DNA from: an uncultured Eubacteriales bacterium
Lineage (GTDB): Bacteria > Bacillota > Clostridia > Peptostreptococcales > Anaerovoracaceae
Length of the DNA stretch: 64,000 nucleotides
Assembly (NCBI GenBank): GCA_902786855.1
Contig: CADAEH010000009.1
Coordinates: 1-64,000 of the forward strand
Reading direction: 5' to 3'
The notes below the pieces were generated by a model that did no database searches, was not told the origin of the DNA, and saw only the letters and a program-made list of their open reading frames with translations. A program made the position numbers and the translations under genes. This document shows positions 1 through 64,000 of this stretch, in pieces (the first letter of the stretch is position 1; every line of letters begins with the position of its first letter).

Positions 1-278
1 ACAGTGTCTGCTCTCCACAAAAAACAACCAGCAACATTTCTGTTACTGGTTGCAAAAATCTTTTGTTTTTTCACTGTCCTCTTGACGGGTAGCGGTTCAA
101 AATGTGACAACCTCTTTTCAGGTGAATTTGCAAGCCCTGATATTAAAAACCAGGCCTGGATTTGCTTGTTATTCGTCTGCAGGCCTGTATAAATGCATTT
201 AGAGGCTGAATTGATGATCGACAGCTGCCTGTGGACTTGTTTTATTTGGTATCTATTTGCCACCGCCGGGTATCATTT
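1..278. other. Left-edge stretch without a supportable gene
   Basis: Short open frames exist here, but none has a ribosome binding site or a recognisable product. The stretch lies just outside the first 101-bp repeat and looks like decayed sequence. The only clear signal is a terminator-like hairpin reading leftward at 19-52. Confidence 0.5.
19..52 (-). terminator. Intrinsic terminator, minus strand
   Basis: CAACCAG (25-31) pairs with CTGGTTG (46-52). On the minus strand the stem is followed directly by six T (plus-strand A 19-24). No minus-strand gene remains just upstream of it, which suggests a lost gene. Confidence 0.5.
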
Positions 279-379
279 GGATACACTTCTGGATACACTG
301 GAAGAGGGACGTCACTCCTTCCTTGATTTTTCAACGTTTCCAGACTTGCTGAAATCTTCAAATCCCCCTCTCTCCGCCA
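279..379 (+). repeat. 101-bp direct repeat, copy 1, att-like with tRNA 3'-end
   Basis: This copy and the one at 9131-9231 are both 101 nt. They are identical over the first 46 nt and similar throughout. Each begins with two GGATACACT units spaced like recombinase arm sites. Copy 1 ends at 357-379 in a sequence like the 3' half of a tRNA (TTCAAATC, then CCCCTCTCTCCGCCA). The preceding bases cannot form the rest of a T-stem, so this is not a tRNA gene. That pattern is expected at the end of an element integrated into a tRNA 3' end. No integrase is seen nearby, so mobility is inferred. Confidence 0.7.
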
Positions 380-403
380 CATATACGGCACGCGAGCCGT
401 TTC

Positions 404-428
404 GCCCTGCTTACGCAGGGCTCTTTTA
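404..428 (+). terminator. Intrinsic terminator after repeat copy 1
   Basis: GCCCTGC (404-410), loop TTAC, GCAGGGC (415-421), then TCTTTT. A terminator sits at the same relative place after repeat copy 2. Confidence 0.6.
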
Positions 429-491
429 TTGTGTATAATCAAAGAATAGTTGTGTTGTCATTATGTTTACAGGGATTTGGAGATAGAACAG

Positions 492-2057
492 ATGAGTGTA
501 ACAGTAAAGAATTTACTAAAATTGCCGTCGCTTGCCAATGCGAAAGTGATAGCAGGAAAGGGAGGCCTTGACAAGATTGTTACCGCAGTTTCTGTGCTTG
601 AAACAATGGAGTATAAGCTGATCGACGATCATGATTATTTTAATGATGAATTCAATGGCTGTGAGATAATAATAACAGGATTCCTGAATGGTGCGGAAGA
701 TATAGATGCGCAGTATAACCTCGTTAAAGGACTTGCTTTATCAGGGGAAGCAGGACTGATTCTGTACTATGTGGGAGTGATAGTGAAAAAAGTTGACCCA
801 TCAATAATTAAACTGGCGGATGAACTGAAATTTCCGATCATAGTTATGCCGTATAAACGGACAAACCTCCGATACAGCGAAGCTATCACGGATATAATGG
901 GATTGATTATCCGCGATCAGATATCCGTTGAGCCAATGATGGTTACGTTGCTGGAATCCATATCCAAGCTGCCGGCCCATCAGCAGAACGTGGGTACGAT
1001 GATAAGACTGATCAGCAAAAGACTAGGTGCAAGCGTCATACTTACAACGGATAAGAACAAAACTCTGTATGAAGCTGCATGGCCAAGTGAACTGACAGGC
1101 ATCCACAATGATGTTGAAAAACTCACAGATTCAGACTTCAAGGCAAATCCAATCAGAATGCCTGGGTTGGAAGATGCACTGGTATATAAAGAAGATGTGA
1201 ATATATCAGGAACAAGATATATTCTGTACATTGTACACGTCAGCGGAGCTCTTGCAGGAATACTGATCCAACAGGCTGTTGAAGCGGTGCGTATAGCGCT
1301 CAAACTGTGGGGAAAAGACAAAGGTGAAAGTGTGGCGACAGAGATCGTGGAAGCTATACTTACTGATCAGCCGGTCAAAATGAGATCCCTGTCTGCAATG
1401 TTCAATCTTGATATAGAAGCTGTAGATTCTATGTGGGTATTAAACGGGGAGCAATTTTCAGCAGAGAATGTCAGACAGGTATCGGATGAAGCAAGAAAGT
1501 TCTGCAGAACTGTATGCGTTGATCTGTATAAAGACAGCATTGTACTATTTACCGACACCATTAAGAGAAGAGCTGATGTAGACGCGCTGAGAACAAACAT
1601 AGAAACGGTCCTTGATAAAAAAGTAAGCATAAGCTACTTCACCAATCTGAAGAACACAGGAGAAGTAAGAAGCGCGTATCTTCTGAATTATGACAGCTGG
1701 CGCGATGCAGCAAGGATAATGCCGGACAAAGGATTCTTTGTCAGAGGAGACATAGAATTCGCCAATTCATGTCGGCAGATAGTAGAGAGTGGAGTTGACA
1801 GCATATCGGAGTATCTGAACCTGTTTGATATTATTGAAGACAAGAAAGGAAACGACGACTATATCGAGACACTCTGCACATTCCTGCTGGATGCAAACAG
1901 CAATGTGCAGACAACGTCAGAGAAGATGTTTGTTCATAAGAACACAATCAAATATAGGATAAAAACAATGAGTGACTGCCTGGGCTTTGCGATAGGAGCA
2001 ATGCCTGGATCAGAAAAACTCTTCAAAGCTTGTGGTATCAAACGTCTTATAGATTAG
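492..2057 (+). CDS. PucR-family transcriptional regulator
   Basis: This is a 521-aa protein. Residues about 5-125 fit the PucR N-terminal ligand-sensing domain (start VKNLLKLPSLANAKVIAG). Residues about 457-500 fit the PucR C-terminal helix-turn-helix (VHKNTIKYRIKTM). The middle is the usual poorly conserved linker region. The ATG at 492 is preferred over an upstream GTG/ATG-type extension at 450 because GGAG lies just ahead of it and the domain begins at once. PucR proteins commonly control purine, hydantoin or amide catabolism. The gene is followed by its own terminator and then by the NCS1 permease and hydantoinase genes, so it probably regulates those. The effector is unknown. Confidence 0.85.
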   Translation: MSVTVKNLLKLPSLANAKVIAGKGGLDKIVTAVSVLETMEYKLIDDHDYFNDEFNGCEIIITGFLNGAEDIDAQYNLVKGLALSGEAGLILYYVGVIVKKVDPSIIKLADELKFPIIVMPYKRTNLRYSEAITDIMGLIIRDQISVEPMMVTLLESISKLPAHQQNVGTMIRLISKRLGASVILTTDKNKTLYEAAWPSELTGIHNDVEKLTDSDFKANPIRMPGLEDALVYKEDVNISGTRYILYIVHVSGALAGILIQQAVEAVRIALKLWGKDKGESVATEIVEAILTDQPVKMRSLSAMFNLDIEAVDSMWVLNGEQFSAENVRQVSDEARKFCRTVCVDLYKDSIVLFTDTIKRRADVDALRTNIETVLDKKVSISYFTNLKNTGEVRSAYLLNYDSWRDAARIMPDKGFFVRGDIEFANSCRQIVESGVDSISEYLNLFDIIEDKKGNDDYIETLCTFLLDANSNVQTTSEKMFVHKNTIKYRIKTMSDCLGFAIGAMPGSEKLFKACGIKRLID

Positions 2058-2082
2058 TAATTGATATAGCTAAAAAAATAGA

Positions 2083-2129
2083 AAAGCGGTGTCTTTGTCC
2101 AATTGGACAAAAGTTGCCGCTTTAATTTT
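2083..2129 (+). terminator. Terminator-like hairpin after the PucR gene
   Basis: AAAGCGG (2083-2089) pairs with CCGCTTT (2117-2123). An inner perfect palindrome, TTTGTCCAATTGGACAAA, lies between them, and a T-rich tail follows. The inner palindrome could instead be an operator for the permease operon. Confidence 0.7.
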
Positions 2130-2213
2130 GCCTTGCAGATAAAGAATATTGACCTTTCGAGCATCTAAAATCATCATATTGGAAAATTTTTATATGGAAA
2201 GAAGGGTCATTTT

Positions 2214-3530
2214 ATGGGAAAGAAAGAAACAGGTTTCGAAATCAAAGCTGAACAGCGCCAAAGCTGGACATCCATTGCAGCAATTTGGGCAGGAGGAATG
2301 ATATGTGTTCCGTGCCTTATGATCGGAGGAGTATTGGCGGGCGGGGGCCTGTCGATAGGTCAGATGATTCTGGCCATCCTTATCGGATATGGCCTTATAT
2401 GCGGATACATGATCATGATCGGCATGCAGGCATGTGATACAGGGCTTCCGGTAGCAGTCATGGCTTCCGGAGCACTCGGTACAAAGGGTTCAAGATATAT
2501 AATCAGTATTATTCTCGCAATAGCATGTATCGGCTGGTTCGGTATCCAGTCCGCGACATGTGGCAGTGCTTTTGCATCGATGATCGCGGGAATGAGCGGT
2601 GGTGAAGCAAGTTCAACAAGCGTTATGATATGGTCGATCATATGGGGTGTGATAATGCTTGCTACAGCATGTAGCGGATTTAAGGGCCTTAAGTGGCTGA
2701 ACTACATTGCTGTTCCGATGCTGCTTATCGTATGTCTGTATGGATTGATAGCCGGAATAACTCAGAACGATGGCGGAGCAATGATTGCAAGCTATGCACC
2801 TGAGACATCAGCCGGGCTCGTATTCGGAATCTCAATGGTTGTGGCATCGTTTGCTCTCGGCGGAGTTATTTCAGCTGACTACTGCAGATTCGCTAAGAAT
2901 AGAGGCGATGTTATCAAGTCTTCGATCGTGGGTGTAATACCGGCAGGATTGTTCATGCTCATGACTGGAGCACTGATGAGCATAGTAACCGGACAGTATG
3001 ATATCTCAGCTATCCTCAGCTCGCTCGGAGTACCATTCCTCGGATTGCTGGCGCTCGTACTTGCAACATGGACAACGAACGTTACAAATGCGTACTCAGG
3101 CGGCCTCGCTCTCAGCAACCTGCTTGGCTTTGACGAGAGCAAGTTCAAGATCACAACAGGTATCGCAGGCGCATGCGGAACACTTCTTGCAGCACTTGGA
3201 TTGCTCAACGCATTCCAGGGATTCCTGTCCCTTATGTCAGGTCTCATCCCTTCCTTGGCAGGTGTAATAATCGCAGAGTACTGGATAGTGAACAAAGGAG
3301 ACAAAGAGAAGTTTGACATCAAGGAAGGCTTCTCCGGAATAGGCATCATTTCATATATAGTCGGTGCCCTTGTAGCATGCATAACAGGCGGTACGTTCGC
3401 TAACTTCCCGGGACTGGTAGAGGCAATGCCGTTCCTGAACATTCCGTTCTTCGTGGGACCTGTAAACGGGATCGTTGTATCTCTCGTGTTGTATGTGATA
3501 CTTGCCAAAGTCACAAGAGGTGAAAAATAA
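2214..3530 (+). CDS. NCS1-family (CodB-like) nucleobase/hydantoin permease
   Basis: This is a 438-aa integral membrane protein with about twelve hydrophobic segments. It opens with a polar stretch containing QRQSWTSIAAIWAGGMI, as in cytosine/purine permeases of the CodB branch. It most likely imports a cyclic ureide, pyrimidine or hydantoin by cation symport at the cytoplasmic membrane. The start has an AGAAGGG site at good spacing. The genes downstream encode DUF917 and hydantoinase/oxoprolinase proteins, so the cargo is probably the substrate of those enzymes. The family is clear, but the substrate is only inferred from context. Confidence 0.85.
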   Translation: MGKKETGFEIKAEQRQSWTSIAAIWAGGMICVPCLMIGGVLAGGGLSIGQMILAILIGYGLICGYMIMIGMQACDTGLPVAVMASGALGTKGSRYIISIILAIACIGWFGIQSATCGSAFASMIAGMSGGEASSTSVMIWSIIWGVIMLATACSGFKGLKWLNYIAVPMLLIVCLYGLIAGITQNDGGAMIASYAPETSAGLVFGISMVVASFALGGVISADYCRFAKNRGDVIKSSIVGVIPAGLFMLMTGALMSIVTGQYDISAILSSLGVPFLGLLALVLATWTTNVTNAYSGGLALSNLLGFDESKFKITTGIAGACGTLLAALGLLNAFQGFLSLMSGLIPSLAGVIIAEYWIVNKGDKEKFDIKEGFSGIGIISYIVGALVACITGGTFANFPGLVEAMPFLNIPFFVGPVNGIVVSLVLYVILAKVTRGEK

Positions 3531-3595
3531 GATGTCGGGGGATGGAGCAGCAGCTTCATCCCTTTATATAGTTAAATATCAAAAGGAGAAAAGAT

Positions 3596-4690
3596 ATGCG
3601 GAAATTAGGAATACCTGAAATTGAAGACATCGCAAGAGGTGCTGCACTTCTCGGAGCAGGAGGTGGTGGAGATCCGTATCTTGGTAAGCTTGTTGCGATC
3701 GGGGCAATCAATGAATGCGGACCGGTAACATTGCTTGATCCGGAAGAAGTACCGGATGATGCATTGATCGTACCTTTTGCAATGATGGGCGCCCCTACCG
3801 TACTGTGCGAAAAAATCATAGGCGGAAGTGAATATAAAGCACTTTTCGATATAGTTTCAAGCCATGACGGCAGAAAGATATTCGCTACGATGCCTATGGA
3901 AGCCGGCGGACTGAACTCAATGTTCCCTATAGCAGCTGCAGCCAGACTGGGTCTGCCAATGGTTGACTGCGATGGAATGGGAAGAGCATTCCCTGAACTG
4001 CAGATGGTAACATTTACTATTGGCGGTATCAGTGCTTCACCTATGGGGCTGGCTGATGAAAAGGGCAATACTGTAATTTTCGATACGATCACAAATAAAT
4101 GGACTGAGGAACTGGCAAGGGCAGTAACAATGAGCTGCGGCGGATCTGTAGCAGTTACTCTGTACAACATGACAGGAAAGCAGCTTAAAGAGTATGGCGT
4201 AAAAGGAATAGTAACCAGAAGTGAACGGCTCGGTGCGGCAATGAGAACAGTAAAGAATGTTACTGATAAAACTCCTGAAGAAGCATTCCTTGAGTTCACA
4301 GAAGGCTTCAAACTTTTCAAGGGCAAGATCATAGATGTTCTCAGAGAGACAAGAGGTGCGTTCAACTTCGGAAAGGTCGTTGTAGAAGGTATCGGAGAAT
4401 GCAAGGGACACACTGCATATATTGAGTTCCAGAATGAGAATCTTGCAGCTGTAGTTGATGGAAACATAGTGGCTACAACACCTGATCTTATTGCTCTCGT
4501 AGATACCGAAACGTTCAACCCGGTACCTACAGATGCGTTGAAATACGGCAAAAGAGTCATGATAGTCGGCCTGAAGTGCTTTGAGATGTGGCGCTGCAAG
4601 GAAGGCCTTGATCTCGTAGGACCTAGATACTTCGGACTGGATACTGACTATATTCCTATCGAAGAGAGATCGAAAGGAGGACTCAGATAA
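3596..4690 (+). CDS. DUF917 protein (S-methyl-thiohydantoin desulfurase-like)
   Basis: This 364-aa cytosolic protein starts with MRKLGIPEIEDIARGAALLG followed by the glycine-rich AGGGGDP near residues 21-27, which is typical of DUF917. Some members are annotated as S-methyl thiohydantoin desulfurase. The family nearly always lies beside hydantoinase/oxoprolinase subunits, and here it overlaps the next gene by one base (TAATG), which indicates translational coupling. AAAAGGAG precedes the start. It probably forms a complex or a sequential pathway with the hydantoinase-like protein. The exact reaction cannot be read from the sequence. Confidence 0.85.
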   Translation: MRKLGIPEIEDIARGAALLGAGGGGDPYLGKLVAIGAINECGPVTLLDPEEVPDDALIVPFAMMGAPTVLCEKIIGGSEYKALFDIVSSHDGRKIFATMPMEAGGLNSMFPIAAAARLGLPMVDCDGMGRAFPELQMVTFTIGGISASPMGLADEKGNTVIFDTITNKWTEELARAVTMSCGGSVAVTLYNMTGKQLKEYGVKGIVTRSERLGAAMRTVKNVTDKTPEEAFLEFTEGFKLFKGKIIDVLRETRGAFNFGKVVVEGIGECKGHTAYIEFQNENLAAVVDGNIVATTPDLIALVDTETFNPVPTDALKYGKRVMIVGLKCFEMWRCKEGLDLVGPRYFGLDTDYIPIEERSKGGLR

Positions 4691-6246
4691 TGTATAAGCT
4701 TGGAATAGACGTAGGCGGAACCAATACAGACGCTGTAATAATCGATGAGAATTACAATGTCATAGCCAGTGTAAAAAACCCAACGTCAGCTGACATATAT
4801 GATGGCATTGTCGGTGCTGTTAGAAAGGTGCTTGATGAATCCGGTGTAGATAAGATGCAGATCGGACAGGCAATGCTCGGCACGACACAGTGTACAAATG
4901 CCATTGTTGAAAGGAAGAATCTCGCAAAAATCGGCATCATAAGGATCGGGGCCCCGGCTTCATGCGGAGTAGAGCCGATGGTCGACTGGGAAGATGACAT
5001 CAAAGATATCTGTGAAAAAGCAGTAATAGTCCGCGGTGGATATGAATATGACGGCAGAGAGATCACTGACCTGGACGAGGATGCGTGCCGCGAATTCTTC
5101 AGCGAGATGAAGGATAAGGGAATAAAATCTATTGCTATATCCGGTGTTTTCTCAACTATCAGAAATGATAATGAGCTTCGTGTTGCTGAAATCGCTAAGG
5201 AAGTAATGGGAGAAGAAGTGCATGTATCCATCTCCAGTGAGATCGGTTCCATGGGCCTCGTAGAAAGAGAAAATGCTACTATTCTGAACGCTGCTCTCTG
5301 GAAGATCGCAGAAAAATTCACTGACGGGTTTGCCAAGAGTATGGAGGATGAGGGCATAAAGAATGCCAAGATCTATCTCTCGCAAAATGATGGAACACTG
5401 ATGACGATGGAATATGCACGCAGATATCCTATCCTGACAGTGGCATGTGGTCCTACCAATTCTATCAGAGGTGCCAGCTATCTTAGTAAGCTTGCGAATG
5501 CTATCGTGATCGACGTCGGTGGTACGACCACGGATATTGGTGTCATACAGAATGAGTTCCCAAGAGAATCCAGTGTGGCAGTAACAATCGGTGGTGTTCG
5601 TACCAATTTCAGAATGCCTGACGTTATGTCCATTGGTCTTGGCGGAGGTTCGATCGTAAGAGAACAACCGGACGGAACCGTAACAGTCGGTCCAGATTCA
5701 GTTGGATTTGAACTTACAGAGAAGGCTCTGGTATTCAGCGGAGATGTTCTGACAGCAACAGACATAGCAGTAAAACTTGGAATGGCAGATATAGGAGATG
5801 CTTCGCTGGTCAAAGATGTTCCTGTTGAACTTGCCGAGAAAGCATTGGATGCAATCAGAGTTCTTGCAGAAGATGCGATCGATGCAATGAAGCTTTCAAG
5901 TGATGACAGTGATGTAATACTGGTAGGCGGTGGATCGGTCATCCTTCCGGATGAACTTGCAGGTGCAGCAAATACAATTAAACCGGAACACTTCGGGTGC
6001 GCAAATGCAATAGGATCCGCTATATCCAAGGTCAGCGGTACGCTTGAGACACTTATTAATTATGATGAGATTCCTCGTGATCAAGCGCTTGCTGATGCAA
6101 AGAATGCAGCGATAGAGATGGCTGTAGAAGCAGGTGCAAAGCGTGACACAGTAGAGATCATCGATGTTGAGGATGTTCCACTGCAGTACTATCCTGGAAA
6201 CACCAATCGTGTTAAAGTAAAAGCTGCAGGTGAACTCATCTCCTGA
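4690..6246 (+). CDS. Hydantoinase/oxoprolinase family protein (HyuA-like)
   Basis: This is a 518-aa protein with the duplicated sugar-kinase-like ATPase motifs of the HyuA/oxoprolinase family: LGIDVGGTNTDAV at the N-terminus and VIDVGGTTTDIGVI near residues 270-285. A GLGGGSIV segment is also present. Members hydrolyse hydantoins or 5-oxoproline using ATP. The gene is translationally coupled to DUF917 and is shorter than two-domain oxoprolinases (about 700 aa for HyuA), so the DUF917 partner may complete the enzyme. The substrate is unknown. It is the last gene before the hairpin at 6272. Confidence 0.85.
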   Translation: MYKLGIDVGGTNTDAVIIDENYNVIASVKNPTSADIYDGIVGAVRKVLDESGVDKMQIGQAMLGTTQCTNAIVERKNLAKIGIIRIGAPASCGVEPMVDWEDDIKDICEKAVIVRGGYEYDGREITDLDEDACREFFSEMKDKGIKSIAISGVFSTIRNDNELRVAEIAKEVMGEEVHVSISSEIGSMGLVERENATILNAALWKIAEKFTDGFAKSMEDEGIKNAKIYLSQNDGTLMTMEYARRYPILTVACGPTNSIRGASYLSKLANAIVIDVGGTTTDIGVIQNEFPRESSVAVTIGGVRTNFRMPDVMSIGLGGGSIVREQPDGTVTVGPDSVGFELTEKALVFSGDVLTATDIAVKLGMADIGDASLVKDVPVELAEKALDAIRVLAEDAIDAMKLSSDDSDVILVGGGSVILPDELAGAANTIKPEHFGCANAIGSAISKVSGTLETLINYDEIPRDQALADAKNAAIEMAVEAGAKRDTVEIIDVEDVPLQYYPGNTNRVKVKAAGELIS

Positions 6247-6271
6247 TACCTCAGGAGTGATAGTTGATAGC

Positions 6272-6301
6272 AAAGGCCGCGATTCACCTCGCGGTCTTTG
6301 T
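6272..6301 (+). terminator. Hairpin terminator after the hydantoinase gene
   Basis: A ten-base-pair stem AAAGGCCGCG/CGCGGTCTTT (6272-6281 with 6290-6299, one G-U pair) has an 8-nt loop. The T tail is short, so it may be leaky. Confidence 0.6.
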
Positions 6302-6328
6302 GCGCACATGATAATGAGGCCAGAGTAA

Positions 6329-7591
6329 ATGAGTGATTATATTCAATCGATAATAGATCTTGTAGGAATTGAAAGCGTATGTGATCGCAGAGAAAATGAT
6401 CCTGAGTATCCGTATGGCGAGGGTGTACGTCATGCTCTTGACTATGTATTGGATCTTTGTAATAAATTCGGTTTTCGAACCAAGAATTGCAATAACCAGA
6501 TAGGTTATGCAGAGATCGGTGAAGGTGATCCGCTTACAGCCGTTCTGGTTCATCTTGACGTTGTGCCGATTGGAGACGGATGGTCTGCAGAGCAGGGCGA
6601 GATCCGTGACGGAAAGTTGTTCGGCCGTGGCGTAATGGATGATAAGGGACCGGCAGTAGCTTGTATCTATGCAATGAAAGATATCAAAGAATCCGGTAAA
6701 CCTATCAATGGAAGAATTCGGATCATTTTTGGGCAGGCGGAAGAAACAGGTATATGGACAGACATGAGTTACTATCTGCAGACTGAAGAACAACCTGATC
6801 AGGGATTCACCCCGGATGCCTTTTTCCCGCTGATTTTCGCGGAGAAAGGACTGGCACTATTTTCGTTAACTGCTCCGGCTCCAGAGGGAATAGCTAAACT
6901 CTCGGGTGGTACAGCGCCAAATATAGTTCCGGGAACATGTGAAGCTAAATTGGTTTATGAAGATGGAAGTTCGATTTTTATGAAAGAAGAAGGTAAAGCT
7001 GCACATGGAAGCATGCCTGAGGATGGAATAAATGCTATCAGTCTGATGATGAAAACCATTAGCAACAATATAGAAGAGCAAAGCAAAGGGTTCTTATCAT
7101 TCTATCAGGATTGTATTGGTACAGAGATCCATGGAGAGAGACTCCTTGATATTTCACCGGATGAAATGAGTGGACCATTGACTCTGAATGTTGGAAAAAT
7201 CAGACTTTCAAATGACATGATTACAATGGAAATTGACATCCGTTATCCGGTCAGTGCGTCATTCAAAGAAATCAAAAGCAAGTTGGAAAGAACAACAGCT
7301 GAGTATGGGATGAGCTGCATGTGCAATGTTCATAAACCGCCGGTACATATTTCTCTGGATAATCCTTTTGCACAGAATCTGATGAAGTCATACAGGGATG
7401 TTACAGGTGATATGTCAGAAGCGATAAGCACTGGCGGCGGAACTTATGCAAGGGCGATGAAAAATATAGTTGCCTTCGGACCGCTTTTGCCTGGAAGAGA
7501 ACTGACAGAGCATGAGCCGGATGAATATACATATATTGAAGATCTGCATTTGCTGAGAAAGATATACACAGCGGCTCTTGAGTCTATCTAA
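6329..7591 (+). CDS. M20-family metallopeptidase (PepV/Sapep-like dipeptidase)
   Basis: This 420-aa zinc peptidase has HLDVVP (residues 75-80), GRGVMDDKGP around 98-107 and the catalytic glutamate pair in QAEETG near 138-139. This is the standard M20 layout with an inserted lid domain. PepV/Sapep relatives cleave dipeptides in the cytosol. M20 amidohydrolases also act on N-carbamoyl amino acids, which would fit a hydantoin pathway, but the PepV-like spacing favours a dipeptidase. The gene follows the hydantoinase by 82 bp across a weak terminator, so it may be part of the same pathway. Confidence 0.85.
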   Translation: MSDYIQSIIDLVGIESVCDRRENDPEYPYGEGVRHALDYVLDLCNKFGFRTKNCNNQIGYAEIGEGDPLTAVLVHLDVVPIGDGWSAEQGEIRDGKLFGRGVMDDKGPAVACIYAMKDIKESGKPINGRIRIIFGQAEETGIWTDMSYYLQTEEQPDQGFTPDAFFPLIFAEKGLALFSLTAPAPEGIAKLSGGTAPNIVPGTCEAKLVYEDGSSIFMKEEGKAAHGSMPEDGINAISLMMKTISNNIEEQSKGFLSFYQDCIGTEIHGERLLDISPDEMSGPLTLNVGKIRLSNDMITMEIDIRYPVSASFKEIKSKLERTTAEYGMSCMCNVHKPPVHISLDNPFAQNLMKSYRDVTGDMSEAISTGGGTYARAMKNIVAFGPLLPGRELTEHEPDEYTYIEDLHLLRKIYTAALESI

Positions 7592-7727
7592 TACCAATAA
7601 AGCTATAGCCAGTTCAACAGTTGCCTGACGATTGCCGGATGACAGCCCGGCAGATTCATGGAAAGTCATATACGCAGTACGCCGTCGACTGGCAAGCACG
7701 CAGTGCGCCGACAGAGACGGTGCGTAC

Positions 7728-7768
7728 GAGCCGTTTCACAGAGTCGTTCGATGAATGGCTCTTTTTTT
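7728..7768 (+). terminator. Terminator after the M20 peptidase
   Basis: GAGCC (7728-7732) pairs with GGCTC (7757-7761), followed by a run of seven or more T. The stretch from about 7713 (ACGG…GAGCCGTTTC…GGCTC) resembles 385-425 next to repeat copy 1, so it may be a third fragment of that boundary sequence. Confidence 0.55.
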
Positions 7769-7832
7769 CTGCAGAATTGACTTTATATCGGTTGACCGAT
7801 ATAATCGTAGCAATAGAGGAGGAGATAATTCG

Positions 7833-8399
7833 ATGATCAATACTCTTTTGCATGATAAATCAATGACGAAATATCGCCTGTCTAAACTCAGCGGAATTCC
7901 CTATACTACCATCAACGATATATGCAGCGGCAAAGCTGATATTAAAAAATGCAGTGTTGATAATGTGTATCGTATTGCTAAGGCTCTTGGCGTTACAGTG
8001 GAAGAACTGCTTGAACCATACTATATTGACAGACCTGATTTTGAGCTGTTCAAAAGCAATACTTGCCATAAACTTAAAGAGATAGGTGATATAGATTTTG
8101 TTATTGATACACTTGAGAGCAAGATCATAATCAGTTACATGGATAGAAAGTGGTATCCGGAAGCAATGTATCTTCTGGCCATGCTTGACTATATCAGCAG
8201 AGAGAATAATATCCCGCTGTGTGATGAATATGATGATATAAGAAGCAAAAAGCTGGCTGCAATAGTGTACCCAAGATCAGTGCTGGCGTTATGCGCTGCA
8301 TCAAAAGATGATTCGGCTAAAGAAAAAGCGGTAAAGTCTTCAATTCCGGAGTTTCTGAGACACAACATTGTTGAAAGCGAGGTAAGGAATGTCATCTGA
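7833..8399 (+). CDS. XRE-family HTH regulator, antitoxin-like
   Basis: This is a 188-aa protein. Residues about 8-62 form an XRE/Cro-type helix-turn-helix (KYRLSKLSGIPYTTINDICS, then IAKALGVTVEELL), followed by about 120 residues I do not recognise. The start at 7833 is chosen because GAGGAGGAGA precedes it. The frame is open from 7755, but that extension has no Shine-Dalgarno sequence and overlaps a terminator. Its end overlaps the nucleotidyltransferase-like gene by 11 nt, so the two are co-translated. The pairing suggests an antitoxin or autoregulator for the downstream protein. Confidence 0.8.
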   Translation: MINTLLHDKSMTKYRLSKLSGIPYTTINDICSGKADIKKCSVDNVYRIAKALGVTVEELLEPYYIDRPDFELFKSNTCHKLKEIGDIDFVIDTLESKIIISYMDRKWYPEAMYLLAMLDYISRENNIPLCDEYDDIRSKKLAAIVYPRSVLALCAASKDDSAKEKAVKSSIPEFLRHNIVESEVRNVI

Positions 8400-9123
8400 T
8401 GATCGCATAGTCTTTACAAAAGATAACATAGACACTTATCTTAAAGCTCTTGCTAAAGAATACAGAAAACTTGGAGGCAGGAAGCTACCTGCAGAGATAG
8501 TTCTCATAGGAGGTGCATCGGTACTGATCAACTATGGTTTCAGGGAAATGACAACCGACATCGATGCGTTGATACAGTCCGCTTCCACCATGAAGGAAGC
8601 GATCGATCATGTAGGGGATATGTACGGTTTGCCAAGAGGATGGCTGAATGAAGATTTCAGAAGGACGGCCTCATATACTCCGAAACTTATCCAGCACTCA
8701 GTTTATTATAAGACGTTTTATGGAGTTCTCACGATAAGGTCTGTATCAGGGGAATACCTTATTGCTATGAAACTTCGTGCAGGAAGGCAGTATAAGAATG
8801 ATCTGTCCGATATTCTGGGAATACTGGCGGCACATGAACGGCTGAAAAGACCATTGACTATGAATATGATAGATGATGCTGTAACAGATCTCTACGGATC
8901 ATGGGAAGAAATACCGGATAATGCGCAGGAATTCATTAAAAACGTAATGAAGGATGGGGCTTATGACCGAATGCTTTCGGAGATCAGAGAATCTGAAAAG
9001 GCGACAAGAACAATCCTGCTGGATTTTGAAGATAGCTATCCGGGCAAGACCAATACAAAGAATGTCAATGATATAATAAACATTCTCAGGAAGAAAAAGG
9101 ATCTGGAAAACCAGAAAAAATGA
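8389..9123 (+). CDS. DUF6036/AbiEii-like nucleotidyltransferase
   Basis: This 244-aa protein has a nucleotidyltransferase signature near the N-terminus: IGGASVLINYG (GG at 41-42) followed by TTDIDAL with acidic residues D57 and D59. AbiEii, MNT and DUF6036 proteins share this GG…DxD arrangement, and many are toxins or abortive-infection effectors that transfer nucleotides to tRNA or proteins. Directly upstream and overlapping is an XRE-type gene. The second direct repeat begins 8 nt after the stop, so the pair lies at the right end of the putative island. Toxicity is inferred, not shown. Confidence 0.75.
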   Translation: MSSDDRIVFTKDNIDTYLKALAKEYRKLGGRKLPAEIVLIGGASVLINYGFREMTTDIDALIQSASTMKEAIDHVGDMYGLPRGWLNEDFRRTASYTPKLIQHSVYYKTFYGVLTIRSVSGEYLIAMKLRAGRQYKNDLSDILGILAAHERLKRPLTMNMIDDAVTDLYGSWEEIPDNAQEFIKNVMKDGAYDRMLSEIRESEKATRTILLDFEDSYPGKTNTKNVNDIINILRKKKDLENQKK

Positions 9124-9130
9124 CTGGTAT

Positions 9131-9231
9131 GGATACACTTCTGGATACACTGGAAGAGGGACGTCACTCCTTCCTTTATTTTAAACGTTTACAGACTTGC
9201 TGAAATCTTCATATCCCCTTTTTTTTCGCCA
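9131..9231 (+). repeat. 101-bp direct repeat, copy 2, att-like
   Basis: This is the partner of 279-379. It has the same double GGATACACT, the same next 24 nt, and the same GCTGAAATCTTCA core ending in a degenerate tRNA-like tail (…TTTTCGCCA). Several substitutions and single-base indels separate the copies, so the duplication is not recent or the ends diverged before insertion. Together they bracket 8.75 kb. Confidence 0.7.
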
Positions 9232-9234
9232 TGT

Positions 9235-9263
9235 GTGCCTTGCTTTCGCAAGGCACTTTTGTT
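9235..9263 (+). terminator. Intrinsic terminator after repeat copy 2
   Basis: GTGCCTTGC (9235-9243), loop TTTC, GCAAGGCAC (9248-9256), then TTTT. It terminates the XRE/nucleotidyltransferase operon. Confidence 0.65.
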
Positions 9264-9359
9264 GAGGGAGGGATCTGATTTGTTCAGGTTTGAATGACGG
9301 ATAAAGAAATGAAACAGATTAATGACCTTGACCGGAATGAAAAGCAAGATTAGTATTAA

Positions 9360-9560
9360 ATGCAGTTAAAGGAGATATCTGATGAAACAGCGGATCAAAG
9401 CGCAAAGCTGAAACTGTACGGAGTAAGCGGAATAGACGAAGGCATGAAAGCTGTGCGTCTGGCTGCGAAAGGAGCGAATGTGTTTATTGGACGAGATCTG
9501 ACAGATATGAGTGAATCGGATGTTAAAAAAAGGGTAAACAATGGAGGAGATACGCTTTGA
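9360..9560 (+). CDS. Small hypothetical protein, 66 aa
   Basis: I do not recognise this frame. It is soluble and mixed-charge, with no signal peptide, and reads LYGVSGIDEGMKAVRLAAKG in the middle. Its start lacks a good ribosome binding site. In its favour, its last four bases overlap the TTG start of the next gene and its 3' end carries that gene's GGAGGAG site, an arrangement typical of translational coupling. It could also be the remnant of a longer gene. Confidence 0.4.
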   Translation: MQLKEISDETADQSAKLKLYGVSGIDEGMKAVRLAAKGANVFIGRDLTDMSESDVKKRVNNGGDTL

Positions 9561-10360
9561 AAATTACAAAATATGTGAAAAAACTGAGGGACAGCTATAA
9601 ATATGGAAATAAAAAGACTTTCATCACATTCAGGGTGCTGCATATATTGGTAATACTTACCGCTATCCGTACCCTGGTAACAAGAAACTATGAAAGTTTT
9701 GCGACATGCATTCTTGTGCTGATCCTGTTCCTTGTGCCTGCCCTTATAGAGGATAAAATGGACCTTACCATTCCGCCGCTGTTTCAGGCGATAATTTTCG
9801 CATTTATCTTTGCGGCTGAGATATTGGGAGAAGTCGATAGTTACTATGTTAAGATACCGGGCTGGGACACGATGCTCCATACGATCAACGGATTCCTCTT
9901 TGCTGCGGTAGGATTCTCACTTATTTACCTGCTTAACAGGGGCAGCGATGATTTCAATCTGTCTCCGTTTTATCTGACATTAGTCGCATTCTGCTTCTCC
10001 ATGACCATCGGAGTTCTATGGGAGTTCTTTGAATGCGCGATGGATCTGTTCTTTAACATGGATATGCAAAAGGACTTCGTGATCTCGACTGTCAACTCTG
10101 TAACCCTTGATCCCGCAAATTCGGGGGAGGTAATACATGTGAAAGATATAGTCGAGACTGTGGTCACTACTTCATCGGGAGAGATCACTACTATAGAGGA
10201 TGGATATCTGGATGTAGGCATACTTGATACGATGAAGGACCTGCTGGTCAACCTGATAGGGGCGGTAGTATTCTCGACTATTGGATATCTCTCGCTGAAG
10301 AACGATAAATCGAGCAAGGTGGCTGACAGTCTCATGATCAGACCGAACGAGCATGAGTAA
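9557..10360 (+). CDS. YjdF/DUF2238-like membrane protein
   Basis: This 267-aa protein has several transmembrane segments in the first 165 residues. It contains the PGWDTMLHTINGF and GVLWEFFE motifs that recall the DUF2238 (YjdF) integral membrane family. A long extracytoplasmic or cytoplasmic loop (about 170-225) precedes a final membrane segment. Translation begins at a TTG at 9557, seven bases after GGAGGAG, overlapping the stop of the 66-aa frame. The family's function is unknown. Confidence 0.7.
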   Translation: MKITKYVKKLRDSYKYGNKKTFITFRVLHILVILTAIRTLVTRNYESFATCILVLILFLVPALIEDKMDLTIPPLFQAIIFAFIFAAEILGEVDSYYVKIPGWDTMLHTINGFLFAAVGFSLIYLLNRGSDDFNLSPFYLTLVAFCFSMTIGVLWEFFECAMDLFFNMDMQKDFVISTVNSVTLDPANSGEVIHVKDIVETVVTTSSGEITTIEDGYLDVGILDTMKDLLVNLIGAVVFSTIGYLSLKNDKSSKVADSLMIRPNEHE

Positions 10361-10462
10361 GCCTGACGGGATGACAGAGTTGACCTGCAGGACTGTGCAG
10401 AAAATTACCTGAAGGATATCGGATCAAGCACTGAAGAGATTGCTGCATTGAAAGGGTAGACT

Positions 10463-10756
10463 ATGAATAATGACGAATTAAGAGTACAGGAAGATACATC
10501 CGATGAGATCGTGATTTCTTTGGAAATGACGCCAAGCAAGCCTGCAGAGAAGGCTGATCTGTCAGAGGAGCTTGTTCTCACGCCTTCTTCATCTGATGAA
10601 ATTCCTGAAAGTAATGACCTGACTCTTGAAGCTGAAAAAATAGTCAAGTTAGAAGAGATAACATTTGAAGGTGAAGAAGCCGCTGAGGACAGAGTTGAAA
10701 AAGCGATGATGGCTTATGATAAAGCAATGGATCAGGCAGGAGGTATAAATAAGTGA
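10463..10756 (+). CDS. Acidic hypothetical protein, 97 aa
   Basis: This frame encodes a very acidic, probably disordered protein rich in Glu, Asp and Ser, with no membrane segment or motif I recognise. AAAGGG precedes the ATG at modest spacing. It lies between the YjdF-like gene and NAD kinase. The 100 bp upstream contain a short frame ending in …EEIAALKG without a start, possibly decay. It may be a real gene of unknown role. Confidence 0.45.
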   Translation: MNNDELRVQEDTSDEIVISLEMTPSKPAEKADLSEELVLTPSSSDEIPESNDLTLEAEKIVKLEEITFEGEEAAEDRVEKAMMAYDKAMDQAGGINK

Positions 10757-10831
10757 GAAGACCACTTATACCATACAGACACTACTAATCTGTTCTTTAC
10801 TGATATAAAAAAGAAAAAAGAGGGGGGATCA

Positions 10832-11683
10832 ATGAAGATCTACGTTATTCCGAATTATTATAAAAGAGAGACTGTACACTCTATGGAAAGGCTTCTCAAA
10901 TGGGCAGAAGATACAGATTCTGTTATTATGATCGCTGAAGAACACAAAGGACGTATACCTCCTGATAAGGACAAAGCAGTCCGCTTTATAGAAAAGAACA
11001 GCAGAAAAGATATCAGCAACTGCCAGTTAATTGTCACTGTTGGCGGAGACGGGACACTGATCAGGAACGCTGAGCTTGCCACAGAGATGGATCTTCCCCT
11101 CATAGGAGTAAATACGGGCACCCTGGGGTTTCTTGCCAGGATAGAGCCCGGTGAAGTAAGAAAGAAAATGAATAAATTGCTTCATGAGGATGAGCACCAT
11201 ATAGAGAACAGAATGGGACTCTCGGCATCATGGAATGGAAAAGAGAAACGTTTTGCCATCAACGACATAGTGTTACAGAAGGAAACCCGCGGGGGGCTCG
11301 CAAGCATTGAAGTCTGTATTGGTGATGAAGCCATCGGAAGATACCGCAGCGATGGAGTCATAGTAACCACTCCGACAGGGTCGACAGCTTATGCATATGC
11401 TGCAGGAGGACCGGTGATGCATCCTGCTATGGATATAGCCTGTGTGCTTCCTATCTGTCCTCAGAACCGGATGAACATTCCTCTTGTTGTTGATCTGGAT
11501 AAGCCTGTAAAGCTTATCATACGACAAGGTACTATGCGGTTGCTCGCCGATGGAGTTGATTATGGCACTGTCAGAAAGGGAGAAAAAATCTACATTACAA
11601 AAGCAGATAAAAAGTTGAAACTTGTAAATTTCGACGATGATTGGGGAATAATAAGATGGCAGGAGAAGGTCGGCCGTCTATGA
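10832..11683 (+). CDS. nadK: NAD kinase
   Basis: This 283-aa cytosolic enzyme phosphorylates NAD+ to NADP+ using ATP or polyphosphate. It shows the family hallmarks in order: GGDGT at 71-75, NTGTLGFLA at 94-102, and TPTGSTAYAYAAGGP at about 180-194. The length is normal for the family. AGAGGGGGG precedes the ATG. It is the last gene of the group and converges on the LysR gene 36 bp away. Confidence 0.95.
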   Translation: MKIYVIPNYYKRETVHSMERLLKWAEDTDSVIMIAEEHKGRIPPDKDKAVRFIEKNSRKDISNCQLIVTVGGDGTLIRNAELATEMDLPLIGVNTGTLGFLARIEPGEVRKKMNKLLHEDEHHIENRMGLSASWNGKEKRFAINDIVLQKETRGGLASIEVCIGDEAIGRYRSDGVIVTTPTGSTAYAYAAGGPVMHPAMDIACVLPICPQNRMNIPLVVDLDKPVKLIIRQGTMRLLADGVDYGTVRKGEKIYITKADKKLKLVNFDDDWGIIRWQEKVGRL

Positions 11684-11719
11684 CAATAGATAGATAATAA
11701 CCTTTTAATAAGTATCTCC

Positions 11720-12598
11720 CTATTCTTCCATTGCGTTTCGGAACTGTCCCATGAATTTTCCGGCTAATGGAGTGAATGCCTGATATTTGTTCCAGATAAG
11801 GTATAGGTGAGTTTCCTGAAGCGGGTCAAGAGGTCTGAATTCCAGACCGCTCCCGGCAGAACAATCAATAAGATGCCTGAACGTAAGAAGCAGGCCGAGG
11901 CCTTCCCGCGCAAAGACTGAACCATTGTATGCAAGACGGAATGATCCTTCGAGATGGAGATCCTGCATTTTGTCACCGGCCCATTCAGCTATCTCATAAT
12001 TCCAGCTCTGCTCTGAACAGAAAAGGGGCTGCCCGATCAGGTCATCTATGGTTACAGCTTCTTTTGCCGCAAGCGGATGATCTGCTGACATCACGGCACC
12101 CCATATATCGGTTTCCGGAAATTCTATATAGTTATATTTACGCTCGTCAGGAGGCTCACATATGACTGCAAAGTCAAGAAGCCCTTTGTCGAGCTTTTCT
12201 GTTACCTGTTCTGTATCACCGCTGGTGATGTGGTAATTCATAGCAGGGTATACTGACTTAAGCCTTCCGAGGACCCTGGCAAGATATCGTATCTGATATG
12301 ACTCTGCGAGACCGAGATACAGGTCACCACCGTTAATATCATCAAGAGATACAAATTCCTGCTCTATCTTATCCGCCATTGCGATCAAATCCTCAGCGCG
12401 GTCCCTCAGCAGCATACCCTCGTCTGTCAGCTCAATGCTGAAGCTGTGTCTGGTGAACAGCTTTTTACCAAGTTCTTCTTCAAGTGCTTTAAGTGTCTTT
12501 GAGAGAGTTGGCTGAGAAACATGCAGCAGTTCAGATGCTCTTGTCATATTCTCCTCCCTTGCAACTGCAAGGAAATATCTCAATTGTCTTATCTCCAT
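11720..12598 (-). CDS. LysR-family transcriptional regulator
   Basis: This is a 292-aa protein. Residues 1-60 are the LysR winged helix-turn-helix (MEIRQLRYFLAVAREENMTR, ASELLHVSQPTLSKTLKALE), followed by a periplasmic-binding-like effector domain. The ATG at 12598 (GGAG upstream on the minus strand) is chosen over a GTG two codons earlier. It is transcribed divergently from the operon at 12728-16446, and the shared intergenic region holds two CGAATATC repeats. It therefore probably controls that operon and itself. Confidence 0.9.
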   Translation of the reverse strand: MEIRQLRYFLAVAREENMTRASELLHVSQPTLSKTLKALEEELGKKLFTRHSFSIELTDEGMLLRDRAEDLIAMADKIEQEFVSLDDINGGDLYLGLAESYQIRYLARVLGRLKSVYPAMNYHITSGDTEQVTEKLDKGLLDFAVICEPPDERKYNYIEFPETDIWGAVMSADHPLAAKEAVTIDDLIGQPLFCSEQSWNYEIAEWAGDKMQDLHLEGSFRLAYNGSVFAREGLGLLLTFRHLIDCSAGSGLEFRPLDPLQETHLYLIWNKYQAFTPLAGKFMGQFRNAMEE

Positions 12599-12664
12599 GA
12601 CCACATCTCCATATAGCTAAAGTTCGTAATACAGTTTCTTACTACCGACAATGACATGCCTATA

Positions 12665-12703
12665 ACGAATATCATACATTCATTTTATTCATTAGCGAAT
12701 ATC
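12665..12703. promoter_or_regulatory. Paired CGAATATC repeats in a LysR divergent region
   Basis: ACGAATATC (12665-12673) and GCGAATATC (12695-12703) are direct repeats 30 bp apart, close to three helical turns. They lie between the LysR gene and its divergent operon and are candidate regulator sites, with a TATTAT -10-like box just downstream. Confidence 0.4.
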
Positions 12704-12727
12704 TTTGCAACTATGTATTATACAGTT

Positions 12728-12973
12728 ATGAAAGATACAGATATCAAAATAATAATCGAAGATATGAGGGCTGCGGGATGCGGCAGTGCTGACACAGACA
12801 GAGTCATGAGGATGCACGAAGCAGGTATGGATGAAGAGATCCTGTTATGCCTGCGTAAATGCAGATGCAGTATGATAGAGGATCTGCATGAAAAGCAGAG
12901 GAAGATCGATTGCATGGACCGTCTTATACGCCGCGCGGGAAATCAGGCAGACCCGGCAAACAGTTACAGATAA
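12728..12973 (+). CDS. Small Cys-containing protein, 81 aa
   Basis: This 81-aa protein starts MKDTDIKIIIEDMRAAGCG and carries a KCRCSMIEDLHEKQRKIDCM segment. I associate that pattern with a family of small clostridial proteins found beside flavodoxin and hydrolase genes. The start lacks a ribosome binding site and sits only a few bases after a TATTAT box, so the mRNA may be nearly leaderless or the true start may be upstream (open frame from 12656). It is the first gene of the LysR-divergent operon. The function is unknown; the cysteines could bind metal. Confidence 0.6.
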   Translation: MKDTDIKIIIEDMRAAGCGSADTDRVMRMHEAGMDEEILLCLRKCRCSMIEDLHEKQRKIDCMDRLIRRAGNQADPANSYR

Positions 12974-13008
12974 ACAAAAGATTAATCATAAAACAGGAGG
13001 AAAAAGAA

Positions 13009-14007
13009 ATGATCAGAAAAGAAGAACTCAGCCTTGTAAAGGAATGGGATAAAACTTTCGCTAAGAGCGAAAAGGTCGATCACTGCAAAGTGACTTTTGT
13101 CAATCGCTATGGCATCACACTTGCAGCGGACATGTATGTTCCTAAGGATGCAGAGGGAAAGCTGCCGGCTATCGCCGTATGCGGACCTTTTGGTGCAGTC
13201 AAGGAGCAGTGCTCAGGATTGTATGCACAGACGATGGCAGAAAGAGGATTCATCACTGTAGCTTTTGACCCTTCGTTCACCGGTGAGAGCGGCGGACAGC
13301 CGAGATTCATGGCTTCCCCGGATATCAACACAGAAGATTTCATGGCAGCAGTAGACTTCCTGTCACTCTGTGATAAGGTCGATCCTGACCGTATCGGAAT
13401 CATTGGAATCTGTGGATGGGGCGGAATGGCAATCAATGCGGCTGCACTCGATACCAGAGTAAAGGCAACTCTTGCATCTACAATGTACGACATGACACGT
13501 GTCAATGCAAAAGGATACTTTGATGCTCAGGACAGCGAAGAAGACAGATATAATGCTAAGGCGGCACTCTGTGCGCAGAGACTGGAGGATCTGAAGAATG
13601 GAGAATATGCACTTGGCGGAGGAGTTGTTGACCCACTGCCTGAAGATGCACCTTTCTTCGTAGCAGATTATTACGACTACTACAAGACTGACCGCGGATA
13701 TCATGCAAGATCTCTCAATTCAAACGGCGGATGGAACGTGATCGGATGCGAGTCATTCATCAATCAGCCGATACTCAAGTATTCCAATGAGATCAGAAGC
13801 GCAGTTCTGATCATGCATGGCAACAAAGCGCATTCGTTCTACTTCGGTAAGGATGCATATGACAACATGATCGCTGACAGCAAGTATACACAGAATAAGG
13901 AATTCATGGTGATCGAGGGTGCTGTTCACACAGATCTGTATGACGGCGGAAGCAATAACGCGATCCCGTTCGACAAGGTCCAGGAATTCTTTGAGAAATA
14001 TCTGTAG
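13009..14007 (+). CDS. Alpha/beta hydrolase (YcjY-like)
   Basis: This is a 332-aa alpha/beta-hydrolase-fold protein. The ATG at 13009 follows CAGGAGG. The nucleophile-elbow region reads GIIGICGWGG (about residues 130-139). Where related proteins carry a serine in the elbow, this one has Cys135 followed by G-W-G, so the catalytic residue may be cysteine or the classic triad may be missing. A late AVHTDLYDGG supplies a candidate histidine. The gene sits in an operon with a flavodoxin-like protein and cyclophilin-like exported proteins. The substrate is unknown. Confidence 0.85.
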   Translation: MIRKEELSLVKEWDKTFAKSEKVDHCKVTFVNRYGITLAADMYVPKDAEGKLPAIAVCGPFGAVKEQCSGLYAQTMAERGFITVAFDPSFTGESGGQPRFMASPDINTEDFMAAVDFLSLCDKVDPDRIGIIGICGWGGMAINAAALDTRVKATLASTMYDMTRVNAKGYFDAQDSEEDRYNAKAALCAQRLEDLKNGEYALGGGVVDPLPEDAPFFVADYYDYYKTDRGYHARSLNSNGGWNVIGCESFINQPILKYSNEIRSAVLIMHGNKAHSFYFGKDAYDNMIADSKYTQNKEFMVIEGAVHTDLYDGGSNNAIPFDKVQEFFEKYL

Positions 14008-14067
14008 GGATCTATGCATAGGAGACAGGGGAAGGTTCTCTGTCTCCATTAATCGGGAGACATAAAC

Positions 14068-14607
14068 ATGAGTAAAAAAGTACTGATAATAAGCACAAGC
14101 ATGAGAAAAAACGGCAATTCTGACTTGATGGCGCGAGCTTTTGCAAAAGGAGCAGAAGAAGCTGGTAATGCAGTCGAGATCGTGAGTCTGGCAGACAAGC
14201 AGATCGCATTCTGCAGAGGATGCTTTGCATGTCAGAAGACCGGAAGATGCATAATAAATGACGATGCGATCGGGATCACTGAGAAAATCGCAGAAGCAGA
14301 AGTCATAGTATGGGCAACTCCGATCTATTACTATGAAATGACAGGTCAGATGAAGACAATGATAGACAGGGCTAATGCTTTGTTTGTGAAGGACTATAAA
14401 TTCCATGATATTTACATGCTTTCCACAGCTGCAGAAGAAGATGCAAGTGCATGCGAAAGAGCAATCACCGGACTCAAGGGTTGGATCGCCTGCTTCCCTA
14501 AGAGCCGCTTTGCGGGATCAGTTTTCGCCGGTGGTGTTACAGACAAGGGTGATATCACAGGTCATAAAGCATTGGATGAAGCATACGATCTTGGCAGAAA
14601 TGCATAG
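14068..14607 (+). CDS. Flavodoxin-family NAD(P)H-dependent oxidoreductase
   Basis: This 179-aa protein has the FMN-binding loop STSMRKNGNSD near residues 9-19 and a CRGCFACQKTGRC segment around 50-62, typical of iron-sulfur-flavoprotein-like or NADPH-dependent FMN reductases. ATPIYYYEMTGQMK is the usual second flavin contact. It is probably cytosolic and transfers electrons from NAD(P)H. It is 60 bp after the hydrolase and 30 bp before the lipoprotein gene, so it is operonic. Confidence 0.88.
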   Translation: MSKKVLIISTSMRKNGNSDLMARAFAKGAEEAGNAVEIVSLADKQIAFCRGCFACQKTGRCIINDDAIGITEKIAEAEVIVWATPIYYYEMTGQMKTMIDRANALFVKDYKFHDIYMLSTAAEEDASACERAITGLKGWIACFPKSRFAGSVFAGGVTDKGDITGHKALDEAYDLGRNA

Positions 14608-14637
14608 TCTGTCCGATATCCGGGAAAGGGGCTCATT

Positions 14638-15174
14638 ATGAAACCCGTCAGAAAACTATTGATGTTCAGCATATTGCTTCTGCTTTGCATCTTTGCTCTG
14701 TCTGCATGCGCACAGGATCAGGATATACCCGGTCCTGTTGACCAAGGCAATGCAGAGACAGCAGACACACAGGAAGCAGGATCATCCAATGATACAGAAA
14801 CCGATGCTGATGAGGAGGCGTTTGCTATGAAAATGAGGATCAACGATACAGATGTCAAAGTATCCTGGGAAAACAATGATTCGGTCAAAGCTCTGTCGGA
14901 GCTGGCTTCACAGGGTGATGTGACAATAGAGATGAATGCCTACGGGGGCTTTGAGCAGGTAGGTCCTATAGGTACGACTCTCCCAAGCAATGATACGAGC
15001 ATCAAGACTCATGCCGGGGATATCATGCTCTATACATCTGATCATATGGTGATATTCTACGGCTCGAATTCATGGTCTTACACAAGACTGGGAAGGATCA
15101 CAGACAAGTCTGCTTCTGAACTCAGGGAACTGCTGAGCGGCAGAGGCATCACAGTTACCATTACTGCCGAATAA
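14638..15174 (+). CDS. Lipoprotein with cyclophilin-like domain
   Basis: This 178-aa protein has a signal peptide ending in LSAC (a lipobox, with the Cys near residue 24), so it is lipid-anchored outside the membrane. A Ser/Thr/Asp-rich linker follows. Residues about 65-178 fit the cyclophilin-like fold family (IKTHAGDIMLYTSDHMVIFY, then YTRLGRITD). Such domains often sit beside flavodoxin genes, as here. Catalytic prolyl isomerase activity is not established for this family. Confidence 0.8.
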   Translation: MKPVRKLLMFSILLLLCIFALSACAQDQDIPGPVDQGNAETADTQEAGSSNDTETDADEEAFAMKMRINDTDVKVSWENNDSVKALSELASQGDVTIEMNAYGGFEQVGPIGTTLPSNDTSIKTHAGDIMLYTSDHMVIFYGSNSWSYTRLGRITDKSASELRELLSGRGITVTITAE

Positions 15175-15204
15175 CACTTGCTCTTTATTGAACGGAGATG
15201 CAAA

Positions 15205-15876
15205 ATGAAGAAAACAGGTAAAAGACTACTTGTAACATTATGTATTTCACTGATCGCTGTATGCTTTCAGGCAGTACATGCTGATGCAGAGAACGGAACT
15301 GTGGTAAATGTCAAGGTAGGGAACAAGTCTTTTGAGTGCGAGTTCTATGACAATCGGACAGCAAATGCACTTCTTGAAACGATACCGGTAAAATATAAAA
15401 TGTCCGAGCTTAACGGCAATGAGAAGTACAAGTATCTGGATCGGGACTTCCCAACTGATGAAAAAAAGGTCAGAAGGATCAATGCCGGGGATATCATGCT
15501 GTATGGATCCGACTGTCTAGTCTTATTCTATAGATCGTTCAATACGTCGTATGAATACACTCCTGTCGGGCGGATCACAGACCCTAAAGGACTGAAGAAA
15601 GCTGCGGGAAAAGGAAAGGTCACCGTAAAGTTTTCTAAGAGGAAAACGATCAGATTGACTGAAACCAGCCTGACGTTGGATCCCGGGCAATCCCTGACCA
15701 TCAAACTGACAGGAGCAAATGCAAAAAAAGTCAAGTGGAGCACATCAAATAAGAAAATAGCAAAGGTATCAAAGGGCAGAATCAGAGCAAAAAAGCCCGG
15801 AACTGTAACAATAACAGCAAAATACAAGAAAAAGAAATACAAGTGCAAGGTAACCGTACAGCCTGTACAGGAATAA
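15205..15876 (+). CDS. Exported cyclophilin-like protein with Ig-like (BIG2) tail
   Basis: This is a 223-aa protein with an N-terminal Sec signal (KKTGKRLLVTLCISLIAVCF). A cyclophilin-like domain follows (RRINAGDIMLYGSDCLVLFY, then YTPVGRITD), paralogous to the upstream lipoprotein. The last 75 residues are a Lys-rich bacterial Ig-like group 2 domain (VKWSTSNKKIAKVSKGRIRA, then KPGTVTITAKYK). The ATG at 15205 follows CGGAG. The basic Ig domain may bind the cell wall. It probably arose from its neighbour by duplication and domain gain. Confidence 0.8.
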   Translation: MKKTGKRLLVTLCISLIAVCFQAVHADAENGTVVNVKVGNKSFECEFYDNRTANALLETIPVKYKMSELNGNEKYKYLDRDFPTDEKKVRRINAGDIMLYGSDCLVLFYRSFNTSYEYTPVGRITDPKGLKKAAGKGKVTVKFSKRKTIRLTETSLTLDPGQSLTIKLTGANAKKVKWSTSNKKIAKVSKGRIRAKKPGTVTITAKYKKKKYKCKVTVQPVQE

Positions 15877-15882
15877 TAGACA

Positions 15883-16446
15883 ATGGAACTCAATGAACTG
15901 CTGGAAATATTTGATAGTGGAGAAACGATAGGTACAGATCCGGATGTCATATCTGCAATGAGATCTTATATCGCTGAAAACAGAAGACGGTTGTTTGAGA
16001 TCAACAATGTATGGCATGAACCTGATGAGATTACAGCTCTGTTCATGCAGATCACGTCTAAACCAGTCGGAGAGGGATTCAGGCTGACACCTCCGTTTTA
16101 CACTGATTTTGGAAAAAATATAAGTGTCGGTGATCATGTTTTCATCAACGCTGACTGCAAATTCCAGGATCAGGGCGGCATAAGTATAGGAGATATGACT
16201 TTCATCGGACATAATGTTGTGCTTGCGACTCTTGACCATGACCTTGATCCGGAGAAGAGGCGCCTTATGCATCCCGCACCGATCAGGATCGGCAAAAATG
16301 TGTGGATCGGGTCCAATGTTGTCATAACAAAAGGTGTGACCGTTGGAGACAACGCGGTCATCGCTGCAGGAGCTGTTGTGACTAAGGATGTACCGCCTGA
16401 TACGGTAGTCGGGGGCGTCCCGGCTGGTGTGATAAAGAGACTGTAG
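15883..16446 (+). CDS. Maltose/galactoside-type O-acetyltransferase
   Basis: This 187-aa left-handed beta-helix acetyltransferase has hexapeptide repeats (IGKNVWIGSNVVITKGVTVG) and the closing AAGAVVTKDVPPDTVVGGVP. LDHDLDPEKR carries the expected catalytic histidine. It transfers acetyl from acetyl-CoA to a sugar hydroxyl in the cytosol. It starts 6 bp after the previous gene, so it is operonic, and is followed by a strong terminator. Confidence 0.9.
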   Translation: MELNELLEIFDSGETIGTDPDVISAMRSYIAENRRRLFEINNVWHEPDEITALFMQITSKPVGEGFRLTPPFYTDFGKNISVGDHVFINADCKFQDQGGISIGDMTFIGHNVVLATLDHDLDPEKRRLMHPAPIRIGKNVWIGSNVVITKGVTVGDNAVIAAGAVVTKDVPPDTVVGGVPAGVIKRL

Positions 16447-16469
16447 AAAAAGAAATCTGTGGTTCTTGA

Positions 16470-16499
16470 AAGGGAGCTGTGGTAAAGGCTCCCTTTTTG
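16470..16499 (+). terminator. Terminator of the 12.7-16.4 kb operon
   Basis: AAGGGAGC (16470-16477) pairs with GCTCCCTT (16488-16495), with a run of T. Confidence 0.8.
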
Positions 16500-16536
16500 T
16501 GTACAAAAAATGTGATATATCAGAAACCGATCGATC

Positions 16537-16557
16537 ATGATAGAGAAATACTATCAT
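16537..16557. promoter_or_regulatory. Inverted repeat upstream of the lactonase-like gene
   Basis: ATGATAG (16537-16543), 7-nt spacer, CTATCAT (16551-16557). The half-site ATGATAG recurs in the region upstream of the second alcohol dehydrogenase (23742-23748). This is a candidate operator for the catabolic cluster. Confidence 0.4.
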
Positions 16558-16621
16558 TCCCATCATAGAGAATTTCGAATGAAAACCTATATTTTACTTC
16601 GGGAGAAACGCAATCCATAAT

Positions 16622-16650
16622 TTAGACATGATCACTCAGAAAGTTAATAC
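16622..16650 (+). promoter_or_regulatory. Putative TTAGAC-type promoter
   Basis: TTAGAC (16622-16627), 17-nt spacer, TAATAC (16645-16650). It lies 24 bp before the SMP-30-like start. The same -35 hexamer recurs at four other promoters of this cluster. Confidence 0.45.
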
Positions 16651-16673
16651 CATTGAAAAATAGGAGATTAATT

Positions 16674-17636
16674 ATGAGTAAGAATGTACTTACATACGGA
16701 CCTGAAGACAAGATAGCACCTATCCCAGCAAACGAAGCTGCTGTACAGACTGTAGTTGCAGAACCATGGCTCAAGGTAGAGCAGACATGCTTCAGCGATC
16801 TTGAAGGAACTAACTTCGACAGAGACGGTTATCTCTGGTTTGTAGAGGCCGGCGGTCCTGCAAGCAAGCTTCACAAGGTAAACTGTGACACAAAAGAAGA
16901 TGTAGTTGTTTTCGAAGATCCTGAGAAGAGAGCTATGTCTTCCGTAAAACCTCACAAGAACGGCAGGATATTCATCCCAAGTGTAGGCCCTGTATTTGAA
17001 ACCGGATACGTATTCTCATGCAATCCGGACGGAACTGATTACAAGGTCGAACTCGAAGGACCAATCGTAGACGATATGTGCTTCGATTCAAAGGGCGGTT
17101 ACTACTATACACATATGCACGGCAATGTAAGTGATCCTGACGGCGGTGTGTACTATGTTGCACCGGATGGAAGCGTTACACCTCTTCTTGACAAGCTTTG
17201 CTGCCCTAACGGTGTAGCTCTTTCCAAGGATGAGAAGACAGTATGGATCACCGAGTCCACAGCTATGAGACTGCTCAAGGTCACTCTGGCACCGGACGGA
17301 GGTCCTACAGATATCGCACCGTTTGCTGTAAACGTTCCTTACTACTTCACAGGCGGCGGAGTATGCGATTCCTGCGAGATAGACGATGACGACAATCTCT
17401 ACGTAGCTATATACGGACAGGGAAGAGTACTTGTGTTCAATAAGAATGGATGGCTTATCGGACAGATCCTGCTCAAGGGAAGAGAAACAGGAGACAACCT
17501 CGGCGTTACACATACTGCTATTCGTCCGGGAACCAACGAGCTGTATATCTGCACCAATGATGCAAAGAACGGCGCATGGATCTTCAAAACAACTGCGTTT
17601 GCTAAGGCAAGCATGTCAAGCTATCAGTTCAGATAG
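16674..17636 (+). CDS. SMP-30/gluconolactonase/Drp35-like protein
   Basis: This is a 320-aa six-bladed beta-propeller protein of the SMP-30/lactonohydrolase family. Visible elements are LEGTNFDRDGYLWFVEAGG near 36-54 (Glu metal ligand in LEG), GPIVDDMCFDSKGGYYYT, CCPNGVALSKDEKTVWITES and CDSCEIDDDDNLYVA. These match the metal-binding E/N/D set. No signal peptide is seen, so it is cytosolic. It likely hydrolyses a lactone or similar ring ester. AGGAG precedes the ATG at 16674. It is the first gene of the redox cluster. The natural substrate is unknown. Confidence 0.85.
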   Translation: MSKNVLTYGPEDKIAPIPANEAAVQTVVAEPWLKVEQTCFSDLEGTNFDRDGYLWFVEAGGPASKLHKVNCDTKEDVVVFEDPEKRAMSSVKPHKNGRIFIPSVGPVFETGYVFSCNPDGTDYKVELEGPIVDDMCFDSKGGYYYTHMHGNVSDPDGGVYYVAPDGSVTPLLDKLCCPNGVALSKDEKTVWITESTAMRLLKVTLAPDGGPTDIAPFAVNVPYYFTGGGVCDSCEIDDDDNLYVAIYGQGRVLVFNKNGWLIGQILLKGRETGDNLGVTHTAIRPGTNELYICTNDAKNGAWIFKTTAFAKASMSSYQFR

Positions 17637-17713
17637 CAGACGTCTGATCCATCAGATATTAAATAAGTCAGTTTTTATCACAATAATCAATAATTACTAT
17701 CAGGAGGAAAACC

Positions 17714-18499
17714 ATGAAGGAAAAAATGCTTGACGGAAAGATCGCTCTTATTACTGGAGCAAGCTATGGAATGGGACTTGACATGGCTAAGGTCTTCGCA
17801 AAAGAGGGTGCTAACATCATCATCACAGCAAGAGGAGAGAAGAGACTGAACCAGGCTCTTGAGAAGGTAAAAGAGTGCCTCACAGAAGGAAGACGCGCTA
17901 TCGCTGTTCAGGCAGACGTAACTTCCCCGGAAGATACAAAGCATGTATATGATGTTATCGAGGAAGAATTCGGCGATCTTGACATCCTGCTCCACAATGC
18001 AGGTAAGGGTGAGATGGAGATCATCGATGATGTACAGGAAGATCACATGATGGAGACTCTGAACATCAACCTCGCTGGACCTATCCGCTATGCACAGCAG
18101 GCTCTTATGAGATTCTTCCTGCCTAAGAAAGAGGGCAGAATCATATTCATCTCTTCCGTAAACGGCAAGAAGCCTTGCGCAGGCGTTGTATACTCAGCAA
18201 CTAAGGCAGGTCTGAACAATGTAACAATGTCCCTCGCATTCAGAACATGGGATACAAATATCACAGTTAACGCTGTAGCTCCTGGCGCTACTATCACTCC
18301 GGCACACCTTGCTAACCTCAGAGGCGAGCAGGACGGCGGCGAGAAGTGGCTCGAGTACTCCGGCCCATACTTCAACTATCAGGTTCCTGATACAACAGGA
18401 TTTGATCAGGCTAACGCATGCCTGTTCCTCGCAAGCCACATGGGTCAGTGCGTAACCGGTCAGGTTATCCAGGTCTGCAACGGCAGCTATCTTGGCTAA
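17714..18499 (+). CDS. Short-chain dehydrogenase/reductase
   Basis: This 261-aa classical SDR has TGASYGMG at 14-21 for cofactor binding, NAG at 95-97, Ser148, and the catalytic Y160-x3-K164 (VVYSATKAG). An arginine at the end of beta-2 (TARGEKR) suggests possible NADP(H) preference. CAGGAGG precedes the start. It lies 77 bp after the lactonase-like gene and before the zinc-ribbon protein. It probably oxidises or reduces a hydroxyl or keto group of the cluster's substrate. Confidence 0.9.
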   Translation: MKEKMLDGKIALITGASYGMGLDMAKVFAKEGANIIITARGEKRLNQALEKVKECLTEGRRAIAVQADVTSPEDTKHVYDVIEEEFGDLDILLHNAGKGEMEIIDDVQEDHMMETLNINLAGPIRYAQQALMRFFLPKKEGRIIFISSVNGKKPCAGVVYSATKAGLNNVTMSLAFRTWDTNITVNAVAPGATITPAHLANLRGEQDGGEKWLEYSGPYFNYQVPDTTGFDQANACLFLASHMGQCVTGQVIQVCNGSYLG

Positions 18500-18557
18500 T
18501 TAAAAGCCATTATTGAAATAGAGTTAGAGTTTTTCTGAACAGAAAAGGAGAATAGAA

Positions 18558-18758
18558 ATGGCACAGGACAATCGTTTTGAAAATATCACCAAGAAGTGGA
18601 TGACTTGTGATGTTGATGAGCTTAAGGCAGCTATCGCAGAGAGAGGCCGCAGGGTAAGATGCCCTGAGTGCGGTGCAGTAGCTAACTCACTTGATACAGT
18701 AGTTATTTACTGTGACAAGTGCGGACTCAGACTTGAGCTGGATCCATACTGGAAGTAA
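18558..18758 (+). CDS. 66-aa zinc-ribbon protein
   Basis: This small soluble protein has two CxxC knuckles, CPEC (about 39-42) and CDKC (about 53-56), which form a rubredoxin-like or zinc-ribbon fold. The N-terminal half is helical and charged (WMTCDVDELKAAIAERGRR). AAAGGAG precedes the start, and a strong terminator follows. Its place between an SDR and transporters is unusual. It could be an electron-transfer or metal-binding accessory protein or a small regulator. I do not recognise its family. Confidence 0.75.
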   Translation: MAQDNRFENITKKWMTCDVDELKAAIAERGRRVRCPECGAVANSLDTVVIYCDKCGLRLELDPYWK

Positions 18759-18804
18759 TACCAGGTGAATGATTAACCTAATAATAAGACTTTTTTAACC
18801 GGAG

Positions 18805-18838
18805 AGAGGCAGCAGCTGCAATGGCCGCTGCCTCTTTT
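18805..18838 (+). terminator. Terminator after the zinc-ribbon gene
   Basis: AGAGGCAGC (18805-18813) pairs with GCTGCCTCT (18827-18835), then TTTT. Confidence 0.8.
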
Positions 18839-18874
18839 CGCGTGGATACAGGATCTCTATACCGGCGGGTTCTG

Positions 18875-18895
18875 CATCATACAAGATTTCGATCA
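18875..18895. promoter_or_regulatory. Shared upstream element, copy 1
   Basis: A 21-bp sequence, CATCATACAAG then A then TTTCGATCA, recurs with one change at 27469-27489. Both copies lie 60-90 bp upstream of a TTAGAC promoter. Candidate activator site. Confidence 0.5.
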
Positions 18896-18944
18896 GGAGC
18901 ATAGAAACACCGTGTTGGATTAACGGAAAGATCACAGTTAAAAT

Positions 18945-18972
18945 TTAGACAATAAAAGAGTGATCATAATTT
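18945..18972 (+). promoter_or_regulatory. Putative TTAGAC-type promoter
   Basis: TTAGAC (18945-18950), 16-nt spacer, TAATTT (18967-18972), upstream of the first MFS gene. Confidence 0.4.
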
Positions 18973-19011
18973 GTTATTTCTTTGTATCAGAAATTTGAAG
19001 GAGTCAATCCA

Positions 19012-20235
19012 ATGAGTGAAAAAGCAGAAACCAATAAGAAAAACAATTTAGGGACCCTGGTAATAGGTGTTCTTTCACTCCAGCTGATCCAGCAGATCTC
19101 ATTCGCTATGGCGCCGGCTTTCGCAGATTTTGCAAAATACTGGCCGGATATTCCTTACAGCAGGATCCTGATGCTGCAGACATTCGGATATCTCTGTATC
19201 ATCCCGACTTCGATCATCGGAGGTGCGATAGCCGGATCCAAGGTCAAATATAAAACATTATCACTTATTTCCATCATTCTTGTACTCATAGGTACAGTTC
19301 CGTTCTTCTATCATGAGAACTTCTACTTTGTTCTCGCAACAAGAGGGATCGTAGGTTGCGGTATCGGACTCACATTCGGAACTGCAGCAGCAGTAATCAC
19401 TTTCCTCTTCAGCGGAAAGATGAGAGGACGTATGCAGGGAGTTGCTACGATCGTACTGACATGTTCAGGCGTTGTTTACTCATTCGTAGGCGGACTTCTC
19501 TGTGCTAAGAACGTTCACTACGTATGGCTGATCCACCTCTTCATGATCATCCCGCTGGTACTCGTTATCCTTTTCCTGCGTGAGCCTACAAAAGAAGAAC
19601 TCGCAGCAGCTGAGGCAGAGACAGCAGATACCGAAGTATCCACAAAGCCGGATTATAACTGGAGAGCCACACTTATCCCATTCGTATTCGGTGCTTTCAT
19701 GATGCTTCCTTACGGAGTAGTCCTCAACATGTCAGCGATCGTTGACTACAGAGGTCTCGGAAGCGCAGCCGTCTCCGGAACTGTTGGAGCTTTCTACACA
19801 ATAGGTGGTCTGGTTGCAGGTGTTGCAGTAGGACCAATCTACATGAGATTCAAGAAGTTCTCCGTAATAGTTGCAGTAGCACTCATGGTGCTCGGAATGG
19901 CCTGTGCAGGATGGGGTAGTAACGTCCCTATGCTCTGCATCTCAGAGTTCCTTGTAGGACTTGGTACATTCGTACTCCATCCTGTATGCGTTCGTGACTG
20001 CAATGCTATCGTATCGCCTAAGGGTCTGATGTTCTGTGGCGGATTGTTCGGCGGAACCTGGAACGCCGGGGCTTTCATCACCGGCTTCCTGATCGCACTT
20101 GCCAACAGCATCGGCGGAGATGCACCTTTCATTCCTATCCAGTATTTCACATTCGCTGCAATAGCTGCAGGTATCGTATGGCAGATATTCAGAGCCATGA
20201 GACCTAAGGCTCAGGAAGAGCCTGGTCTGTACTGA
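19012..20235 (+). CDS. MFS transporter 1
   Basis: This is a 407-aa major facilitator superfamily carrier with about twelve membrane helices and a cytoplasmic central loop (about residues 195-215, Glu-rich). The conserved loop after helix 2 and the RGIVGCGIGLTFG segment support the family. GAAGGAG precedes the ATG at 19012. It is followed 45 bp later by a second, divergent MFS gene, so the two are co-transcribed. The substrate is unknown. Confidence 0.88.
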   Translation: MSEKAETNKKNNLGTLVIGVLSLQLIQQISFAMAPAFADFAKYWPDIPYSRILMLQTFGYLCIIPTSIIGGAIAGSKVKYKTLSLISIILVLIGTVPFFYHENFYFVLATRGIVGCGIGLTFGTAAAVITFLFSGKMRGRMQGVATIVLTCSGVVYSFVGGLLCAKNVHYVWLIHLFMIIPLVLVILFLREPTKEELAAAEAETADTEVSTKPDYNWRATLIPFVFGAFMMLPYGVVLNMSAIVDYRGLGSAAVSGTVGAFYTIGGLVAGVAVGPIYMRFKKFSVIVAVALMVLGMACAGWGSNVPMLCISEFLVGLGTFVLHPVCVRDCNAIVSPKGLMFCGGLFGGTWNAGAFITGFLIALANSIGGDAPFIPIQYFTFAAIAAGIVWQIFRAMRPKAQEEPGLY

Positions 20236-20280
20236 TCTGTAAAGGCAGACAGGTAAAGGAAAGAATGATTGGAGGGAAAA

Positions 20281-21531
20281 ATGAACAGTAAAGAACTGAC
20301 CAGACGTTATTCAACGATCGGTCTTATAACAGCGATGCTCCTGATGTTCTCCTGGACAGGAATGGGCTGGAACGCATTGGGAACATATTCGGTATTCGTA
20401 GTAGAGTCATTTGGCTGCAGCACGGCACAGTTCATGACAATATTCACGATACTCAGCATAGTCAACACTATCGTAAGCTTCACTGTATACGGGACTTGCA
20501 TGGAGAAATTCGGGACCCGCAAGATGATAGGATTCGGCGGTGCATTCGTAACACTCGGATTCATCATATTCGGAATGTCAAAATCCATACAGTTCATGTG
20601 GTTCGGAGCTTTCATATTCGCGCTGGGTCTTGCTTTTGTCAACATCAATACATTCAATGTAATGATCACGACATGGTTCAAGAAGAATACTGCTAAGTAT
20701 ACAGGTATCGGACAGGCATTCGGTCCGGCTTCCGGAGCAGTCTTCAACACTCTCTGGGGAATCGTGATCGTATCGATCGGCTGGAGGATCCCGTTCTACA
20801 TCAGCGCTGTGATCTCAGCAGCAGCAACAGTTATCATCGTATCGCTTTACAGAGAGCCTTCTGAGGTCGGATGCAAGGCGAGAGGCCAGGAAGAACTCGA
20901 AGCAGAAATGGCAGCAGATGCGGGTGTAGAAGAGGTATCCATAGAGACCGGCGGCACATTCGCAGAAGCACTTCGCTCACCAAGAGCATGGATGCTGGTG
21001 ATCGGATATGCACTTGCAGGTATCTGCGATTATGGACTCCTTGGCAACTATGCACTTATAGCCGCATCACACGGATTCGGAGATCAGGCTGGATTCATTA
21101 TGGGATTCAGCTGGCTGGCTCAGGTATTCAGCTTCATCATCCTCGGATGGATCTGCGACAAGTGGGGCAGCAGATGGGCGGTAATACTCTGCTTCATCCT
21201 TGTTACTTTCGTAGCTATTGTATATCTCAGAAGTGACGTTCCGGCAGGACTGGTATATGCCTGTGGCGCCTGCCTCGGATTTGCCGACGGTGCTGTACAG
21301 ATGCCTATGGGAGCAACAGCAAGAGAAGTACTCGGTACAAAAGAGTTTGCTAAGAAGATGGGTCTAGTAGGAGGCGGTTGCTTCTTCGGAGTATCCTTCT
21401 CAACAGTAATAGTCGCAGCTATGTACGATGCGACCGGTTCATACAACTCAGCAATGATCATGATCATCTGCCTCGCAGTAGTGACATCGGTGCTCTTCTT
21501 CATCGCAGCTAAGCCACGCTATAAAGGTTAA
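20281..21531 (+). CDS. MFS transporter 2
   Basis: This 416-aa twelve-helix MFS carrier includes YGTCMEKFGTRKMIGFGG, the loop 2-3 motif, and LGWICDKWGSRWAV, its repeat in the second half. It resembles the oxalate/formate- and monocarboxylate-type branch. The ATG at 20281 follows TTGGAGGG; the TTG at 20269 is less likely. It is not a close copy of transporter 1, so the two may handle substrate and product respectively. Confidence 0.88.
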   Translation: MNSKELTRRYSTIGLITAMLLMFSWTGMGWNALGTYSVFVVESFGCSTAQFMTIFTILSIVNTIVSFTVYGTCMEKFGTRKMIGFGGAFVTLGFIIFGMSKSIQFMWFGAFIFALGLAFVNINTFNVMITTWFKKNTAKYTGIGQAFGPASGAVFNTLWGIVIVSIGWRIPFYISAVISAAATVIIVSLYREPSEVGCKARGQEELEAEMAADAGVEEVSIETGGTFAEALRSPRAWMLVIGYALAGICDYGLLGNYALIAASHGFGDQAGFIMGFSWLAQVFSFIILGWICDKWGSRWAVILCFILVTFVAIVYLRSDVPAGLVYACGACLGFADGAVQMPMGATAREVLGTKEFAKKMGLVGGGCFFGVSFSTVIVAAMYDATGSYNSAMIMIICLAVVTSVLFFIAAKPRYKG

Positions 21532-21574
21532 AACAGCAGATACAGATATATAAGTTAGAAAGGGGTTCATCAAA

Positions 21575-22759
21575 ATGGACGGATTCAGATTTGATGTACA
21601 GACAAGCGTTTATTATGGACGTAATGCACTGCAGGACCATCAGGATGTATTGGATGGATTCGGCAAAAAGGCTGTTATCGTAACCAGCCAGTTTATAGAA
21701 GGGTATAAAAATATAGGTCTCGAAGATGCCAAGGCACTCTTCGACGCTAAGGGTATTGAGTATAAGGTCATCGACTATACTATCCCAAATCCTCCTGTAG
21801 AAAACATCGAGCAGATGTACGAGGATACCAAGGACTTCGATTTCGACTTTGTTGTAGGCATAGGCGGAGGATCCTCCCTGGATGCAGCTAAGGCTCTCGC
21901 TCAGCTGACAGACTGGAGAAAGGATGATCCTGAGAGAAGCGCAGAAGATATTTTCTTCGGTTACGGCAAGCCTTATGACAACTATAAGAATATGTGCCGT
22001 ATTCCTGTGATCACAATGCCTACTACAGCCGGGACCGGTTCAGAGGTCACAGGCGGAGCAGTTCTTACAAGAAATGATCTCCACCTTAAGATAGCGATGA
22101 ACCAGTGGCTCTACCCTGAGGTTTCCTTTGTAGATCCGAGATATGTAGAGCATTCACCGCTCTTCCTTCTGGATACAGGCGTAATCGATGCTCTTGCACA
22201 CGGTATCGAAGGCGCTATCCGTCAGAAAGACCACATTTATGCAGCTTCTAACATCATGAACGAAGGTCTTTCCAAGATCGCATTCAAGCTGTTCGCAGAG
22301 TTCAAGGATAATCTCCTGAACAACACACTTACTGCAGAGGACTATGACAAGATCTCATGTGCTTCGATGATACAGGGTGTTGCATTCATGCAGTCCTGCA
22401 CATGCATCCCTCATGGTCTCGGATATCCGCTTTCACACTACTACGATGTGTGCCATGGCCTTTCATGCGGCATATTCCTCGGTGAGTGGCTCAAGAACTT
22501 CAAGGATCAGTCACTTGTACAGGAAGTAGTTGAGGACTGTGGATTCAAGAATTCTGATGAGTTCGCTGACTATGTAAGAGCACTGACCAACCGTGATGTT
22601 GAGCTTGAGGTCACTGATGCAGAGATCCAGGAGTGGACTGATGCGTTCATGAAGCAGCAGGTATGGAGACTCGAATCCAACCCTGAAGAGCTGACAAGAG
22701 ACGACATCTATACGATCTACAGAAGAGCTCTTGCAAAATATATCAAGGAAGAAAAGTAA
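21575..22759 (+). CDS. Iron-containing alcohol dehydrogenase 1
   Basis: This is a 394-aa group III alcohol dehydrogenase. The NAD(P) motif GGGSSLD is at 97-103, and PTTAGTGSEVTGGAV follows. The metal ligands are seen in DALAHGIEG and CIPHGLGYPLSHYYDVCHG. GAAAGGGG precedes the start, 43 bp after MFS 2. It is a close paralogue of the enzyme at 23845 and shares an unusual VENIEQMYED-like segment and C-terminal tail. A strong terminator follows. It probably interconverts an alcohol and an aldehyde or ketone. Confidence 0.93.
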   Translation: MDGFRFDVQTSVYYGRNALQDHQDVLDGFGKKAVIVTSQFIEGYKNIGLEDAKALFDAKGIEYKVIDYTIPNPPVENIEQMYEDTKDFDFDFVVGIGGGSSLDAAKALAQLTDWRKDDPERSAEDIFFGYGKPYDNYKNMCRIPVITMPTTAGTGSEVTGGAVLTRNDLHLKIAMNQWLYPEVSFVDPRYVEHSPLFLLDTGVIDALAHGIEGAIRQKDHIYAASNIMNEGLSKIAFKLFAEFKDNLLNNTLTAEDYDKISCASMIQGVAFMQSCTCIPHGLGYPLSHYYDVCHGLSCGIFLGEWLKNFKDQSLVQEVVEDCGFKNSDEFADYVRALTNRDVELEVTDAEIQEWTDAFMKQQVWRLESNPEELTRDDIYTIYRRALAKYIKEEK

Positions 22760-22775
22760 ACGTCATATGAAAGTT

Positions 22776-22808
22776 GAAGAGCCCGCTGAATGCAGGGCTC
22801 TTCTTTTA
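22776..22808 (+). terminator. Terminator after alcohol dehydrogenase 1
   Basis: GAAGAGCCC (22776-22784) pairs with GGGCTCTTC (22795-22803), then TTTTAT. Confidence 0.85.
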
Positions 22809-22827
22809 TAGAAAAAGGAGACTGTAT

Positions 22828-23718
22828 ATGAGTAATGAAGCAATGACAACAGAAGAACTGAAGGCAATGGAGGAGGCGATGGCAGCATTCCTCGAAGAAT
22901 TCCGCAATCCTTCGAGATGTGATGGCGCTAATCTCAGAGCAGGCGTTTTTCCTGAAAAGTATCATCCGGTGGAAAGGGATCTGAAAGCAGGAAGATTCAT
23001 TACTACGATTTATCCGGAAAAAGAGACTGAGAAGCACATTTTTCTTCTGCACGGCGGAGGGTTCGAGCTTGAAGCAAGCATGCATTGCAATGTTATGATG
23101 GACCTTGCTGACAGAGGATTCAAAGTGACAGCTTATGATTATCCGTTGGCACCGGAACATCAGTACAAGGAAATCAATGAAGCAGTATACAATGCGTTCA
23201 AAGAGTTCAAAACATATTATCCGGATGACAAGATTGCCCTGATGGGAGATTCCTGCGGAACTTCTCTAAGCCTGACACTGATGATGAGACTCCGTGACGA
23301 GGGTGATGAGTCGAGGCCGAAGGTTGCTGTATGGCCTTCACCGGCGGTAGATATGGCAATGGACAGCCCGCTTATGCCTATGTATGAGAAGAATGATCCA
23401 AGCCTGAAACTGGAAGTCCTGTATCTGTGTTCAGAGAGATACGCGCCTGAGCGCAACTGGAAGGATCCTCTCGTGTCGCCTTACTATGCAGAGGATATGA
23501 GCAATCTGGGAGATCTGTTCATCTATTATAGCTCCGTAGAGGTACTCAGACCTGATACAGAGGCATTCATCAAGAAGGTGGCATCATTCGAGGGCAATAC
23601 CGTCAAAGTACATATGTGTGAAGGCTTATTCCATGACTATGTTTTGCAGAATGAGTTACCGGAATCTGTATATATCCTGGATGAGACGGCTGCTTTCCTG
23701 AACGATAGACTTGACTGA
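22828..23718 (+). CDS. HSL-type alpha/beta hydrolase (esterase)
   Basis: This 296-aa alpha/beta hydrolase of the hormone-sensitive-lipase branch has the oxyanion motif HGGGF at 75-79 and the nucleophile elbow GDSCG at 140-144 (Ser142). A late EGLFHDY supplies the histidine. No signal peptide is seen, so it probably cleaves an ester or lactone in the cytosol. The ATG at 22828 follows AAAAAGGAG immediately downstream of a terminator, so it may depend partly on read-through. It lies between two alcohol dehydrogenases. Confidence 0.9.
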   Translation: MSNEAMTTEELKAMEEAMAAFLEEFRNPSRCDGANLRAGVFPEKYHPVERDLKAGRFITTIYPEKETEKHIFLLHGGGFELEASMHCNVMMDLADRGFKVTAYDYPLAPEHQYKEINEAVYNAFKEFKTYYPDDKIALMGDSCGTSLSLTLMMRLRDEGDESRPKVAVWPSPAVDMAMDSPLMPMYEKNDPSLKLEVLYLCSERYAPERNWKDPLVSPYYAEDMSNLGDLFIYYSSVEVLRPDTEAFIKKVASFEGNTVKVHMCEGLFHDYVLQNELPESVYILDETAAFLNDRLD

Positions 23719-23731
23719 TAAAAAACCAATT

Positions 23732-23754
23732 CATGATCGAAATGATAGATCATG
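23732..23754. promoter_or_regulatory. Inverted repeat upstream of alcohol dehydrogenase 2
   Basis: CATGATC (23732-23738), 9-nt spacer, GATCATG (23748-23754). The spacer contains ATGATAG, also seen at 16537. It lies 18 bp upstream of a TTAGAC hexamer. Candidate operator. Confidence 0.45.
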
Positions 23755-23771
23755 GAATGCAAATAATTGGA

Positions 23772-23801
23772 TTAGACTCTATAATGGCAGCGACCTATAA
23801 T
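23772..23801 (+). promoter_or_regulatory. Putative TTAGAC-type promoter
   Basis: TTAGAC (23772-23777), 18-nt spacer, TATAAT (23796-23801), upstream of alcohol dehydrogenase 2. Confidence 0.5.
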
Positions 23802-23844
23802 CTATTGTAGATATTAAGAACTACTTTCTATCAGGAGAAAGAAA

Positions 23845-24990
23845 ATGGAACCTTTCAGATATAATACACAGACATGCGTATACTTCGGACGGCATTCAAT
23901 GCGTGATAATGCAGAGCAACTCAAAGAACTCGGAAAAAAAGCGGCCATCGTTACGACAAAATTCGTTGGTGACGCTCCTAACCTCGCGCTGCAGGATACA
24001 GTAGCAGTCCTTGAGGAACTGGGGACCGCCTATGTAGTACTGGACAATGTTGAGACCGATCCTCCGGTAGAAAACATCGTCAGTCTATATGAAGAACTTG
24101 ACGGATTCTGGCCTGACTATGTTATAGGAGTGGGCGGCGGCGCTGCTCTTGATGTAGCCAAAGCGCTGGCCCAGTTTATCAATGACGGAGCGGGCGAGCC
24201 TTATAATCTGTTCTTCTGGCCCGGACATCTCCTGAACAATTACTGCAATATGTGCGATATTCCGGTAGTAGCAGTTCCGACCACTGCAGGTACAGGATCA
24301 GAAGTGACAGGGGGAGCAGTCCTGACCAGATCTGACAAGGATACCAAGGAATCCATGAACATGTGGCTCTATCCTAAGATCGCATTTGTAGATCCCAGAT
24401 ATCTGGAGACTTCACCACAGTTCCTGCTTGATACAGGAGCGATAGATGCTCTTGCACATGGAGTGGAAGGCTGCCTTCACAAGGATGCGAATATCATGAA
24501 CAGATCGATCTCGTTTGCAGCTTTTGACCTGTTCTCCCACTTCAAGGATGCTCTTCTGGAAGGGGAACTGACACAGGAACAGTTCGACGATCTCAGTGCT
24601 CATTCACTGATGCAGGGCGTTTCGTTCATGCAGTCATGCACGACTATTCCTCACGGTATGGGGTATCCGCTCTCGCAGCACAAGAACGTGCCGCATGGAC
24701 TCGCCTGCGGTATATTCCTCGGAGAATACCTCAAGGCTTTCAGAGACCAGTCACTGGTTCTTCCAATAGTGAAAGCGTGCGGTTTTGAGGACAGCGATGA
24801 ATTCGCAGAATATGTCCGCAAGCTTACCAACAGAGATGTGGATATAGAAGTAACAGAAGAAGAGATAGAATACTGGACAGATCAATTCATGAAGATCCAG
24901 AAATGGAGACTTGAGGCCAATCCTGAAGAGCTGTCAAGAGAAGATATCAACAGACTGTACAGGACGGCACTTGCAAAATACATAAAATAA
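23845..24990 (+). CDS. Iron-containing alcohol dehydrogenase 2
   Basis: This 381-aa group III alcohol dehydrogenase is closely related to the enzyme at 21575. GVGGGAALDVAKAL replaces the usual GGGSSLD, so the second and third loop residues are Ala-Ala. PTTAGTGSEVTGGAV is intact. The metal-site motifs DALAHGVEG and TTIPHGMGYPLSQHKNVPHG are present. CAGGAG precedes the ATG. Two copies in one cluster suggest different steps or stereochemistry on the same substrate family. Confidence 0.92.
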   Translation: MEPFRYNTQTCVYFGRHSMRDNAEQLKELGKKAAIVTTKFVGDAPNLALQDTVAVLEELGTAYVVLDNVETDPPVENIVSLYEELDGFWPDYVIGVGGGAALDVAKALAQFINDGAGEPYNLFFWPGHLLNNYCNMCDIPVVAVPTTAGTGSEVTGGAVLTRSDKDTKESMNMWLYPKIAFVDPRYLETSPQFLLDTGAIDALAHGVEGCLHKDANIMNRSISFAAFDLFSHFKDALLEGELTQEQFDDLSAHSLMQGVSFMQSCTTIPHGMGYPLSQHKNVPHGLACGIFLGEYLKAFRDQSLVLPIVKACGFEDSDEFAEYVRKLTNRDVDIEVTEEEIEYWTDQFMKIQKWRLEANPEELSREDINRLYRTALAKYIK

Positions 24991-25015
24991 ACAACCTCAA
25001 ATAATACTCCACGGC

Positions 25016-25046
25016 GCGGGACTGAAGCTAAAAGCTCCAGTCTCGC
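25016..25046 (+). terminator. Hairpin after alcohol dehydrogenase 2
   Basis: GCGGGACTG (25016-25024) pairs with CAGTCTCGC (25038-25046, one G-U pair). The T run is poor, so this may attenuate rather than end transcription into MFS 3. Confidence 0.45.
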
Positions 25047-25094
25047 TCCATTTAGGAACAAAACTGTTAATTTATAGACGAAAGAGAGTAAGAC

Positions 25095-26327
25095 ATGCTT
25101 AAAAAGATACACTATTCATGGTTCATATGCGCAGGATGCACTTTGTTGTTCTTCTGTACGGGAGGACTCGGACTCACAGGGTTCTCTGCATATTTTCCGT
25201 TCATGACAACTTTCAATGAATTGAAGCAGACGCAGATATCTGTGATCATTTTCATCAGGAGCCTGTTCGGAGTGTTCGGGATGCTGTTCGTCAATGCCTT
25301 TCTGAAAAAGTTCGAGATAAGGCGCGTAGTAACAGCTGCCATGATCGTTTCTGCAGCATCGTTCCTCACATATGGGCTGACCGGGACTTTTGCCGGATAC
25401 TGCGCTGCGGCAGCGCTTGCCGGAATCGCTTACGGGTTCGGCAGCATGATACCGGTGTCGATCCTCATATCCAGATGGTTCAATGAGCATCAGGGCCTGG
25501 CAATAGGTATTTGCATGGCGGCTACGGGAGTAAGTGCTTTTGTAGCATCTCCGATAATAACCTGGATGGTTGAGAGCATGTCTCTCAGGATGTCGTTCAT
25601 AATAGAGGCTGCATTTGTTGCTGTCATGGCTACAGTCGTATGGACCCTGCTGCGCAGCATGCCTTCCTGCCTGGATCTTGAGCCGCTTGGAGCAGAAGAA
25701 GGGGGCACAGAGACCAAGTATGCTGCAAAGACTGCTTCCAAAGGACTGTACCTGGCGATGGTCATTGGATTCCTCATCCTGGGTGCAGCGGCCAATAATC
25801 TGCACAGCAATCTGTCAGTACTGTATCAGTCTGTTGGATTCGACAGCGCAAAGATCTCAGGTGTAATATCCATGTTCGGCATCAGCCTGGCAATAGGAAA
25901 ATGTGCATGCGGCCAGCTGTCAGATAAGATAGGCGTTTTCAAGGCGTGTATGATACTCTTCGTAATGTCTGTTATCGGATGCGGCATGTTCTGCCTTGCT
26001 CGCAACGGAAGCATGACAATGGCAACAATAGCGGTACTTCTCGTAGGTGCGGGAATGTCAGTAGCCTCTGTTGCAACATCGACATATGCTGTTGATATAG
26101 CTACTGAGGAAGATTATCCGAGCGTGGTATCGAGATTCCAGACCATGCAGACAGTCGGAGGTCTGGCCTTCGCGATAATGCCGGGAGTTCTGGCAGATAT
26201 GACAGGGGACTACATCCTGGCATATGAGATCATGTTCGCATTCGTTCTCATCAGCGCAATAGTGATACAGGGCGCATACCTTAAGATAAGGAAAGAGCAG
26301 GCAGCAGAAACAGAAGCTGCAGCTTAA
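25095..26327 (+). CDS. MFS transporter 3
   Basis: This 410-aa twelve-helix carrier of the MFS resembles the monocarboxylate/oxalate-formate branch (SRWFNEHQGLAIGICMAATG near residues 125-144, and DKIGVFKACM after helix 8). A short AGAGAGTAAG purine stretch precedes the ATG. It is the third carrier of the cluster and the last gene before a strong terminator. The substrate is unknown. Confidence 0.88.
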   Translation: MLKKIHYSWFICAGCTLLFFCTGGLGLTGFSAYFPFMTTFNELKQTQISVIIFIRSLFGVFGMLFVNAFLKKFEIRRVVTAAMIVSAASFLTYGLTGTFAGYCAAAALAGIAYGFGSMIPVSILISRWFNEHQGLAIGICMAATGVSAFVASPIITWMVESMSLRMSFIIEAAFVAVMATVVWTLLRSMPSCLDLEPLGAEEGGTETKYAAKTASKGLYLAMVIGFLILGAAANNLHSNLSVLYQSVGFDSAKISGVISMFGISLAIGKCACGQLSDKIGVFKACMILFVMSVIGCGMFCLARNGSMTMATIAVLLVGAGMSVASVATSTYAVDIATEEDYPSVVSRFQTMQTVGGLAFAIMPGVLADMTGDYILAYEIMFAFVLISAIVIQGAYLKIRKEQAAETEAAA

Positions 26328-26356
26328 AACAGAATAGTTTTAAAGGGGATAAACTA

Positions 26357-26396
26357 AAAACGAGATTCGGAATATTACTTCCGAGTCTCGTTTTTT
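26357..26396. terminator. Terminator between MFS 3 and the LysR gene
   Basis: AAAACGAGA with an inner CGGAA/TTCCG pairs with TCTCGTTTT (26386-26394), ending in six T. The A run on the other side makes it able to serve the convergent LysR gene too. Confidence 0.85.
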
Positions 26397-26444
26397 AAAT
26401 GGTTTATTTCAGAGATAACCTATACCTGACAATGATGCCGGGAA

Positions 26445-27356
26445 TCAGAACGCTTCTCCCATGGCGGTCATAGTTTCTGTTATCTCAAGTATCTTGTCAC
26501 GGACATATACAGCTGCAGGTGTCAGCTTACGCCCTGAAGCCCATGTAAGATACAGGGGCATCATTGCTTCGGGATGCTCGACTGAGACCATTCTGATTGA
26601 GCGTACATTGTGCGGTACACCGACGGACAGACCTACTCCTGCGCCAGAAGCTACAGCAAGATGCTGTGCAGTCCAGTCAGATACATAAGTGATCTCAGGC
26701 TTTACATCCTCTGCCTTGAACATGTTCTTGATATGGTTATCCAGATTGGAATTGATATCGATCGCTATGATCTTTTCATCGCAGAACTCGCTGACCTTTA
26801 CACTTTCGCGCTTTGCAAGAGGATGCCAGACGGGAACGATAAGGTAGATCCTGTGATTGCCTATGAATCTTGACTCACAGCCGTCAGTCATCTCGCTGGC
26901 GGAGATGATCATATCGCATTGCCCATGGATCAGATGTTCCCTGAGATCAGTCCAGTTGTGATCCACCTCGAAGTTGAGCTCAATGTTGTTATCATCATCA
27001 GCGCAGGCGTCATGGAACCTGCTGATCAGGACCGGTGCGAATGTCATAGCAACACTAAAGAAAAACTCGAGTTTTACCTTGCCGTAGAGAGAACTCTTCA
27101 TGCTTATGATCTCACTCTCGCCGTCTTCTATCATCTTGAGACTGGCTTCTGCATATGGAAGTAGAGCTTTGCCGTAAGGAGTCAGGTCTATCTTGCGATT
27201 AGGTCTTCTGATGAAGAGAGAGACTCCGAGTTCGCTTTCCAGTTCACGGATCGAATAGCTGAGGCTTGACTGAGCAACATACAGATTGTTGGCTGCTGCA
27301 GTGAAGTGGCGCATTTTAGCTACTTCACAGAAGTATTTCAGCTGAGTAAGTGTCAT
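26445..27356 (-). CDS. LysR-family transcriptional regulator of the redox cluster
   Basis: This is a 303-aa protein. The N-terminal helix-turn-helix reads MTLTQLKYFCEVAKMRHFTA, then NLYVAQSSLSYSIRELE, and is followed by the effector-binding domain. The ATG is preceded on the minus strand by GGGGGATGG. It is divergent from the SDR/OYE operon at 27627, and the 270-bp intergenic region carries a shared 21-bp element and a TTAGAC promoter. It is therefore the likely regulator of the cluster. The effector is unknown. Confidence 0.9.
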   Translation of the reverse strand: MTLTQLKYFCEVAKMRHFTAAANNLYVAQSSLSYSIRELESELGVSLFIRRPNRKIDLTPYGKALLPYAEASLKMIEDGESEIISMKSSLYGKVKLEFFFSVAMTFAPVLISRFHDACADDDNNIELNFEVDHNWTDLREHLIHGQCDMIISASEMTDGCESRFIGNHRIYLIVPVWHPLAKRESVKVSEFCDEKIIAIDINSNLDNHIKNMFKAEDVKPEITYVSDWTAQHLAVASGAGVGLSVGVPHNVRSIRMVSVEHPEAMMPLYLTWASGRKLTPAAVYVRDKILEITETMTAMGEAF

Positions 27357-27468
27357 AATACCATCCCCCTATGAAGAACTCTTACTACGTAATTGTAAAG
27401 ATTGTTAATTTTATGCTAATTGATAATATCATGCCTGATTTGACCCTTTCAAGGAGCGTGGCAGACCT

Positions 27469-27489
27469 CATCATACAAGTTTTCGATCA
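27469..27489. promoter_or_regulatory. Shared upstream element, copy 2
   Basis: CATCATACAAG then T then TTTCGATCA, 20 of 21 bases identical to 18875-18895. It lies between the LysR gene and the SDR promoter, a usual place for a LysR recognition site. Confidence 0.5.
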
Positions 27490-27556
27490 TGGTTCCTAAT
27501 CAGTTTTACTGCAGAGGAGCACGTGCCTGATCGAATTTTCTTATCGAATTCTTGTG

Positions 27557-27585
27557 TTAGACAGCAGATTTTCGATCGATATACT
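27557..27585 (+). promoter_or_regulatory. Putative TTAGAC-type promoter
   Basis: TTAGAC (27557-27562), 17-nt spacer, TATACT (27580-27585), upstream of the second SDR. Confidence 0.5.
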
Positions 27586-27626
27586 TTTAATTAGAAACAG
27601 GGCAGATGCAAAAAGGAGATAACCCA

Positions 27627-28460
27627 ATGTCAGGAAGAAAATGGCTGATCACAGGTATCAGCAGCGGATTCGGAAATGAAATCGCCAGGCAGGCACTTGC
27701 GGCAGGAGACATAGTTTTCGGTACTGCAAGGAATATGAAAAAGCTTGAAGATCTGGAGTCACAATATCCTGAAACTCTTTTGACAGCATCTCTGGATGTT
27801 ACGGATACAGAATCTGTATACAGAGTGACTGACGAAGCATTCGACAAGCTCGGTACGGTGGACGTTGTTGTAAGTAACGCAGGATACGGACTGTATGGTG
27901 CAGCTGAAGAGATCTCAGATGATGAAGCGCTGCTCCAGATACAGACCAACCTGATAGGGTCGATCGCCTTCATCCGTTCGACACTGCCGTATCTTCGCAG
28001 ACAGAGACACGGCCGCATCATACAGGTCGCTTCGGTGGCAGGACAGGTCGGATATGCCGGCAACTCACTCTACAATGCGACAAAATTCGGTATCACCGGT
28101 TACTGTGAAGCCCTGTCGATCGAGATGGAACCGTTCAATGTAGGCGTGACTGTCGTTGAACCGGGCGGTGCCAGGACAGACTTCAGATACGGCGGAGTCA
28201 AGGTAGCCGAGAACCTGATCCCTGAATACGCACACGCTCACGGTTTCCTGGACATGATCGATGCATCCAAGGGCCTTGCCCCGGGAGATCCTGAAGCAAT
28301 GGCATCCAGGATAATCGAATCAGTAGATCAGGATCCTGCACCAAAACACATCGCTCTCGGTTCTCAGGCATTGAGACAGATCCTCGAAGACCTTTCATCA
28401 AGGCTCGCCGGGTATTGCAGTCAGATAGAGCTTGCAGCATCAACAGATGTAAAAGAATAA
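27627..28460 (+). CDS. SDR-family oxidoreductase 2
   Basis: This 277-aa classical short-chain dehydrogenase has TGISSGFG near residues 8-15, NAGYG in the middle, and the catalytic Tyr and Lys in LYNATKFGITG. TARNMKKLE after beta-2 suggests NADP(H) preference. AAAGGAG precedes the ATG at 27627. It is co-transcribed with the flavo-iron-sulfur reductase 42 bp downstream. It probably acts on a hydroxyl or keto group in the same pathway. Confidence 0.9.
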   Translation: MSGRKWLITGISSGFGNEIARQALAAGDIVFGTARNMKKLEDLESQYPETLLTASLDVTDTESVYRVTDEAFDKLGTVDVVVSNAGYGLYGAAEEISDDEALLQIQTNLIGSIAFIRSTLPYLRRQRHGRIIQVASVAGQVGYAGNSLYNATKFGITGYCEALSIEMEPFNVGVTVVEPGGARTDFRYGGVKVAENLIPEYAHAHGFLDMIDASKGLAPGDPEAMASRIIESVDQDPAPKHIALGSQALRQILEDLSSRLAGYCSQIELAASTDVKE

Positions 28461-28502
28461 ACAGATAATAATTCAGCAATCAAAGTGCGGAAGGAGAATA
28501 TT

Positions 28503-30494
28503 ATGGCAACTAATTATCCACATTCACTCAGTCCACTGAATATCGGAAAAGTACAGATCCGTAACAGGTATGCGCTTGCCCCGATGGGAACAGGCAGCAT
28601 GGGCGGTCCGAAAGGAGAGTACACAGACAACACTATCGAGTACTATCTCGAAAGAGCACGCGGCGGTTTTGGCCTTATCGTCATGGGCAGTATCATCGTT
28701 GATATGGAAGCTCAGAAGCCTGACCTGATCAACGGCCCTATTCCTCCTTCATACGCACCTATGGTATGGAGAGAATCCGCATGCCGTCTTGTAGAGAGGA
28801 TCCATGCATACGGAACCAAGGTATTCATGCAGATCGGTTTTGGCCACGGCAGACAGAAGCCTGGTCAGAAGGCACCGTCTCCGATCCCAAGATACGCTGA
28901 TCCAAGCGAGATATGCGAGCAGATCACAGTTGAAGAGATCAAGACCAAGATCGCATATATGGTCAAGACAGCTAAGATGGCTAAGGACGCTGGCTTCGAC
29001 GGAGTCGAAGTACACGCTATGCACTGGGGATATCTTCTCGACCAGTTTGCACTTGCTATCTGCAACTTCCGTGATGACGAATACGGCGGGAGCCTTGAGA
29101 ACAGACTGAGAGTACACAAAGAGATCGTCGAAGGCATCAAGGCTGAGTGCGGAGCTGATTTCCCTGTATCTATCCGTATGGGTATGAAGTCATGGATCAA
29201 AGGCTTCAACAAGCCATCTCTCTTCGGAGATGAAGAGGCAGGCCGTACCATCGAAGAAGCATGCGAGATCGCAAAGCTGCTCGAGTCTTATGGATATGAC
29301 ATGCTCGACTGCAACTCCGGAATATATGATTCTTTCTACTATGCGGTAGCACCTGCATATATGGAAAAAGGTTACAATATCAAACTCGCAAAAGAGATCA
29401 AGAAGAATGTAAGCATTCCTGTTTTCGTAGCAGGCAAAATGAACGATCCTGACATGTGCGAGCAGGCGATCGCCAACGGTGAGATCGATGGTGTCGCTCT
29501 CGGAAGATCGGGACTCGCTGAAGCAGCTTATCCGCAGTGGCTCGAAAGAGGCCGCCCGGACAAGATCCATCCTTGCATCGCTTGCGGAAACTGCATGGCA
29601 TCATCTTTCTCGAAGGTTTCTGCTACATGCGCTGTAAACCCGGTAGGGATGAGACCTGGACAGTATCCGACTCTCAGAGCACTTCAGCCTAAGAATGTTG
29701 TCGTGGTAGGCGGCGGTGTAGGCGGCATGGAAGCTGCCAGGACAGCAGCTCTCCGCGGACACAAAGTCACACTGATCGAGCGCTCAGACAGACTCGGCGG
29801 CAGACTCTTTGATGCAGGCAGACATGCATTCAAGCAGGATATCCGTAATCTGGCAAAGTGGTATGAAAACGAGATCAGAGAACTGGGTGTAGAGATCAAA
29901 ACTGAGACGGAAGCAACACCTGAACTCCTGAAAGAGCTTGGTGCTCAGACAGTGATCATGTCAGTTGGAGCTGACCCTGTAATGCCTAGACGTATTCCTG
30001 GCATCGATCATCCTAAGGCAGTATCCTGTGAGGATGTTATCTCCGGAAAGAAGAAAGTAGGCGAAAAGGTTGCTATTATCGGTGCCGGTCTTGTAGGTGC
30101 TGAGATGGCGTATGACATGGCTAAGGAAGAAGGCAAGAAGGTCGTTCTCGTTGACGGTCTCGACGATATCCTTTCCAACGATCCTAACGGTGTGCCGTTC
30201 CAGACACGCTGGATGCTCAATGAGCTGCTTGCGCTCAACGGAGTAGAGAAATACATGGGTCACATGCTTGACTGCATAAATGATAAGGGCTGCGTTCTCA
30301 AGAGCAAAAATGGAGAACAGGTGCAGATCGAGTGTGATGACGTTATCATCGCTATCGGATTCAGAGCAAGGAAGTCGATGCGTGAGGATCTCTACGGTTC
30401 CGACATGGAAGTATACGAGATCGTAGCAGGAAACGGGATCGGCAGCATTGCCAGCCAGGTCAATGATGCTTATGAGATCGCAAGACATCTGTAA
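28503..30494 (+). CDS. Old-Yellow-Enzyme/2,4-dienoyl-CoA-reductase-type flavoprotein
   Basis: This is a 663-aa multidomain reductase. Residues 1 to about 350 are the FMN TIM barrel (RYALAPMGTGSMGG, then GFDGVEVHAMHWGYLLDQF). A [4Fe-4S] motif follows with cysteines at about 358, 361, 364 and 376 (CIACGNC). Then come FAD/NAD domains with GGGVGGMEAA near 404 and AIIGAGLVGAEMA later. The family (FadH, BaiCD/BaiH, TMADH) reduces activated C=C bonds or demethylates amines. AAGGAG precedes the ATG at 28503. With SDRs and alcohol dehydrogenases around it, a role as ene-reductase is likely. Confidence 0.93.
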   Translation: MATNYPHSLSPLNIGKVQIRNRYALAPMGTGSMGGPKGEYTDNTIEYYLERARGGFGLIVMGSIIVDMEAQKPDLINGPIPPSYAPMVWRESACRLVERIHAYGTKVFMQIGFGHGRQKPGQKAPSPIPRYADPSEICEQITVEEIKTKIAYMVKTAKMAKDAGFDGVEVHAMHWGYLLDQFALAICNFRDDEYGGSLENRLRVHKEIVEGIKAECGADFPVSIRMGMKSWIKGFNKPSLFGDEEAGRTIEEACEIAKLLESYGYDMLDCNSGIYDSFYYAVAPAYMEKGYNIKLAKEIKKNVSIPVFVAGKMNDPDMCEQAIANGEIDGVALGRSGLAEAAYPQWLERGRPDKIHPCIACGNCMASSFSKVSATCAVNPVGMRPGQYPTLRALQPKNVVVVGGGVGGMEAARTAALRGHKVTLIERSDRLGGRLFDAGRHAFKQDIRNLAKWYENEIRELGVEIKTETEATPELLKELGAQTVIMSVGADPVMPRRIPGIDHPKAVSCEDVISGKKKVGEKVAIIGAGLVGAEMAYDMAKEEGKKVVLVDGLDDILSNDPNGVPFQTRWMLNELLALNGVEKYMGHMLDCINDKGCVLKSKNGEQVQIECDDVIIAIGFRARKSMREDLYGSDMEVYEIVAGNGIGSIASQVNDAYEIARHL

Positions 30495-30529
30495 TAGAGA
30501 AAACCGTTTACGGCATTGAAATTGCTGTA

Positions 30530-30557
30530 TTAGACATCAGAAACACCGGATTATAAA
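30530..30557 (+). promoter_or_regulatory. Putative TTAGAC-type promoter
   Basis: TTAGAC (30530-30535), 16-nt spacer, TATAAA (30552-30557). AGAAACACCG inside the spacer is also found at 18903-18912 near another promoter of this class. Confidence 0.45.
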
Positions 30558-30607
30558 ATTTAATTGTAAGAACAAAGGAACACTTTTGATATATACAGGA
30601 GGCAGAT

Positions 30608-31813
30608 ATGTACGATTTTTACTTCCATCTGAATACGAAGTTTTACTACGGAAAAGGCGTTGTAGCACAGATCGCAGACGAGATTCTTAACTACGGAAAC
30701 AAGGCATTCTTCATCTATGATGAGATCCCGGCAAAGGCATCGGGAGCCCATGATCTGATCCACAAAGTCTGCGGTGAAAAAGGTATTGCCGTGACTGATT
30801 TCGCGATCACTGATCCACATCCTAAGCATACAACTATTGATGAAGCCAGAGCTCTTCTGAAGCAGAACGGTGCAGATGTAGTAGTTGCACTCGGCGGAGG
30901 AGTTACGGTCGACTCAGCTAAAGCTATCTGCCTCACAATAACTCATGATGGCAGCTGCTGGGATGTATTCGAGGCTGCAGAGAAGATCGAATCTCTCTCA
31001 ACACAGGGAAAGAAGGAGGAAGGTGTACTTCCGCTTATAACAATCCCTACGATAGCTGCCAGCGGCTCGGAGGTTTCGAATGTCGCAGTAATCGAAAACC
31101 ACGAGAAACAGCTCAAGCTTGACTACCGCAGCGATGCGTTGAGACCTGTAGCAGTATTCACCGATCCTACATACACATATACGGTTCCAAAATTTCCTAC
31201 CGCATGCGGCATACTGGATATAATGTCACATTCATATGAGGGATATTTCAGCCACAGCACAGGAAGCATGCAGGATGGTATCTCAGAGACGATCCAGAGG
31301 ACATGTGTTGAACACGGAAGAAAGGTAATGCTTGTACCAAATGCTTACGAATCAAGAGCACAGCTTCTGTGGGCAGCTCAGCTGTCGATCGCACATCTGT
31401 CAGATCAGGGAAGAAAATTTGTTGGCAATATCCATGCTACAGAGCGCGTGGTCAGCACATATTTCGGATTCCCGCACGGAGCAGGCGTAGCAATCATGTC
31501 ACTTGCATGGTTCAAGTATGCACTCAATGACCAGACCGCTTATAGATTTGCAAGATGGGCCAAGAATGTATGGGGAGTAAATCCTGCACTCGATGATATG
31601 ACAGCAGCAAGAGAAGGTCTCAAGCGCTATGAAGCATTCGTTGAGGAACTTGGTGTACCTACCAGACTCAGCCAGTCAAGACTCGAGGTCAGCAAAGAAC
31701 TCGTAGCAAAATGTGCAGATGAAGTATGGGAAAGAGTCGATACCAGCACATGGTTCAAGCCGCTTAGCAGCAAACAGGAGCTTCTTGATTACATGATGCT
31801 TGCATGGGAATAG
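30608..31813 (+). CDS. Iron-containing alcohol dehydrogenase 3 (BDH-like)
   Basis: This 401-aa group III alcohol dehydrogenase of the butanol-dehydrogenase branch is clearly distant from the other two. It has LGGGVTVDSAKAIC near 97-110, PTIAASGSEVSNVAV, the metal-site segment DIMSHSYEGYF, and FGFPHGAGVAIM. CAGGAGG precedes the start. It is the last gene of the cluster before a clear terminator. It probably reduces an aldehyde with NAD(P)H. Confidence 0.92.
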   Translation: MYDFYFHLNTKFYYGKGVVAQIADEILNYGNKAFFIYDEIPAKASGAHDLIHKVCGEKGIAVTDFAITDPHPKHTTIDEARALLKQNGADVVVALGGGVTVDSAKAICLTITHDGSCWDVFEAAEKIESLSTQGKKEEGVLPLITIPTIAASGSEVSNVAVIENHEKQLKLDYRSDALRPVAVFTDPTYTYTVPKFPTACGILDIMSHSYEGYFSHSTGSMQDGISETIQRTCVEHGRKVMLVPNAYESRAQLLWAAQLSIAHLSDQGRKFVGNIHATERVVSTYFGFPHGAGVAIMSLAWFKYALNDQTAYRFARWAKNVWGVNPALDDMTAAREGLKRYEAFVEELGVPTRLSQSRLEVSKELVAKCADEVWERVDTSTWFKPLSSKQELLDYMMLAWE

Positions 31814-31860
31814 ATGATAATCATATAAATTCAATATACCAACCTCCCTGAAACAGCAAG

Positions 31861-31896
31861 ATTGCTCACCGATAAAAAGGTGGGCAATTTTGTTTT
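31861..31896 (+). terminator. Terminator ending the redox cluster
   Basis: ATTGCTCACC (31861-31870) pairs with GGTGGGCAAT (31879-31888), then TTTGTTTT. Confidence 0.85.
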
Positions 31897-32047
31897 ACAC
31901 AAATATCCTGCTTATCAATAATGAATTGCCGGTGCAGGCCGGTTTTATATGGTAGATAATGTACTTGACTTTGCTGTGGATCATGACAAAAATAGAGGAT
32001 GAACATTCTCTAAAGCAGCATAATTCTTGGGCAGGAAATAATAAGTT

Positions 32048-32851
32048 ATGAAGAAGATAGAATTTGAACAGCTTAATAATACCCGTGATCTTGGCGGGAT
32101 TGTTGTACAGGATGGGTCTACGATTGTTCCGGACAGACTGATAAGAAGCGGCAGACTAGGCATAGGGTCTGAAAGCGATATAAAGAGGATGGGCGAACTG
32201 GTTTCTGTTGTAGTGGATTTTCGCAGCGACAATGAGAGGTCTGAAACTCCGGACCCTGATATGCCCGGTGTTGAAAACATCCACATCCCTATTATCGATG
32301 ACCTTGCCGCCGGCGTCAGCAGAGATCAGAAGTCAGATGAAGAAGCTTTTATGATGCTGGCTAACGATCCTGACGGAGCTCTTGAATATATGTGCAGAAC
32401 ATATGAGGGCTTCGTGGCATCTGAGTCTGCGCGAAAAGGGTACAGACAGTTCGTGGATCTGCTGCTGGATGACAGAGATAAGGCAGTGCTGTGGCATTGT
32501 ACTGCAGGCAAGGACAGGGCAGGATTCGCGACTGTGATCGTTCTGGAGATACTCGGTGCTGACAGAGACACGATCACTCAGAACTATCTCAGGACTAATG
32601 AACTGATCGAAGATGATATACAAAGAATGATCGGAATGTTCTTCAGAATGACCGGAGCAGCTGATCCCAATACCGGCGTGGCTCTGAAGCATATGTTCAG
32701 TGCCAGAAAGGAATATCTTGAAGCTGCATATGACATGGTCGAAAAACTGTATGGGGACTTCGGGATATTCCTGAATGAAGGACTCGGACTCAGAGATGAA
32801 GATATATCGAAGATGAGAGAAATGTATCTTGTACCTTCTCGCATCATATGA
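32048..32851 (+). CDS. Tyrosine-protein phosphatase (Y_phosphatase3 type)
   Basis: This 267-aa phosphatase has the family's early NTRDLGG, RSGRL and DFRSDNE signatures. The P-loop is WHCTAGKDRAGF with Cys151 and Arg157, the HCxxGKDR variant common in bacterial tyrosine/lipid phosphatases. No signal peptide is seen. It stands alone, with a weak AGGA before the ATG. The substrate could be phosphotyrosine or a phosphoinositide-like lipid. Confidence 0.9.
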   Translation: MKKIEFEQLNNTRDLGGIVVQDGSTIVPDRLIRSGRLGIGSESDIKRMGELVSVVVDFRSDNERSETPDPDMPGVENIHIPIIDDLAAGVSRDQKSDEEAFMMLANDPDGALEYMCRTYEGFVASESARKGYRQFVDLLLDDRDKAVLWHCTAGKDRAGFATVIVLEILGADRDTITQNYLRTNELIEDDIQRMIGMFFRMTGAADPNTGVALKHMFSARKEYLEAAYDMVEKLYGDFGIFLNEGLGLRDEDISKMREMYLVPSRII

Positions 32852-32899
32852 CACATGATCTCACTGCGACAGGGCTATTCTGAGCAAAAAGTGACCGCG

Positions 32900-33373
32900 T
32901 TATTCAGACAAGTATTCTTCTTCGAAAAATTCATTAGTACACTCTATGAATGCTTTCATCGCTGGAGTCACCCATTTGCTCGAGTTGTATAGCAGCTGGC
33001 TCCATGCATCCGGGATCGTTTCCTGTGTGTCTATCCTGATCAGTGATGCGCTGTCAAGCTCACGCTGAACAATGAACCTCGGTAAAAGTGATCTGCCGTA
33101 CCCCTGAATTATCATGCGTACGATAGCGCCGGGAGAACTGAATTCTATACGCGAAGCAGCTCGTATATTTTTCTCAGCTGCTTTGACGCACCCCGGATAT
33201 TCTCTGCGCATACCTATGTCGAATACAAATTCATGCCTGTTCTGTTTCAGTCCGTCTATCATCGCTTCTCTTGAGTCAATTGTCTGTACCGTAATATTGA
33301 TGCCCGGATAACGGAGCTTGAATTCCATAAGAAGTGATGGAAGCAGCCCTAAGGTGTTCCCTGGAAGCTTTAC
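32900..33373 (-). pseudogene. LysR regulator fragment, N-terminus lost
   Basis: Reading leftward, the frame opens with KLPGNTLGLLPSLLMEFKLR, the start of a LysR effector-binding domain, and continues to a natural-looking end. A TAA lies just upstream of the K-L-P-G segment, and no helix-turn-helix part exists. Instead, sequence of a B3/B4 gene begins within about 20 bp. It is therefore a truncated remnant. An internal ATG at 33328 could express about 142 aa, but that would lack DNA binding. Confidence 0.75.
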
Positions 33374-33384
33374 TTAAAAGAGTA

Positions 33385-33822
33385 AAGAACGGAGGAGATA
33401 TAAGATGCCTGATACCGCTTGTCGACATCTACGACGGAATCTCGCTGAGGCACGAACTTCCGATCGGCGGCGAGGACATAGACAGATTTGATGGAGACAA
33501 CAGATTAACAATTGCAGACGGAGATGAGGAGTTCATCACATATGGCAGCGATAAGAGCGAACCGCCGTATCCCGGCGAGGTAGTTTATAAAGATGACGCA
33601 GGTGCTATCTGCAGATGCTTCAATTGGAGAGAGTCTGTCAGAACGATGTTGACAGAGGATACTAAGAATGCATTTATGTGCGTTGAAATGACCAGCGCAG
33701 ACAGGCTGGATGATCTTAATGCAGGATAAGACCACCTGGCTGAGATGATAAAGTCAGAGCTTGGCGGCACTGTCGAAAAGCACATATTGAACAGAGATAA
33801 CAGAGAGATGGATCTGGTATAA
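33385..33822 (+). pseudogene. B3/B4 tRNA-binding-domain protein fragment
   Basis: The frame contains LIPLVDIYDGISLRHELPIG and CRCFNWRESVRTMLTED, typical of stand-alone B3/B4 (phenylalanyl-tRNA-synthetase-beta-like) proteins, which edit or bind aminoacyl-tRNA. The first half of the protein is missing. An in-frame TAA at 33727 splits the C-terminus, since the following 30 codons (DHLAEMIKSELGG and so on) continue the family's ending. Loss of function is clear from both defects. Confidence 0.75.
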
Positions 33823-34161
33823 ACAGACCAAATCCCTCAAGAGGCTAAAGTGATCTTATTCCAGGCAACAGAGAGTCGTTCAATTGAGCGGCTCTTTTCT
33901 TTCTGCGTATTGCAGCTAACTGCATGATCTGTATATCTATAGCTGTGCAGATGCTCGGAGATCTGTATATATTAAGGTGCCCGGAAACAGTCCGATGCTG
34001 CTGCATCAAAGTTGACAAGAAGATAATAAATATAAGATAATTAAATGTCATGAACAACAGGATCATCCGCGTTCCTGGCAATTCCGGGTACTGGGGCAGA
34101 AGGGGTTATTCTTGATATATGATAGTTATATTACTACAGTTTACAGGTGACGGTTTTACGA
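33823..34161. other. Intergenic stretch with a terminator-like hairpin
   Basis: No gene is supportable here. AGAGTCGTTCAATTGAGCGGCTCT (positions about 33872-33895) folds on itself with some G-U pairs and is followed by TTTTCTTTC, so it is probably the terminator of the broken B3/B4 gene. The rest holds no clear promoter or repeat. Confidence 0.5.
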
Positions 34162-35751
34162 ATGGAACTGACAAACAGTAACATAGGAATAATAATCGAA
34201 GATTGCCGTACGACTCTGAACAAGTGCAAACTGTCTGCTGAAGACGCAGAGACTTTCATTGATACCGCATCAGAGATCCTGAATCTTTACAGAGATTCTC
34301 TGGGCGAAGAAAGTACCATAAGATATCATGTCAGAAAGCGTTCAGGCCGGACTGAACTCAGATTCGGTGTCAAAGGCAAAAAACACGATATATTCGAAGA
34401 AGGTGACGGAGCTGAAGAACGCAGAAAGCTTAAGACTGTAGACAGAGTCCTGTTCGATCAGAAATCTGCACTTACTTACCGATATACATCAGGTTATAAC
34501 ATCGTTACTGTCCGTTCCGGAAAGAAGAGAACCAGCAGCAACATGCTGAAGCAGCCGATGATACAGGCTGTGATAGGCGGGCTTGTTGCGGGACTGATAT
34601 GCCTGCAGCTGCCTGAAGCGGCAAATGCTTTTATTGTAAATGAAGTCACAGAACCGGTACTCACGGTAGCTTTGGCTGTCTTATCCGGTCTTCTCGGACC
34701 GATCGTTTTCCTTTCCATCGTCAGAGCGGTCAGCGCACTTGACAGTTTAGATGAGTTCACAGGCCTTGGGAGCAAAGTGCTGAAAAGGTTTCTGATAACT
34801 ACGCTATGCATAGCGGTTTTCTCAGATATTCTCGGAGTAATATTCTTTCCATTCTTCGGAAGGCGCGATATCGCTTTTGATCCCGGTAAACTGATAGAGA
34901 TCTCCCTGGATGTTATCCCCACCAGCTTTGTGACTCCTTTTGTAGAAAACAATATACCTCAGATCGTGATACTGGGTATCGGGATGGGTGCAGTATTGCT
35001 GCGGCTCGGAGACAGGGCGAAAGGGCTTTCAGATATGCTTTCGCAGATCTTCGAGTGGCTGGCGGGGTTGATGGAAACCATTAAGGTGATCCTGCCGATC
35101 GTGCCATTCCTCAGTGTTTTCAATATTGTAGCCAGAGGGGAGACCACGATCTTCCTGAGGGGATGGAAATACATTGTAGCTACATACATCTGTATGGCAC
35201 TATGTGTGCTTTTCAAGATCTTCAAAGTGCATAAAAAATGCAGTATAGATATTCCGGTGATATGGAGCAAGATCAAGCCTGTTGTGAGAAGCTGTCTGCT
35301 GGCTGGCTCGTCCAGATCCGAAAGCAGTTACATTACTGAAATATCAGAAAAGGAACTTGGCATCGATCGGGATTACACATCATTCTGGGTCCCGATGAGC
35401 GATGGTATGCTTGATCCGGCACTGACAATTTCTTTCGTGCTGGCTCCATTTCTTGTTGCAGATATAACAGGAACACCGGTATCTTTTTCATTCCTGCTTA
35501 TTCTTATGCTTCTCGCAGTCGAACTCTCCATGGCATCACCGGGACTTACAGCAGGATATACACTTATTTTCCAGTCCCTCGGAATGTCTGCTGATTATGT
35601 TGGAATGTTCTCTGTTTTTAGCATTGTTATAAAAAACTGCGCAGCTGCATGCGGTGCTGCTTACAAGATACTGGAGCATATCGAGTCTGCATATGTTACT
35701 GAGCATATAGATATGTCTGTTTTCAATAAACCGATCAGGCAGACAACCTGA
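34162..35751 (+). CDS. Dicarboxylate/amino-acid:cation symporter (SDF) with N-terminal extra domain
   Basis: This is a 529-aa protein. Residues from about 128 on are a glutamate/dicarboxylate symporter of the SDF/DAACS family: eight or so membrane helices, ending with repeat-loop segments such as SFWVPMSDGMLDPALTISFV and ASPGLTAGYTL. The first 125 residues are soluble and are not part of the standard transporter. They recall a degenerate GHKL/ATPase-like domain (DTASEILNLYRDSLGEES, then GVKGKKHDIFEEG). The ATG at 34162 is chosen over a GTG at 34147. The substrate is probably an acidic or neutral amino acid. The extra domain is likely regulatory. Confidence 0.8.
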   Translation: MELTNSNIGIIIEDCRTTLNKCKLSAEDAETFIDTASEILNLYRDSLGEESTIRYHVRKRSGRTELRFGVKGKKHDIFEEGDGAEERRKLKTVDRVLFDQKSALTYRYTSGYNIVTVRSGKKRTSSNMLKQPMIQAVIGGLVAGLICLQLPEAANAFIVNEVTEPVLTVALAVLSGLLGPIVFLSIVRAVSALDSLDEFTGLGSKVLKRFLITTLCIAVFSDILGVIFFPFFGRRDIAFDPGKLIEISLDVIPTSFVTPFVENNIPQIVILGIGMGAVLLRLGDRAKGLSDMLSQIFEWLAGLMETIKVILPIVPFLSVFNIVARGETTIFLRGWKYIVATYICMALCVLFKIFKVHKKCSIDIPVIWSKIKPVVRSCLLAGSSRSESSYITEISEKELGIDRDYTSFWVPMSDGMLDPALTISFVLAPFLVADITGTPVSFSFLLILMLLAVELSMASPGLTAGYTLIFQSLGMSADYVGMFSVFSIVIKNCAAACGAAYKILEHIESAYVTEHIDMSVFNKPIRQTT

Positions 35752-35828
35752 CAGGTCATTTCTAAGTCAAAATACAGAACCATTCGCAATATCAGTTGAT
35801 TGAACTGAATACAAGGACGCAAAGGATC

Positions 35829-37592
35829 ATGAAGACTACAGAAAAGAAAAAGATCAATATAAGACCGTATTTTCAGGCCCTCCCTGCACTTTTCAACTAT
35901 CAGATCGTTACCAAAATACTGATCGGGATCTGGATCTTCCTGCTCGGCAGGATCTTTCAGGCCCTGCTTAAAAGCAGCGGGAGAGTCGCTATGACTTCAG
36001 GTGACTGGAAATTCCTGTTCACGACATGGCAGGGCTTATGCATCATGCTTCTCGGTTTTATTTCATTGTTCATTTATGTAGCTCTCGACCTCAATTCCAA
36101 GATCGTGCTCACCGGCGAGATATTGAGAGGCGAGAAGGTTTCTGTAAAAAACAGCATAAGAGGCGGATATGAGTCTACCAAAAGGCTCATTAATCTCAGA
36201 GGGGTCATAGTATTGATCTATATCGCTCTGGTTGCTCCGATTCTCGGGATAGGTCTTTCTATAACAATGACAGAGGGTTTGTACATTCCTACTTTCATCT
36301 CTTCTGTCATACAAGGCTCGGTGCTGTATTCACTGCTGTCAGGTTTTGCAGTTCTTCTGTTTTTGTCCGTAGGAATAGCAAATCTGTTCATTCTTCATGG
36401 CGTTATATTGGACAAACTTCCGATAAAGGAGGCGGGAGCGCAATCCAAAAGGCTCATAAGATCGAACTGGAAGGATTACCTGAAGCAGAATGTTATCTAT
36501 ATTCTGACGATCGCATTTACGATCGCTTTAGCGGCTATAATATGTCTTTTTCTTCCGCTTAAGCTTATAACTGTGCTTTCTATTCCCGCCAGTGTGAGCA
36601 GACCATTGACGATATTCTTCGTTATTGCAGGCGTGATCCTTTCTACTCTGGTCGATCTGCTCGGGACTCCGCTGTATCTGCTTAAGATGACACAGCTGTT
36701 TTACTCTTACAAACAGGGAAGTGAATTTGAATTTAATGAGAAAGAAAAAGAAAGCTATAGTGTTTACAAGATAGCTGCGGTGATTATGCTGATAGCTGTG
36801 ATCTCATTGACATTCCTTGTAAATGTTCATTTTGATCAGATGTTCCCGATGGAGACCAAAGTCAAGGTCATAGCACACCGCGGGGGAGGTAATGAAGGCA
36901 GGGAGAATACACTTTCCGGACTTGAGAAGGCTTGGAATGCAGGCGCTTACGGAAGCGAGATAGACATACAGAGAACTAAAGATGGCAACTATGTAGTTAA
37001 CCACGACAGTACTTTTAAGCGTGTGGCCGGAGTTGACAAAAAACCTGAAGAAATGACCCTGAGAGAGGTAAAAAAGCTGTCAGTAGACGGCGAGCCTGTT
37101 CCTACTTTTGAAGAGATGCTGATCGCCAGTAAGGGGAGGATAGTGCTGTTTACAGAACTCAAGGGCAATACCGCTGACAAGAAAATGGCTGATGACGCTG
37201 TGAGCCTGATCAAGCTGTATAAAATGGAAGATGAATGCGTCCTGATCTCTCTTAAGTATGACGTAATAGATTATATAGAGACACAATACCCTGAGATGCA
37301 GACAGGATTCCTTACATTTGCATCGTTCGGCAATACAGCAGGGCTTAATTGTGATTATTTAGCCCTTGAGGAAGAATCTGCAACTACAGATGCTATAAAA
37401 TCCATTCATGAAGAGGGCAAGCAGGTTATTATATGGACTGCAAATGAAAAAGAATCGCAGCGACACTTCCTGTGTTCCGATGCAGACGGGATCATCACGG
37501 ATAATGTCGTTCAGGCGATGGAACTTATAACAGAACTTGAAAACAGATCGGATCTCGACAGAATGGTAGACAAGATCAAAACAATAATGTAA
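35829..37592 (+). CDS. Membrane glycerophosphodiester phosphodiesterase
   Basis: This is a 587-aa protein with two parts. Residues about 1-335 contain several membrane helices of the GDPD membrane-domain family. Residues about 345-580 are the catalytic GDPD TIM barrel: IAHRGGG at 347-353, RENT, the acidic SEIDIQRTKDG, and NHDSTFKR. It likely cleaves glycerophosphodiesters or polyglycerophosphate at the membrane face. The start at 35829 is chosen for AAGGACGC upstream. The hydrogenase-type gene follows closely and may be co-transcribed. Confidence 0.88.
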   Translation: MKTTEKKKINIRPYFQALPALFNYQIVTKILIGIWIFLLGRIFQALLKSSGRVAMTSGDWKFLFTTWQGLCIMLLGFISLFIYVALDLNSKIVLTGEILRGEKVSVKNSIRGGYESTKRLINLRGVIVLIYIALVAPILGIGLSITMTEGLYIPTFISSVIQGSVLYSLLSGFAVLLFLSVGIANLFILHGVILDKLPIKEAGAQSKRLIRSNWKDYLKQNVIYILTIAFTIALAAIICLFLPLKLITVLSIPASVSRPLTIFFVIAGVILSTLVDLLGTPLYLLKMTQLFYSYKQGSEFEFNEKEKESYSVYKIAAVIMLIAVISLTFLVNVHFDQMFPMETKVKVIAHRGGGNEGRENTLSGLEKAWNAGAYGSEIDIQRTKDGNYVVNHDSTFKRVAGVDKKPEEMTLREVKKLSVDGEPVPTFEEMLIASKGRIVLFTELKGNTADKKMADDAVSLIKLYKMEDECVLISLKYDVIDYIETQYPEMQTGFLTFASFGNTAGLNCDYLALEEESATTDAIKSIHEEGKQVIIWTANEKESQRHFLCSDADGIITDNVVQAMELITELENRSDLDRMVDKIKTIM

Positions 37593-37637
37593 CGGAGATT
37601 GCTTTTGAGCGGAAATGACAAGGAGGTCAAGTCATTT

Positions 37638-39227
37638 ATGAAAGGAATAGCTACAGAAAAAAACCTTCTGCGCCACAAGGTGTTTACAGAAGTGGCAAGA
37701 TTTGCTTATGAAGGCGGCGGTCCGGAGGTTCTTGACGAACTTCCTTACAAGATGGTCAATGTTGATGATGATCCTTACAGACCTTCTGTTTTCCTCGAAA
37801 GGGCTATCGTAGGAGAGCGTATAAGGGTCGCGATGGGTATGGCTATCAGGCCGGTCAACGAACACACGCCGACTTCCAAGGGGGTCGATGAGAGCATGAT
37901 AGAGGAGAAGTACTATGAGCCGCCTCTGATAGATATCATACGTTTTGCATGCCATCGCTGCCCTGATAAAAGGGTGTATATCACCGATGGATGCCAGAGC
38001 TGCCTCGAACACCCATGCAGAGAAGTATGCCCTAAGAAATGCATATCTTATGACAGAAAACTCGGCCGCGCCGTTATAGATGCAGAAAAATGCATCAAGT
38101 GTGGCAGGTGTATGGACAACTGCCAGTATAATGCAATAATCAAGCAGGAAAGACCATGCGTCAAGGCGTGCGGTCTTGGTGCTATCGGAGAGGATGAGCA
38201 CGGTCATGCGATGATAGATCAGGATAAGTGTGTATCCTGCGGTATGTGCCTCAACAGCTGTCCGTTTGCAGCGATCGTAGACAAAGGACAGATATACCAG
38301 ACGATCAAAGCGATACAGTCCGGTACCCCGGTATACGCGATAGTTGCTCCTGCTATAGCCGGTCAGTTCGGCAAAGGTCTTACAGATACCAAGATGAAAC
38401 CGGCATTCAGGCTGCTGGGCTTTGAAGATGTATTTGAGGTCGCTATCGGCGCCGATCTCTGCACCATTGAAGAGGCAGAGCACTTCCTTAGGGAAGTTCC
38501 GTCAGAGCTTCCTTTCATGTGTACAAGCTGCTGCCCTGCATGGTCAATAATGGCAAAGACCAATTTCCCGGAATATGCTGACACCATATCCATGGCACTC
38601 ACTCCGATGGTGCTGACCGCAAGGCTGGTCAAGAAAATGCATCCTGAGTGCAAGATCGCATTCATCGGCCCGTGCCTGTCAAAAAAGCATGAAGCCAGCA
38701 GACATACTGTCAAGAGTTATGTGGACTTTGTCCTGACATTTGAGGAGCTTGCCGGCATGTTCGATGCAATGGAGGTCGATTTTGCAGAGCTTGAAGAGGA
38801 CGAGCCGCTGAGAAAAGCCAGCAGTGACGGTTTCGGATTTGCTATAAGCGGAGGTGTCGCGCAGGCAGTCGTCAATCACATAAAGCGGGTAGATCCGGAA
38901 CGTGAGGTCAAGGTGGTCCGGGCTGAGGGACTTGACGAATGCATGAAGATGATGAGGAAGGCTGCCAAGGGAGAATATAACGGATATCTGCTTGAGGGTA
39001 TGGCATGTCCGGGCGGCTGCGTTGCCGGTGCCGGAACCATGCAGCCGCTCAACAAAGCGGTATATTCAGTAGGTGTCGCCCAGAAAGAAGCGCCGGTGGC
39101 TAATGCTATTGACAGCAAGTATGCCGATCTGCTTCCTGCGCTTGAGCATATACAGGAAGAACTTAACAAACAGGAAGTACCGGAACCGATAAACAGAGTG
39201 AAATTTAACCTGCTTACATACAAATAG
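37638..39227 (+). CDS. [FeFe]-hydrogenase-like iron-sulfur protein
   Basis: This 529-aa protein has N-terminal ferredoxin-type clusters (CQSCLEHPCREVCPKKC, then CIKCGRCMDNC and CVSCGMCLNSC). The H-cluster domain has all three signatures: TSCCPAW at 296-302, GPCLSKKHEA with Cys346, and MACPGGC with Cys457 and Cys461. All cluster ligands are present. GPC instead of the usual MPC in the second motif suggests a group-B-like or sensory branch rather than the classic bidirectional enzyme. AAGGAGGT precedes the ATG at 37638; a TTG start at 37605 is possible. It could evolve or sense H2. Confidence 0.85.
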   Translation: MKGIATEKNLLRHKVFTEVARFAYEGGGPEVLDELPYKMVNVDDDPYRPSVFLERAIVGERIRVAMGMAIRPVNEHTPTSKGVDESMIEEKYYEPPLIDIIRFACHRCPDKRVYITDGCQSCLEHPCREVCPKKCISYDRKLGRAVIDAEKCIKCGRCMDNCQYNAIIKQERPCVKACGLGAIGEDEHGHAMIDQDKCVSCGMCLNSCPFAAIVDKGQIYQTIKAIQSGTPVYAIVAPAIAGQFGKGLTDTKMKPAFRLLGFEDVFEVAIGADLCTIEEAEHFLREVPSELPFMCTSCCPAWSIMAKTNFPEYADTISMALTPMVLTARLVKKMHPECKIAFIGPCLSKKHEASRHTVKSYVDFVLTFEELAGMFDAMEVDFAELEEDEPLRKASSDGFGFAISGGVAQAVVNHIKRVDPEREVKVVRAEGLDECMKMMRKAAKGEYNGYLLEGMACPGGCVAGAGTMQPLNKAVYSVGVAQKEAPVANAIDSKYADLLPALEHIQEELNKQEVPEPINRVKFNLLTYK

Positions 39228-39379
39228 AAAGTCTGTCCGGGTAATTCTCGGGAAGGCAGTATTTGTCGGGATGAAAGCTTAACTGAGTTAACGTTCAATT
39301 CTTGTATAATCCCGGGATGAGTGGTATAAAATAGTTTAAGAATAATTTTTATGTATATCTGAATAAAGGAGACTGAATA

Positions 39380-39565
39380 ATGAAGAAGCTTGCAGTTTGC
39401 ACCGCTATCGTCGGCGGAGTTGCCGGAACAGTAGCATACCTCAACAAATATGGACTTCCTATCCTCGGAAATCTGACCATGCACATTCCTGTCAAGTTCA
39501 AATATGACTTCTGGGATGCTTTCACTAAGGGTATCGAAATTGCAGAGGGCAAGATCAATCTGTAG
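39380..39565 (+). CDS. 61-aa hypothetical protein
   Basis: This small protein has an N-terminal hydrophobic stretch (KKLAVCTAIVGGVAGTVAYL) that could be a membrane anchor, followed by a polar C-terminus. AAAGGAG at ideal spacing, an upstream TATAAT (39305-39310) and a clear terminator downstream argue that it is a real monocistronic gene. I recognise no family. Confidence 0.7.
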   Translation: MKKLAVCTAIVGGVAGTVAYLNKYGLPILGNLTMHIPVKFKYDFWDAFTKGIEIAEGKINL

Positions 39566-39591
39566 TTAAAATAAGTTTAACGGAATGACAC

Positions 39592-39623
39592 AAATACTCT
39601 GCTTCGGCAGAGTATTTCTCTTT
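39592..39623 (+). terminator. Terminator after the 61-aa gene
   Basis: AAATACTCTGC (39592-39602), loop TTCG, GCAGAGTATTT (39607-39617), then CTCTTT. Confidence 0.8.
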
Positions 39624-39704
39624 ACAGAATCATTTTGGATATACGGACCGATCAATATATGACAGGGCCATGCAGCAAGTGGATAGAAAAGGGTAAGCAA
39701 AGTT

Positions 39705-41294
39705 ATGGAACAGAGTAATCTTAACGACATAGAAGAAAGTATAGTCAGTCTGGCAAAGCCAATGAGGAAAGGAATTCTGCGTTTGCTGTTCAGCAGATTC
39801 TTTGTGATCGCAATATTACTTGTACTTCAGGTCGCATTGATAGTCATGGTATATTTCCAGTTCGCAGAGAAACTGCCGATCCTTCTGCAGGTACAGTGGG
39901 TATTTGCCTTTCTGATGATCATATATCTGTTTAACAGCAGCATGGATTCATCTGCGAAACTCACGTGGATGCTGATAATATCCCTTTTACCGTTGGCAGG
40001 TGCAGCAATGCTCCTGTGGACACAGTCAAATATCGGTCACCAGATGGAAACGAAATACGTTAAACAGCAGATCACCGATACATTTACAATGATTCCGCAG
40101 CCGGAGAACGTGGTCAGAGAGATCGAACATGACGGTTCAGGCACAGACGATCTGAGCAAATATCTTAACCTGACAGGCTGTTTCCCGGTTTTTGATAAAA
40201 CTCTGGTCACATATTTTCCGCTGGGGGAGAAGAAGTTCAGGGCTATGCTGAAAGAGCTCGAAAAAGCAGAGAAATACATCTTTATGGAGTATTTTATTAT
40301 TGAAGAAGGCTATATGTGGGGACGCATACTTGATGTGCTGATCCGCAAGGCCAGTGAAGGGGTCGAAGTTCGGGTGCTGTACGACGGTATGTGCGAGATG
40401 TCCACTCTTCCTGCCAACTATTGGAAGCTTCTTGAGGCTAAGGGGATACATGCCAGAGCTTTCTCGCCGATAAAACCTGTAGTGTCTTCTCATTACAATT
40501 ACCGCGATCACCGTAAGATCCTGGTGATCGACGGAAAGGTAGCGTTTAACGGAGGAGTAAATCTTGCCGATGAGTACATAAATCATATCGTGAGATTCGG
40601 TCACTGGAAGGACACCGCAGTCATGGTCAAAGGACCGGCGGTAAGAAGTTTTGCCCTGATGTTCCTTCAGATGTGGAATATCAGGGGAACCTCAGAGGAT
40701 TATGAGAAATGGCTTTCTCTGCCGTGCGATGAGGCGGAAGATGCAAGCGGCTATGTCATGCCTTACTGCGACAGCCCTCTCGATAAGTATAAGGCGGGAG
40801 AATCAGTATATATGGATATACTTAACCGCGCAACGGAGTACGTACACATGATGTCACCGTATCTTATTCTCGACGGAGAACTCGAGACAGCGCTTTGCTT
40901 CGCGGCACAGCGCGGAGTCGATGTCAAGCTTATACTGCCGGGTATACCTGACAAGAAGGTGGCATATTCGCTCGCAAAAACTCATTACAAGGAGCTGCAT
41001 GAAGCGGGTGTAAAGATCTATGAATACACACCTGGGTTCGTTCATGCAAAGGTGTTTGTCAGCGATGACATCAAGGCCGTGGTCGGGACGATCAATCTCG
41101 ACTACAGAAGTCTGTATCATCACTTTGAATGCGCGACATATCTGTACAAAACTGACTGCATAGCGGAAATAGAGCAGGATTTTCAGGATACTCTTGCAAA
41201 GTGCAGGGAAGTATCCACAGAGAGCATAAAGAATGAGAAATTATCATACAAGCTAATAGGCGGCCTGGCGAAGCTGATCTCTCCGCTTATGTAA
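39705..41294 (+). CDS. cls: Cardiolipin synthase
   Basis: This 529-aa membrane enzyme joins phosphatidylglycerol molecules into cardiolipin. Two to three N-terminal membrane helices (residues 25-110) precede two phospholipase-D HKD motifs: HRKILVID with H269, K271 and D276, and HAKVFVSD with H447, K449 and D454. The length and layout are normal for the Firmicute ClsA type. It ends shortly before the cysK promoter and appears monocistronic. Confidence 0.93.
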   Translation: MEQSNLNDIEESIVSLAKPMRKGILRLLFSRFFVIAILLVLQVALIVMVYFQFAEKLPILLQVQWVFAFLMIIYLFNSSMDSSAKLTWMLIISLLPLAGAAMLLWTQSNIGHQMETKYVKQQITDTFTMIPQPENVVREIEHDGSGTDDLSKYLNLTGCFPVFDKTLVTYFPLGEKKFRAMLKELEKAEKYIFMEYFIIEEGYMWGRILDVLIRKASEGVEVRVLYDGMCEMSTLPANYWKLLEAKGIHARAFSPIKPVVSSHYNYRDHRKILVIDGKVAFNGGVNLADEYINHIVRFGHWKDTAVMVKGPAVRSFALMFLQMWNIRGTSEDYEKWLSLPCDEAEDASGYVMPYCDSPLDKYKAGESVYMDILNRATEYVHMMSPYLILDGELETALCFAAQRGVDVKLILPGIPDKKVAYSLAKTHYKELHEAGVKIYEYTPGFVHAKVFVSDDIKAVVGTINLDYRSLYHHFECATYLYKTDCIAEIEQDFQDTLAKCREVSTESIKNEKLSYKLIGGLAKLISPLM

Positions 41295-41334
41295 CAAGAA
41301 CAGACTGATTTTGGACGAAAAAAAGAACTGCTAA

Positions 41335-41371
41335 AAAACCTATTGACTTGGTAGGTTTTAAGGTCTACTAT
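41335..41371 (+). promoter_or_regulatory. cysK promoter with overlapping operator
   Basis: TTGACT (41343-41348), 17-nt spacer, TACTAT (41366-41371). A perfect inverted repeat AAAACCTA (41335-41342), 9 nt, TAGGTTTT (41352-41359) overlaps the -35, as expected for a repressor. The Rrf2-type protein encoded at 42784-43179 is a natural candidate. Confidence 0.65.
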
Positions 41372-41441
41372 AGTGGTGTCAATCAATTAGAAAGTGACTT
41401 GAGGACCGATGAAGAGAAATTACAGGATGAACGTTCTGAAT

Positions 41442-41513
41442 ATGGACAATATGATGTGTTGTTGTCTGTGCTGCAGCTCCCGGGCACGATCTACGGCCGG
41501 GGTCTTGTCATGA
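41442..41513 (+). CDS. Cysteine-rich leader peptide of cysK, 23 aa
   Basis: A short frame downstream of the promoter reads MDNMMCCCLCC followed by about a dozen residues and TGA (41511-41513). Five of six consecutive codons (41457-41474) are Cys: three TGT, one CTG, two TGC. An ATG at 41427 would extend it by five residues, and starts at 41451 and 41454 are also possible. The Shine-Dalgarno is only AGGA. The frame overlaps the 5' arm of a long stem that competes with an intrinsic terminator, so it looks like a translational sensor of Cys-tRNA supply ahead of the cysteine synthase gene. Confidence 0.7.
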   Translation: MDNMMCCCLCCSSRARSTAGVLS

Positions 41514-41602
41514 GATGGCAGACACCGCAGAGTATTTCGGACTTGAATCCCTGATTTCAGTCAATCTGCCCGGGAGCACATAAAGCTTACGGGCTGTTTT
41601 TA
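41476..41602 (+). promoter_or_regulatory. cysK attenuator: competing antiterminator and terminator
   Basis: GCTCCCGGGCA (41476-41486, starting 2 nt after the last Cys codon) is perfectly complementary to TGCCCGGGAGC (41567-41577). The second arm overlaps the terminator: GCCCG (41568-41572) pairs with CGGGC (41590-41594), with an inner AGC/GCT, followed by TGTTTTT. The two stems cannot coexist. A weaker CCCGG/CCGGG hairpin (41479-41483 with 41497-41501) is a third option. Confidence 0.7.
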
Positions 41603-41683
41603 TGGACGAAAGATCAGGGACCATCTGAATGCTGACAAATGTCAGAAAAAACACAGCACAGAACAGAAAGAGAGGAACTGAAA

Positions 41684-42616
41684 ATGGCTAATATTTATAA
41701 AGGAACACTGGGACTTATCGGAAACACACCACTGGTCGAGGTAACTAACATAGAGAAAGATCTCGGACTTGAAGCAACCGTACTGGTAAAGCTTGAATAC
41801 TTCAATCCCGCAGGAAGCGTTAAAGACAGGATCGCAAAAGCTATGATCGAAGATGCTGAAGAAAAGGGACTTCTGAAAGAGGGGTCTGTGATCATAGAGC
41901 CTACATCCGGCAATACGGGTATCGGACTTGCAGCGATCGCAGCTGCCAAAGGATACAGAGCGATACTGACAATGCCTGAAACAATGAGTGTTGAAAGAAG
42001 GAACATACTCAAGGCATACGGGGCCGAGATAGTTCTGACAGAGGGCTCAAAGGGAATGAAGGGCGCTATAGAAAAAGCAGAGGAACTTGCAAAGGTAATA
42101 CCTGGCGGATTCATTCCGGGACAGTTCGTTAACCCGGCGAATCCAGCGATACATAAAGCAACGACCGGTCCGGAGATCTGGAATGATACAGACGGGAACG
42201 TAGATATATTCATAGCAGGAGTAGGTACAGGCGGTACACTGACAGGAACAGGGGAATACCTTAAATCGCAGAAGCCTGACGTAAAGATCGTCGCACTCGA
42301 GCCGGCAGATTCTCCTGTCCTTTCAGAAGGTAAGTCCGGTCCGCACAAGATCCAGGGCATCGGAGCGGGATTTGTCCCTGATGTGCTCAATACTGCAGTT
42401 TATGATGAGGTCTACAAAGCAAGCGGAGATGATGCATTTGCTGCTGCAAAGTACCTGGCTAAGAAGGAAGGTATCTCCGTGGGCATTTCATCCGGAGCAG
42501 CGCTGCATGCAGCTATAGAGTATGCAAAAAAGCCTGAAAATAAGGGCAAGGTCATAGTAGCTCTTCTGCCGGACAGCGGTGACAGATACTACTCAACAGC
42601 ACTTTTTGTCGAATAG
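41684..42616 (+). CDS. cysK: Cysteine synthase A
   Basis: This 310-aa PLP enzyme makes L-cysteine from O-acetylserine and sulfide. The PLP lysine is K47 in [16 protein letters not shown] is at 74-79, and a [12 protein letters not shown] loop binds the PLP phosphate. AGAGAGGA precedes the ATG at 41684. It lies about 310 nt from its promoter behind a Cys-rich leader peptide and attenuator. It is monocistronic, ending at a bidirectional terminator. Confidence 0.95.
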
Positions 42617-42732
42617 TACACAGTTTATACTATTGACAATGTCGCTCGCCCCCCCGTTTGCGGGCATCGTGTGCCTCCCGCATCTGAGCATAACGTAAGA
42701 CAGCGGGTAACATAAATAACACTTTTCATAAC

Positions 42733-42760
42733 AAAACCACCGGTCGGTGCCGGTGGTTTT
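42733..42760. terminator. Bidirectional terminator between cysK and the Rrf2 gene
   Basis: AAAACCACCGG (42733-42743), loop TCGGTG, CCGGTGGTTTT (42750-42760). The A and T flanks suit both converging genes. Confidence 0.85.
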
Positions 42761-42783
42761 GCAGTTTTGCCAAAGATAAAAAG

Positions 42784-43179
42784 TTATAGGAGATCACTCA
42801 GTTTTTTGCTGTAAAAGAAATCTTTTGTGATTTTATAATATTCCTTCCACATAGGAAGTGTATGACATTCATGCGCCAGCGGGCATTCAAATGCTTTCTC
42901 TTCAAGACAAGCAACGGGTGCAAATTCACCTTCCATTATCTCAAGTATCTCACCTACAGTATAGTCTTCAGGTTTCCGGCATAGACTGTAGCCACCGCCT
43001 TTACCGCTAATACCACAGATCATGTCACTTTTAACAAGTCCCTTGACGATGATCTCGAGATATTTCTTGGAGATCTTCTGTCTCTCGGAGATTTCTTTGA
43101 GTGGGATATTTCCTTCATCAATATGCTGAGCAAGATCTATCATAATACGCAGAGCATATCTTCCTTTTGTAGAAATCAA
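42784..43179 (-). CDS. Rrf2-family regulator, IscR/CymR-like
   Basis: This 131-aa protein has a winged helix-turn-helix in the first 65 residues (ISTKGRYALRIMIDLAQHID, then KISKKYLEIIVKGLV). The C-terminal part carries C91, C99 and C105 with H106 (ACLEEKAFECPLAHECH), resembling the [2Fe-2S] ligands of IscR, though the first spacing is two residues longer. It starts at a TTG after GGAGGATAAAAG on the minus strand. Its position beside cysK suggests control of cysteine or Fe-S metabolism, either by a cluster or in CymR style. Confidence 0.88.
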   Translation of the reverse strand: MISTKGRYALRIMIDLAQHIDEGNIPLKEISERQKISKKYLEIIVKGLVKSDMICGISGKGGGYSLCRKPEDYTVGEILEIMEGEFAPVACLEEKAFECPLAHECHTLPMWKEYYKITKDFFYSKKLSDLL

Positions 43180-43295
43180 GACCTTTTATCCTCCCTCATA
43201 TAACGTTGATTACATGTATGATTTTACTACTGACAATTGATGTGTTCAAGATGTCTCTGTCCCTTCGAAACAATCGCCAGAAAGGGCACTGGTAG

Positions 43296-43324
43296 TTGTA
43301 TTGATCGGATTATGCTATTATACA
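43296..43324 (+). promoter_or_regulatory. Putative promoter of the DUF5662-like gene
   Basis: TTGTAT (43296-43301), 17-nt spacer, TATACA (43319-43324). Confidence 0.4.
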
Positions 43325-43424
43325 GTATAGATAACAAATCAACGAAGACAGGGAGCAGGAGCCGGAGCTTAAGGTATGAGAAATCGTGGTATATATCCTT
43401 TCTCCGGATCACTGAACTGATAAT

Positions 43425-43979
43425 ATGAAGAATCTCGAATGGCTCAGATATACATACAGGCACAGGCGCGCTTTTGATTATTGCGTCAGAAAACTTGTCA
43501 GGCAGCCGGAACTCCGCGAGGAGATGATCAGAAGGGCTCGCACCCATGACATGGACAAAATGATAATGTATCTGTTCATGGATCAGGAGCAGGCACAGAC
43601 ACTGCATGCAATGACAAAAGCTCATCATCTGGAGAATGATCTTCCGAGAACCTATGAGGATCTCGTCGAGACTGTCATAGACTATGAATGTGCGCCGTAT
43701 ACGAAACCGGACAAGCCGCTCAATGCATTTGATTTTACAAAGTTACTGGTACAGTACGGTGTTCTTTCAGAAGAAAGGGCCGAGAGATTGTTCGATATCA
43801 TGAGATCTCTTGGCATAGACCATTCTGCTGATCTTACTGAGGATGCAGAAGGAATGGCTTATGTAAACAGTATCGGAAATGTAACAGAAGAGATGTTGTT
43901 TGAGGAGATCCTTTCTTATATCAATGAGAATCCTGATAACGAACTTGAAATGATACTGGGCAGAAGGGAATCAGAGTAA
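43425..43979 (+). CDS. DUF5662-like protein
   Basis: This 184-aa soluble protein has early histidine/aspartate motifs, ARTHDMDKMIMYL and KAHHLENDLP, that recall DUF5662 and HD-like hydrolase remnants. The C-terminal half is helical and acidic. The start has only a weak ribosome binding site. Function unknown. Confidence 0.6.
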   Translation: MKNLEWLRYTYRHRRAFDYCVRKLVRQPELREEMIRRARTHDMDKMIMYLFMDQEQAQTLHAMTKAHHLENDLPRTYEDLVETVIDYECAPYTKPDKPLNAFDFTKLLVQYGVLSEERAERLFDIMRSLGIDHSADLTEDAEGMAYVNSIGNVTEEMLFEEILSYINENPDNELEMILGRRESE

Positions 43980-44083
43980 GCAGTCCGGCCTGTGATTTGA
44001 TCATGAAACGTCCGCATTCCGGAAGTCACGAGACAGAGATAATACTTTAAAAAGTTTTATATGACACAAAAGGGTGGAACAAG

Positions 44084-45361
44084 ATGATAAAAAACATAGT
44101 ATTTGACATTGGGCGCGTTTTGATAGGCTTTGAGTGGAATGATTATATTCTCTCACTTTTTGATGAAGAGACGGCAGACAAGGTGACTGGCGCAATGTGG
44201 GGCACAGGTTACTGGAAACAGCTTGACATAGCTCTTCTGACTGACGAGGAGATACTGGAACTGTTTTACAGCGCAGCACCGGAGTATAAGGATCAGATAC
44301 TTGAAGCATTCGAGCGTGTGGGCGAATGTGTGAAGAGAAGAGACTGGGCTATTCCACTGATAAAAGATCTGAAAGAAAAGGGCTACAGAGTGCTGTATCT
44401 GTCGAATTTTTCAGAGCATGTGATGGGATCCAATCGTGACGCTCTGGACTTTGTCCCGCATATGGACGGCGGTGTATTCTCCTGTGATATCAATGTGATA
44501 AAGCCGGCAGCAGGAATTTATACTGCACTCCTCGAGAAGTACAGTCTGCTGCCCGAAGAGTGCCTTTTTATCGACGATCACAGGGACAATGTGTCTGCTG
44601 CTAAGAAGTGCGGGATGAAAGGCATCGTGTTTGAAAACAGGCAGCAGCTTGAGATCGATCTGGACAAGGCACTGACGAAGGACCGCGGTCATGACAGGAT
44701 CACAGTGCTTTGCTATGGAGATTCCAACACCTATGGATACGATCCCTATACATACAGCAGATATCCATATAAGGATCGGTGGACCACGATACTGGCAGAA
44801 ATGCTGGGGGAAAGATACGAAGTTATTCCGGAGGGGCTTAACGGCAGGACTACTGCCTATGACCGTCCCGGCGCTGACTGGAAAAACGGTGCAGGCAGTT
44901 TTGTCGCCTCCCTCGGCACCCATAAACCGGTCGATTATCTTGTGATCATGCTCGGTACTAATGACTGCAACGACGAGCTCGGTCTGACCGCTGAGCAGAT
45001 ATCAGCCGGCATGGAAAAACTTGTAAAACTTACAGAGCAGGAGACACCGGGACTGCAGGGTTATATACCGGAAGTCATAGTCGTGGCGCCGGCAGCGATA
45101 CAGGAAGACTTTGAGAACTCTCCGTTTGCAGATAAGCTTACAGAAGAATCAGTTCAGAAATCCCGTGATCTGGGTCCTTTATATAGGAAAATAGCTGCAA
45201 AGCACCTGTGTAAATTCATTGATGCGACTGCAGGACCGGAAGTATCGGAGGACTGTGAGCACCTGACAATAAAAGGGCACAGGCAGCTTGCAGAGCTTAT
45301 ATATGACGAGATAAACAGGGATCCTTCATCATATGATGTCGAGCAGAAGCTTGTTCCATAA
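44084..45361 (+). CDS. HAD hydrolase fused to SGNH hydrolase
   Basis: This is a 425-aa two-domain protein in one uninterrupted frame. Residues 1 to about 200 are a HAD-IA phosphatase (nucleophile D8 in VFDIGRVLIGF, LYLSNFSE as motif II, K140, and FIDDHRDN at 162-169). Residues about 205-420 are an SGNH/GDSL esterase (CYGDSNTYG with S214, GRTTAYDRP, MLGTNDCND, and the late CEHLTIKGH with the catalytic His). Fusion of a phosphatase with a deacylase suggests two-step removal of phosphate and acyl groups. The HAD second aspartate is replaced by Gly, as in YihX. Confidence 0.85.
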   Translation: MIKNIVFDIGRVLIGFEWNDYILSLFDEETADKVTGAMWGTGYWKQLDIALLTDEEILELFYSAAPEYKDQILEAFERVGECVKRRDWAIPLIKDLKEKGYRVLYLSNFSEHVMGSNRDALDFVPHMDGGVFSCDINVIKPAAGIYTALLEKYSLLPEECLFIDDHRDNVSAAKKCGMKGIVFENRQQLEIDLDKALTKDRGHDRITVLCYGDSNTYGYDPYTYSRYPYKDRWTTILAEMLGERYEVIPEGLNGRTTAYDRPGADWKNGAGSFVASLGTHKPVDYLVIMLGTNDCNDELGLTAEQISAGMEKLVKLTEQETPGLQGYIPEVIVVAPAAIQEDFENSPFADKLTEESVQKSRDLGPLYRKIAAKHLCKFIDATAGPEVSEDCEHLTIKGHRQLAELIYDEINRDPSSYDVEQKLVP

Positions 45362-45382
45362 GATCATCATTTCCAAAGAAAA

Positions 45383-45419
45383 CACCTCATCCCGCAGCTT
45401 CTGCGGATGAGGTGCTTTT
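45383..45419. terminator. Terminator between the HAD-SGNH and nitroreductase genes
   Basis: CACCTCAT (45383-45390) and CCGCAG pair with CTGCGG and ATGAGGTG (to 45414), then CTTTT. A-rich sequence upstream lets it serve the converging gene as well. Confidence 0.75.
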
Positions 45420-45445
45420 AGTTCATAGATAATAATACGACGCGC

Positions 45446-46255
45446 TTACAGCTTGCACTTTGCAACGTATGTAACATCCGGAGGCAGGCAGAGATCTCTG
45501 TCGGTAACCGGTTCGAAGCTCCACTTCGGTGTTTCCGGTCTGATTGCCCACATGACAGCGTAGAAGTTGAACATTACGATACCGTAATTAAGGAGTCTGT
45601 CTGCTTCTGTGGTAAGGTCATCCGGAAGACCTACAAGGACGATCTGATCATAATCAACGATGATCCTATAAGGCTGCCTGTTCTGGAATGACTGTGCATG
45701 AGCAATCGCTCTGAGACCGTCTTCCAGTTCATTATAGAATAGAGCTGTATCGATGTCCTGACCATACTTTATACCGTCCGTCATTTCATCAAGAGACTTC
45801 TTAGGAGCCTTCTTTTCATCATTGTCAGGATCGCGATAGCCGAATGCAACTACACAGGCAACTGCTTTATCTGTTTCTGCACCGAGAGCCCTTTTGGTCT
45901 CATCTGCATCGTTGATGGTCTGCCAGCAGGCAGCGAGTCCGAGTTCAGTCATCTTGAGAGTGAGCCCCTGGGCGATATAGCCGGCATTCTCGAGATAATG
46001 ATCGGCAACATCTGAAAAAATAACCATGTATGCAGGTGCTTTTATACAGAATCCATTATATCCTACGCAATCCTTGAGTCCTTCCCAGACTGTTCCGACA
46101 TAGAACTTGAGCTCAGTTTTGATCTCATCAACAAGATCACTCTCGTCATCTTCATAATATGTAAGAAGGGCGTTGAGAACATCGTCACCGACCTTCTTGT
46201 CAGCAAAAGCTCTGCAGGAGTTTCTGTTTTTAACTATTTGCTCATAATATTCCAT
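45446..46255 (-). CDS. Nitroreductase-family protein
   Basis: This 269-aa flavoprotein starts MEYYEQIVKNRNSCRAFADK, the usual FMN-binding entry (R-x-S-x-R-x-F like). The middle segment AGYIAQGLTLKMTELGLAACW is the second family signature. The C-terminal 80 residues are longer than in a minimal nitroreductase. It probably uses NAD(P)H and FMN, with an unknown substrate. It has its own promoter at 46304-46332. Confidence 0.85.
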   Translation of the reverse strand: MEYYEQIVKNRNSCRAFADKKVGDDVLNALLTYYEDDESDLVDEIKTELKFYVGTVWEGLKDCVGYNGFCIKAPAYMVIFSDVADHYLENAGYIAQGLTLKMTELGLAACWQTINDADETKRALGAETDKAVACVVAFGYRDPDNDEKKAPKKSLDEMTDGIKYGQDIDTALFYNELEDGLRAIAHAQSFQNRQPYRIIVDYDQIVLVGLPDDLTTEADRLLNYGIVMFNFYAVMWAIRPETPKWSFEPVTDRDLCLPPDVTYVAKCKL

Positions 46256-46303
46256 TTGTGTACCTTATCCTTTACCCCTATGATTGTTTTTTTACCACTC
46301 AAA

Positions 46304-46332
46304 ATAATACCATGCAGGGCAATGATTTTCAA
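46304..46332 (-). promoter_or_regulatory. Promoter of the nitroreductase gene
   Basis: On the minus strand: TTGAAA (46332-46327), 17-nt spacer, TATTAT (46309-46304). Confidence 0.6.
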
Positions 46333-46343
46333 TGATTAAGCGA

Positions 46344-46372
46344 TTGACAATCAAATAACGCAAGTCTATTAT
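46344..46372 (+). promoter_or_regulatory. Promoter of the YitT-family gene
   Basis: TTGACA (46344-46349), 17-nt spacer, TATTAT (46367-46372). Confidence 0.7.
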
Positions 46373-46411
46373 TGAAAAAGTATCAACACCGATGGAGAGG
46401 TCTCAAGTAAT

Positions 46412-47314
46412 ATGCTTTTCAAGGAACCTAAGACAAAAGCAGGCAAGCTGTTACGCAGCACTCTGATAGTTATAGTGTCTGCATTCTGCGGCTCATCAGT
46501 ACAGATTTTTGTAATGATCCCCAATGGCATGACCTCAGGCGGACTGCCGGGAATTGCCAGGATCATCACACATTTTTTTCCGATCAATTACGCTCTGGTC
46601 TATTATGCAATGTCGATGATTGTAATAATAGTTGCCTTTTTTACAATGGGTATGGCAGAGGTCAGAAGGATAATTGCCCTGTGCCTCACATATCCTGTAA
46701 TGCTGTTCTTCTTTGAAAAACTTGACTACAGTCTGCTTGATTCTCCGGATCCGTTACTTGCATCAATACTTATAGGTGTATTTTACGGATTAGCTACCGG
46801 TATAGGCTATATGGGCGGTTTTTCATCAGGCGGTACAGATACGATCGCAAGAGTGCTCAAGTACAAAGTGTTCAACTATATGCGTGCCGGAGACATCCAG
46901 ATGGTTATAGACATCAGTATCATCATTGTTTCGGCGTTTATTTTCAATACTAATGTAGCGCTGTATGCAGTTGTCAATGCATATGTTGCAGCAAAAGTCA
47001 TCTCTGCTGTAATGCTCGGACTCTCAAGACGCTTCATACAGTTTGACATAATAGCAAGCAGTGAGGAGAAGAGTAACATTATCACAGAGTATATTCTCAA
47101 AGATGTAGACAGGGCAGTCACTTCTCATATCTCGAAAGGTGAGTATTCTCAGCAGACGAGAAAGACATTAACCACGATATGTACACCTGGCGAAAGTATC
47201 AAGATCAAGAAATTCGTAGCAGACACAGATCCGGATGCATTCGCGACTATAATGCCTGTCACGAATGTCTGGGGCAAAAGATTCTCAGATATCCGCGAGG
47301 TGGATAATATATAG
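46412..47314 (+). CDS. YitT-family membrane protein
   Basis: This 300-aa protein has five or six membrane helices in the first 200 residues (IPNGMTSGGLPGIARI and GYMGGFSSGGTDTIAR are the family's duplicated GG motifs). A C-terminal cytosolic DUF2179 domain follows (residues about 210-295). The ATG is preceded by GGAGAGG. Function unknown; often proposed to be a transporter. Confidence 0.9.
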   Translation: MLFKEPKTKAGKLLRSTLIVIVSAFCGSSVQIFVMIPNGMTSGGLPGIARIITHFFPINYALVYYAMSMIVIIVAFFTMGMAEVRRIIALCLTYPVMLFFFEKLDYSLLDSPDPLLASILIGVFYGLATGIGYMGGFSSGGTDTIARVLKYKVFNYMRAGDIQMVIDISIIIVSAFIFNTNVALYAVVNAYVAAKVISAVMLGLSRRFIQFDIIASSEEKSNIITEYILKDVDRAVTSHISKGEYSQQTRKTLTTICTPGESIKIKKFVADTDPDAFATIMPVTNVWGKRFSDIREVDNI

Positions 47315-47358
47315 CCGGATCATATCGATTCGTAAATAAAGGACTGACATCATTTACC

Positions 47359-47382
47359 GGGACTGTTCTGCAGTCCCTTTTT
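47359..47382 (+). terminator. Terminator after the YitT-family gene
   Basis: GGGACTG (47359-47365), loop TTCTG, CAGTCCC (47371-47377), then TTTTT. Confidence 0.85.
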
Positions 47383-47457
47383 CATTGACAAATTTTAGCT
47401 CTATATAAAAATACGGACTTAATTCATAGTTCCCATTTTGGAAAATACGAAAGGGGG

Positions 47458-47509
47458 TTGACAGAACAGGCGATATGTATTATTGTACTAAGTAGTTAAT
47501 ACAATAATA
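47458..47509 (+). promoter_or_regulatory. Promoter and GntR-type operator
   Basis: TTGACA (47458-47463), 17-nt spacer, TATTGT (47481-47486). A perfect inverted repeat TATTATTGTA (47478-47487), 12 nt, TACAATAATA (47500-47509) covers the -10 and start region. The spacing and the GTAC-like centre fit a GntR/YtrA repressor, here the next gene, acting as an autorepressor. Confidence 0.7.
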
Positions 47510-47637
47510 CAGAAATGTTTGCAACACTTTGTACTCGCTGATCAACTTATAGATGTACAGAACTATCAGACTGTACCGCAAAGCGAATAGTAACATAAAC
47601 TGAATGTAAAAGCGGCATATATATGAAAGGGGATCAA

Positions 47638-48006
47638 ATGGAATGGAATTTTAAGAACGGGATTCCTATCTACACCCAGATCATTGATGAGATGACGATG
47701 AGGATCGCCAGCGGACAATATCCGCCGGGAGGGAAACTTCCTTCAGTAAGAGATCTGGCACTTGAAGCGGGAGTCAATCCCAATACAATGCAGAGAGCTT
47801 TGGCTGAATTGGAGCGCAGAGAACTTGTCCATTCGGAGCGTACAAGCGGAAGATTTGTGACAGAAGAGGAAGAGATTCTGAATACTCTGCATGAAGTTCT
47901 GGCAAAAAGATATTTCGAGGAGTTTGCTGACAAACTCCATAAGATAGGAATGTCCGGCGAAGATATCGCGGAAGCCGTAAAAAGATGGCTTGAGGACATC
48001 AGGTAA
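47638..48006 (+). CDS. GntR-family regulator (YtrA-like)
   Basis: This 122-aa protein has the winged helix-turn-helix of GntR proteins in residues about 8-75 (IPIYTQIIDEMTMRIASGQY, then LPSVRDLALEAGVNPNTMQR). The short helical C-terminus is typical of the YtrA subfamily, which represses adjacent ABC transporters. The ATG at 47638 follows AAAGGGGA. It lies 12 bp before the ATPase gene and downstream of a matching palindrome. Confidence 0.92.
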   Translation: MEWNFKNGIPIYTQIIDEMTMRIASGQYPPGGKLPSVRDLALEAGVNPNTMQRALAELERRELVHSERTSGRFVTEEEEILNTLHEVLAKRYFEEFADKLHKIGMSGEDIAEAVKRWLEDIR

Positions 48007-48018
48007 GGAGTGTGTGAA

Positions 48019-48714
48019 ATGGCAAGAATAGAAATAGAGAATCTTACTAAAGAATTCGGCACATTGACCGCACTTGACAATGTGGTGCTTGAGTTGGAAA
48101 AGGGGCAGATAGTCGGGCTCCTCGGACCGAATGGCAGCGGAAAGACTACACTGATCAAGATAATGAACGGTCTTCTTACGCCGACAGCAGGGACGGTTTC
48201 GATCAATGGGATAAATCCGGGGATCGAGACAAAAAAGATAGTGGCTTATCTTCCGGACAGGAATTCCCTGCCGGAATACATGACAACCGGGCAGCTCATA
48301 GAACTGTATCAGGATTTTTTCGATGATTTTAATATTGTCAAAGCAGAGACCATGATCTCTGAGCTGGGCATAGACATGACACAGCAGATGAAGCGTATGT
48401 CCAAGGGAACCAAGGAAAAGCTGCAGCTATGCCTGGTCATGGCAAGGGAAGCTGAAGTATATCTTCTGGATGAACCGATCGGAGGAGTGGACCCGGCGAC
48501 AAGGGATTACATCCTCAGAACGATCATATCCAACTATAACGAGGATGCTGTAGTGATCATTTCCACGCATCTGATCTCAGATATTGAATCTGTATTGGAT
48601 GATGTCATATTCCTTAAGGAAGGCAAGGTCGTTCTGCATAAGAAAGCAGAAGATATAAGAGAGGAAACAGGAGAGAGCGTAGATCAGCTCTTCCGGGAGG
48701 TGTTCAGATGTTAG
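48019..48714 (+). CDS. ABC transporter ATP-binding protein
   Basis: This 231-aa ATPase has Walker A GPNGSGKTT near residues 38-46, a degenerate signature MSKGTKEKLQL in place of LSGGQ, Walker B VYLLDEPIGGVDP, and a late STHLISDIE H-loop. TAAGGAG precedes the ATG at 48019. It pairs with the permease gene, which it overlaps by 7 bp. It is probably an exporter or resistance-type transporter of the YtrB class. Confidence 0.92.
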   Translation: MARIEIENLTKEFGTLTALDNVVLELEKGQIVGLLGPNGSGKTTLIKIMNGLLTPTAGTVSINGINPGIETKKIVAYLPDRNSLPEYMTTGQLIELYQDFFDDFNIVKAETMISELGIDMTQQMKRMSKGTKEKLQLCLVMAREAEVYLLDEPIGGVDPATRDYILRTIISNYNEDAVVIISTHLISDIESVLDDVIFLKEGKVVLHKKAEDIREETGESVDQLFREVFRC

Positions 48715-49478
48715 GTAAACTGTTAAAATACGAGATCCCGGCACTCGGGCGCAAGCTTATGCCATTATATGTCGGCTGGTGCGCTACTGCAGTATTACTT
48801 GGACTTGCAGTCGGTCCGGTATCATCCAAGTCAGAATTCATGGTCGTTGTCGCCGGGCTGATGTATACAGCCGCAGCGACAGCGGTACTGGTTATGGCGG
48901 TCGTCATGATCATCCAGAGATACAGCCACAGTCTGCTTGGCGATGAAGCATATTTCTATCAGGTGCTGCCTGTAACGGCGTCAGAGCATATTGCAAGCAA
49001 GGGCATCACCGCACTTGTATGGGTGCTGCTCTCGGGAGTTGCAATGCTTATTACAGGACTGATCATCGCGATATTCAGCGGGGTACTGTTCGGAGCTGAC
49101 ATTCAGTGGGCAGAGATATTCCGTGCATTAGCAGCGTTTAGAGCCAAAGAATGGCTTTCGGTGATCGAATTCATTATTCTCTCAGCGTTAAGCATAACCA
49201 AGAGCGTGCTCGGTATATATGCTGCGATCACGATAGGGCATCAGGTGGAGAAACATACGACATTGGCGTCGATCGGTGCATACATAGGAGTTCTTGTGTT
49301 TGAGTCGATCGTTGGCAGGATAATTATCGGGATCTTCCCTGATATGTTCAGAAACATCGACTCAATGTGGGAGCTCAATGGAGTATTCTTCTGCGCAATG
49401 ATCGTAACCGTTCTTATCGGAGCGGTATACTTCTTCACCTGCAGATATTTCATGGAGAACAGACTCAATCTGAACTGA
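48708..49478 (+). CDS. ABC transporter permease
   Basis: This 256-aa membrane protein with six predicted helices (for example YVGWCATAVLLGLAVG and ITALVWVLLSGVAMLITGLI) is translated from an ATG that overlaps the ATPase gene after CGGGAGG. It provides the membrane part of the GntR-controlled ABC transporter. Substrate unknown. Confidence 0.85.
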   Translation: MLGKLLKYEIPALGRKLMPLYVGWCATAVLLGLAVGPVSSKSEFMVVVAGLMYTAAATAVLVMAVVMIIQRYSHSLLGDEAYFYQVLPVTASEHIASKGITALVWVLLSGVAMLITGLIIAIFSGVLFGADIQWAEIFRALAAFRAKEWLSVIEFIILSALSITKSVLGIYAAITIGHQVEKHTTLASIGAYIGVLVFESIVGRIIIGIFPDMFRNIDSMWELNGVFFCAMIVTVLIGAVYFFTCRYFMENRLNLN

Positions 49479-49545
49479 TGCAATATGATACGTTATACAT
49501 TCGCTATCGATAGTTTTCAATAAAATGCAGTTTCTTAAGAACAGC

Positions 49546-49577
49546 AAAAGCAGCGGACAGAACATCCGCTGCTTTTC
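49546..49577 (+). terminator. Terminator of the GntR-ABC operon
   Basis: AAAAGCAGCGGA (49546-49557), loop CAGAACA, TCCGCTGCTTTT (49565-49576). Confidence 0.85.
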
Positions 49578-49642
49578 ATCTTGGATCAACGAAAAAGCCG
49601 ATAAAGTAATCGGAAATATATCATGAGGAAATTATTCACCGA

Positions 49643-49670
49643 TTGACACGTAGTGCATATACAATATATA
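49643..49670 (+). promoter_or_regulatory. Promoter of the NhaC gene
   Basis: TTGACA (49643-49648), 16-nt spacer, TATATA (49665-49670). Confidence 0.6.
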
Positions 49671-49702
49671 GTTATAGAGAATTCGTTGCAACACCATGTA
49701 TA

Positions 49703-49726
49703 TTGTCAGCAGATATCTGCTGACAA
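49703..49726. promoter_or_regulatory. 24-bp perfect palindrome in the nhaC leader
   Basis: TTGTCAGCAGAT is followed directly by its exact complement ATCTGCTGACAA. It sits between the promoter and the start codon, 20 bp before the ATG. It could be a repressor operator or a leader hairpin. Confidence 0.6.
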
Positions 49727-49746
49727 CATAGTTAGGACAAGTAGAG

Positions 49747-51231
49747 ATGAAAAACATATTTATAGAAGACAGAGAAATAAAAGCGCCGAAACTGTATCAG
49801 GCTTTACTATCTTTTGCAGGGCTGGTACTTGTGATGGCTGTCGGCATTATAGTGTTCGAGGTAGATCCGCATATCCCTATGTTCATCGGGGTCATCATTG
49901 CTGCAATTATGGCAATGGTGCTCGGATACAAATGGTCTCAGATAGAGAAAATGATGGTGGATGGAATATCCAAAGCTATGCAGTCGATTCTTATTCTTGC
50001 GATCGTAGGTATGATGATCGGCGCATGGCTTATATCGGGTACCATACCGACTATGATCTACTATGGACTCAAGCTCCTCAGCCCTAAGATCTTCCTGGTA
50101 GCGACAGTACTGATCTGTTCGATCACATCACTTGCTACAGGTACTTCATGGGGAACCATGGGAACGATGGGCCTGGCTCTGATCGGTATCGGTCAGGGGC
50201 TGGGCATGCCTATAGGACCGACTGCCGGTGCTGTGCTTGCCGGAGCTTATTTCGGTGATAAGCTTTCACCTCTTTCAGACACGACCAACCTCGCACCTGC
50301 CATGGCAGGCACTGACGTATTTACACACGTCAAATATATGCTCAAATCAACGCTGACTGCATACGTTATATCTCTTATATTCTTCGGAGTTTACGGGTTT
50401 ATACATGCAACAAGCGGAGCAGTTGATGCGTCACAGGCAACGATAATAATGGATGGGATCAGAAATACATTCCATATCAGTCCGTTACTGCTGCTGCCTC
50501 CGGTTGTCGTAATACTCGCGATCGCACTCAAGGTACCTGCGATCCCGGGTATCACACTGGGATTCCTTGTTGCATCCATAATGGCACCGATAGCTCAGCC
50601 TGATCTTGCTATTTTTGATGACAGCCTTGAACTCCTTCATAATGGAGTCAATCTCGGGGACCTGCTTTCGGTAGCGTTGAACGGGTTCTACTGCAATACT
50701 GAGGTGGAAGCGATCAACGATCTGCTGACGACAGGCGGTCTTATGAATATGGCAAGCTCAATACTCATGACGATCATCGCTATGATGTTCGGCGGCATCA
50801 TGGAAGGCTCCGGACAGCTTGCCGTGATCATCAATACCATATCCGGCAAGATCAAGAGTGATGCCGGCATGATCGCAGCTACAGAGGTCACATGCGTTCT
50901 TTCCAACACTGTGATGCCTGAACAGTACATCTCGATCCTTGTTCCGGGCAGAATGTACGCTCCTGCTTATAGAGAGAGGGGAATACATCCTAAGAGCCTC
51001 TCGAATGCACTTGAATCCGCCGGTACTGTTACATCATGTCTTATCCCATGGAATACCTGCGGGCTGTTTATCGCCAAAACGCTTGGCGTGACTGCTGCAG
51101 TCTATGCACCATGGGCGGTATTCAATTACACCATGCCTGTCATTTGCCTGATCATGGCGTTTATGGGCATCACCGTAACCAAGATGACTCCGGAAGAGCA
51201 GGCAAGGGCAGATGCAGGAGAACTGGTATAA
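49747..51231 (+). CDS. NhaC-family Na+/H+ antiporter
   Basis: This 494-aa membrane antiporter has about twelve helices. The family segments SITSLATGTSWGTMGTMGLA and GAYFGDKLSPLSDTTNLAPA, and a late MPEQYISILVPGRMY, are clear. It exchanges sodium for protons, or an organic acid/amine in some relatives. A ribosome binding site is hard to see (AGTAGAG). It is monocistronic with its own promoter, palindrome and terminator. Confidence 0.92.
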   Translation: MKNIFIEDREIKAPKLYQALLSFAGLVLVMAVGIIVFEVDPHIPMFIGVIIAAIMAMVLGYKWSQIEKMMVDGISKAMQSILILAIVGMMIGAWLISGTIPTMIYYGLKLLSPKIFLVATVLICSITSLATGTSWGTMGTMGLALIGIGQGLGMPIGPTAGAVLAGAYFGDKLSPLSDTTNLAPAMAGTDVFTHVKYMLKSTLTAYVISLIFFGVYGFIHATSGAVDASQATIIMDGIRNTFHISPLLLLPPVVVILAIALKVPAIPGITLGFLVASIMAPIAQPDLAIFDDSLELLHNGVNLGDLLSVALNGFYCNTEVEAINDLLTTGGLMNMASSILMTIIAMMFGGIMEGSGQLAVIINTISGKIKSDAGMIAATEVTCVLSNTVMPEQYISILVPGRMYAPAYRERGIHPKSLSNALESAGTVTSCLIPWNTCGLFIAKTLGVTAAVYAPWAVFNYTMPVICLIMAFMGITVTKMTPEEQARADAGELV

Positions 51232-51316
51232 CAGTCACAGGACAGGGGAACTGATAGAACGAAACCGGAGACCTTGTTAAAGGGACGAATAAAAATCAGA
51301 ATATGTTATATAAACC

Positions 51317-51346
51317 AAAACAGGGTGAAATGACACCCTGTTTTTT
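51317..51346 (+). terminator. Terminator after the NhaC gene
   Basis: AAAACAGGGTG (51317-51327), 6-nt loop, CACCCTGTTTT (51334-51344), then more T. Confidence 0.9.
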
Positions 51347-51585
51347 GTCGAATTATTATTCATATTCAAGAATTTTTATTGCAAGAAAATACTTGAAAAT
51401 CGGTGAGTCAAACGAATTTGAGGAAGAAAAAGGACAGAAAACGTTAATTAATTAACAAAATTTGAGTTGTTTTGGTTTTAACAAAGTCCCCTGAAAGCCT
51501 TGAAAAATCAATATCTTCACCTAATTTTCACAAAAGGGGCAATTAAAAAATGCCGGTTTAATGTTAACTAAATATCACTTTAAGA
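51347..51585. other. AT-rich intergenic stretch upstream of putP
   Basis: No gene is supportable. It contains a 14-bp palindrome GTTAATTAATTAAC (51443-51456), about 130 bp upstream of the putP -35, which may be a regulator site. Otherwise it is A/T-rich sequence without clear structure. Confidence 0.45.
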
Positions 51586-51614
51586 TTGACTTAAAGCGGA
51601 AAAAAGCCGATAAT
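51586..51614 (+). promoter_or_regulatory. Promoter of the putP gene
   Basis: TTGACT (51586-51591), 17-nt spacer, GATAAT (51609-51614). The start codon is 215 bp downstream, so the mRNA has a long leader in which I see no known riboswitch. Confidence 0.6.
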
Positions 51615-51828
51615 TAATGCATGAGATATATTGTCACCGGATTCTCATCTTATTGCGACAATTCGAATCAGTATATAACCCGACAACATTCCGGACTCGA
51701 AAATGCCGTAAAAAGTAACCAAAGAAACGGACCGGACAGGTCACATGATCCAGGCCGGCCGGCTGGTAAAATTTACCACAATATCAAGATAAGCGCTGTA
51801 GAGGGTGGCAATAGAAAAGGAGTATTGT

Positions 51829-53343
51829 ATGAATTCTGAAATGTTAACTTTTATTCTGTACTTTGTGGCCTTGATGGGCGTAGTAATCTACTTCTATATC
51901 AAGGATAAGCAGAGAAGCCAGGAGGACTACTTCCTCGGCGGACGTGCCATGGGACCTTGGGTAGCAGCTCTTTCAGCACAGGCATCCGATATGTCAGCCT
52001 GGCTGCTTATGGGACTTCCGGGATCCATCCTGGCGTTTGGATTCGGGCAGATGTGGATCGGTATCGGACTTGCTCTCGGTACTGCACTCAACTGGATCAT
52101 ATGTGCAAGAAGATTGAGAGTATTCTCAGAAGAGGCGAATGATTCTATCACGATCCCGCAGTTCCTTGCTAACAGATTTGATGCTGACAGCAAGACCCTG
52201 CAGGTCATCTGCGCTCTTATCTTCCTGTTCGCATATACCATCTACGTTGCATCCGCATTCGTAGCAGGTACAACCGTATTCGGAACACTGTTCCCTGGAA
52301 TCTCAACTTCACTGGCTATGGTAATATTCGCACTGCTGATCGTATTCTATACGATCTTCGGCGGATTCACCGCTGTATGCTGGACAGACTTCTTTCAGGG
52401 CATGCTGATGATGATCGCTCTGATGGCAGTTCCTATCACAGTAATCGCTACGCACCAGCAGCTCGACACATCGCTTCTCAGCCAGGTATATGAGTACACA
52501 GATGCAAATGGTGCTGTAGTCACATGCGACTTCGGAGGCGGTCTCTTCAGTGCAAGCTGGCAGGATATCGCAACCGGTATGGCGTGGGGTCTCGGATACT
52601 TCGGTATGCCGCACATTATCGTAAGATTCATGTCTGTTGAGAAGCCTTCTCAGATCAAGAAATCATCGATCATCGCTATTATATGGGTCCTGATCTCACT
52701 CGGAAGTGCATGTCTCATCGCTTATATGGGCAGAATGCTCGTTGCTGATGAACTTCTTCCTATGGGATTGCAGAAGCTCGTATTCATCACGATGGCAAGG
52801 AAATACTTCCCGGCTGCTGTCTCAGGACTGCTGCTCGCTGCTATCATAGCTGCATCTGTATCGACGGCAGACTCACAGCTTCTCGTAGCTTCCAGCTCAT
52901 TCACTGCTGACCTCTATACACAGTTCAAGAAGAATGTCAGTGAGAAGGAAGCTGTCCTGGTAGGACGTATCGTAGTAGTAGTCATCGCGATCATCGCTTA
53001 CCTGATCGCTTCATCCAAGGGAGCCGGAGCACAGGCCATCATGAATCTGGTAGAAAATGCGTGGGGCGCATTCGGCGCATCGTTCGGACCTGTCATCATC
53101 CTGTCACTCTTCTGGAGAGAGTTCAACTATAAGGGTGCTATCGCAGGTATCCTCGCAGGCTTCATCGTGGACCTCGGATGGCTGTTCGGCGGTCTCTCCG
53201 CAAGCACAGGCGTATACGAACTTCTGCCTGGATTCATTGCAGGCGGACTTGTTGCATTCATCGTTGCCAAGGTTACACCTACTCTTGATAAGGAAAGAGC
53301 AGTATACGACAAGGCAAGAGAAAGAGATGCCATTGCAGACTGA
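51829..53343 (+). CDS. putP: Sodium/proline symporter
   Basis: This 504-aa SSS-family symporter has thirteen predicted helices. It has the PutP signatures EDYFLGGRAMGPWVAALSAQ with the following ASDMSAWLLMGLPG (helix 2 sodium site), YTIFGGFTAVCWTDFFQG, and VSTADSQLLVASSS (helix 8). It imports L-proline with sodium. AAAAGGAG precedes the ATG at 51829. Confidence 0.93.
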   Translation: MNSEMLTFILYFVALMGVVIYFYIKDKQRSQEDYFLGGRAMGPWVAALSAQASDMSAWLLMGLPGSILAFGFGQMWIGIGLALGTALNWIICARRLRVFSEEANDSITIPQFLANRFDADSKTLQVICALIFLFAYTIYVASAFVAGTTVFGTLFPGISTSLAMVIFALLIVFYTIFGGFTAVCWTDFFQGMLMMIALMAVPITVIATHQQLDTSLLSQVYEYTDANGAVVTCDFGGGLFSASWQDIATGMAWGLGYFGMPHIIVRFMSVEKPSQIKKSSIIAIIWVLISLGSACLIAYMGRMLVADELLPMGLQKLVFITMARKYFPAAVSGLLLAAIIAASVSTADSQLLVASSSFTADLYTQFKKNVSEKEAVLVGRIVVVVIAIIAYLIASSKGAGAQAIMNLVENAWGAFGASFGPVIILSLFWREFNYKGAIAGILAGFIVDLGWLFGGLSASTGVYELLPGFIAGGLVAFIVAKVTPTLDKERAVYDKARERDAIAD

Positions 53344-53374
53344 TCTATAAAATGATCGGTTCGGGTTATAGAGG

Positions 53375-53408
53375 CGCAGACCTTCGGGTCTGCGTTTCAT
53401 TTTTTTGT
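53375..53408 (+). terminator. Terminator after putP
   Basis: CGCAGACC (53375-53382), loop TTCG, GGTCTGCG (53387-53394), then TTTCATTTTTTTG. Confidence 0.85.
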
Positions 53409-53421
53409 TTTATCCTCCCAA

Positions 53422-53546
53422 ATGTAAAAAACGCTTTACATATTGAAATTTCAACGGTTTGACCATCATAAAATCCGTTTAGAAATGTTCAAAAATATCC
53501 TCTTTAAAGGGTAGTATTCAGGCAGGCACCTGATCAGATGCCTGCA
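53422..53546. promoter_or_regulatory. Palindromes upstream of the C39-like gene
   Basis: ATGTAAA (53422-53428), 6 nt, TTTACAT (53435-53441), directly followed by TTGAAATTTCAA (53443-53454). A further imperfect hairpin, GCAGGCA…TGCCTGC, lies at about 53523-53546. Regulatory roles are guesses. Confidence 0.35.
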
Positions 53547-53655
53547 TTTGTATTGCAGGAAGAAAGCCGCTGCCGGATCACATGATCAGCACACAGGCTG
53601 TTTTCGGGTACGATAAGAATCATTAGGGAAAGAGATGCATAAAAGGAGAATGATC

Positions 53656-54366
53656 ATGAACAGGTCGAAAATAACGGTTCTGCTGTCACTGCTGCTTGTG
53701 ACCGGTCTTGGAGTGCCTGCATCATACGCAGCAGACAGTCTGCCCAGCCTCGATGATAAATCTGTGTACTATACTGATGATTACATAAGCGGTGACTGCA
53801 TACTGTCATCTGCAAAATCAATGATCAGAAGAGCTGCCGTAGCCAGAGGCTCTTGTGACTGGGACAGCATCACGAATACATCGCTGAGGGGGTATGCTAC
53901 TCTGTACGGTACATCTTTCAGAAATTCATTTTCATATTCAAATGACGGCATCTCATATGAGGTTGTCAATCTTGAGATATGCGGGGATGCAGCTGAGAAA
54001 CTGAGTGCTGTGACCGGTCTTATCGCAAGTCATCCCGAAGGAGTCATAATCTGGGGTCCCGATGCAGCAGAAAACGGTCCGCACGCCGTACTGGTCACGG
54101 GATATTCCGGCGGAGAACTGTATGCAGTAGATTCGGTATATAATACCAATGATTTAAACGAGGGGATCCAGAGCTGGGAAGATACGACCATGAAAACGAT
54201 AGATTTCTGCAATAATGTCTGGTATCTGAGCGACATAGAAGGCGGTATAGAGCCCGGGATATTGCCTAATATAGCAGATATCAGTGAATCCGTTGCTGCG
54301 GATACCAAAGACACCATAACAGATTCTGTTCAGAAGATCACTTCTCTGAACCAGCAGAATGAGTAG
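53656..54366 (+). CDS. Exported C39-like papain-fold protein
   Basis: This 236-aa protein has a Sec signal peptide (KITVLLSLLLVTGLGVPASYA). The mature part has DYISGDCILSSAKSMI with a candidate catalytic Cys, NGPHAVLVTGYSGG with the His, and LYAVDSVYN with the Asp, the order seen in C39-like peptidases. It is therefore probably a secreted cysteine hydrolase or a toxin-like fold of unknown substrate. The ATG at 53656 follows AAAAGGAG at 8 nt. It is monocistronic. Confidence 0.7.
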   Translation: MNRSKITVLLSLLLVTGLGVPASYAADSLPSLDDKSVYYTDDYISGDCILSSAKSMIRRAAVARGSCDWDSITNTSLRGYATLYGTSFRNSFSYSNDGISYEVVNLEICGDAAEKLSAVTGLIASHPEGVIIWGPDAAENGPHAVLVTGYSGGELYAVDSVYNTNDLNEGIQSWEDTTMKTIDFCNNVWYLSDIEGGIEPGILPNIADISESVAADTKDTITDSVQKITSLNQQNE

Positions 54367-54370
54367 CGGG

Positions 54371-54400
54371 AGCCGGGCTGTAAAATGAGCCCGGCTTTTA
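54371..54400 (+). terminator. Terminator after the C39-like gene
   Basis: AGCCGGGCT (54371-54379), 8-nt loop, AGCCCGGCT (54388-54396), then TTT. Confidence 0.85.
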
Positions 54401-54479
54401 GGTTTATTTAAGAAAAAGGGTCTATTATCTTGGCTGTAAGGCAGCAGAAAGCTGTAAAAATACAGAACAGGAGAGAAAG

Positions 54480-55958
54480 ATGTCAGGAATAAAAATCAAA
54501 AGGATATTGGTATCGTTGACAGCAGCGATCCTGATAATATCGATGGCTGCATGTTCAGATGCCGGCAGCACAGAAAAAGATACTGCTGCGGAATATCTGA
54601 CCAGGGAAGACATAACAGTCAATCAGACTTATGAAAATGATTCGGATGGAGAACATGCTATAGAAGTCAGCGGGGAAACAGCAGAATACTCAAATATCGG
54701 TGTCGTCAAGACCGGTGAAGCAGAAGGCGACGAAGCGGATTTTTACGGTGAAAATGCGGCTGTTTTCGCAACTGAGAAAGGGACTCTGTCCATCAGGGAT
54801 TCTATGATAGAGACAAAAGGGACTCATGCCAACGCCGTATTCTCATACGGTGAGGGAACCGTTGTGAATATTGCTGACTCTGTTATAGAGACCTCCGGGA
54901 ACTGCTCAGGCGGTCTGATGACGACCGGCGGAGGTACGATGAATGCTGATAATCTCACCATCAATACTTCCGGCAATTCATCTGCCGCAATAAGATCTGA
55001 CAGAGGCGGCGGTACAGTCAATGTCACAAAGGGATACTACAAGACCAGCGGCAAAGGGTCACCTGTCATTTATTCGACAGCAGATATAGCAGTGAGTGAC
55101 GCATATATGGAGTCGACTTCCTCACAGGGAGTTGTAGTAGAGGGAAAGAACTCTGTTACTCTTAATAATGACACTCTTGTTGCAGACAATACCAGCAAAA
55201 ACTCAGATAAATCAGATGTATATCAGGCAGTCATGATATATCAGTCGATGTCGGGAGATGCCGCTGAGGGCACATCATCTTTCACGGCAAATGGCGGAAG
55301 CATAACCAACAAAAATGGTGATATATTCTTCGTAAACAATACTGCTACAGAAATATCTCTGACAGGAGTAGTGATCAAAAATGAAGATGCCGAAGGGAAC
55401 TTCCTGAGAGCTGAAGCTGCAGGATGGGGCAAAGAAGGTTCAAACGGCGGAAAAGTAAATCTTAACGCAAGCAGCCAGATGATCGATGGGAATATCATTG
55501 TGGATGATATTTCCACACTCAATCTGTATCTCAAAGATGCGTCAGAATTCACCGGAACTATCAACTCTGATGCTCAGCATGGAGATGTATATGTTGAGAT
55601 AGAGGACGGGAGCAAATGGATCCTGACAGCCGACTCATATGTAAGCGGACTTACTGTTAGCGCGGGCGGAGGTGTTGACCTGAACGGACATAAGCTTTAT
55701 GTAGATGGTAAAGAATACGCTGAAGGAACTGCATCTGAGGGAACTGCTTTTGATATCACAGCCGGCAGCGGCGACAGTACCGGAGCCCCTGAGGGGATGC
55801 CGGGAGACGGACAGGCTCCTCCTGACGGAGGAAAAGGCGGCCCTGGAGGAAATCCTCCGGATGGAAAAAAACCTGCAGGAGAGCCACCTGAAAAGCCGGC
55901 AGGGGACAATGGCGGAAAGCCACCTGAAAAACCTGATGAAAAACCGGACAGCGTATAA
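54480..55958 (+). CDS. Surface lipoprotein with beta-helix and Pro/Gly-rich tail
   Basis: This 492-aa protein has a lipobox signal (IISMAAC). The central region, residues about 60-410, consists of short repeats of the T-x-N/D-x-G type (SVIETSGNCSGGLMTTGGG, NTSGNSSAAIRSDRGGG), typical of right-handed parallel beta-helix adhesin-like proteins. The last 60 residues are a disordered Pro-, Gly-, Lys- and Glu-rich tail with PPDGGK, PPEKP and PDEKPD units. GGAGAG precedes the start. It probably faces the outside; the ligand is unknown. Confidence 0.8.
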   Translation: MSGIKIKRILVSLTAAILIISMAACSDAGSTEKDTAAEYLTREDITVNQTYENDSDGEHAIEVSGETAEYSNIGVVKTGEAEGDEADFYGENAAVFATEKGTLSIRDSMIETKGTHANAVFSYGEGTVVNIADSVIETSGNCSGGLMTTGGGTMNADNLTINTSGNSSAAIRSDRGGGTVNVTKGYYKTSGKGSPVIYSTADIAVSDAYMESTSSQGVVVEGKNSVTLNNDTLVADNTSKNSDKSDVYQAVMIYQSMSGDAAEGTSSFTANGGSITNKNGDIFFVNNTATEISLTGVVIKNEDAEGNFLRAEAAGWGKEGSNGGKVNLNASSQMIDGNIIVDDISTLNLYLKDASEFTGTINSDAQHGDVYVEIEDGSKWILTADSYVSGLTVSAGGGVDLNGHKLYVDGKEYAEGTASEGTAFDITAGSGDSTGAPEGMPGDGQAPPDGGKGGPGGNPPDGKKPAGEPPEKPAGDNGGKPPEKPDEKPDSV

Positions 55959-55990
55959 AAAGCGCATAAATTACAAAAAGTACATGCAAA

Positions 55991-56035
55991 AGCGGAGATC
56001 AGTACAGAAACTGATCTCCGCTGCATTTTTATTTT
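55991..56035. terminator. Terminator between the lipoprotein and DUF1015 genes
   Basis: AGCGGAGATCAGT (55991-56003), 6-nt loop, ACTGATCTCCGCT (56010-56022), then GCATTTTTATTTT. Confidence 0.9.
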
Positions 56036-56074
56036 ACGACGATATGTACCGTCTTAGCCTGGGTTCTGATCCGA

Positions 56075-57385
56075 CTACTTAGCGATGTATCTTGCCTCGA
56101 TGTAGTATCTCTTCTCGTTAGCTTCGCCCATCGAGAAGGTCTTACGAGGAAGTGCACCATCTGCTGCTACTGCAGGGAAGAGCAGGAACTTATCCATTGC
56201 AGGGAGCATGAAGCCGGCGTTACCGTCTCTTGAACCGATCCTGTTGACAGCTTCTGTTCCGTGGATATAGTCGATATCGCAGTCCTTGTTTTCTTTGACC
56301 ATTATGTCGAGTACATGCTGGAGAGCACCTACCTCGAGCTTGTTCTCAGGATCCTCGATGATGATCTTACCGCAGCCTGCGCCGGTGATGTAAGGGATTT
56401 CGAATGCTCCTTCAGGTACTGCTGCATCAGCATCAGCAAGATAAGCCTTGCCATTGAACTTGCCGAGAAGGTCAACGACCTGATTTACGAGATCCATGCC
56501 GCTCTGGCCTTTCTTTGCGAAGATGACTCTGTGGATAGCTTCGAATACGATGCCGTCATCATGGATATTCTCGATCTCACAAAGTGCATATCTTGCAGGA
56601 TGTCCCTCGATCTCCTCAGGGGAAAGTGTCTTCTTGATGTTTTCCCATGCGGTCTTAGCTGTAGCGAGCGAGTGGTTGCCGTCTCCCATAGCCTGGAAGA
56701 TAACGTGACCTGCGCCGTATTTTGCCTCGGCCTTATCATAGAGTGCGGAGAGAGCTTCCTTAGCTCCTTCCAGATCCTTCTCCTTGATGAAACATCCGGT
56801 GATGTGTCCGCCGTCCATCATGAGATCAGTGTCATAGATGACTTCTTTTGGCTGGTTAACGAGTGGTTCGATAACAGTCTTGTCAGGATCATCGATCAGA
56901 ATGAGTATATGAGGCATCTCGATAGGGGCGTCGCCTCTGATCCTGAGGCGAGGCGGGATACGCTCAACTACTGTACCCTCAGTTGCTCTTGTAAGTGACT
57001 GTGAGCCTTTATTGAAATCATATGCCTCAAGGTCTGTAGCGATTACGAGACCGAGACGTGTGCGGCCTTCTGCAGTTCTCTTTACGAGCATGCAGCCAGG
57101 CTCCATTTTGCGGAGTGTACCGTCAGCAAGATACTTGTCCATTGTAGCACGTACTGACTTGATTCTCTCTGCTTCATCAGGTCCATCAAGGTAGAGCTCA
57201 GGAAGCATCAGTCTGAGTGTTGAAGGTGCATCACCGACGATCTCCTCGACCTTGTCCCAGTACTCAGGCTCTGAAGTGAACTGATCGCATGCTACTACTG
57301 CCCATTTGTAATAGTCAGTTCCCTCTGCAGGGAGCATCATTTCAGGAACGTGCAGACCGAACTTGCTCCAATCATAAGTTGCCAT
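56075..57385 (-). CDS. DUF1015 protein (SerK/SbnI-like kinase candidate)
   Basis: This 436-aa cytosolic protein starts MATYDWSKFGLHVPEMMLPA after GGAGGAG on the minus strand; an in-frame upstream extension has no ribosome binding site. It carries the DUF1015 signature FQAMGDGNHSLATAKTAWEN near the middle and IDYIHGTEAVNRI late. DUF1015 includes free-serine kinases (SerK/SbnI type), which use a ParB-like fold. It is divergent from an aminotransferase gene, consistent with amino-acid metabolism. Kinase activity is an inference. Confidence 0.82.
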   Translation of the reverse strand: MATYDWSKFGLHVPEMMLPAEGTDYYKWAVVACDQFTSEPEYWDKVEEIVGDAPSTLRLMLPELYLDGPDEAERIKSVRATMDKYLADGTLRKMEPGCMLVKRTAEGRTRLGLVIATDLEAYDFNKGSQSLTRATEGTVVERIPPRLRIRGDAPIEMPHILILIDDPDKTVIEPLVNQPKEVIYDTDLMMDGGHITGCFIKEKDLEGAKEALSALYDKAEAKYGAGHVIFQAMGDGNHSLATAKTAWENIKKTLSPEEIEGHPARYALCEIENIHDDGIVFEAIHRVIFAKKGQSGMDLVNQVVDLLGKFNGKAYLADADAAVPEGAFEIPYITGAGCGKIIIEDPENKLEVGALQHVLDIMVKENKDCDIDYIHGTEAVNRIGSRDGNAGFMLPAMDKFLLFPAVAADGALPRKTFSMGEANEKRYYIEARYIAK

Positions 57386-57630
57386 AATTTTTCTCCTCCG
57401 GTTATTTATTGTGTAAAGCAAAAGTAATGTAGGTTTAATCCCAATCATCTTTATTATCGAATAAATACGGGGATAATGCAAGCAGCTTAGCGATGAAAAG
57501 CCACAATAATGCAATTCATTTGAGACAAGAAAGAACAAAGATGCGTTATATTATTGTGCGCTTATTGTGGTACAATTAATAAAACTAAAATGATGTTATG
57601 ACATCGCGATCTAACGGAGGTATTTCTATC

Positions 57631-58824
57631 ATGATTTCTAAAGCAATGGAACCGTTCATGGCCGGCAGTTCTCAGATCCGAGCCATGTTTGAAGAAGGAA
57701 AGAAGATGGCAAAAGTATACGGCAAGGAAAATGTCTATGACTTCAGCATAGGCAATCCTGGCCTGAAGCCGCCTCAGGAAGTATTCGACGCGATTGATGA
57801 GATCAATCACAAACTGGATCCTCTGTATGTACACGGATATCCATCCAATGCAGGATATGAGTCGACCAGAAAAGCAATAGCTGATGACCTCAATGAGAGG
57901 GCCAAAGGCGATTATTTCGATGTTGACCACATTATTATGTCATGTGGAGCAGCTTATTCCATCAACATGATCAATAAGTGCATTTTTGACCCGGGCGATA
58001 AGCTGGTCGTATTTGCACCATACTTCGTTGAATACGGCAACTGGGCGCGCAACTGGGGAGCAGATACCATCGTAGTTCCGGCGAATGAAGCGCTTGACTT
58101 CGATCCTGATGCAGAAGCCCTCAGGAAACTTCTTGTTCCGGAAGTCAAGGGTGTAATGCTGAACAACCCGAATAACCCTACCGGTAAGATCTACTCCAGA
58201 GAAGCTCTCGATGCTGTCGCGGATGTTCTCAGAGAGGCTGAAGAAAAATTCGGACACACGATCTATCTGATCTGTGATGAGCCATACAGGGAACTGGTGT
58301 ATACAAACCAGGACGTTCCTTTCCCGGGAGACTACTATGCAGACTCACTCATTGCATATTCGTGGTCAAAATCCCTGTCGATGCCTGGAGACCGTATAGG
58401 ATATGTAGCGGTTCCGAAATGTGCTGAAGGACACGATGAACTTGCTGCTGCACTGGTGGTGGCAGGCAGAGTTCTTGGCGGGACGAATGCTCCTACTATA
58501 CAGGAACTCATAGTCGAGAGATGCCTTAAGTGCAGATCTGACCTGGATTACTACAAGCAAAATGCCAAGGATCTGTATGAGATCGTGACTGCTGCCGGTC
58601 TTGAATGCATCTACCCTCAGGGAGCATTCTATATGTGGATCAAGTCACCTGTACCGAATGAATATGAATTCGTCAATGCAGCTAAGGAAGAGCGGATCCT
58701 CATCACACCGGGAAGTGCATTTGCCGGTCCGGGATGGGTCAGAGCTTCATTCTGCGGATCCAATGAAATGATACACAGATCCCGTGAGTCGTGGATGAAT
58801 CTCGGCAAGAAGTTCATCGGATAG
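57631..58824 (+). CDS. Class I/II PLP-dependent aminotransferase
   Basis: This 397-aa fold-type I PLP aminotransferase has YDFSIGNPGLKPP at the N-terminus, NNPNNPTGKIYS in the middle, DEPYRELVY, and the PLP lysine in SWSKSLSMPGDRIGY. The usual C-terminal arginine for the carboxylate is in WVRASFC. CGGAGG precedes the ATG at 57631. The amino donor and acceptor cannot be told from the sequence. It is divergent from DUF1015. Confidence 0.93.
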   Translation: MISKAMEPFMAGSSQIRAMFEEGKKMAKVYGKENVYDFSIGNPGLKPPQEVFDAIDEINHKLDPLYVHGYPSNAGYESTRKAIADDLNERAKGDYFDVDHIIMSCGAAYSINMINKCIFDPGDKLVVFAPYFVEYGNWARNWGADTIVVPANEALDFDPDAEALRKLLVPEVKGVMLNNPNNPTGKIYSREALDAVADVLREAEEKFGHTIYLICDEPYRELVYTNQDVPFPGDYYADSLIAYSWSKSLSMPGDRIGYVAVPKCAEGHDELAAALVVAGRVLGGTNAPTIQELIVERCLKCRSDLDYYKQNAKDLYEIVTAAGLECIYPQGAFYMWIKSPVPNEYEFVNAAKEERILITPGSAFAGPGWVRASFCGSNEMIHRSRESWMNLGKKFIG

Positions 58825-58872
58825 AATTATGAATCAGGATAGAACAGTCATCCTGCAACATAAAACTTCAAT

Positions 58873-58908
58873 AAAAAACTCTGCCTGAGGTATGAGGCAG
58901 AGTTTTTA
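58873..58908. terminator. Bidirectional terminator between aminotransferase and buk
   Basis: AAAAACTCTGCCT (58874-58886), 8-nt loop, AGGCAGAGTTTTT (58895-58907). Confidence 0.9.
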
Positions 58909-58933
58909 CTTATGAACAGAATACCTTAGTCAT

Positions 58934-60079
58934 CTATCTCTGTGGAACTGTGCCCGGCTTTACGCCCGGAACGATGCTGATCCTGTCTTCAGCTGTTCTG
59001 GCTATCTCGCCGAAGTCCTGCAGCTTTTCTTCGCCGCGAAGGACTCTCAGACAGCCTGCAGCCAGAGCTTCCATTTCGAATTCACCAGGCATGATCTCAA
59101 CAGGACAGATGAACTCGACGTGATCTTTGATATATCCGGATATGTATTTAGAATAAGCAATGCCGCCGGTGAGGATGATGCGGTCTACCTTGCCACAGAC
59201 AACTGCAGACAGCTTTGCGATATCTTTGGCCACATTGAAGGCCATTGCTTCATAAACGATTTTAGCGTATTCGTCTCCGTCAGCTATTCTGGCTTCGACA
59301 TCTCTGGCATCTACCGTACCGAGGTGTGCTGAGAGACCGCCCTTGCCGTGGAACAGCTTCATTGCTTCTTTATATGTATACTTGCCGCTGTAGCAGAGAT
59401 CAACAAGACGCTTTGCGCTGACGCCGCCGCCTCTTTCCGGTGTGAAGTTGCCCTCATCATCGTTGACCGAATCGATATTTACACCGTCCTTGTACAGTCT
59501 GATAGAGCTGCCGCCTCCGAGATGCGCAACGATGAAAGTGCATTCATCAAACTTTTTGCCGAGCCTTTCTTCCGCACATTTGATGGCCATTGCTCTTGTG
59601 TTGAGTGTATGACCGACTGTGAAGTGAGGCAGCTCAGGTACTCCGCTTACTCTCGCTATAGGCATCTTTTCATCTGTGCCGATAGCATCATAGATGCAGA
59701 CCGGGATACCGCGTTCTTTATGAAGGTCATAAGCTATCATGCTCCCGATGAGAGAAGGATGCTTAGCCAGGTCTTCAGGTCTTGTAAGAAAATCGATCAT
59801 TGCCTGGTCAATGCCGATAGCTCCATGAGGACAAGGAATAATATTGCCGCCCCTCGATACAGCTGCCGTCAGAGAATCAAGACTGACACCGTTTTTTTCC
59901 AGAGACTCTTTGATTTTGTCATATCTGAACTGATACTGCTCTGTGACATCACCGAACGGAGCGAGCTCCTCAGTCGAATGACGGATGGTATCGTTGAATA
60001 CTTCCTTGTCATCATCGTAAACTGCGATCTTGCTGGATGTCGATCCGAGGTTCATGACGAGAATTCTTTCTTTGCCCAT
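58934..60079 (-). CDS. buk: Butyrate kinase (or branched-chain carboxylate kinase)
   Basis: This 381-aa acetate/butyrate-kinase-family enzyme starts ILVMNLGSTSSKIAVYD. It has VSRGGNIIPCPHG, the PHFTVGHTLNTRAMA substrate segment, IVAHLGGGSSI and the ATP-site VDRIILTGGIAYS. It transfers phosphate between butyryl phosphate and ADP at the end of butyrate fermentation. AAAGGGGGAG precedes the ATG on the minus strand. No ptb gene is in view, so the partner lies elsewhere or the enzyme serves a branched-chain acid. Confidence 0.93.
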   Translation of the reverse strand: MGKERILVMNLGSTSSKIAVYDDDKEVFNDTIRHSTEELAPFGDVTEQYQFRYDKIKESLEKNGVSLDSLTAAVSRGGNIIPCPHGAIGIDQAMIDFLTRPEDLAKHPSLIGSMIAYDLHKERGIPVCIYDAIGTDEKMPIARVSGVPELPHFTVGHTLNTRAMAIKCAEERLGKKFDECTFIVAHLGGGSSIRLYKDGVNIDSVNDDEGNFTPERGGGVSAKRLVDLCYSGKYTYKEAMKLFHGKGGLSAHLGTVDARDVEARIADGDEYAKIVYEAMAFNVAKDIAKLSAVVCGKVDRIILTGGIAYSKYISGYIKDHVEFICPVEIMPGEFEMEALAAGCLRVLRGEEKLQDFGEIARTAEDRISIVPGVKPGTVPQR

Positions 60080-60144
60080 AGTTTTTCTCCCCCTTTAATA
60101 ACTGATCAATATTAAATTCCAAAATTAAGTATAGCTAAAAAACT

Positions 60145-60188
60145 CAGAAAAAAGTGAGCGTTGTGAGAAATATTCTCTTCCCGCTCAC
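60145..60188 (-). terminator. Terminator of the uraA gene
   Basis: On the minus strand, GTGAGCG pairs with CGCTCAC (plus 60182-60188 with 60154-60160), followed by six T. Confidence 0.75.
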
Positions 60189-60261
60189 TGTATTCCATAT
60201 TAGTATTTTGCTGTCCGCAGATATATTACATGTCCGGGACACTTAATGTCAATAACATATA

Positions 60262-61596
60262 TTACAGATCTGCTGCATCACTTTCTGCAGCAATGGATCC
60301 TTCTTCATCGCTGTCATTATATTCATTGGTGAGATGGAACTTGTCAAGCAGATACATAACGAGTCCAAGCAGCATTCCGACTACAGCAGCAAGGCTCATT
60401 CCTGTGAGCTGTACTTTTCCGAGGTTGATTGCGATGCCGGAAAGACCGACAACGAATACAACAGAAGTCATTGCAAGGTTGCTTGCTTTTGAATAGTCTA
60501 TCTTGGAGTCGACCATAAGCCTGATACCCGAAGCTCCGATCATACCGTAAAGCAGGAAGCTAACACCGCCCATTACAGGACCCGGAATGGTCTGGATCAG
60601 AGCCGAAGCTTTACCGATAAAGGAAAGCAGGATGGAGAATGCAGCAGCTCCGCCGATCACCCACACACTGTAGACCTTGGTAATTGCCATGACGCCGATA
60701 TTCTCGCCGTATGTCGTGGTAGGGCATGATCCGCAGAAACCTGAAAGTGCAGTAGAGAATCCGTCAGCAAACATCGATCTGTGAAGTCCCGGATCTCTCA
60801 GGAGGTCTTTACCAACGACCTCGGAGGTTACTACCTGATGTCCGATATGCTCAGATACAACTACAAGGGTAGCCGGTATTATAACTGCTATCGCCTGTGC
60901 GCTCCATTGAGGTGTCTGGAATGCAGGAAGTTCAAATAAGCTGGCGCTTCCGACAGAACTGAAGTCTACAAGCCCGAACAGAAGAGCAAGCACATAACCT
61001 GCAACGATGGAGATCAGGATAGCGATCGCACTTGCAAATCCTCTGTAGAGCACGCCCCCGAATACCGCGAGAAGCAATGTTACGAGGAAAACAGCAAGGA
61101 CGCGAGGGTCAATGTTTTCGACCATATTCTTGTCACCATCAAGTATACCTGCGGTCTGAGCTGCACTGCCCGCCAGTTCAAGACCGATAAGGGCTACTAT
61201 CGGACCCATAGCAGCAGGAGGTAAAATAGCGTCTATCCATCTTGTTCCTACAAATCTGATGATGATCGCTACAGTACACATCAGAAGTCCGGTGACAACG
61301 AAGCCGCCGAGCGCATATCTGTATCCGAGTCCCGGCTGCGAGATAACGATAAGAGCAGGCGAGATGAATGCGAATGATGAACCGAGGTATGCCGGTGCGC
61401 CGCCCTTGGTGACAAAAATAAAGATAAGCGTTCCGATGCCGTTCATGAGCAGGGCGATGGAAGGGCTTATCCCGAGGATGTAAGGGACCAGCACCGATGC
61501 ACTGAACATCGCGAATGTGTGCTGGATGGAGAGAGGAATACCTTTACTGAGAGGCACTTTCTCCTGGATCTGAATGATCTTTCTTTGCTTTGCCAT
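60262..61596 (-). CDS. uraA: Uracil/xanthine permease (NCS2)
   Basis: This 444-aa NCS2 carrier has about fourteen helices. QHTFAMFSASVLVPYILG at the start, SEHIGHQVVTSEVVGK (His/Glu nucleobase site) and a later CGSCPTTTYGENIGVMAITK are UraA-type signatures. It imports uracil with a proton. The ATG at 61596 follows AGAGAGAAAG on the minus strand; longer in-frame starts lie upstream of it without a site. It is monocistronic, with a promoter at 61640-61668. Confidence 0.9.
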   Translation of the reverse strand: MAKQRKIIQIQEKVPLSKGIPLSIQHTFAMFSASVLVPYILGISPSIALLMNGIGTLIFIFVTKGGAPAYLGSSFAFISPALIVISQPGLGYRYALGGFVVTGLLMCTVAIIIRFVGTRWIDAILPPAAMGPIVALIGLELAGSAAQTAGILDGDKNMVENIDPRVLAVFLVTLLLAVFGGVLYRGFASAIAILISIVAGYVLALLFGLVDFSSVGSASLFELPAFQTPQWSAQAIAVIIPATLVVVSEHIGHQVVTSEVVGKDLLRDPGLHRSMFADGFSTALSGFCGSCPTTTYGENIGVMAITKVYSVWVIGGAAAFSILLSFIGKASALIQTIPGPVMGGVSFLLYGMIGASGIRLMVDSKIDYSKASNLAMTSVVFVVGLSGIAINLGKVQLTGMSLAAVVGMLLGLVMYLLDKFHLTNEYNDSDEEGSIAAESDAADL

Positions 61597-61639
61597 TTCT
61601 TTCTCTCTTTCATACATAGAGTGAATTTTTATCTGCATT

Positions 61640-61668
61640 ATTATACCGATTGCATTGTGGCATGACAA
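61640..61668 (-). promoter_or_regulatory. Promoter of the uraA gene
   Basis: On the minus strand: TTGTCA (61668-61663), 17-nt spacer, TATAAT (61645-61640). The leader is only about 40 nt, so there is no room for a riboswitch. Confidence 0.7.
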
Positions 61669-61887
61669 CAAGAAAACCATTGCATCTTGTTTAAAAAAAA
61701 GAAATTGTCCAGCATATGAGACATAGATGCAAAAGCAGATCGTGAAGATGCTTTCCGCTGGATGAGATGGGACGAATACTTTCTTTCAAGGCGAATACTT
61801 TATTTTAATAGGTGCATAATGATAATATCTATATAGACGTAATTGTTTGATTGAAAATGTAAAGTGCAATTATTGGATAGTATAATT

Positions 61888-63117
61888 ATGGGTAAAAAAA
61901 TAGATGAGAAAACATTAGCTGCGGCGAAGGAAAAACTCGCCTGCAAGATCGAGCCGACAACGTATGGCAATGGTGCTGTTACCGGCGGCTTTTCGCATGC
62001 GTCAGCTACCGAAGATATGAAACGGCAGAATCCGACTGAAGGGTTTATCGGTCCTAATGGAGAGGTGCTGCTTACTCATATGACAACGGCAGGTGGTTGA
62101 GGCGCAAAAATAGGACCGGGGGTCCTTTCAAATATTCTCTCAGGTCTGCCTAAGATAAGTGATCCGAGAATCCTGGTAGGCTTTGAGAGCAGCGACGATG
62201 CCTGCGTTTACAAGGTGTCAGATGATATCGCAATCATCAATACAGTGGATTTCTTCCCGCCAATAGTTGATGACCCTTATATGTTCGGTCAGATAGCAGC
62301 TGCCAATTCTCTCAGCGATGTGTACGCGATGGGGGGAGAGCCAAAACTGGCCATGAATCTGCTGACTTTCCCTAACGGAAAGCTGCCTCTCGATGCGGTC
62401 AAAGCGATCCTGGAGGGCGGAAACGATAAGGTGACTGAGTGCGGTGCAACAATAGTCGGCGGTCACAGTATAGATGATAAGGAGCCGAAATACGGCCTGT
62501 CTGTCACAGGGTTTGCCCACCCTGACGATATACTCAGTAACAGTGCCAATGAGGGCAATCTGCTGGTCATAACCAAAAAGATAGGCACGGGCATATTGAC
62601 CACAGCTGCCAAAGTCGATCTTCTGACCGATGAGGAAAACCGGGAGGTCGAAGAGACCATGGCACGCCTCAATAAATATGCCTGGGAGGCAATGAAAGGC
62701 GTTAAAGTAGACGGCTGCACTGATATCACAGGCTTCGGACTTATCGGTCATGCTGCTGAAATGGCGAGGGCGGGTAATGTGACGCTCGAACTTTACAGCC
62801 ATAAGGTGCCGATCCTGTCAAGAGCGATAGAGATGGCGGAGATGGGCATCATTCCTGCCGGAGCTTACAGGAACAGAGACTATAACGAAAAGGAAGTCAT
62901 GGAATTCCTTTCAAGAGACCCGATGCGTGACCCTGCTCTGAGGGCGAGGATAGACTGTCTGTATGATCCGCAGTCATCCGGAGGACTCATGATAGCGGTC
63001 AATGAAAAAGAACTGCCGAGGCTCATAGAGCAGCTTGGGGAAAAGGGCTGTGAGACAGCAGTGATAGGATGTTTTAAGCAGAAGAAGGGTAACTACTCTG
63101 TAGAGATCCATGACTAG
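61888..63117 (+). CDS. selD: Selenophosphate synthase with in-frame UGA (Sec)
   Basis: This is a 409-residue SelD read through a UGA at 62098-62100 (residue 71), in the frame LLTHMTTAGG-Sec-GAKIGPG. That is exactly where SelD has its catalytic Cys or Sec before GxKxGPG. Downstream, ESSDDACVYKVSDD, VGGHSIDDKEPKYG and DITGFGLIGHAAEMA are standard SelD segments. It makes selenophosphate from selenide and ATP. About 60 residues ahead of LLTHM (TYGNGAVTGGFSHA and so on) are not part of usual SelD. The start has no clear ribosome binding site and lies just after a TATAAT, so it is uncertain. Confidence 0.88.
62098..62126 (+). promoter_or_regulatory. Sec UGA codon and SECIS-like hairpin
   Basis: Eleven bases after the UGA (62098-62100), AGGACC (62112-62117), loop GGG, GGTCCT (62121-62126) forms a perfect 6-bp stem. 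The G-rich apical loop close behind the UGA is what bacterial SelB-recognised SECIS elements show. Confidence 0.65.
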
Positions 63118-63133
63118 TACGCAATAACACATA

Positions 63134-63178
63134 AAAAGGTACCTCATTTCCATTGAATAACGGGATGAGGTACCTTTT
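63134..63178. terminator. Bidirectional terminator between selD and the LysR gene
   Basis: AAAAGGTACCTCAT (63134-63147), 17-nt loop, ATGAGGTACCTTTT (63165-63178). Confidence 0.85.
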
Positions 63179-63210
63179 ATAGTCTTTTCAAGTCTGAAGA
63201 TAACTTTCAA

Positions 63211-64000
63211 TCAGATTCTGCTTTTTACATAGTCCGAGAAAGCTTCTGCAGCAGGCGAAAGAGATATGCTGCGAAGATTGATCATGTAGAATGAGCGGTC
63301 TTCATTGTAATCTTCGATCTCGACTATCTTGAATTGTCCGCCGGCGGACTGAGCAACTCTTTCTGAAATGATCGCTACGCCAAGTCCGGCTTCAACGGCA
63401 CGGATGATAGAATCCATGTCATTGAAAAGTGCAGCGACATCAAAAACCTCTTTGTCATATCCGCGAGCAACGGCAGCCGCTTCAAATGACTTGCGTGTTG
63501 CTGAACCTGTCTCGCGCCATATGAAAGGATAAGTGACAGCTTCCGACATCGATATTTTGTCAGGTATATCAAAAGAAAGCGGAGCTATCATAACCACCTT
63601 GTCTGTGGCAACCTTAACGATTTCGATTGCGTTGCTGACTATCTCTTCTCCTACAAAACCTATCTCTCCGCGGCGTTCGATGATGTTGTCAACGACCGTC
63701 TGCGTATCCGAAGAGGAAACATAGTACTGGATGCCACTGTGCTCGCGGCGGAATCCGGCAAGAAGCTCAGGCAGAAAAGTAACGCTTGGAATAGAAGAAG
63801 ACTGTATCTCCAGGATCCCTTTTACATTGTCACTGTCACTGTCGAGTGCATCGATCGCCTGCGCCCTTGCATTTATCATCTCTACAGCATACTTGTAAAA
63901 CTTTGCACCCTGAGGGGTCATCTCGACTATACGGCTCTTACGGTCAAGAAGCTTGACACCGAGCTCCTTCTCGAGATTTCGGATGTGTGTACTTATGGTA
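63211..64000 (-). CDS. LysR-family regulator, selenium-metabolism type, partial
   Basis: The frame is open to the window edge, so the N-terminus is missing. The visible part starts with the end of the LysR helix-turn-helix (STHIRNLEKELGVKLLDRKS) and is followed by a complete effector-binding domain (about 250 residues). NCBI recognises a selenium-metabolism-associated LysR group next to selD and selA genes, and this gene converges on selD in that way. The specific subfamily is inferred from context. Confidence 0.85.
   Translation of the reverse strand, partial: TISTHIRNLEKELGVKLLDRKSRIVEMTPQGAKFYKYAVEMINARAQAIDALDSDSDNVKGILEIQSSSIPSVTFLPELLAGFRREHSGIQYYVSSSDTQTVVDNIIERRGEIGFVGEEIVSNAIEIVKVATDKVVMIAPLSFDIPDKISMSEAVTYPFIWRETGSATRKSFEAAAVARGYDKEVFDVAALFNDMDSIIRAVEAGLGVAIISERVAQSAGGQFKIVEIEDYNEDRSFYMINLRSISLSPAAEAFSDYVKSRI

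Follow-up and report, generated by a model that had tools for sequence, protein, structure and literature searches.

The cysK gene of an uncultured Eubacteriales bacterium is preceded by a leader which, to judge from sequence comparison and modelling, is very probably a ribosome-mediated transcription attenuator that senses the charging of Cys-tRNA, and probably that of Met-tRNA too. Its conservation, the placement of its codons, its mutually exclusive folds and their covariation have all been computed. The mechanism is of a known kind; what appears to be new is an RNA family spread across several families of the class, and an open reading frame (ORF) that runs through the antiterminator. In what follows, "the window" is the whole 64-kb stretch of DNA that was analysed.

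The cysK Leader and Its Parts

The gene downstream of the leader (41684..42616, on the + strand like all features below unless stated otherwise) is cysK, encoding cysteine synthase A, as an earlier note made from the letters alone had proposed; it scores 449.8 bits with TIGR01139, against a cut-off of 350.95. The coordinates given in that note also hold on re-checking. The leader ORF (41409..41513), recognized from its sequence and its conservation in relatives, encodes the 34-residue peptide MKRNYRMNVLNMDNMMCCCLCCSSRARSTAGVLS and ends with the TGA stop codon at 41511-41513, while a Shine-Dalgarno-like GAGGA lies upstream in the sequence at 41401..41405. Shine-Dalgarno matches covering at least 7 nt of AAGGAGGT are present in 24 of 58 leaders, those of the cysK leaders being 4-5 nt long or missing. 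Within the ORF, the run TGTTGTTGTCTGTGCTGC (41457-41474) holds five Cys codons in six, a pattern that occurs once in the window and in none of 100 shuffles. It comprises three sensor codons, TGT TGT TGT (41457..41465), which comparison of relatives shows to be conserved, and two extra codons, TGC TGC (41469..41474), found among 20 cysK leaders in this species only. Arm A (GCTCCCGGGCA, 41476..41486), the 5' arm of the antiterminator, is still inside the ORF and is identified by sequence and covariation. Arm C (TGCCCGGGAGC, 41567..41577), identified by sequence and pair counts, is common to the antiterminator (A:C) and the terminator (C:D). As first described, the antiterminator is an 11-bp perfect complement whose 3' arm is shared with the 5' arm of the terminator; its 10-bp core with a gap of 60-90 has a single occurrence in the window and none in shuffles. 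Arm D (41585-41594) and the U-rich run behind it make up the intrinsic terminator (41585..41601), supported by sequence, consensus fold and pair counts. The C:D stem spans 10 positions with one mismatch and is followed by TGTTTTT; a simple terminator scan of the window called no terminator at C:D. Three further parts complete the leader. Arm B (41497..41506) is an alternative partner of A, pairing with 41474-41483 according to consensus fold, pair counts and ensemble folding. Region X (41513..41525) has two alternative partners, the stretch of Cys codons at 41456-41467 (1:X) and arm B, according to consensus fold and ensemble folding. Helix R (41487..41539), an antiterminator accessory known from pair counts, joins CGA..TAC (41487-41494) to GTA..TCG (41532-41539); across the 20 cysK leaders 86.7% of its cells pair, and two mismatches interrupt the window copy. 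The leader stop lies 25 nt past the end of arm A, beyond the 5' arm of the antiterminator, as had been pointed out.

A sigma-A-type promoter (41343..41371) is read by pattern scan as TTGACT (41343-41348) and TACTAT (41366-41371) with a spacer of 17. The sequence noted earlier is indeed present and the cysK relatives have a similar one, but the scan alone does not rise above chance (two promoter-like matches against a shuffled mean of 1.4). Since such matches are expected by chance, the promoter call rests on conservation. The sequence also has an inverted repeat, AAAACCTA-N9-TAGGTTTT (41335..41359), which is a candidate Rrf2/CymR-type operator; the palindrome, ACCTATTGACnnnGTAGGT, covers the -35 box. 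A gene for an Rrf2-family regulator (42784..43179, - strand) scores 109.9 bits with TIGR00738 (cut-off 73.3), but its protein reaches only 89 of 195 bits on the CymR model. By a loose pattern, a CCTATTGACnnnGTAGG-like box lies upstream of 88 of the 104 elements described below, with no match in the other 16 and 0 in each of 20 shuffles. The palindrome is a probable site for an Rrf2-family regulator, whose binding we infer from sequence, and this promoter operator probably adds a second layer of control. By eye, the box is also seen at six cysK copies that have no attenuator (L021-L025 and L029), and at L021-L025 an Rrf2-type gene seems to begin upstream of cysK in divergent orientation.

Conservation Within the Genus

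Searching 100 relatives at the DNA level gives a match in 28 of them, the source genome included. Thirty loci were placed on CysK, and 20 of these (L001-L020, including the window) share the leader, typically MCCCLMQSSRARCMAGVLS. Among the remainder, L030 repeats L017, L027 and L028 have no CysK match, and the attenuator leader is absent upstream of cysK in seven (L021-L026 and L029). Arm C (GCCCGGGAGC) is invariant in all 20 cysK leaders and arm A nearly so, with one mismatch within A:C in L015 and L019, and the first three Cys codons read Cys-Cys-Cys in 19 of the 20. A covariance model (R1) finds the element in 20 of the 48 genomes of the genus and does not find it in 28. An exact pattern scan of genome contigs returns 26 stretches, 19 of them labelled Mogibacterium or (uncultured) Clostridiales, with isolate names referring to goat, sheep, horse or similar, and seven labelled as other phyla. 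Conservation of the Cys run and of the stems had been set beforehand as the test of the idea, and it is found both in these 20 leaders and in the 104 elements of the wider set. Together with the zero matches in shuffles, this conservation rejects a chance origin.

Some cysK copies that lack the attenuator have something else upstream. In L021, L029, L022 and L026, short ORFs with an in-frame CGA-TGT (Arg-Cys) can be read by eye, among them MRTRCRCMTGNYQE, MQTLILMTERC and MIILDRRCAKSDVI. Such an Arg-Cys ORF may be a regulatory element on its own.

Spread Beyond the Genus and Downstream Genes

Across the family, R1 matches 38 of 350 genomes. Of 18 family loci outside the genus, 13 have a leader and five (L089, L090, L091, L095, and L096) were rejected as plain terminators without one; the model match L052 was rejected for the same reason. 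The gene for a homocysteine synthase relative, metY (TIGR01326, 185.8 bits for the first 150 residues of one), lies downstream of 12 of the 13 family leaders and of L051 inside the genus, and a metF relative (TIGR00676, 139 bits) follows one leader. A second model, R2, was built from 13 elements, namely L051 and 12 of the 13 family leaders, L086 being left out. It recovers the cysK type and matches 58 places in 55 of the 350 family genomes and 11 of 92 genera, including a second copy in the source genome itself, upstream of metY. An order sample has 26 matching genomes among 394, every one within the family; a class sample has 13 among 391, the source genome and 12 others from five other families; and a phylum sample has two among 279, the source genome and one more. 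The genus of one class-sample genome is rich in the element, with 47 of 59 genomes matching and up to five model matches each; 27 of these many loci (L174-L200) were inspected. The total of 104 elements is the sum of 58 from the family, 18 from the class sample and 28 further loci.

The genes identified downstream are almost all sulfur-amino-acid genes (cysK, metY, metF, metB/mccB-like, metQ-like, and metNIQ-like). After the 58 family elements come MetY in 33 cases, CysK in 21, MetF in one and unclassified genes in three; at L141, counted among the 21, an SDR-type oxidoreductase ORF comes first and cysK stands about 1 kb on (+984). The 18 class-sample loci precede MetQ-like (6), MetB/MccB-like (5), and MetY-like (3) genes, MetN followed by a permease and MetQ (1), amino-acid ABC transporters identified by reading (2), and a glutamate-cysteine ligase-like ORF at +505 (1); these names hold at the family level only, since the five proteins scanned score below the curated cut-offs. 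The 28 further loci precede MetQ (25), MetY (2), and one unclassified gene. At four loci (L158, L160, L162, and L163) the element precedes a metB/mccB-like gene, behind which lie cysK-like and ABC ATPase genes; these elements retain TGTTGTCGAATG and CGATGTTGA, and their arm A and C sequences differ.

Mutually Exclusive Folds and Covariation

In an alignment of 60 elements, 10 of the 15 antiterminator pairs show two-sided change, amounting to 33 cells where shuffling gives 14.0 on average (sd 3.2); none of 500 shuffles reaches 33, and slid versions of the alignment give at most 9. A 58-element alignment has seven such antiterminator pairs and 36 cells, against 11.4 when shuffled. Both alignments were fitted to the covariance model, hence the arms were also counted directly. 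In that count, arm A CTCCCGGAC is accompanied by its exact complement GTCCGGGAG in six of eight cases, CTCCCAGGC by its own in the one case, and CTCCCGGGT by its own in one of 10, the other nine retaining GCCC, with which a G-U pair is still possible. The 20 cysK leaders alone yield no informative covariation, with two-sided change in 0 of 16 and 1 of 30 pairs. The shared arm C, the covariation and ensemble folding all point to an antiterminator and an intrinsic terminator that exclude each other. The logic of leader-peptide attenuation, which had been read from a single sequence, thus gains support from the 20 cysK leaders, the 104 elements and the covariation of the wider set.

Putative Sensor Codons

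Codon numbers here take the Ser codon in arm A, TCC, as their origin. One hundred of the 104 elements were registered on arm A alone, disregarding the sensor, the four with differing arms (L158, L160, L162, and L163) being left out. Codon -5 is Cys in 90, Met in seven and another residue in three, so that Cys or Met stands there in 97 of 100; codon -6 is Cys in 89, and codon -7 is Met in 69 or Cys in 25. In the first 58 elements, codon -5 is Cys in 51, Met in five, Gly in one and Arg in one. Because the models used for finding include the Cys codons, elements with a different sensor may have escaped them, and departures may be under-counted. The sensor varies with the gene it precedes: cysK leaders read Cys-Cys-Cys, metY leaders mostly Cys-Cys plus Met codons, the sole metF leader Cys-Met-Gly-Met-Arg-Met, and the metN leader (L161) Met-Tyr-Met-Cys-Met-Phe-Arg-Met. 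The regulatory codons suit the amino acid of the downstream gene; the metQ leaders, which precede a methionine-transporter gene and mostly read Met-Met-Cys-Cys, fit less well, and the match of sensor to gene is imperfect.

Substitutions among 14 cysK leaders (91 pairs) separate three zones. Codons -7 to -4 have a pN of 0.0 and a pS of 0.155, the Cys codons varying synonymously only. Codons 0 to 9 have a pN of 0.052 and a pS of 0.065, and codons -18 to -8 have a pN of 0.245 and a pS of 0.36 (pN/pS 0.68). By this sequence comparison, the Cys codons are kept at the codon level and the stretch from arm A to arm B at the RNA level, with an N-terminus that is weakly constrained.

Ribosome Position and Folding

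To follow the folds during translation, the ribosome was represented by a block that covers -15 to +11 relative to the A-site codon. Over the 100 elements, the mean probability of A:C is 0.53 without a ribosome. It is 0.67 for an A site at either -6 or -5, drops to 0.34 at -4 and to 0.08 at -3, is 0.00 from -2 to +6, and stands at 0.71 at +12. Scans of the 20 cysK leaders and of 37 others have the same shape, and a footprint change of 3 nt moves the boundary by one codon (35 elements). In the model, the Cys codons are thus the last positions at which a stalled ribosome spares A, and further translation removes it. In the window RNA, A:C is 1.0 wherever A is unblocked, whether there is no ribosome or one on the Cys codons, and A:B is about 0.58-0.60 with or without a stalled ribosome; the one thing that switches off A:C in silico is a ribosome on A. 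When a ribosome is placed at the stop codon of the 20 cysK leaders, A:C is not excluded. The earlier note had remarked that a stop codon beyond the 5' arm leaves the terminating position of the ribosome unclear. The scan likely gives part of the answer: a ribosome moving over A, and not one parked at the stop, would exclude the antiterminator. A stop beyond A is what would be expected if termination were caused by ribosomes crossing A.

Like the behaviour of the window RNA, several further results count against attenuation. A:C exceeds C:D in 76 of 100 elements with the A site at -5, but it also does so in 60 of 100 without any ribosome, so that equilibrium favours read-through and termination in rich medium needs either steady ribosome traffic or kinetics beyond equilibrium folding. 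A Met codon at -3 (94 of 100) falls within the zone where a stall blocks A, and Cys at +3 or +4 (43 of 100) is placed where a stall would cover it.

The ends of the leaders suggest an extension of the model. Arg-Cys occurs downstream of A in 67 of 104 leaders, at most three residues from the end in 46, and 39 of the 104 end in CGA-TGT-stop (metQ/metY type, for example L167-L173). CGA encodes the Arg in 65 of 68 of these pairs and, in the first set, all 28 Arg residues that stand at -4. Nine genes of the window use CGA for one of their 130 Arg codons. In three sets made up of the longest ORF at each locus it accounts for 13 of 470, 13 of 424, and 5 of 239; CGA is the rarest Arg codon in every set counted. 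Cys is mostly TGC in the longest ORFs of the loci and mostly TGT in the sensor. A tentative reading, which we hold to be rather doubtful, would make the whole a single Clostridia-wide RNA family with a two-zone code: a stall upstream of A (on Cys-Cys or Cys-Cys-Cys) or well downstream (on Arg-Cys-stop) would spare the antiterminator, and a ribosome on A would lead to termination; the rare CGA before TGT would sensitize the second site, and Cys would be read twice per pass. This reading is kept since, in the model, a ribosome stalled at Arg-Cys-stop once more spares A.

A Model for cysK Control and its Alternatives

From these data we infer translation of the leader, stalling, termination and the role of cysteine, and a sequence of events can be proposed. 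RNA polymerase would make the leader, in which the Cys codons of the ORF (Cys and Met codons in relatives) end about 10 nt ahead of arm A. When Cys-tRNA is scarce, the ribosome would stall with a Cys codon in its A site and its front edge just short of arm A. Arm A would then be free to pair with C as it emerges, leaving D without a partner, and transcription would continue into cysK. When Cys-tRNA is plentiful, ribosomes would cross arm A and block its pairing, so that C:D forms and the transcript is terminated. A nested fold of Cys codons:X and A:B may also hold A in the cysK type after the ribosome has gone.

That nested fold could have a larger part. In a classical protector scheme, which we see as plausible though somewhat short of probable, the off state would be mainly the nested hairpin of Cys codons:X and A:B, comparable to the trp 1:2 hairpin, formed after the ribosome departs; a stalled ribosome would cover the Cys strand, B:X would form and A would be freed, the occupancy of A being secondary. 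RNAalifold gives this fold as the consensus for the 20 cysK leaders; 1:X pairs in 97.9% of cells and A:B in 95.0%. In transcripts that end before C, a ribosome with the second Cys codon in its A site lowers the mean A:B from 0.54 to 0.15, abolishes 1:X (0.53 to 0.00) and raises B:X from 0.23 to 0.64 (20 cysK leaders). However, once C is out and D is not yet, A:C wins at equilibrium in 20 of 20 without a ribosome (mean 0.98), and in the window A:B does not drop. The data for this scheme cover the cysK type, and there is little covariation in it, with one of 30 pairs, terminator included, showing two-sided change.

The remaining alternatives dispense with codon sensing. It is unlikely that control lies wholly with the promoter operator and the Rrf2 regulator and that the leader and its stems form a constitutive or growth-rate terminator. 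The frequency of the box before the elements, the Rrf2 gene adjoining cysK in the window and the six box-bearing cysK copies without attenuator would suit such an arrangement, but it leaves unexplained the fixed distance of the Cys codons to A and their codon-level constraint, and the 16 elements without a box speak against it. Arrest by the nascent peptide, in which the conserved CCRM.NSRAC.MAG would stall the ribosome on a ligand such as free cysteine, is very improbable: the peptide is indeed conserved well past the Cys codons, but this conservation looks RNA-driven, as an Ala-to-Thr change at +2 goes with a compensating change in C in six of eight GGAC arms, synonymous changes are not in excess at codons 0 to 9, and position +3 can be C, R, G, W, Y, D or others. 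Hardly credible, finally, is a translation-independent ligand-binding riboswitch or degenerate T-box. The multi-helix antiterminator fold is conserved, and a Cys T-box precedes cysK in Clostridium perfringens according to the accessible part of one report (PMC2940859), but Rfam gives no match beyond chance level, the conserved parts are ORF codons and arms, and 24 of 58 leaders have ribosome sites of at least 7 nt.

Relation to Known Systems

Amino-acid genes of Firmicutes are usually credited to T-boxes, riboswitches, and repressors. In the trp/his-type attenuators of enterobacteria, a short ORF rich in the regulated amino acid is coupled to an antiterminator and a terminator that exclude each other; in the trp layout the stop precedes the antiterminator's 5' arm, which a ribosome waiting at the stop covers. 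The leader described here has the same kind of ORF and the same exclusive folds, but its arm A lies inside the ORF, the stop comes well beyond it, and a ribosome at the stop would not cover the antiterminator arm. Stop placement defines the trp layout, not the attenuation mechanism. The polycysteine leader ORFs of mycobacteria, the subject of a 2020 title by Canestrari, are reportedly leaderless.

Cys-rich leaders in other phyla, to which the earlier note alluded, are on record for Actinobacteria and Rhodobacterales, as far as the available parts of the sources go. The mycobacterial polycysteine ORFs likewise place Cys runs before cysteine operons, but they belong to leaderless transcripts of Actinobacteria, and the portion of the report at hand describes Cys codons near the stop and no conserved terminator hairpin (PMC1262725). 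The uORFC-8-2 motif before cysS in Rhodobacterales, likened here by its description in an excerpt, also combines tandem Cys codons with a terminator, but it is alphaproteobacterial and has its Cys codons inside the stem (PMC8632094). The C. perfringens cysK-cysE transcript ends prematurely under cysteine sufficiency, as is proposed here, but through a Cys-specific T-box in the passages available (PMC2940859), whereas the window leader has no T-box match. Nearer relatives in kind are the His leader peptides before hisS/hisZ in bacilli, where attenuation is predicted to replace T-boxes; these are Firmicutes leader-peptide systems too, but for histidine, and the sections available of that 2010 survey state that no earlier one was known to it (PMC2965389). 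The Listeria ilv-leu attenuator, Rli60, came afterwards; in the available text it is ribosome-mediated and, like the device proposed here, a Firmicutes attenuator with a second layer, the DNA-binding CodY, but it serves branched-chain amino acids in one operon (PMC5864092).

No Rfam family matches the window or 13 class loci above its gathering cut-off, four chance-level matches having E-values of 2.3 to 8.4. The T-box model has no match in the window or the 13 class loci, and the SAM aptamer model none at the window leader. The leader and its peptides have no NCBIfam match and one Pfam match at E 0.42. Searches of open-licence papers in PubMed Central turned up no account of such a family, and an earlier description elsewhere is possible. 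The earlier remark that no clostridial cysK family of this sort was known stands as far as Rfam and these searches go, but its scope was too narrow, as the device is confined neither to cysK nor to the species. Elsewhere in the source genome, two T-box-like elements below the cut-off (G000:C2:50230-50448, L202, and G000:C10:23266-23528, L203) precede thrS-like and trpB-like ORFs, and the one SAM riboswitch match (G000:C8:17342-17451, L204) precedes a metK-like ORF, all named by eye.

A conserved family standing before both cysteine and methionine genes would alter the annotation of sulfur metabolism in gut and rumen Clostridia. With an ORF that passes through the antiterminator, it yields a clear prediction on ribosome position. 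Its natural series of Cys-only, Cys plus Met, and Met-rich sensors on one scaffold makes up a test set for codon sensing.
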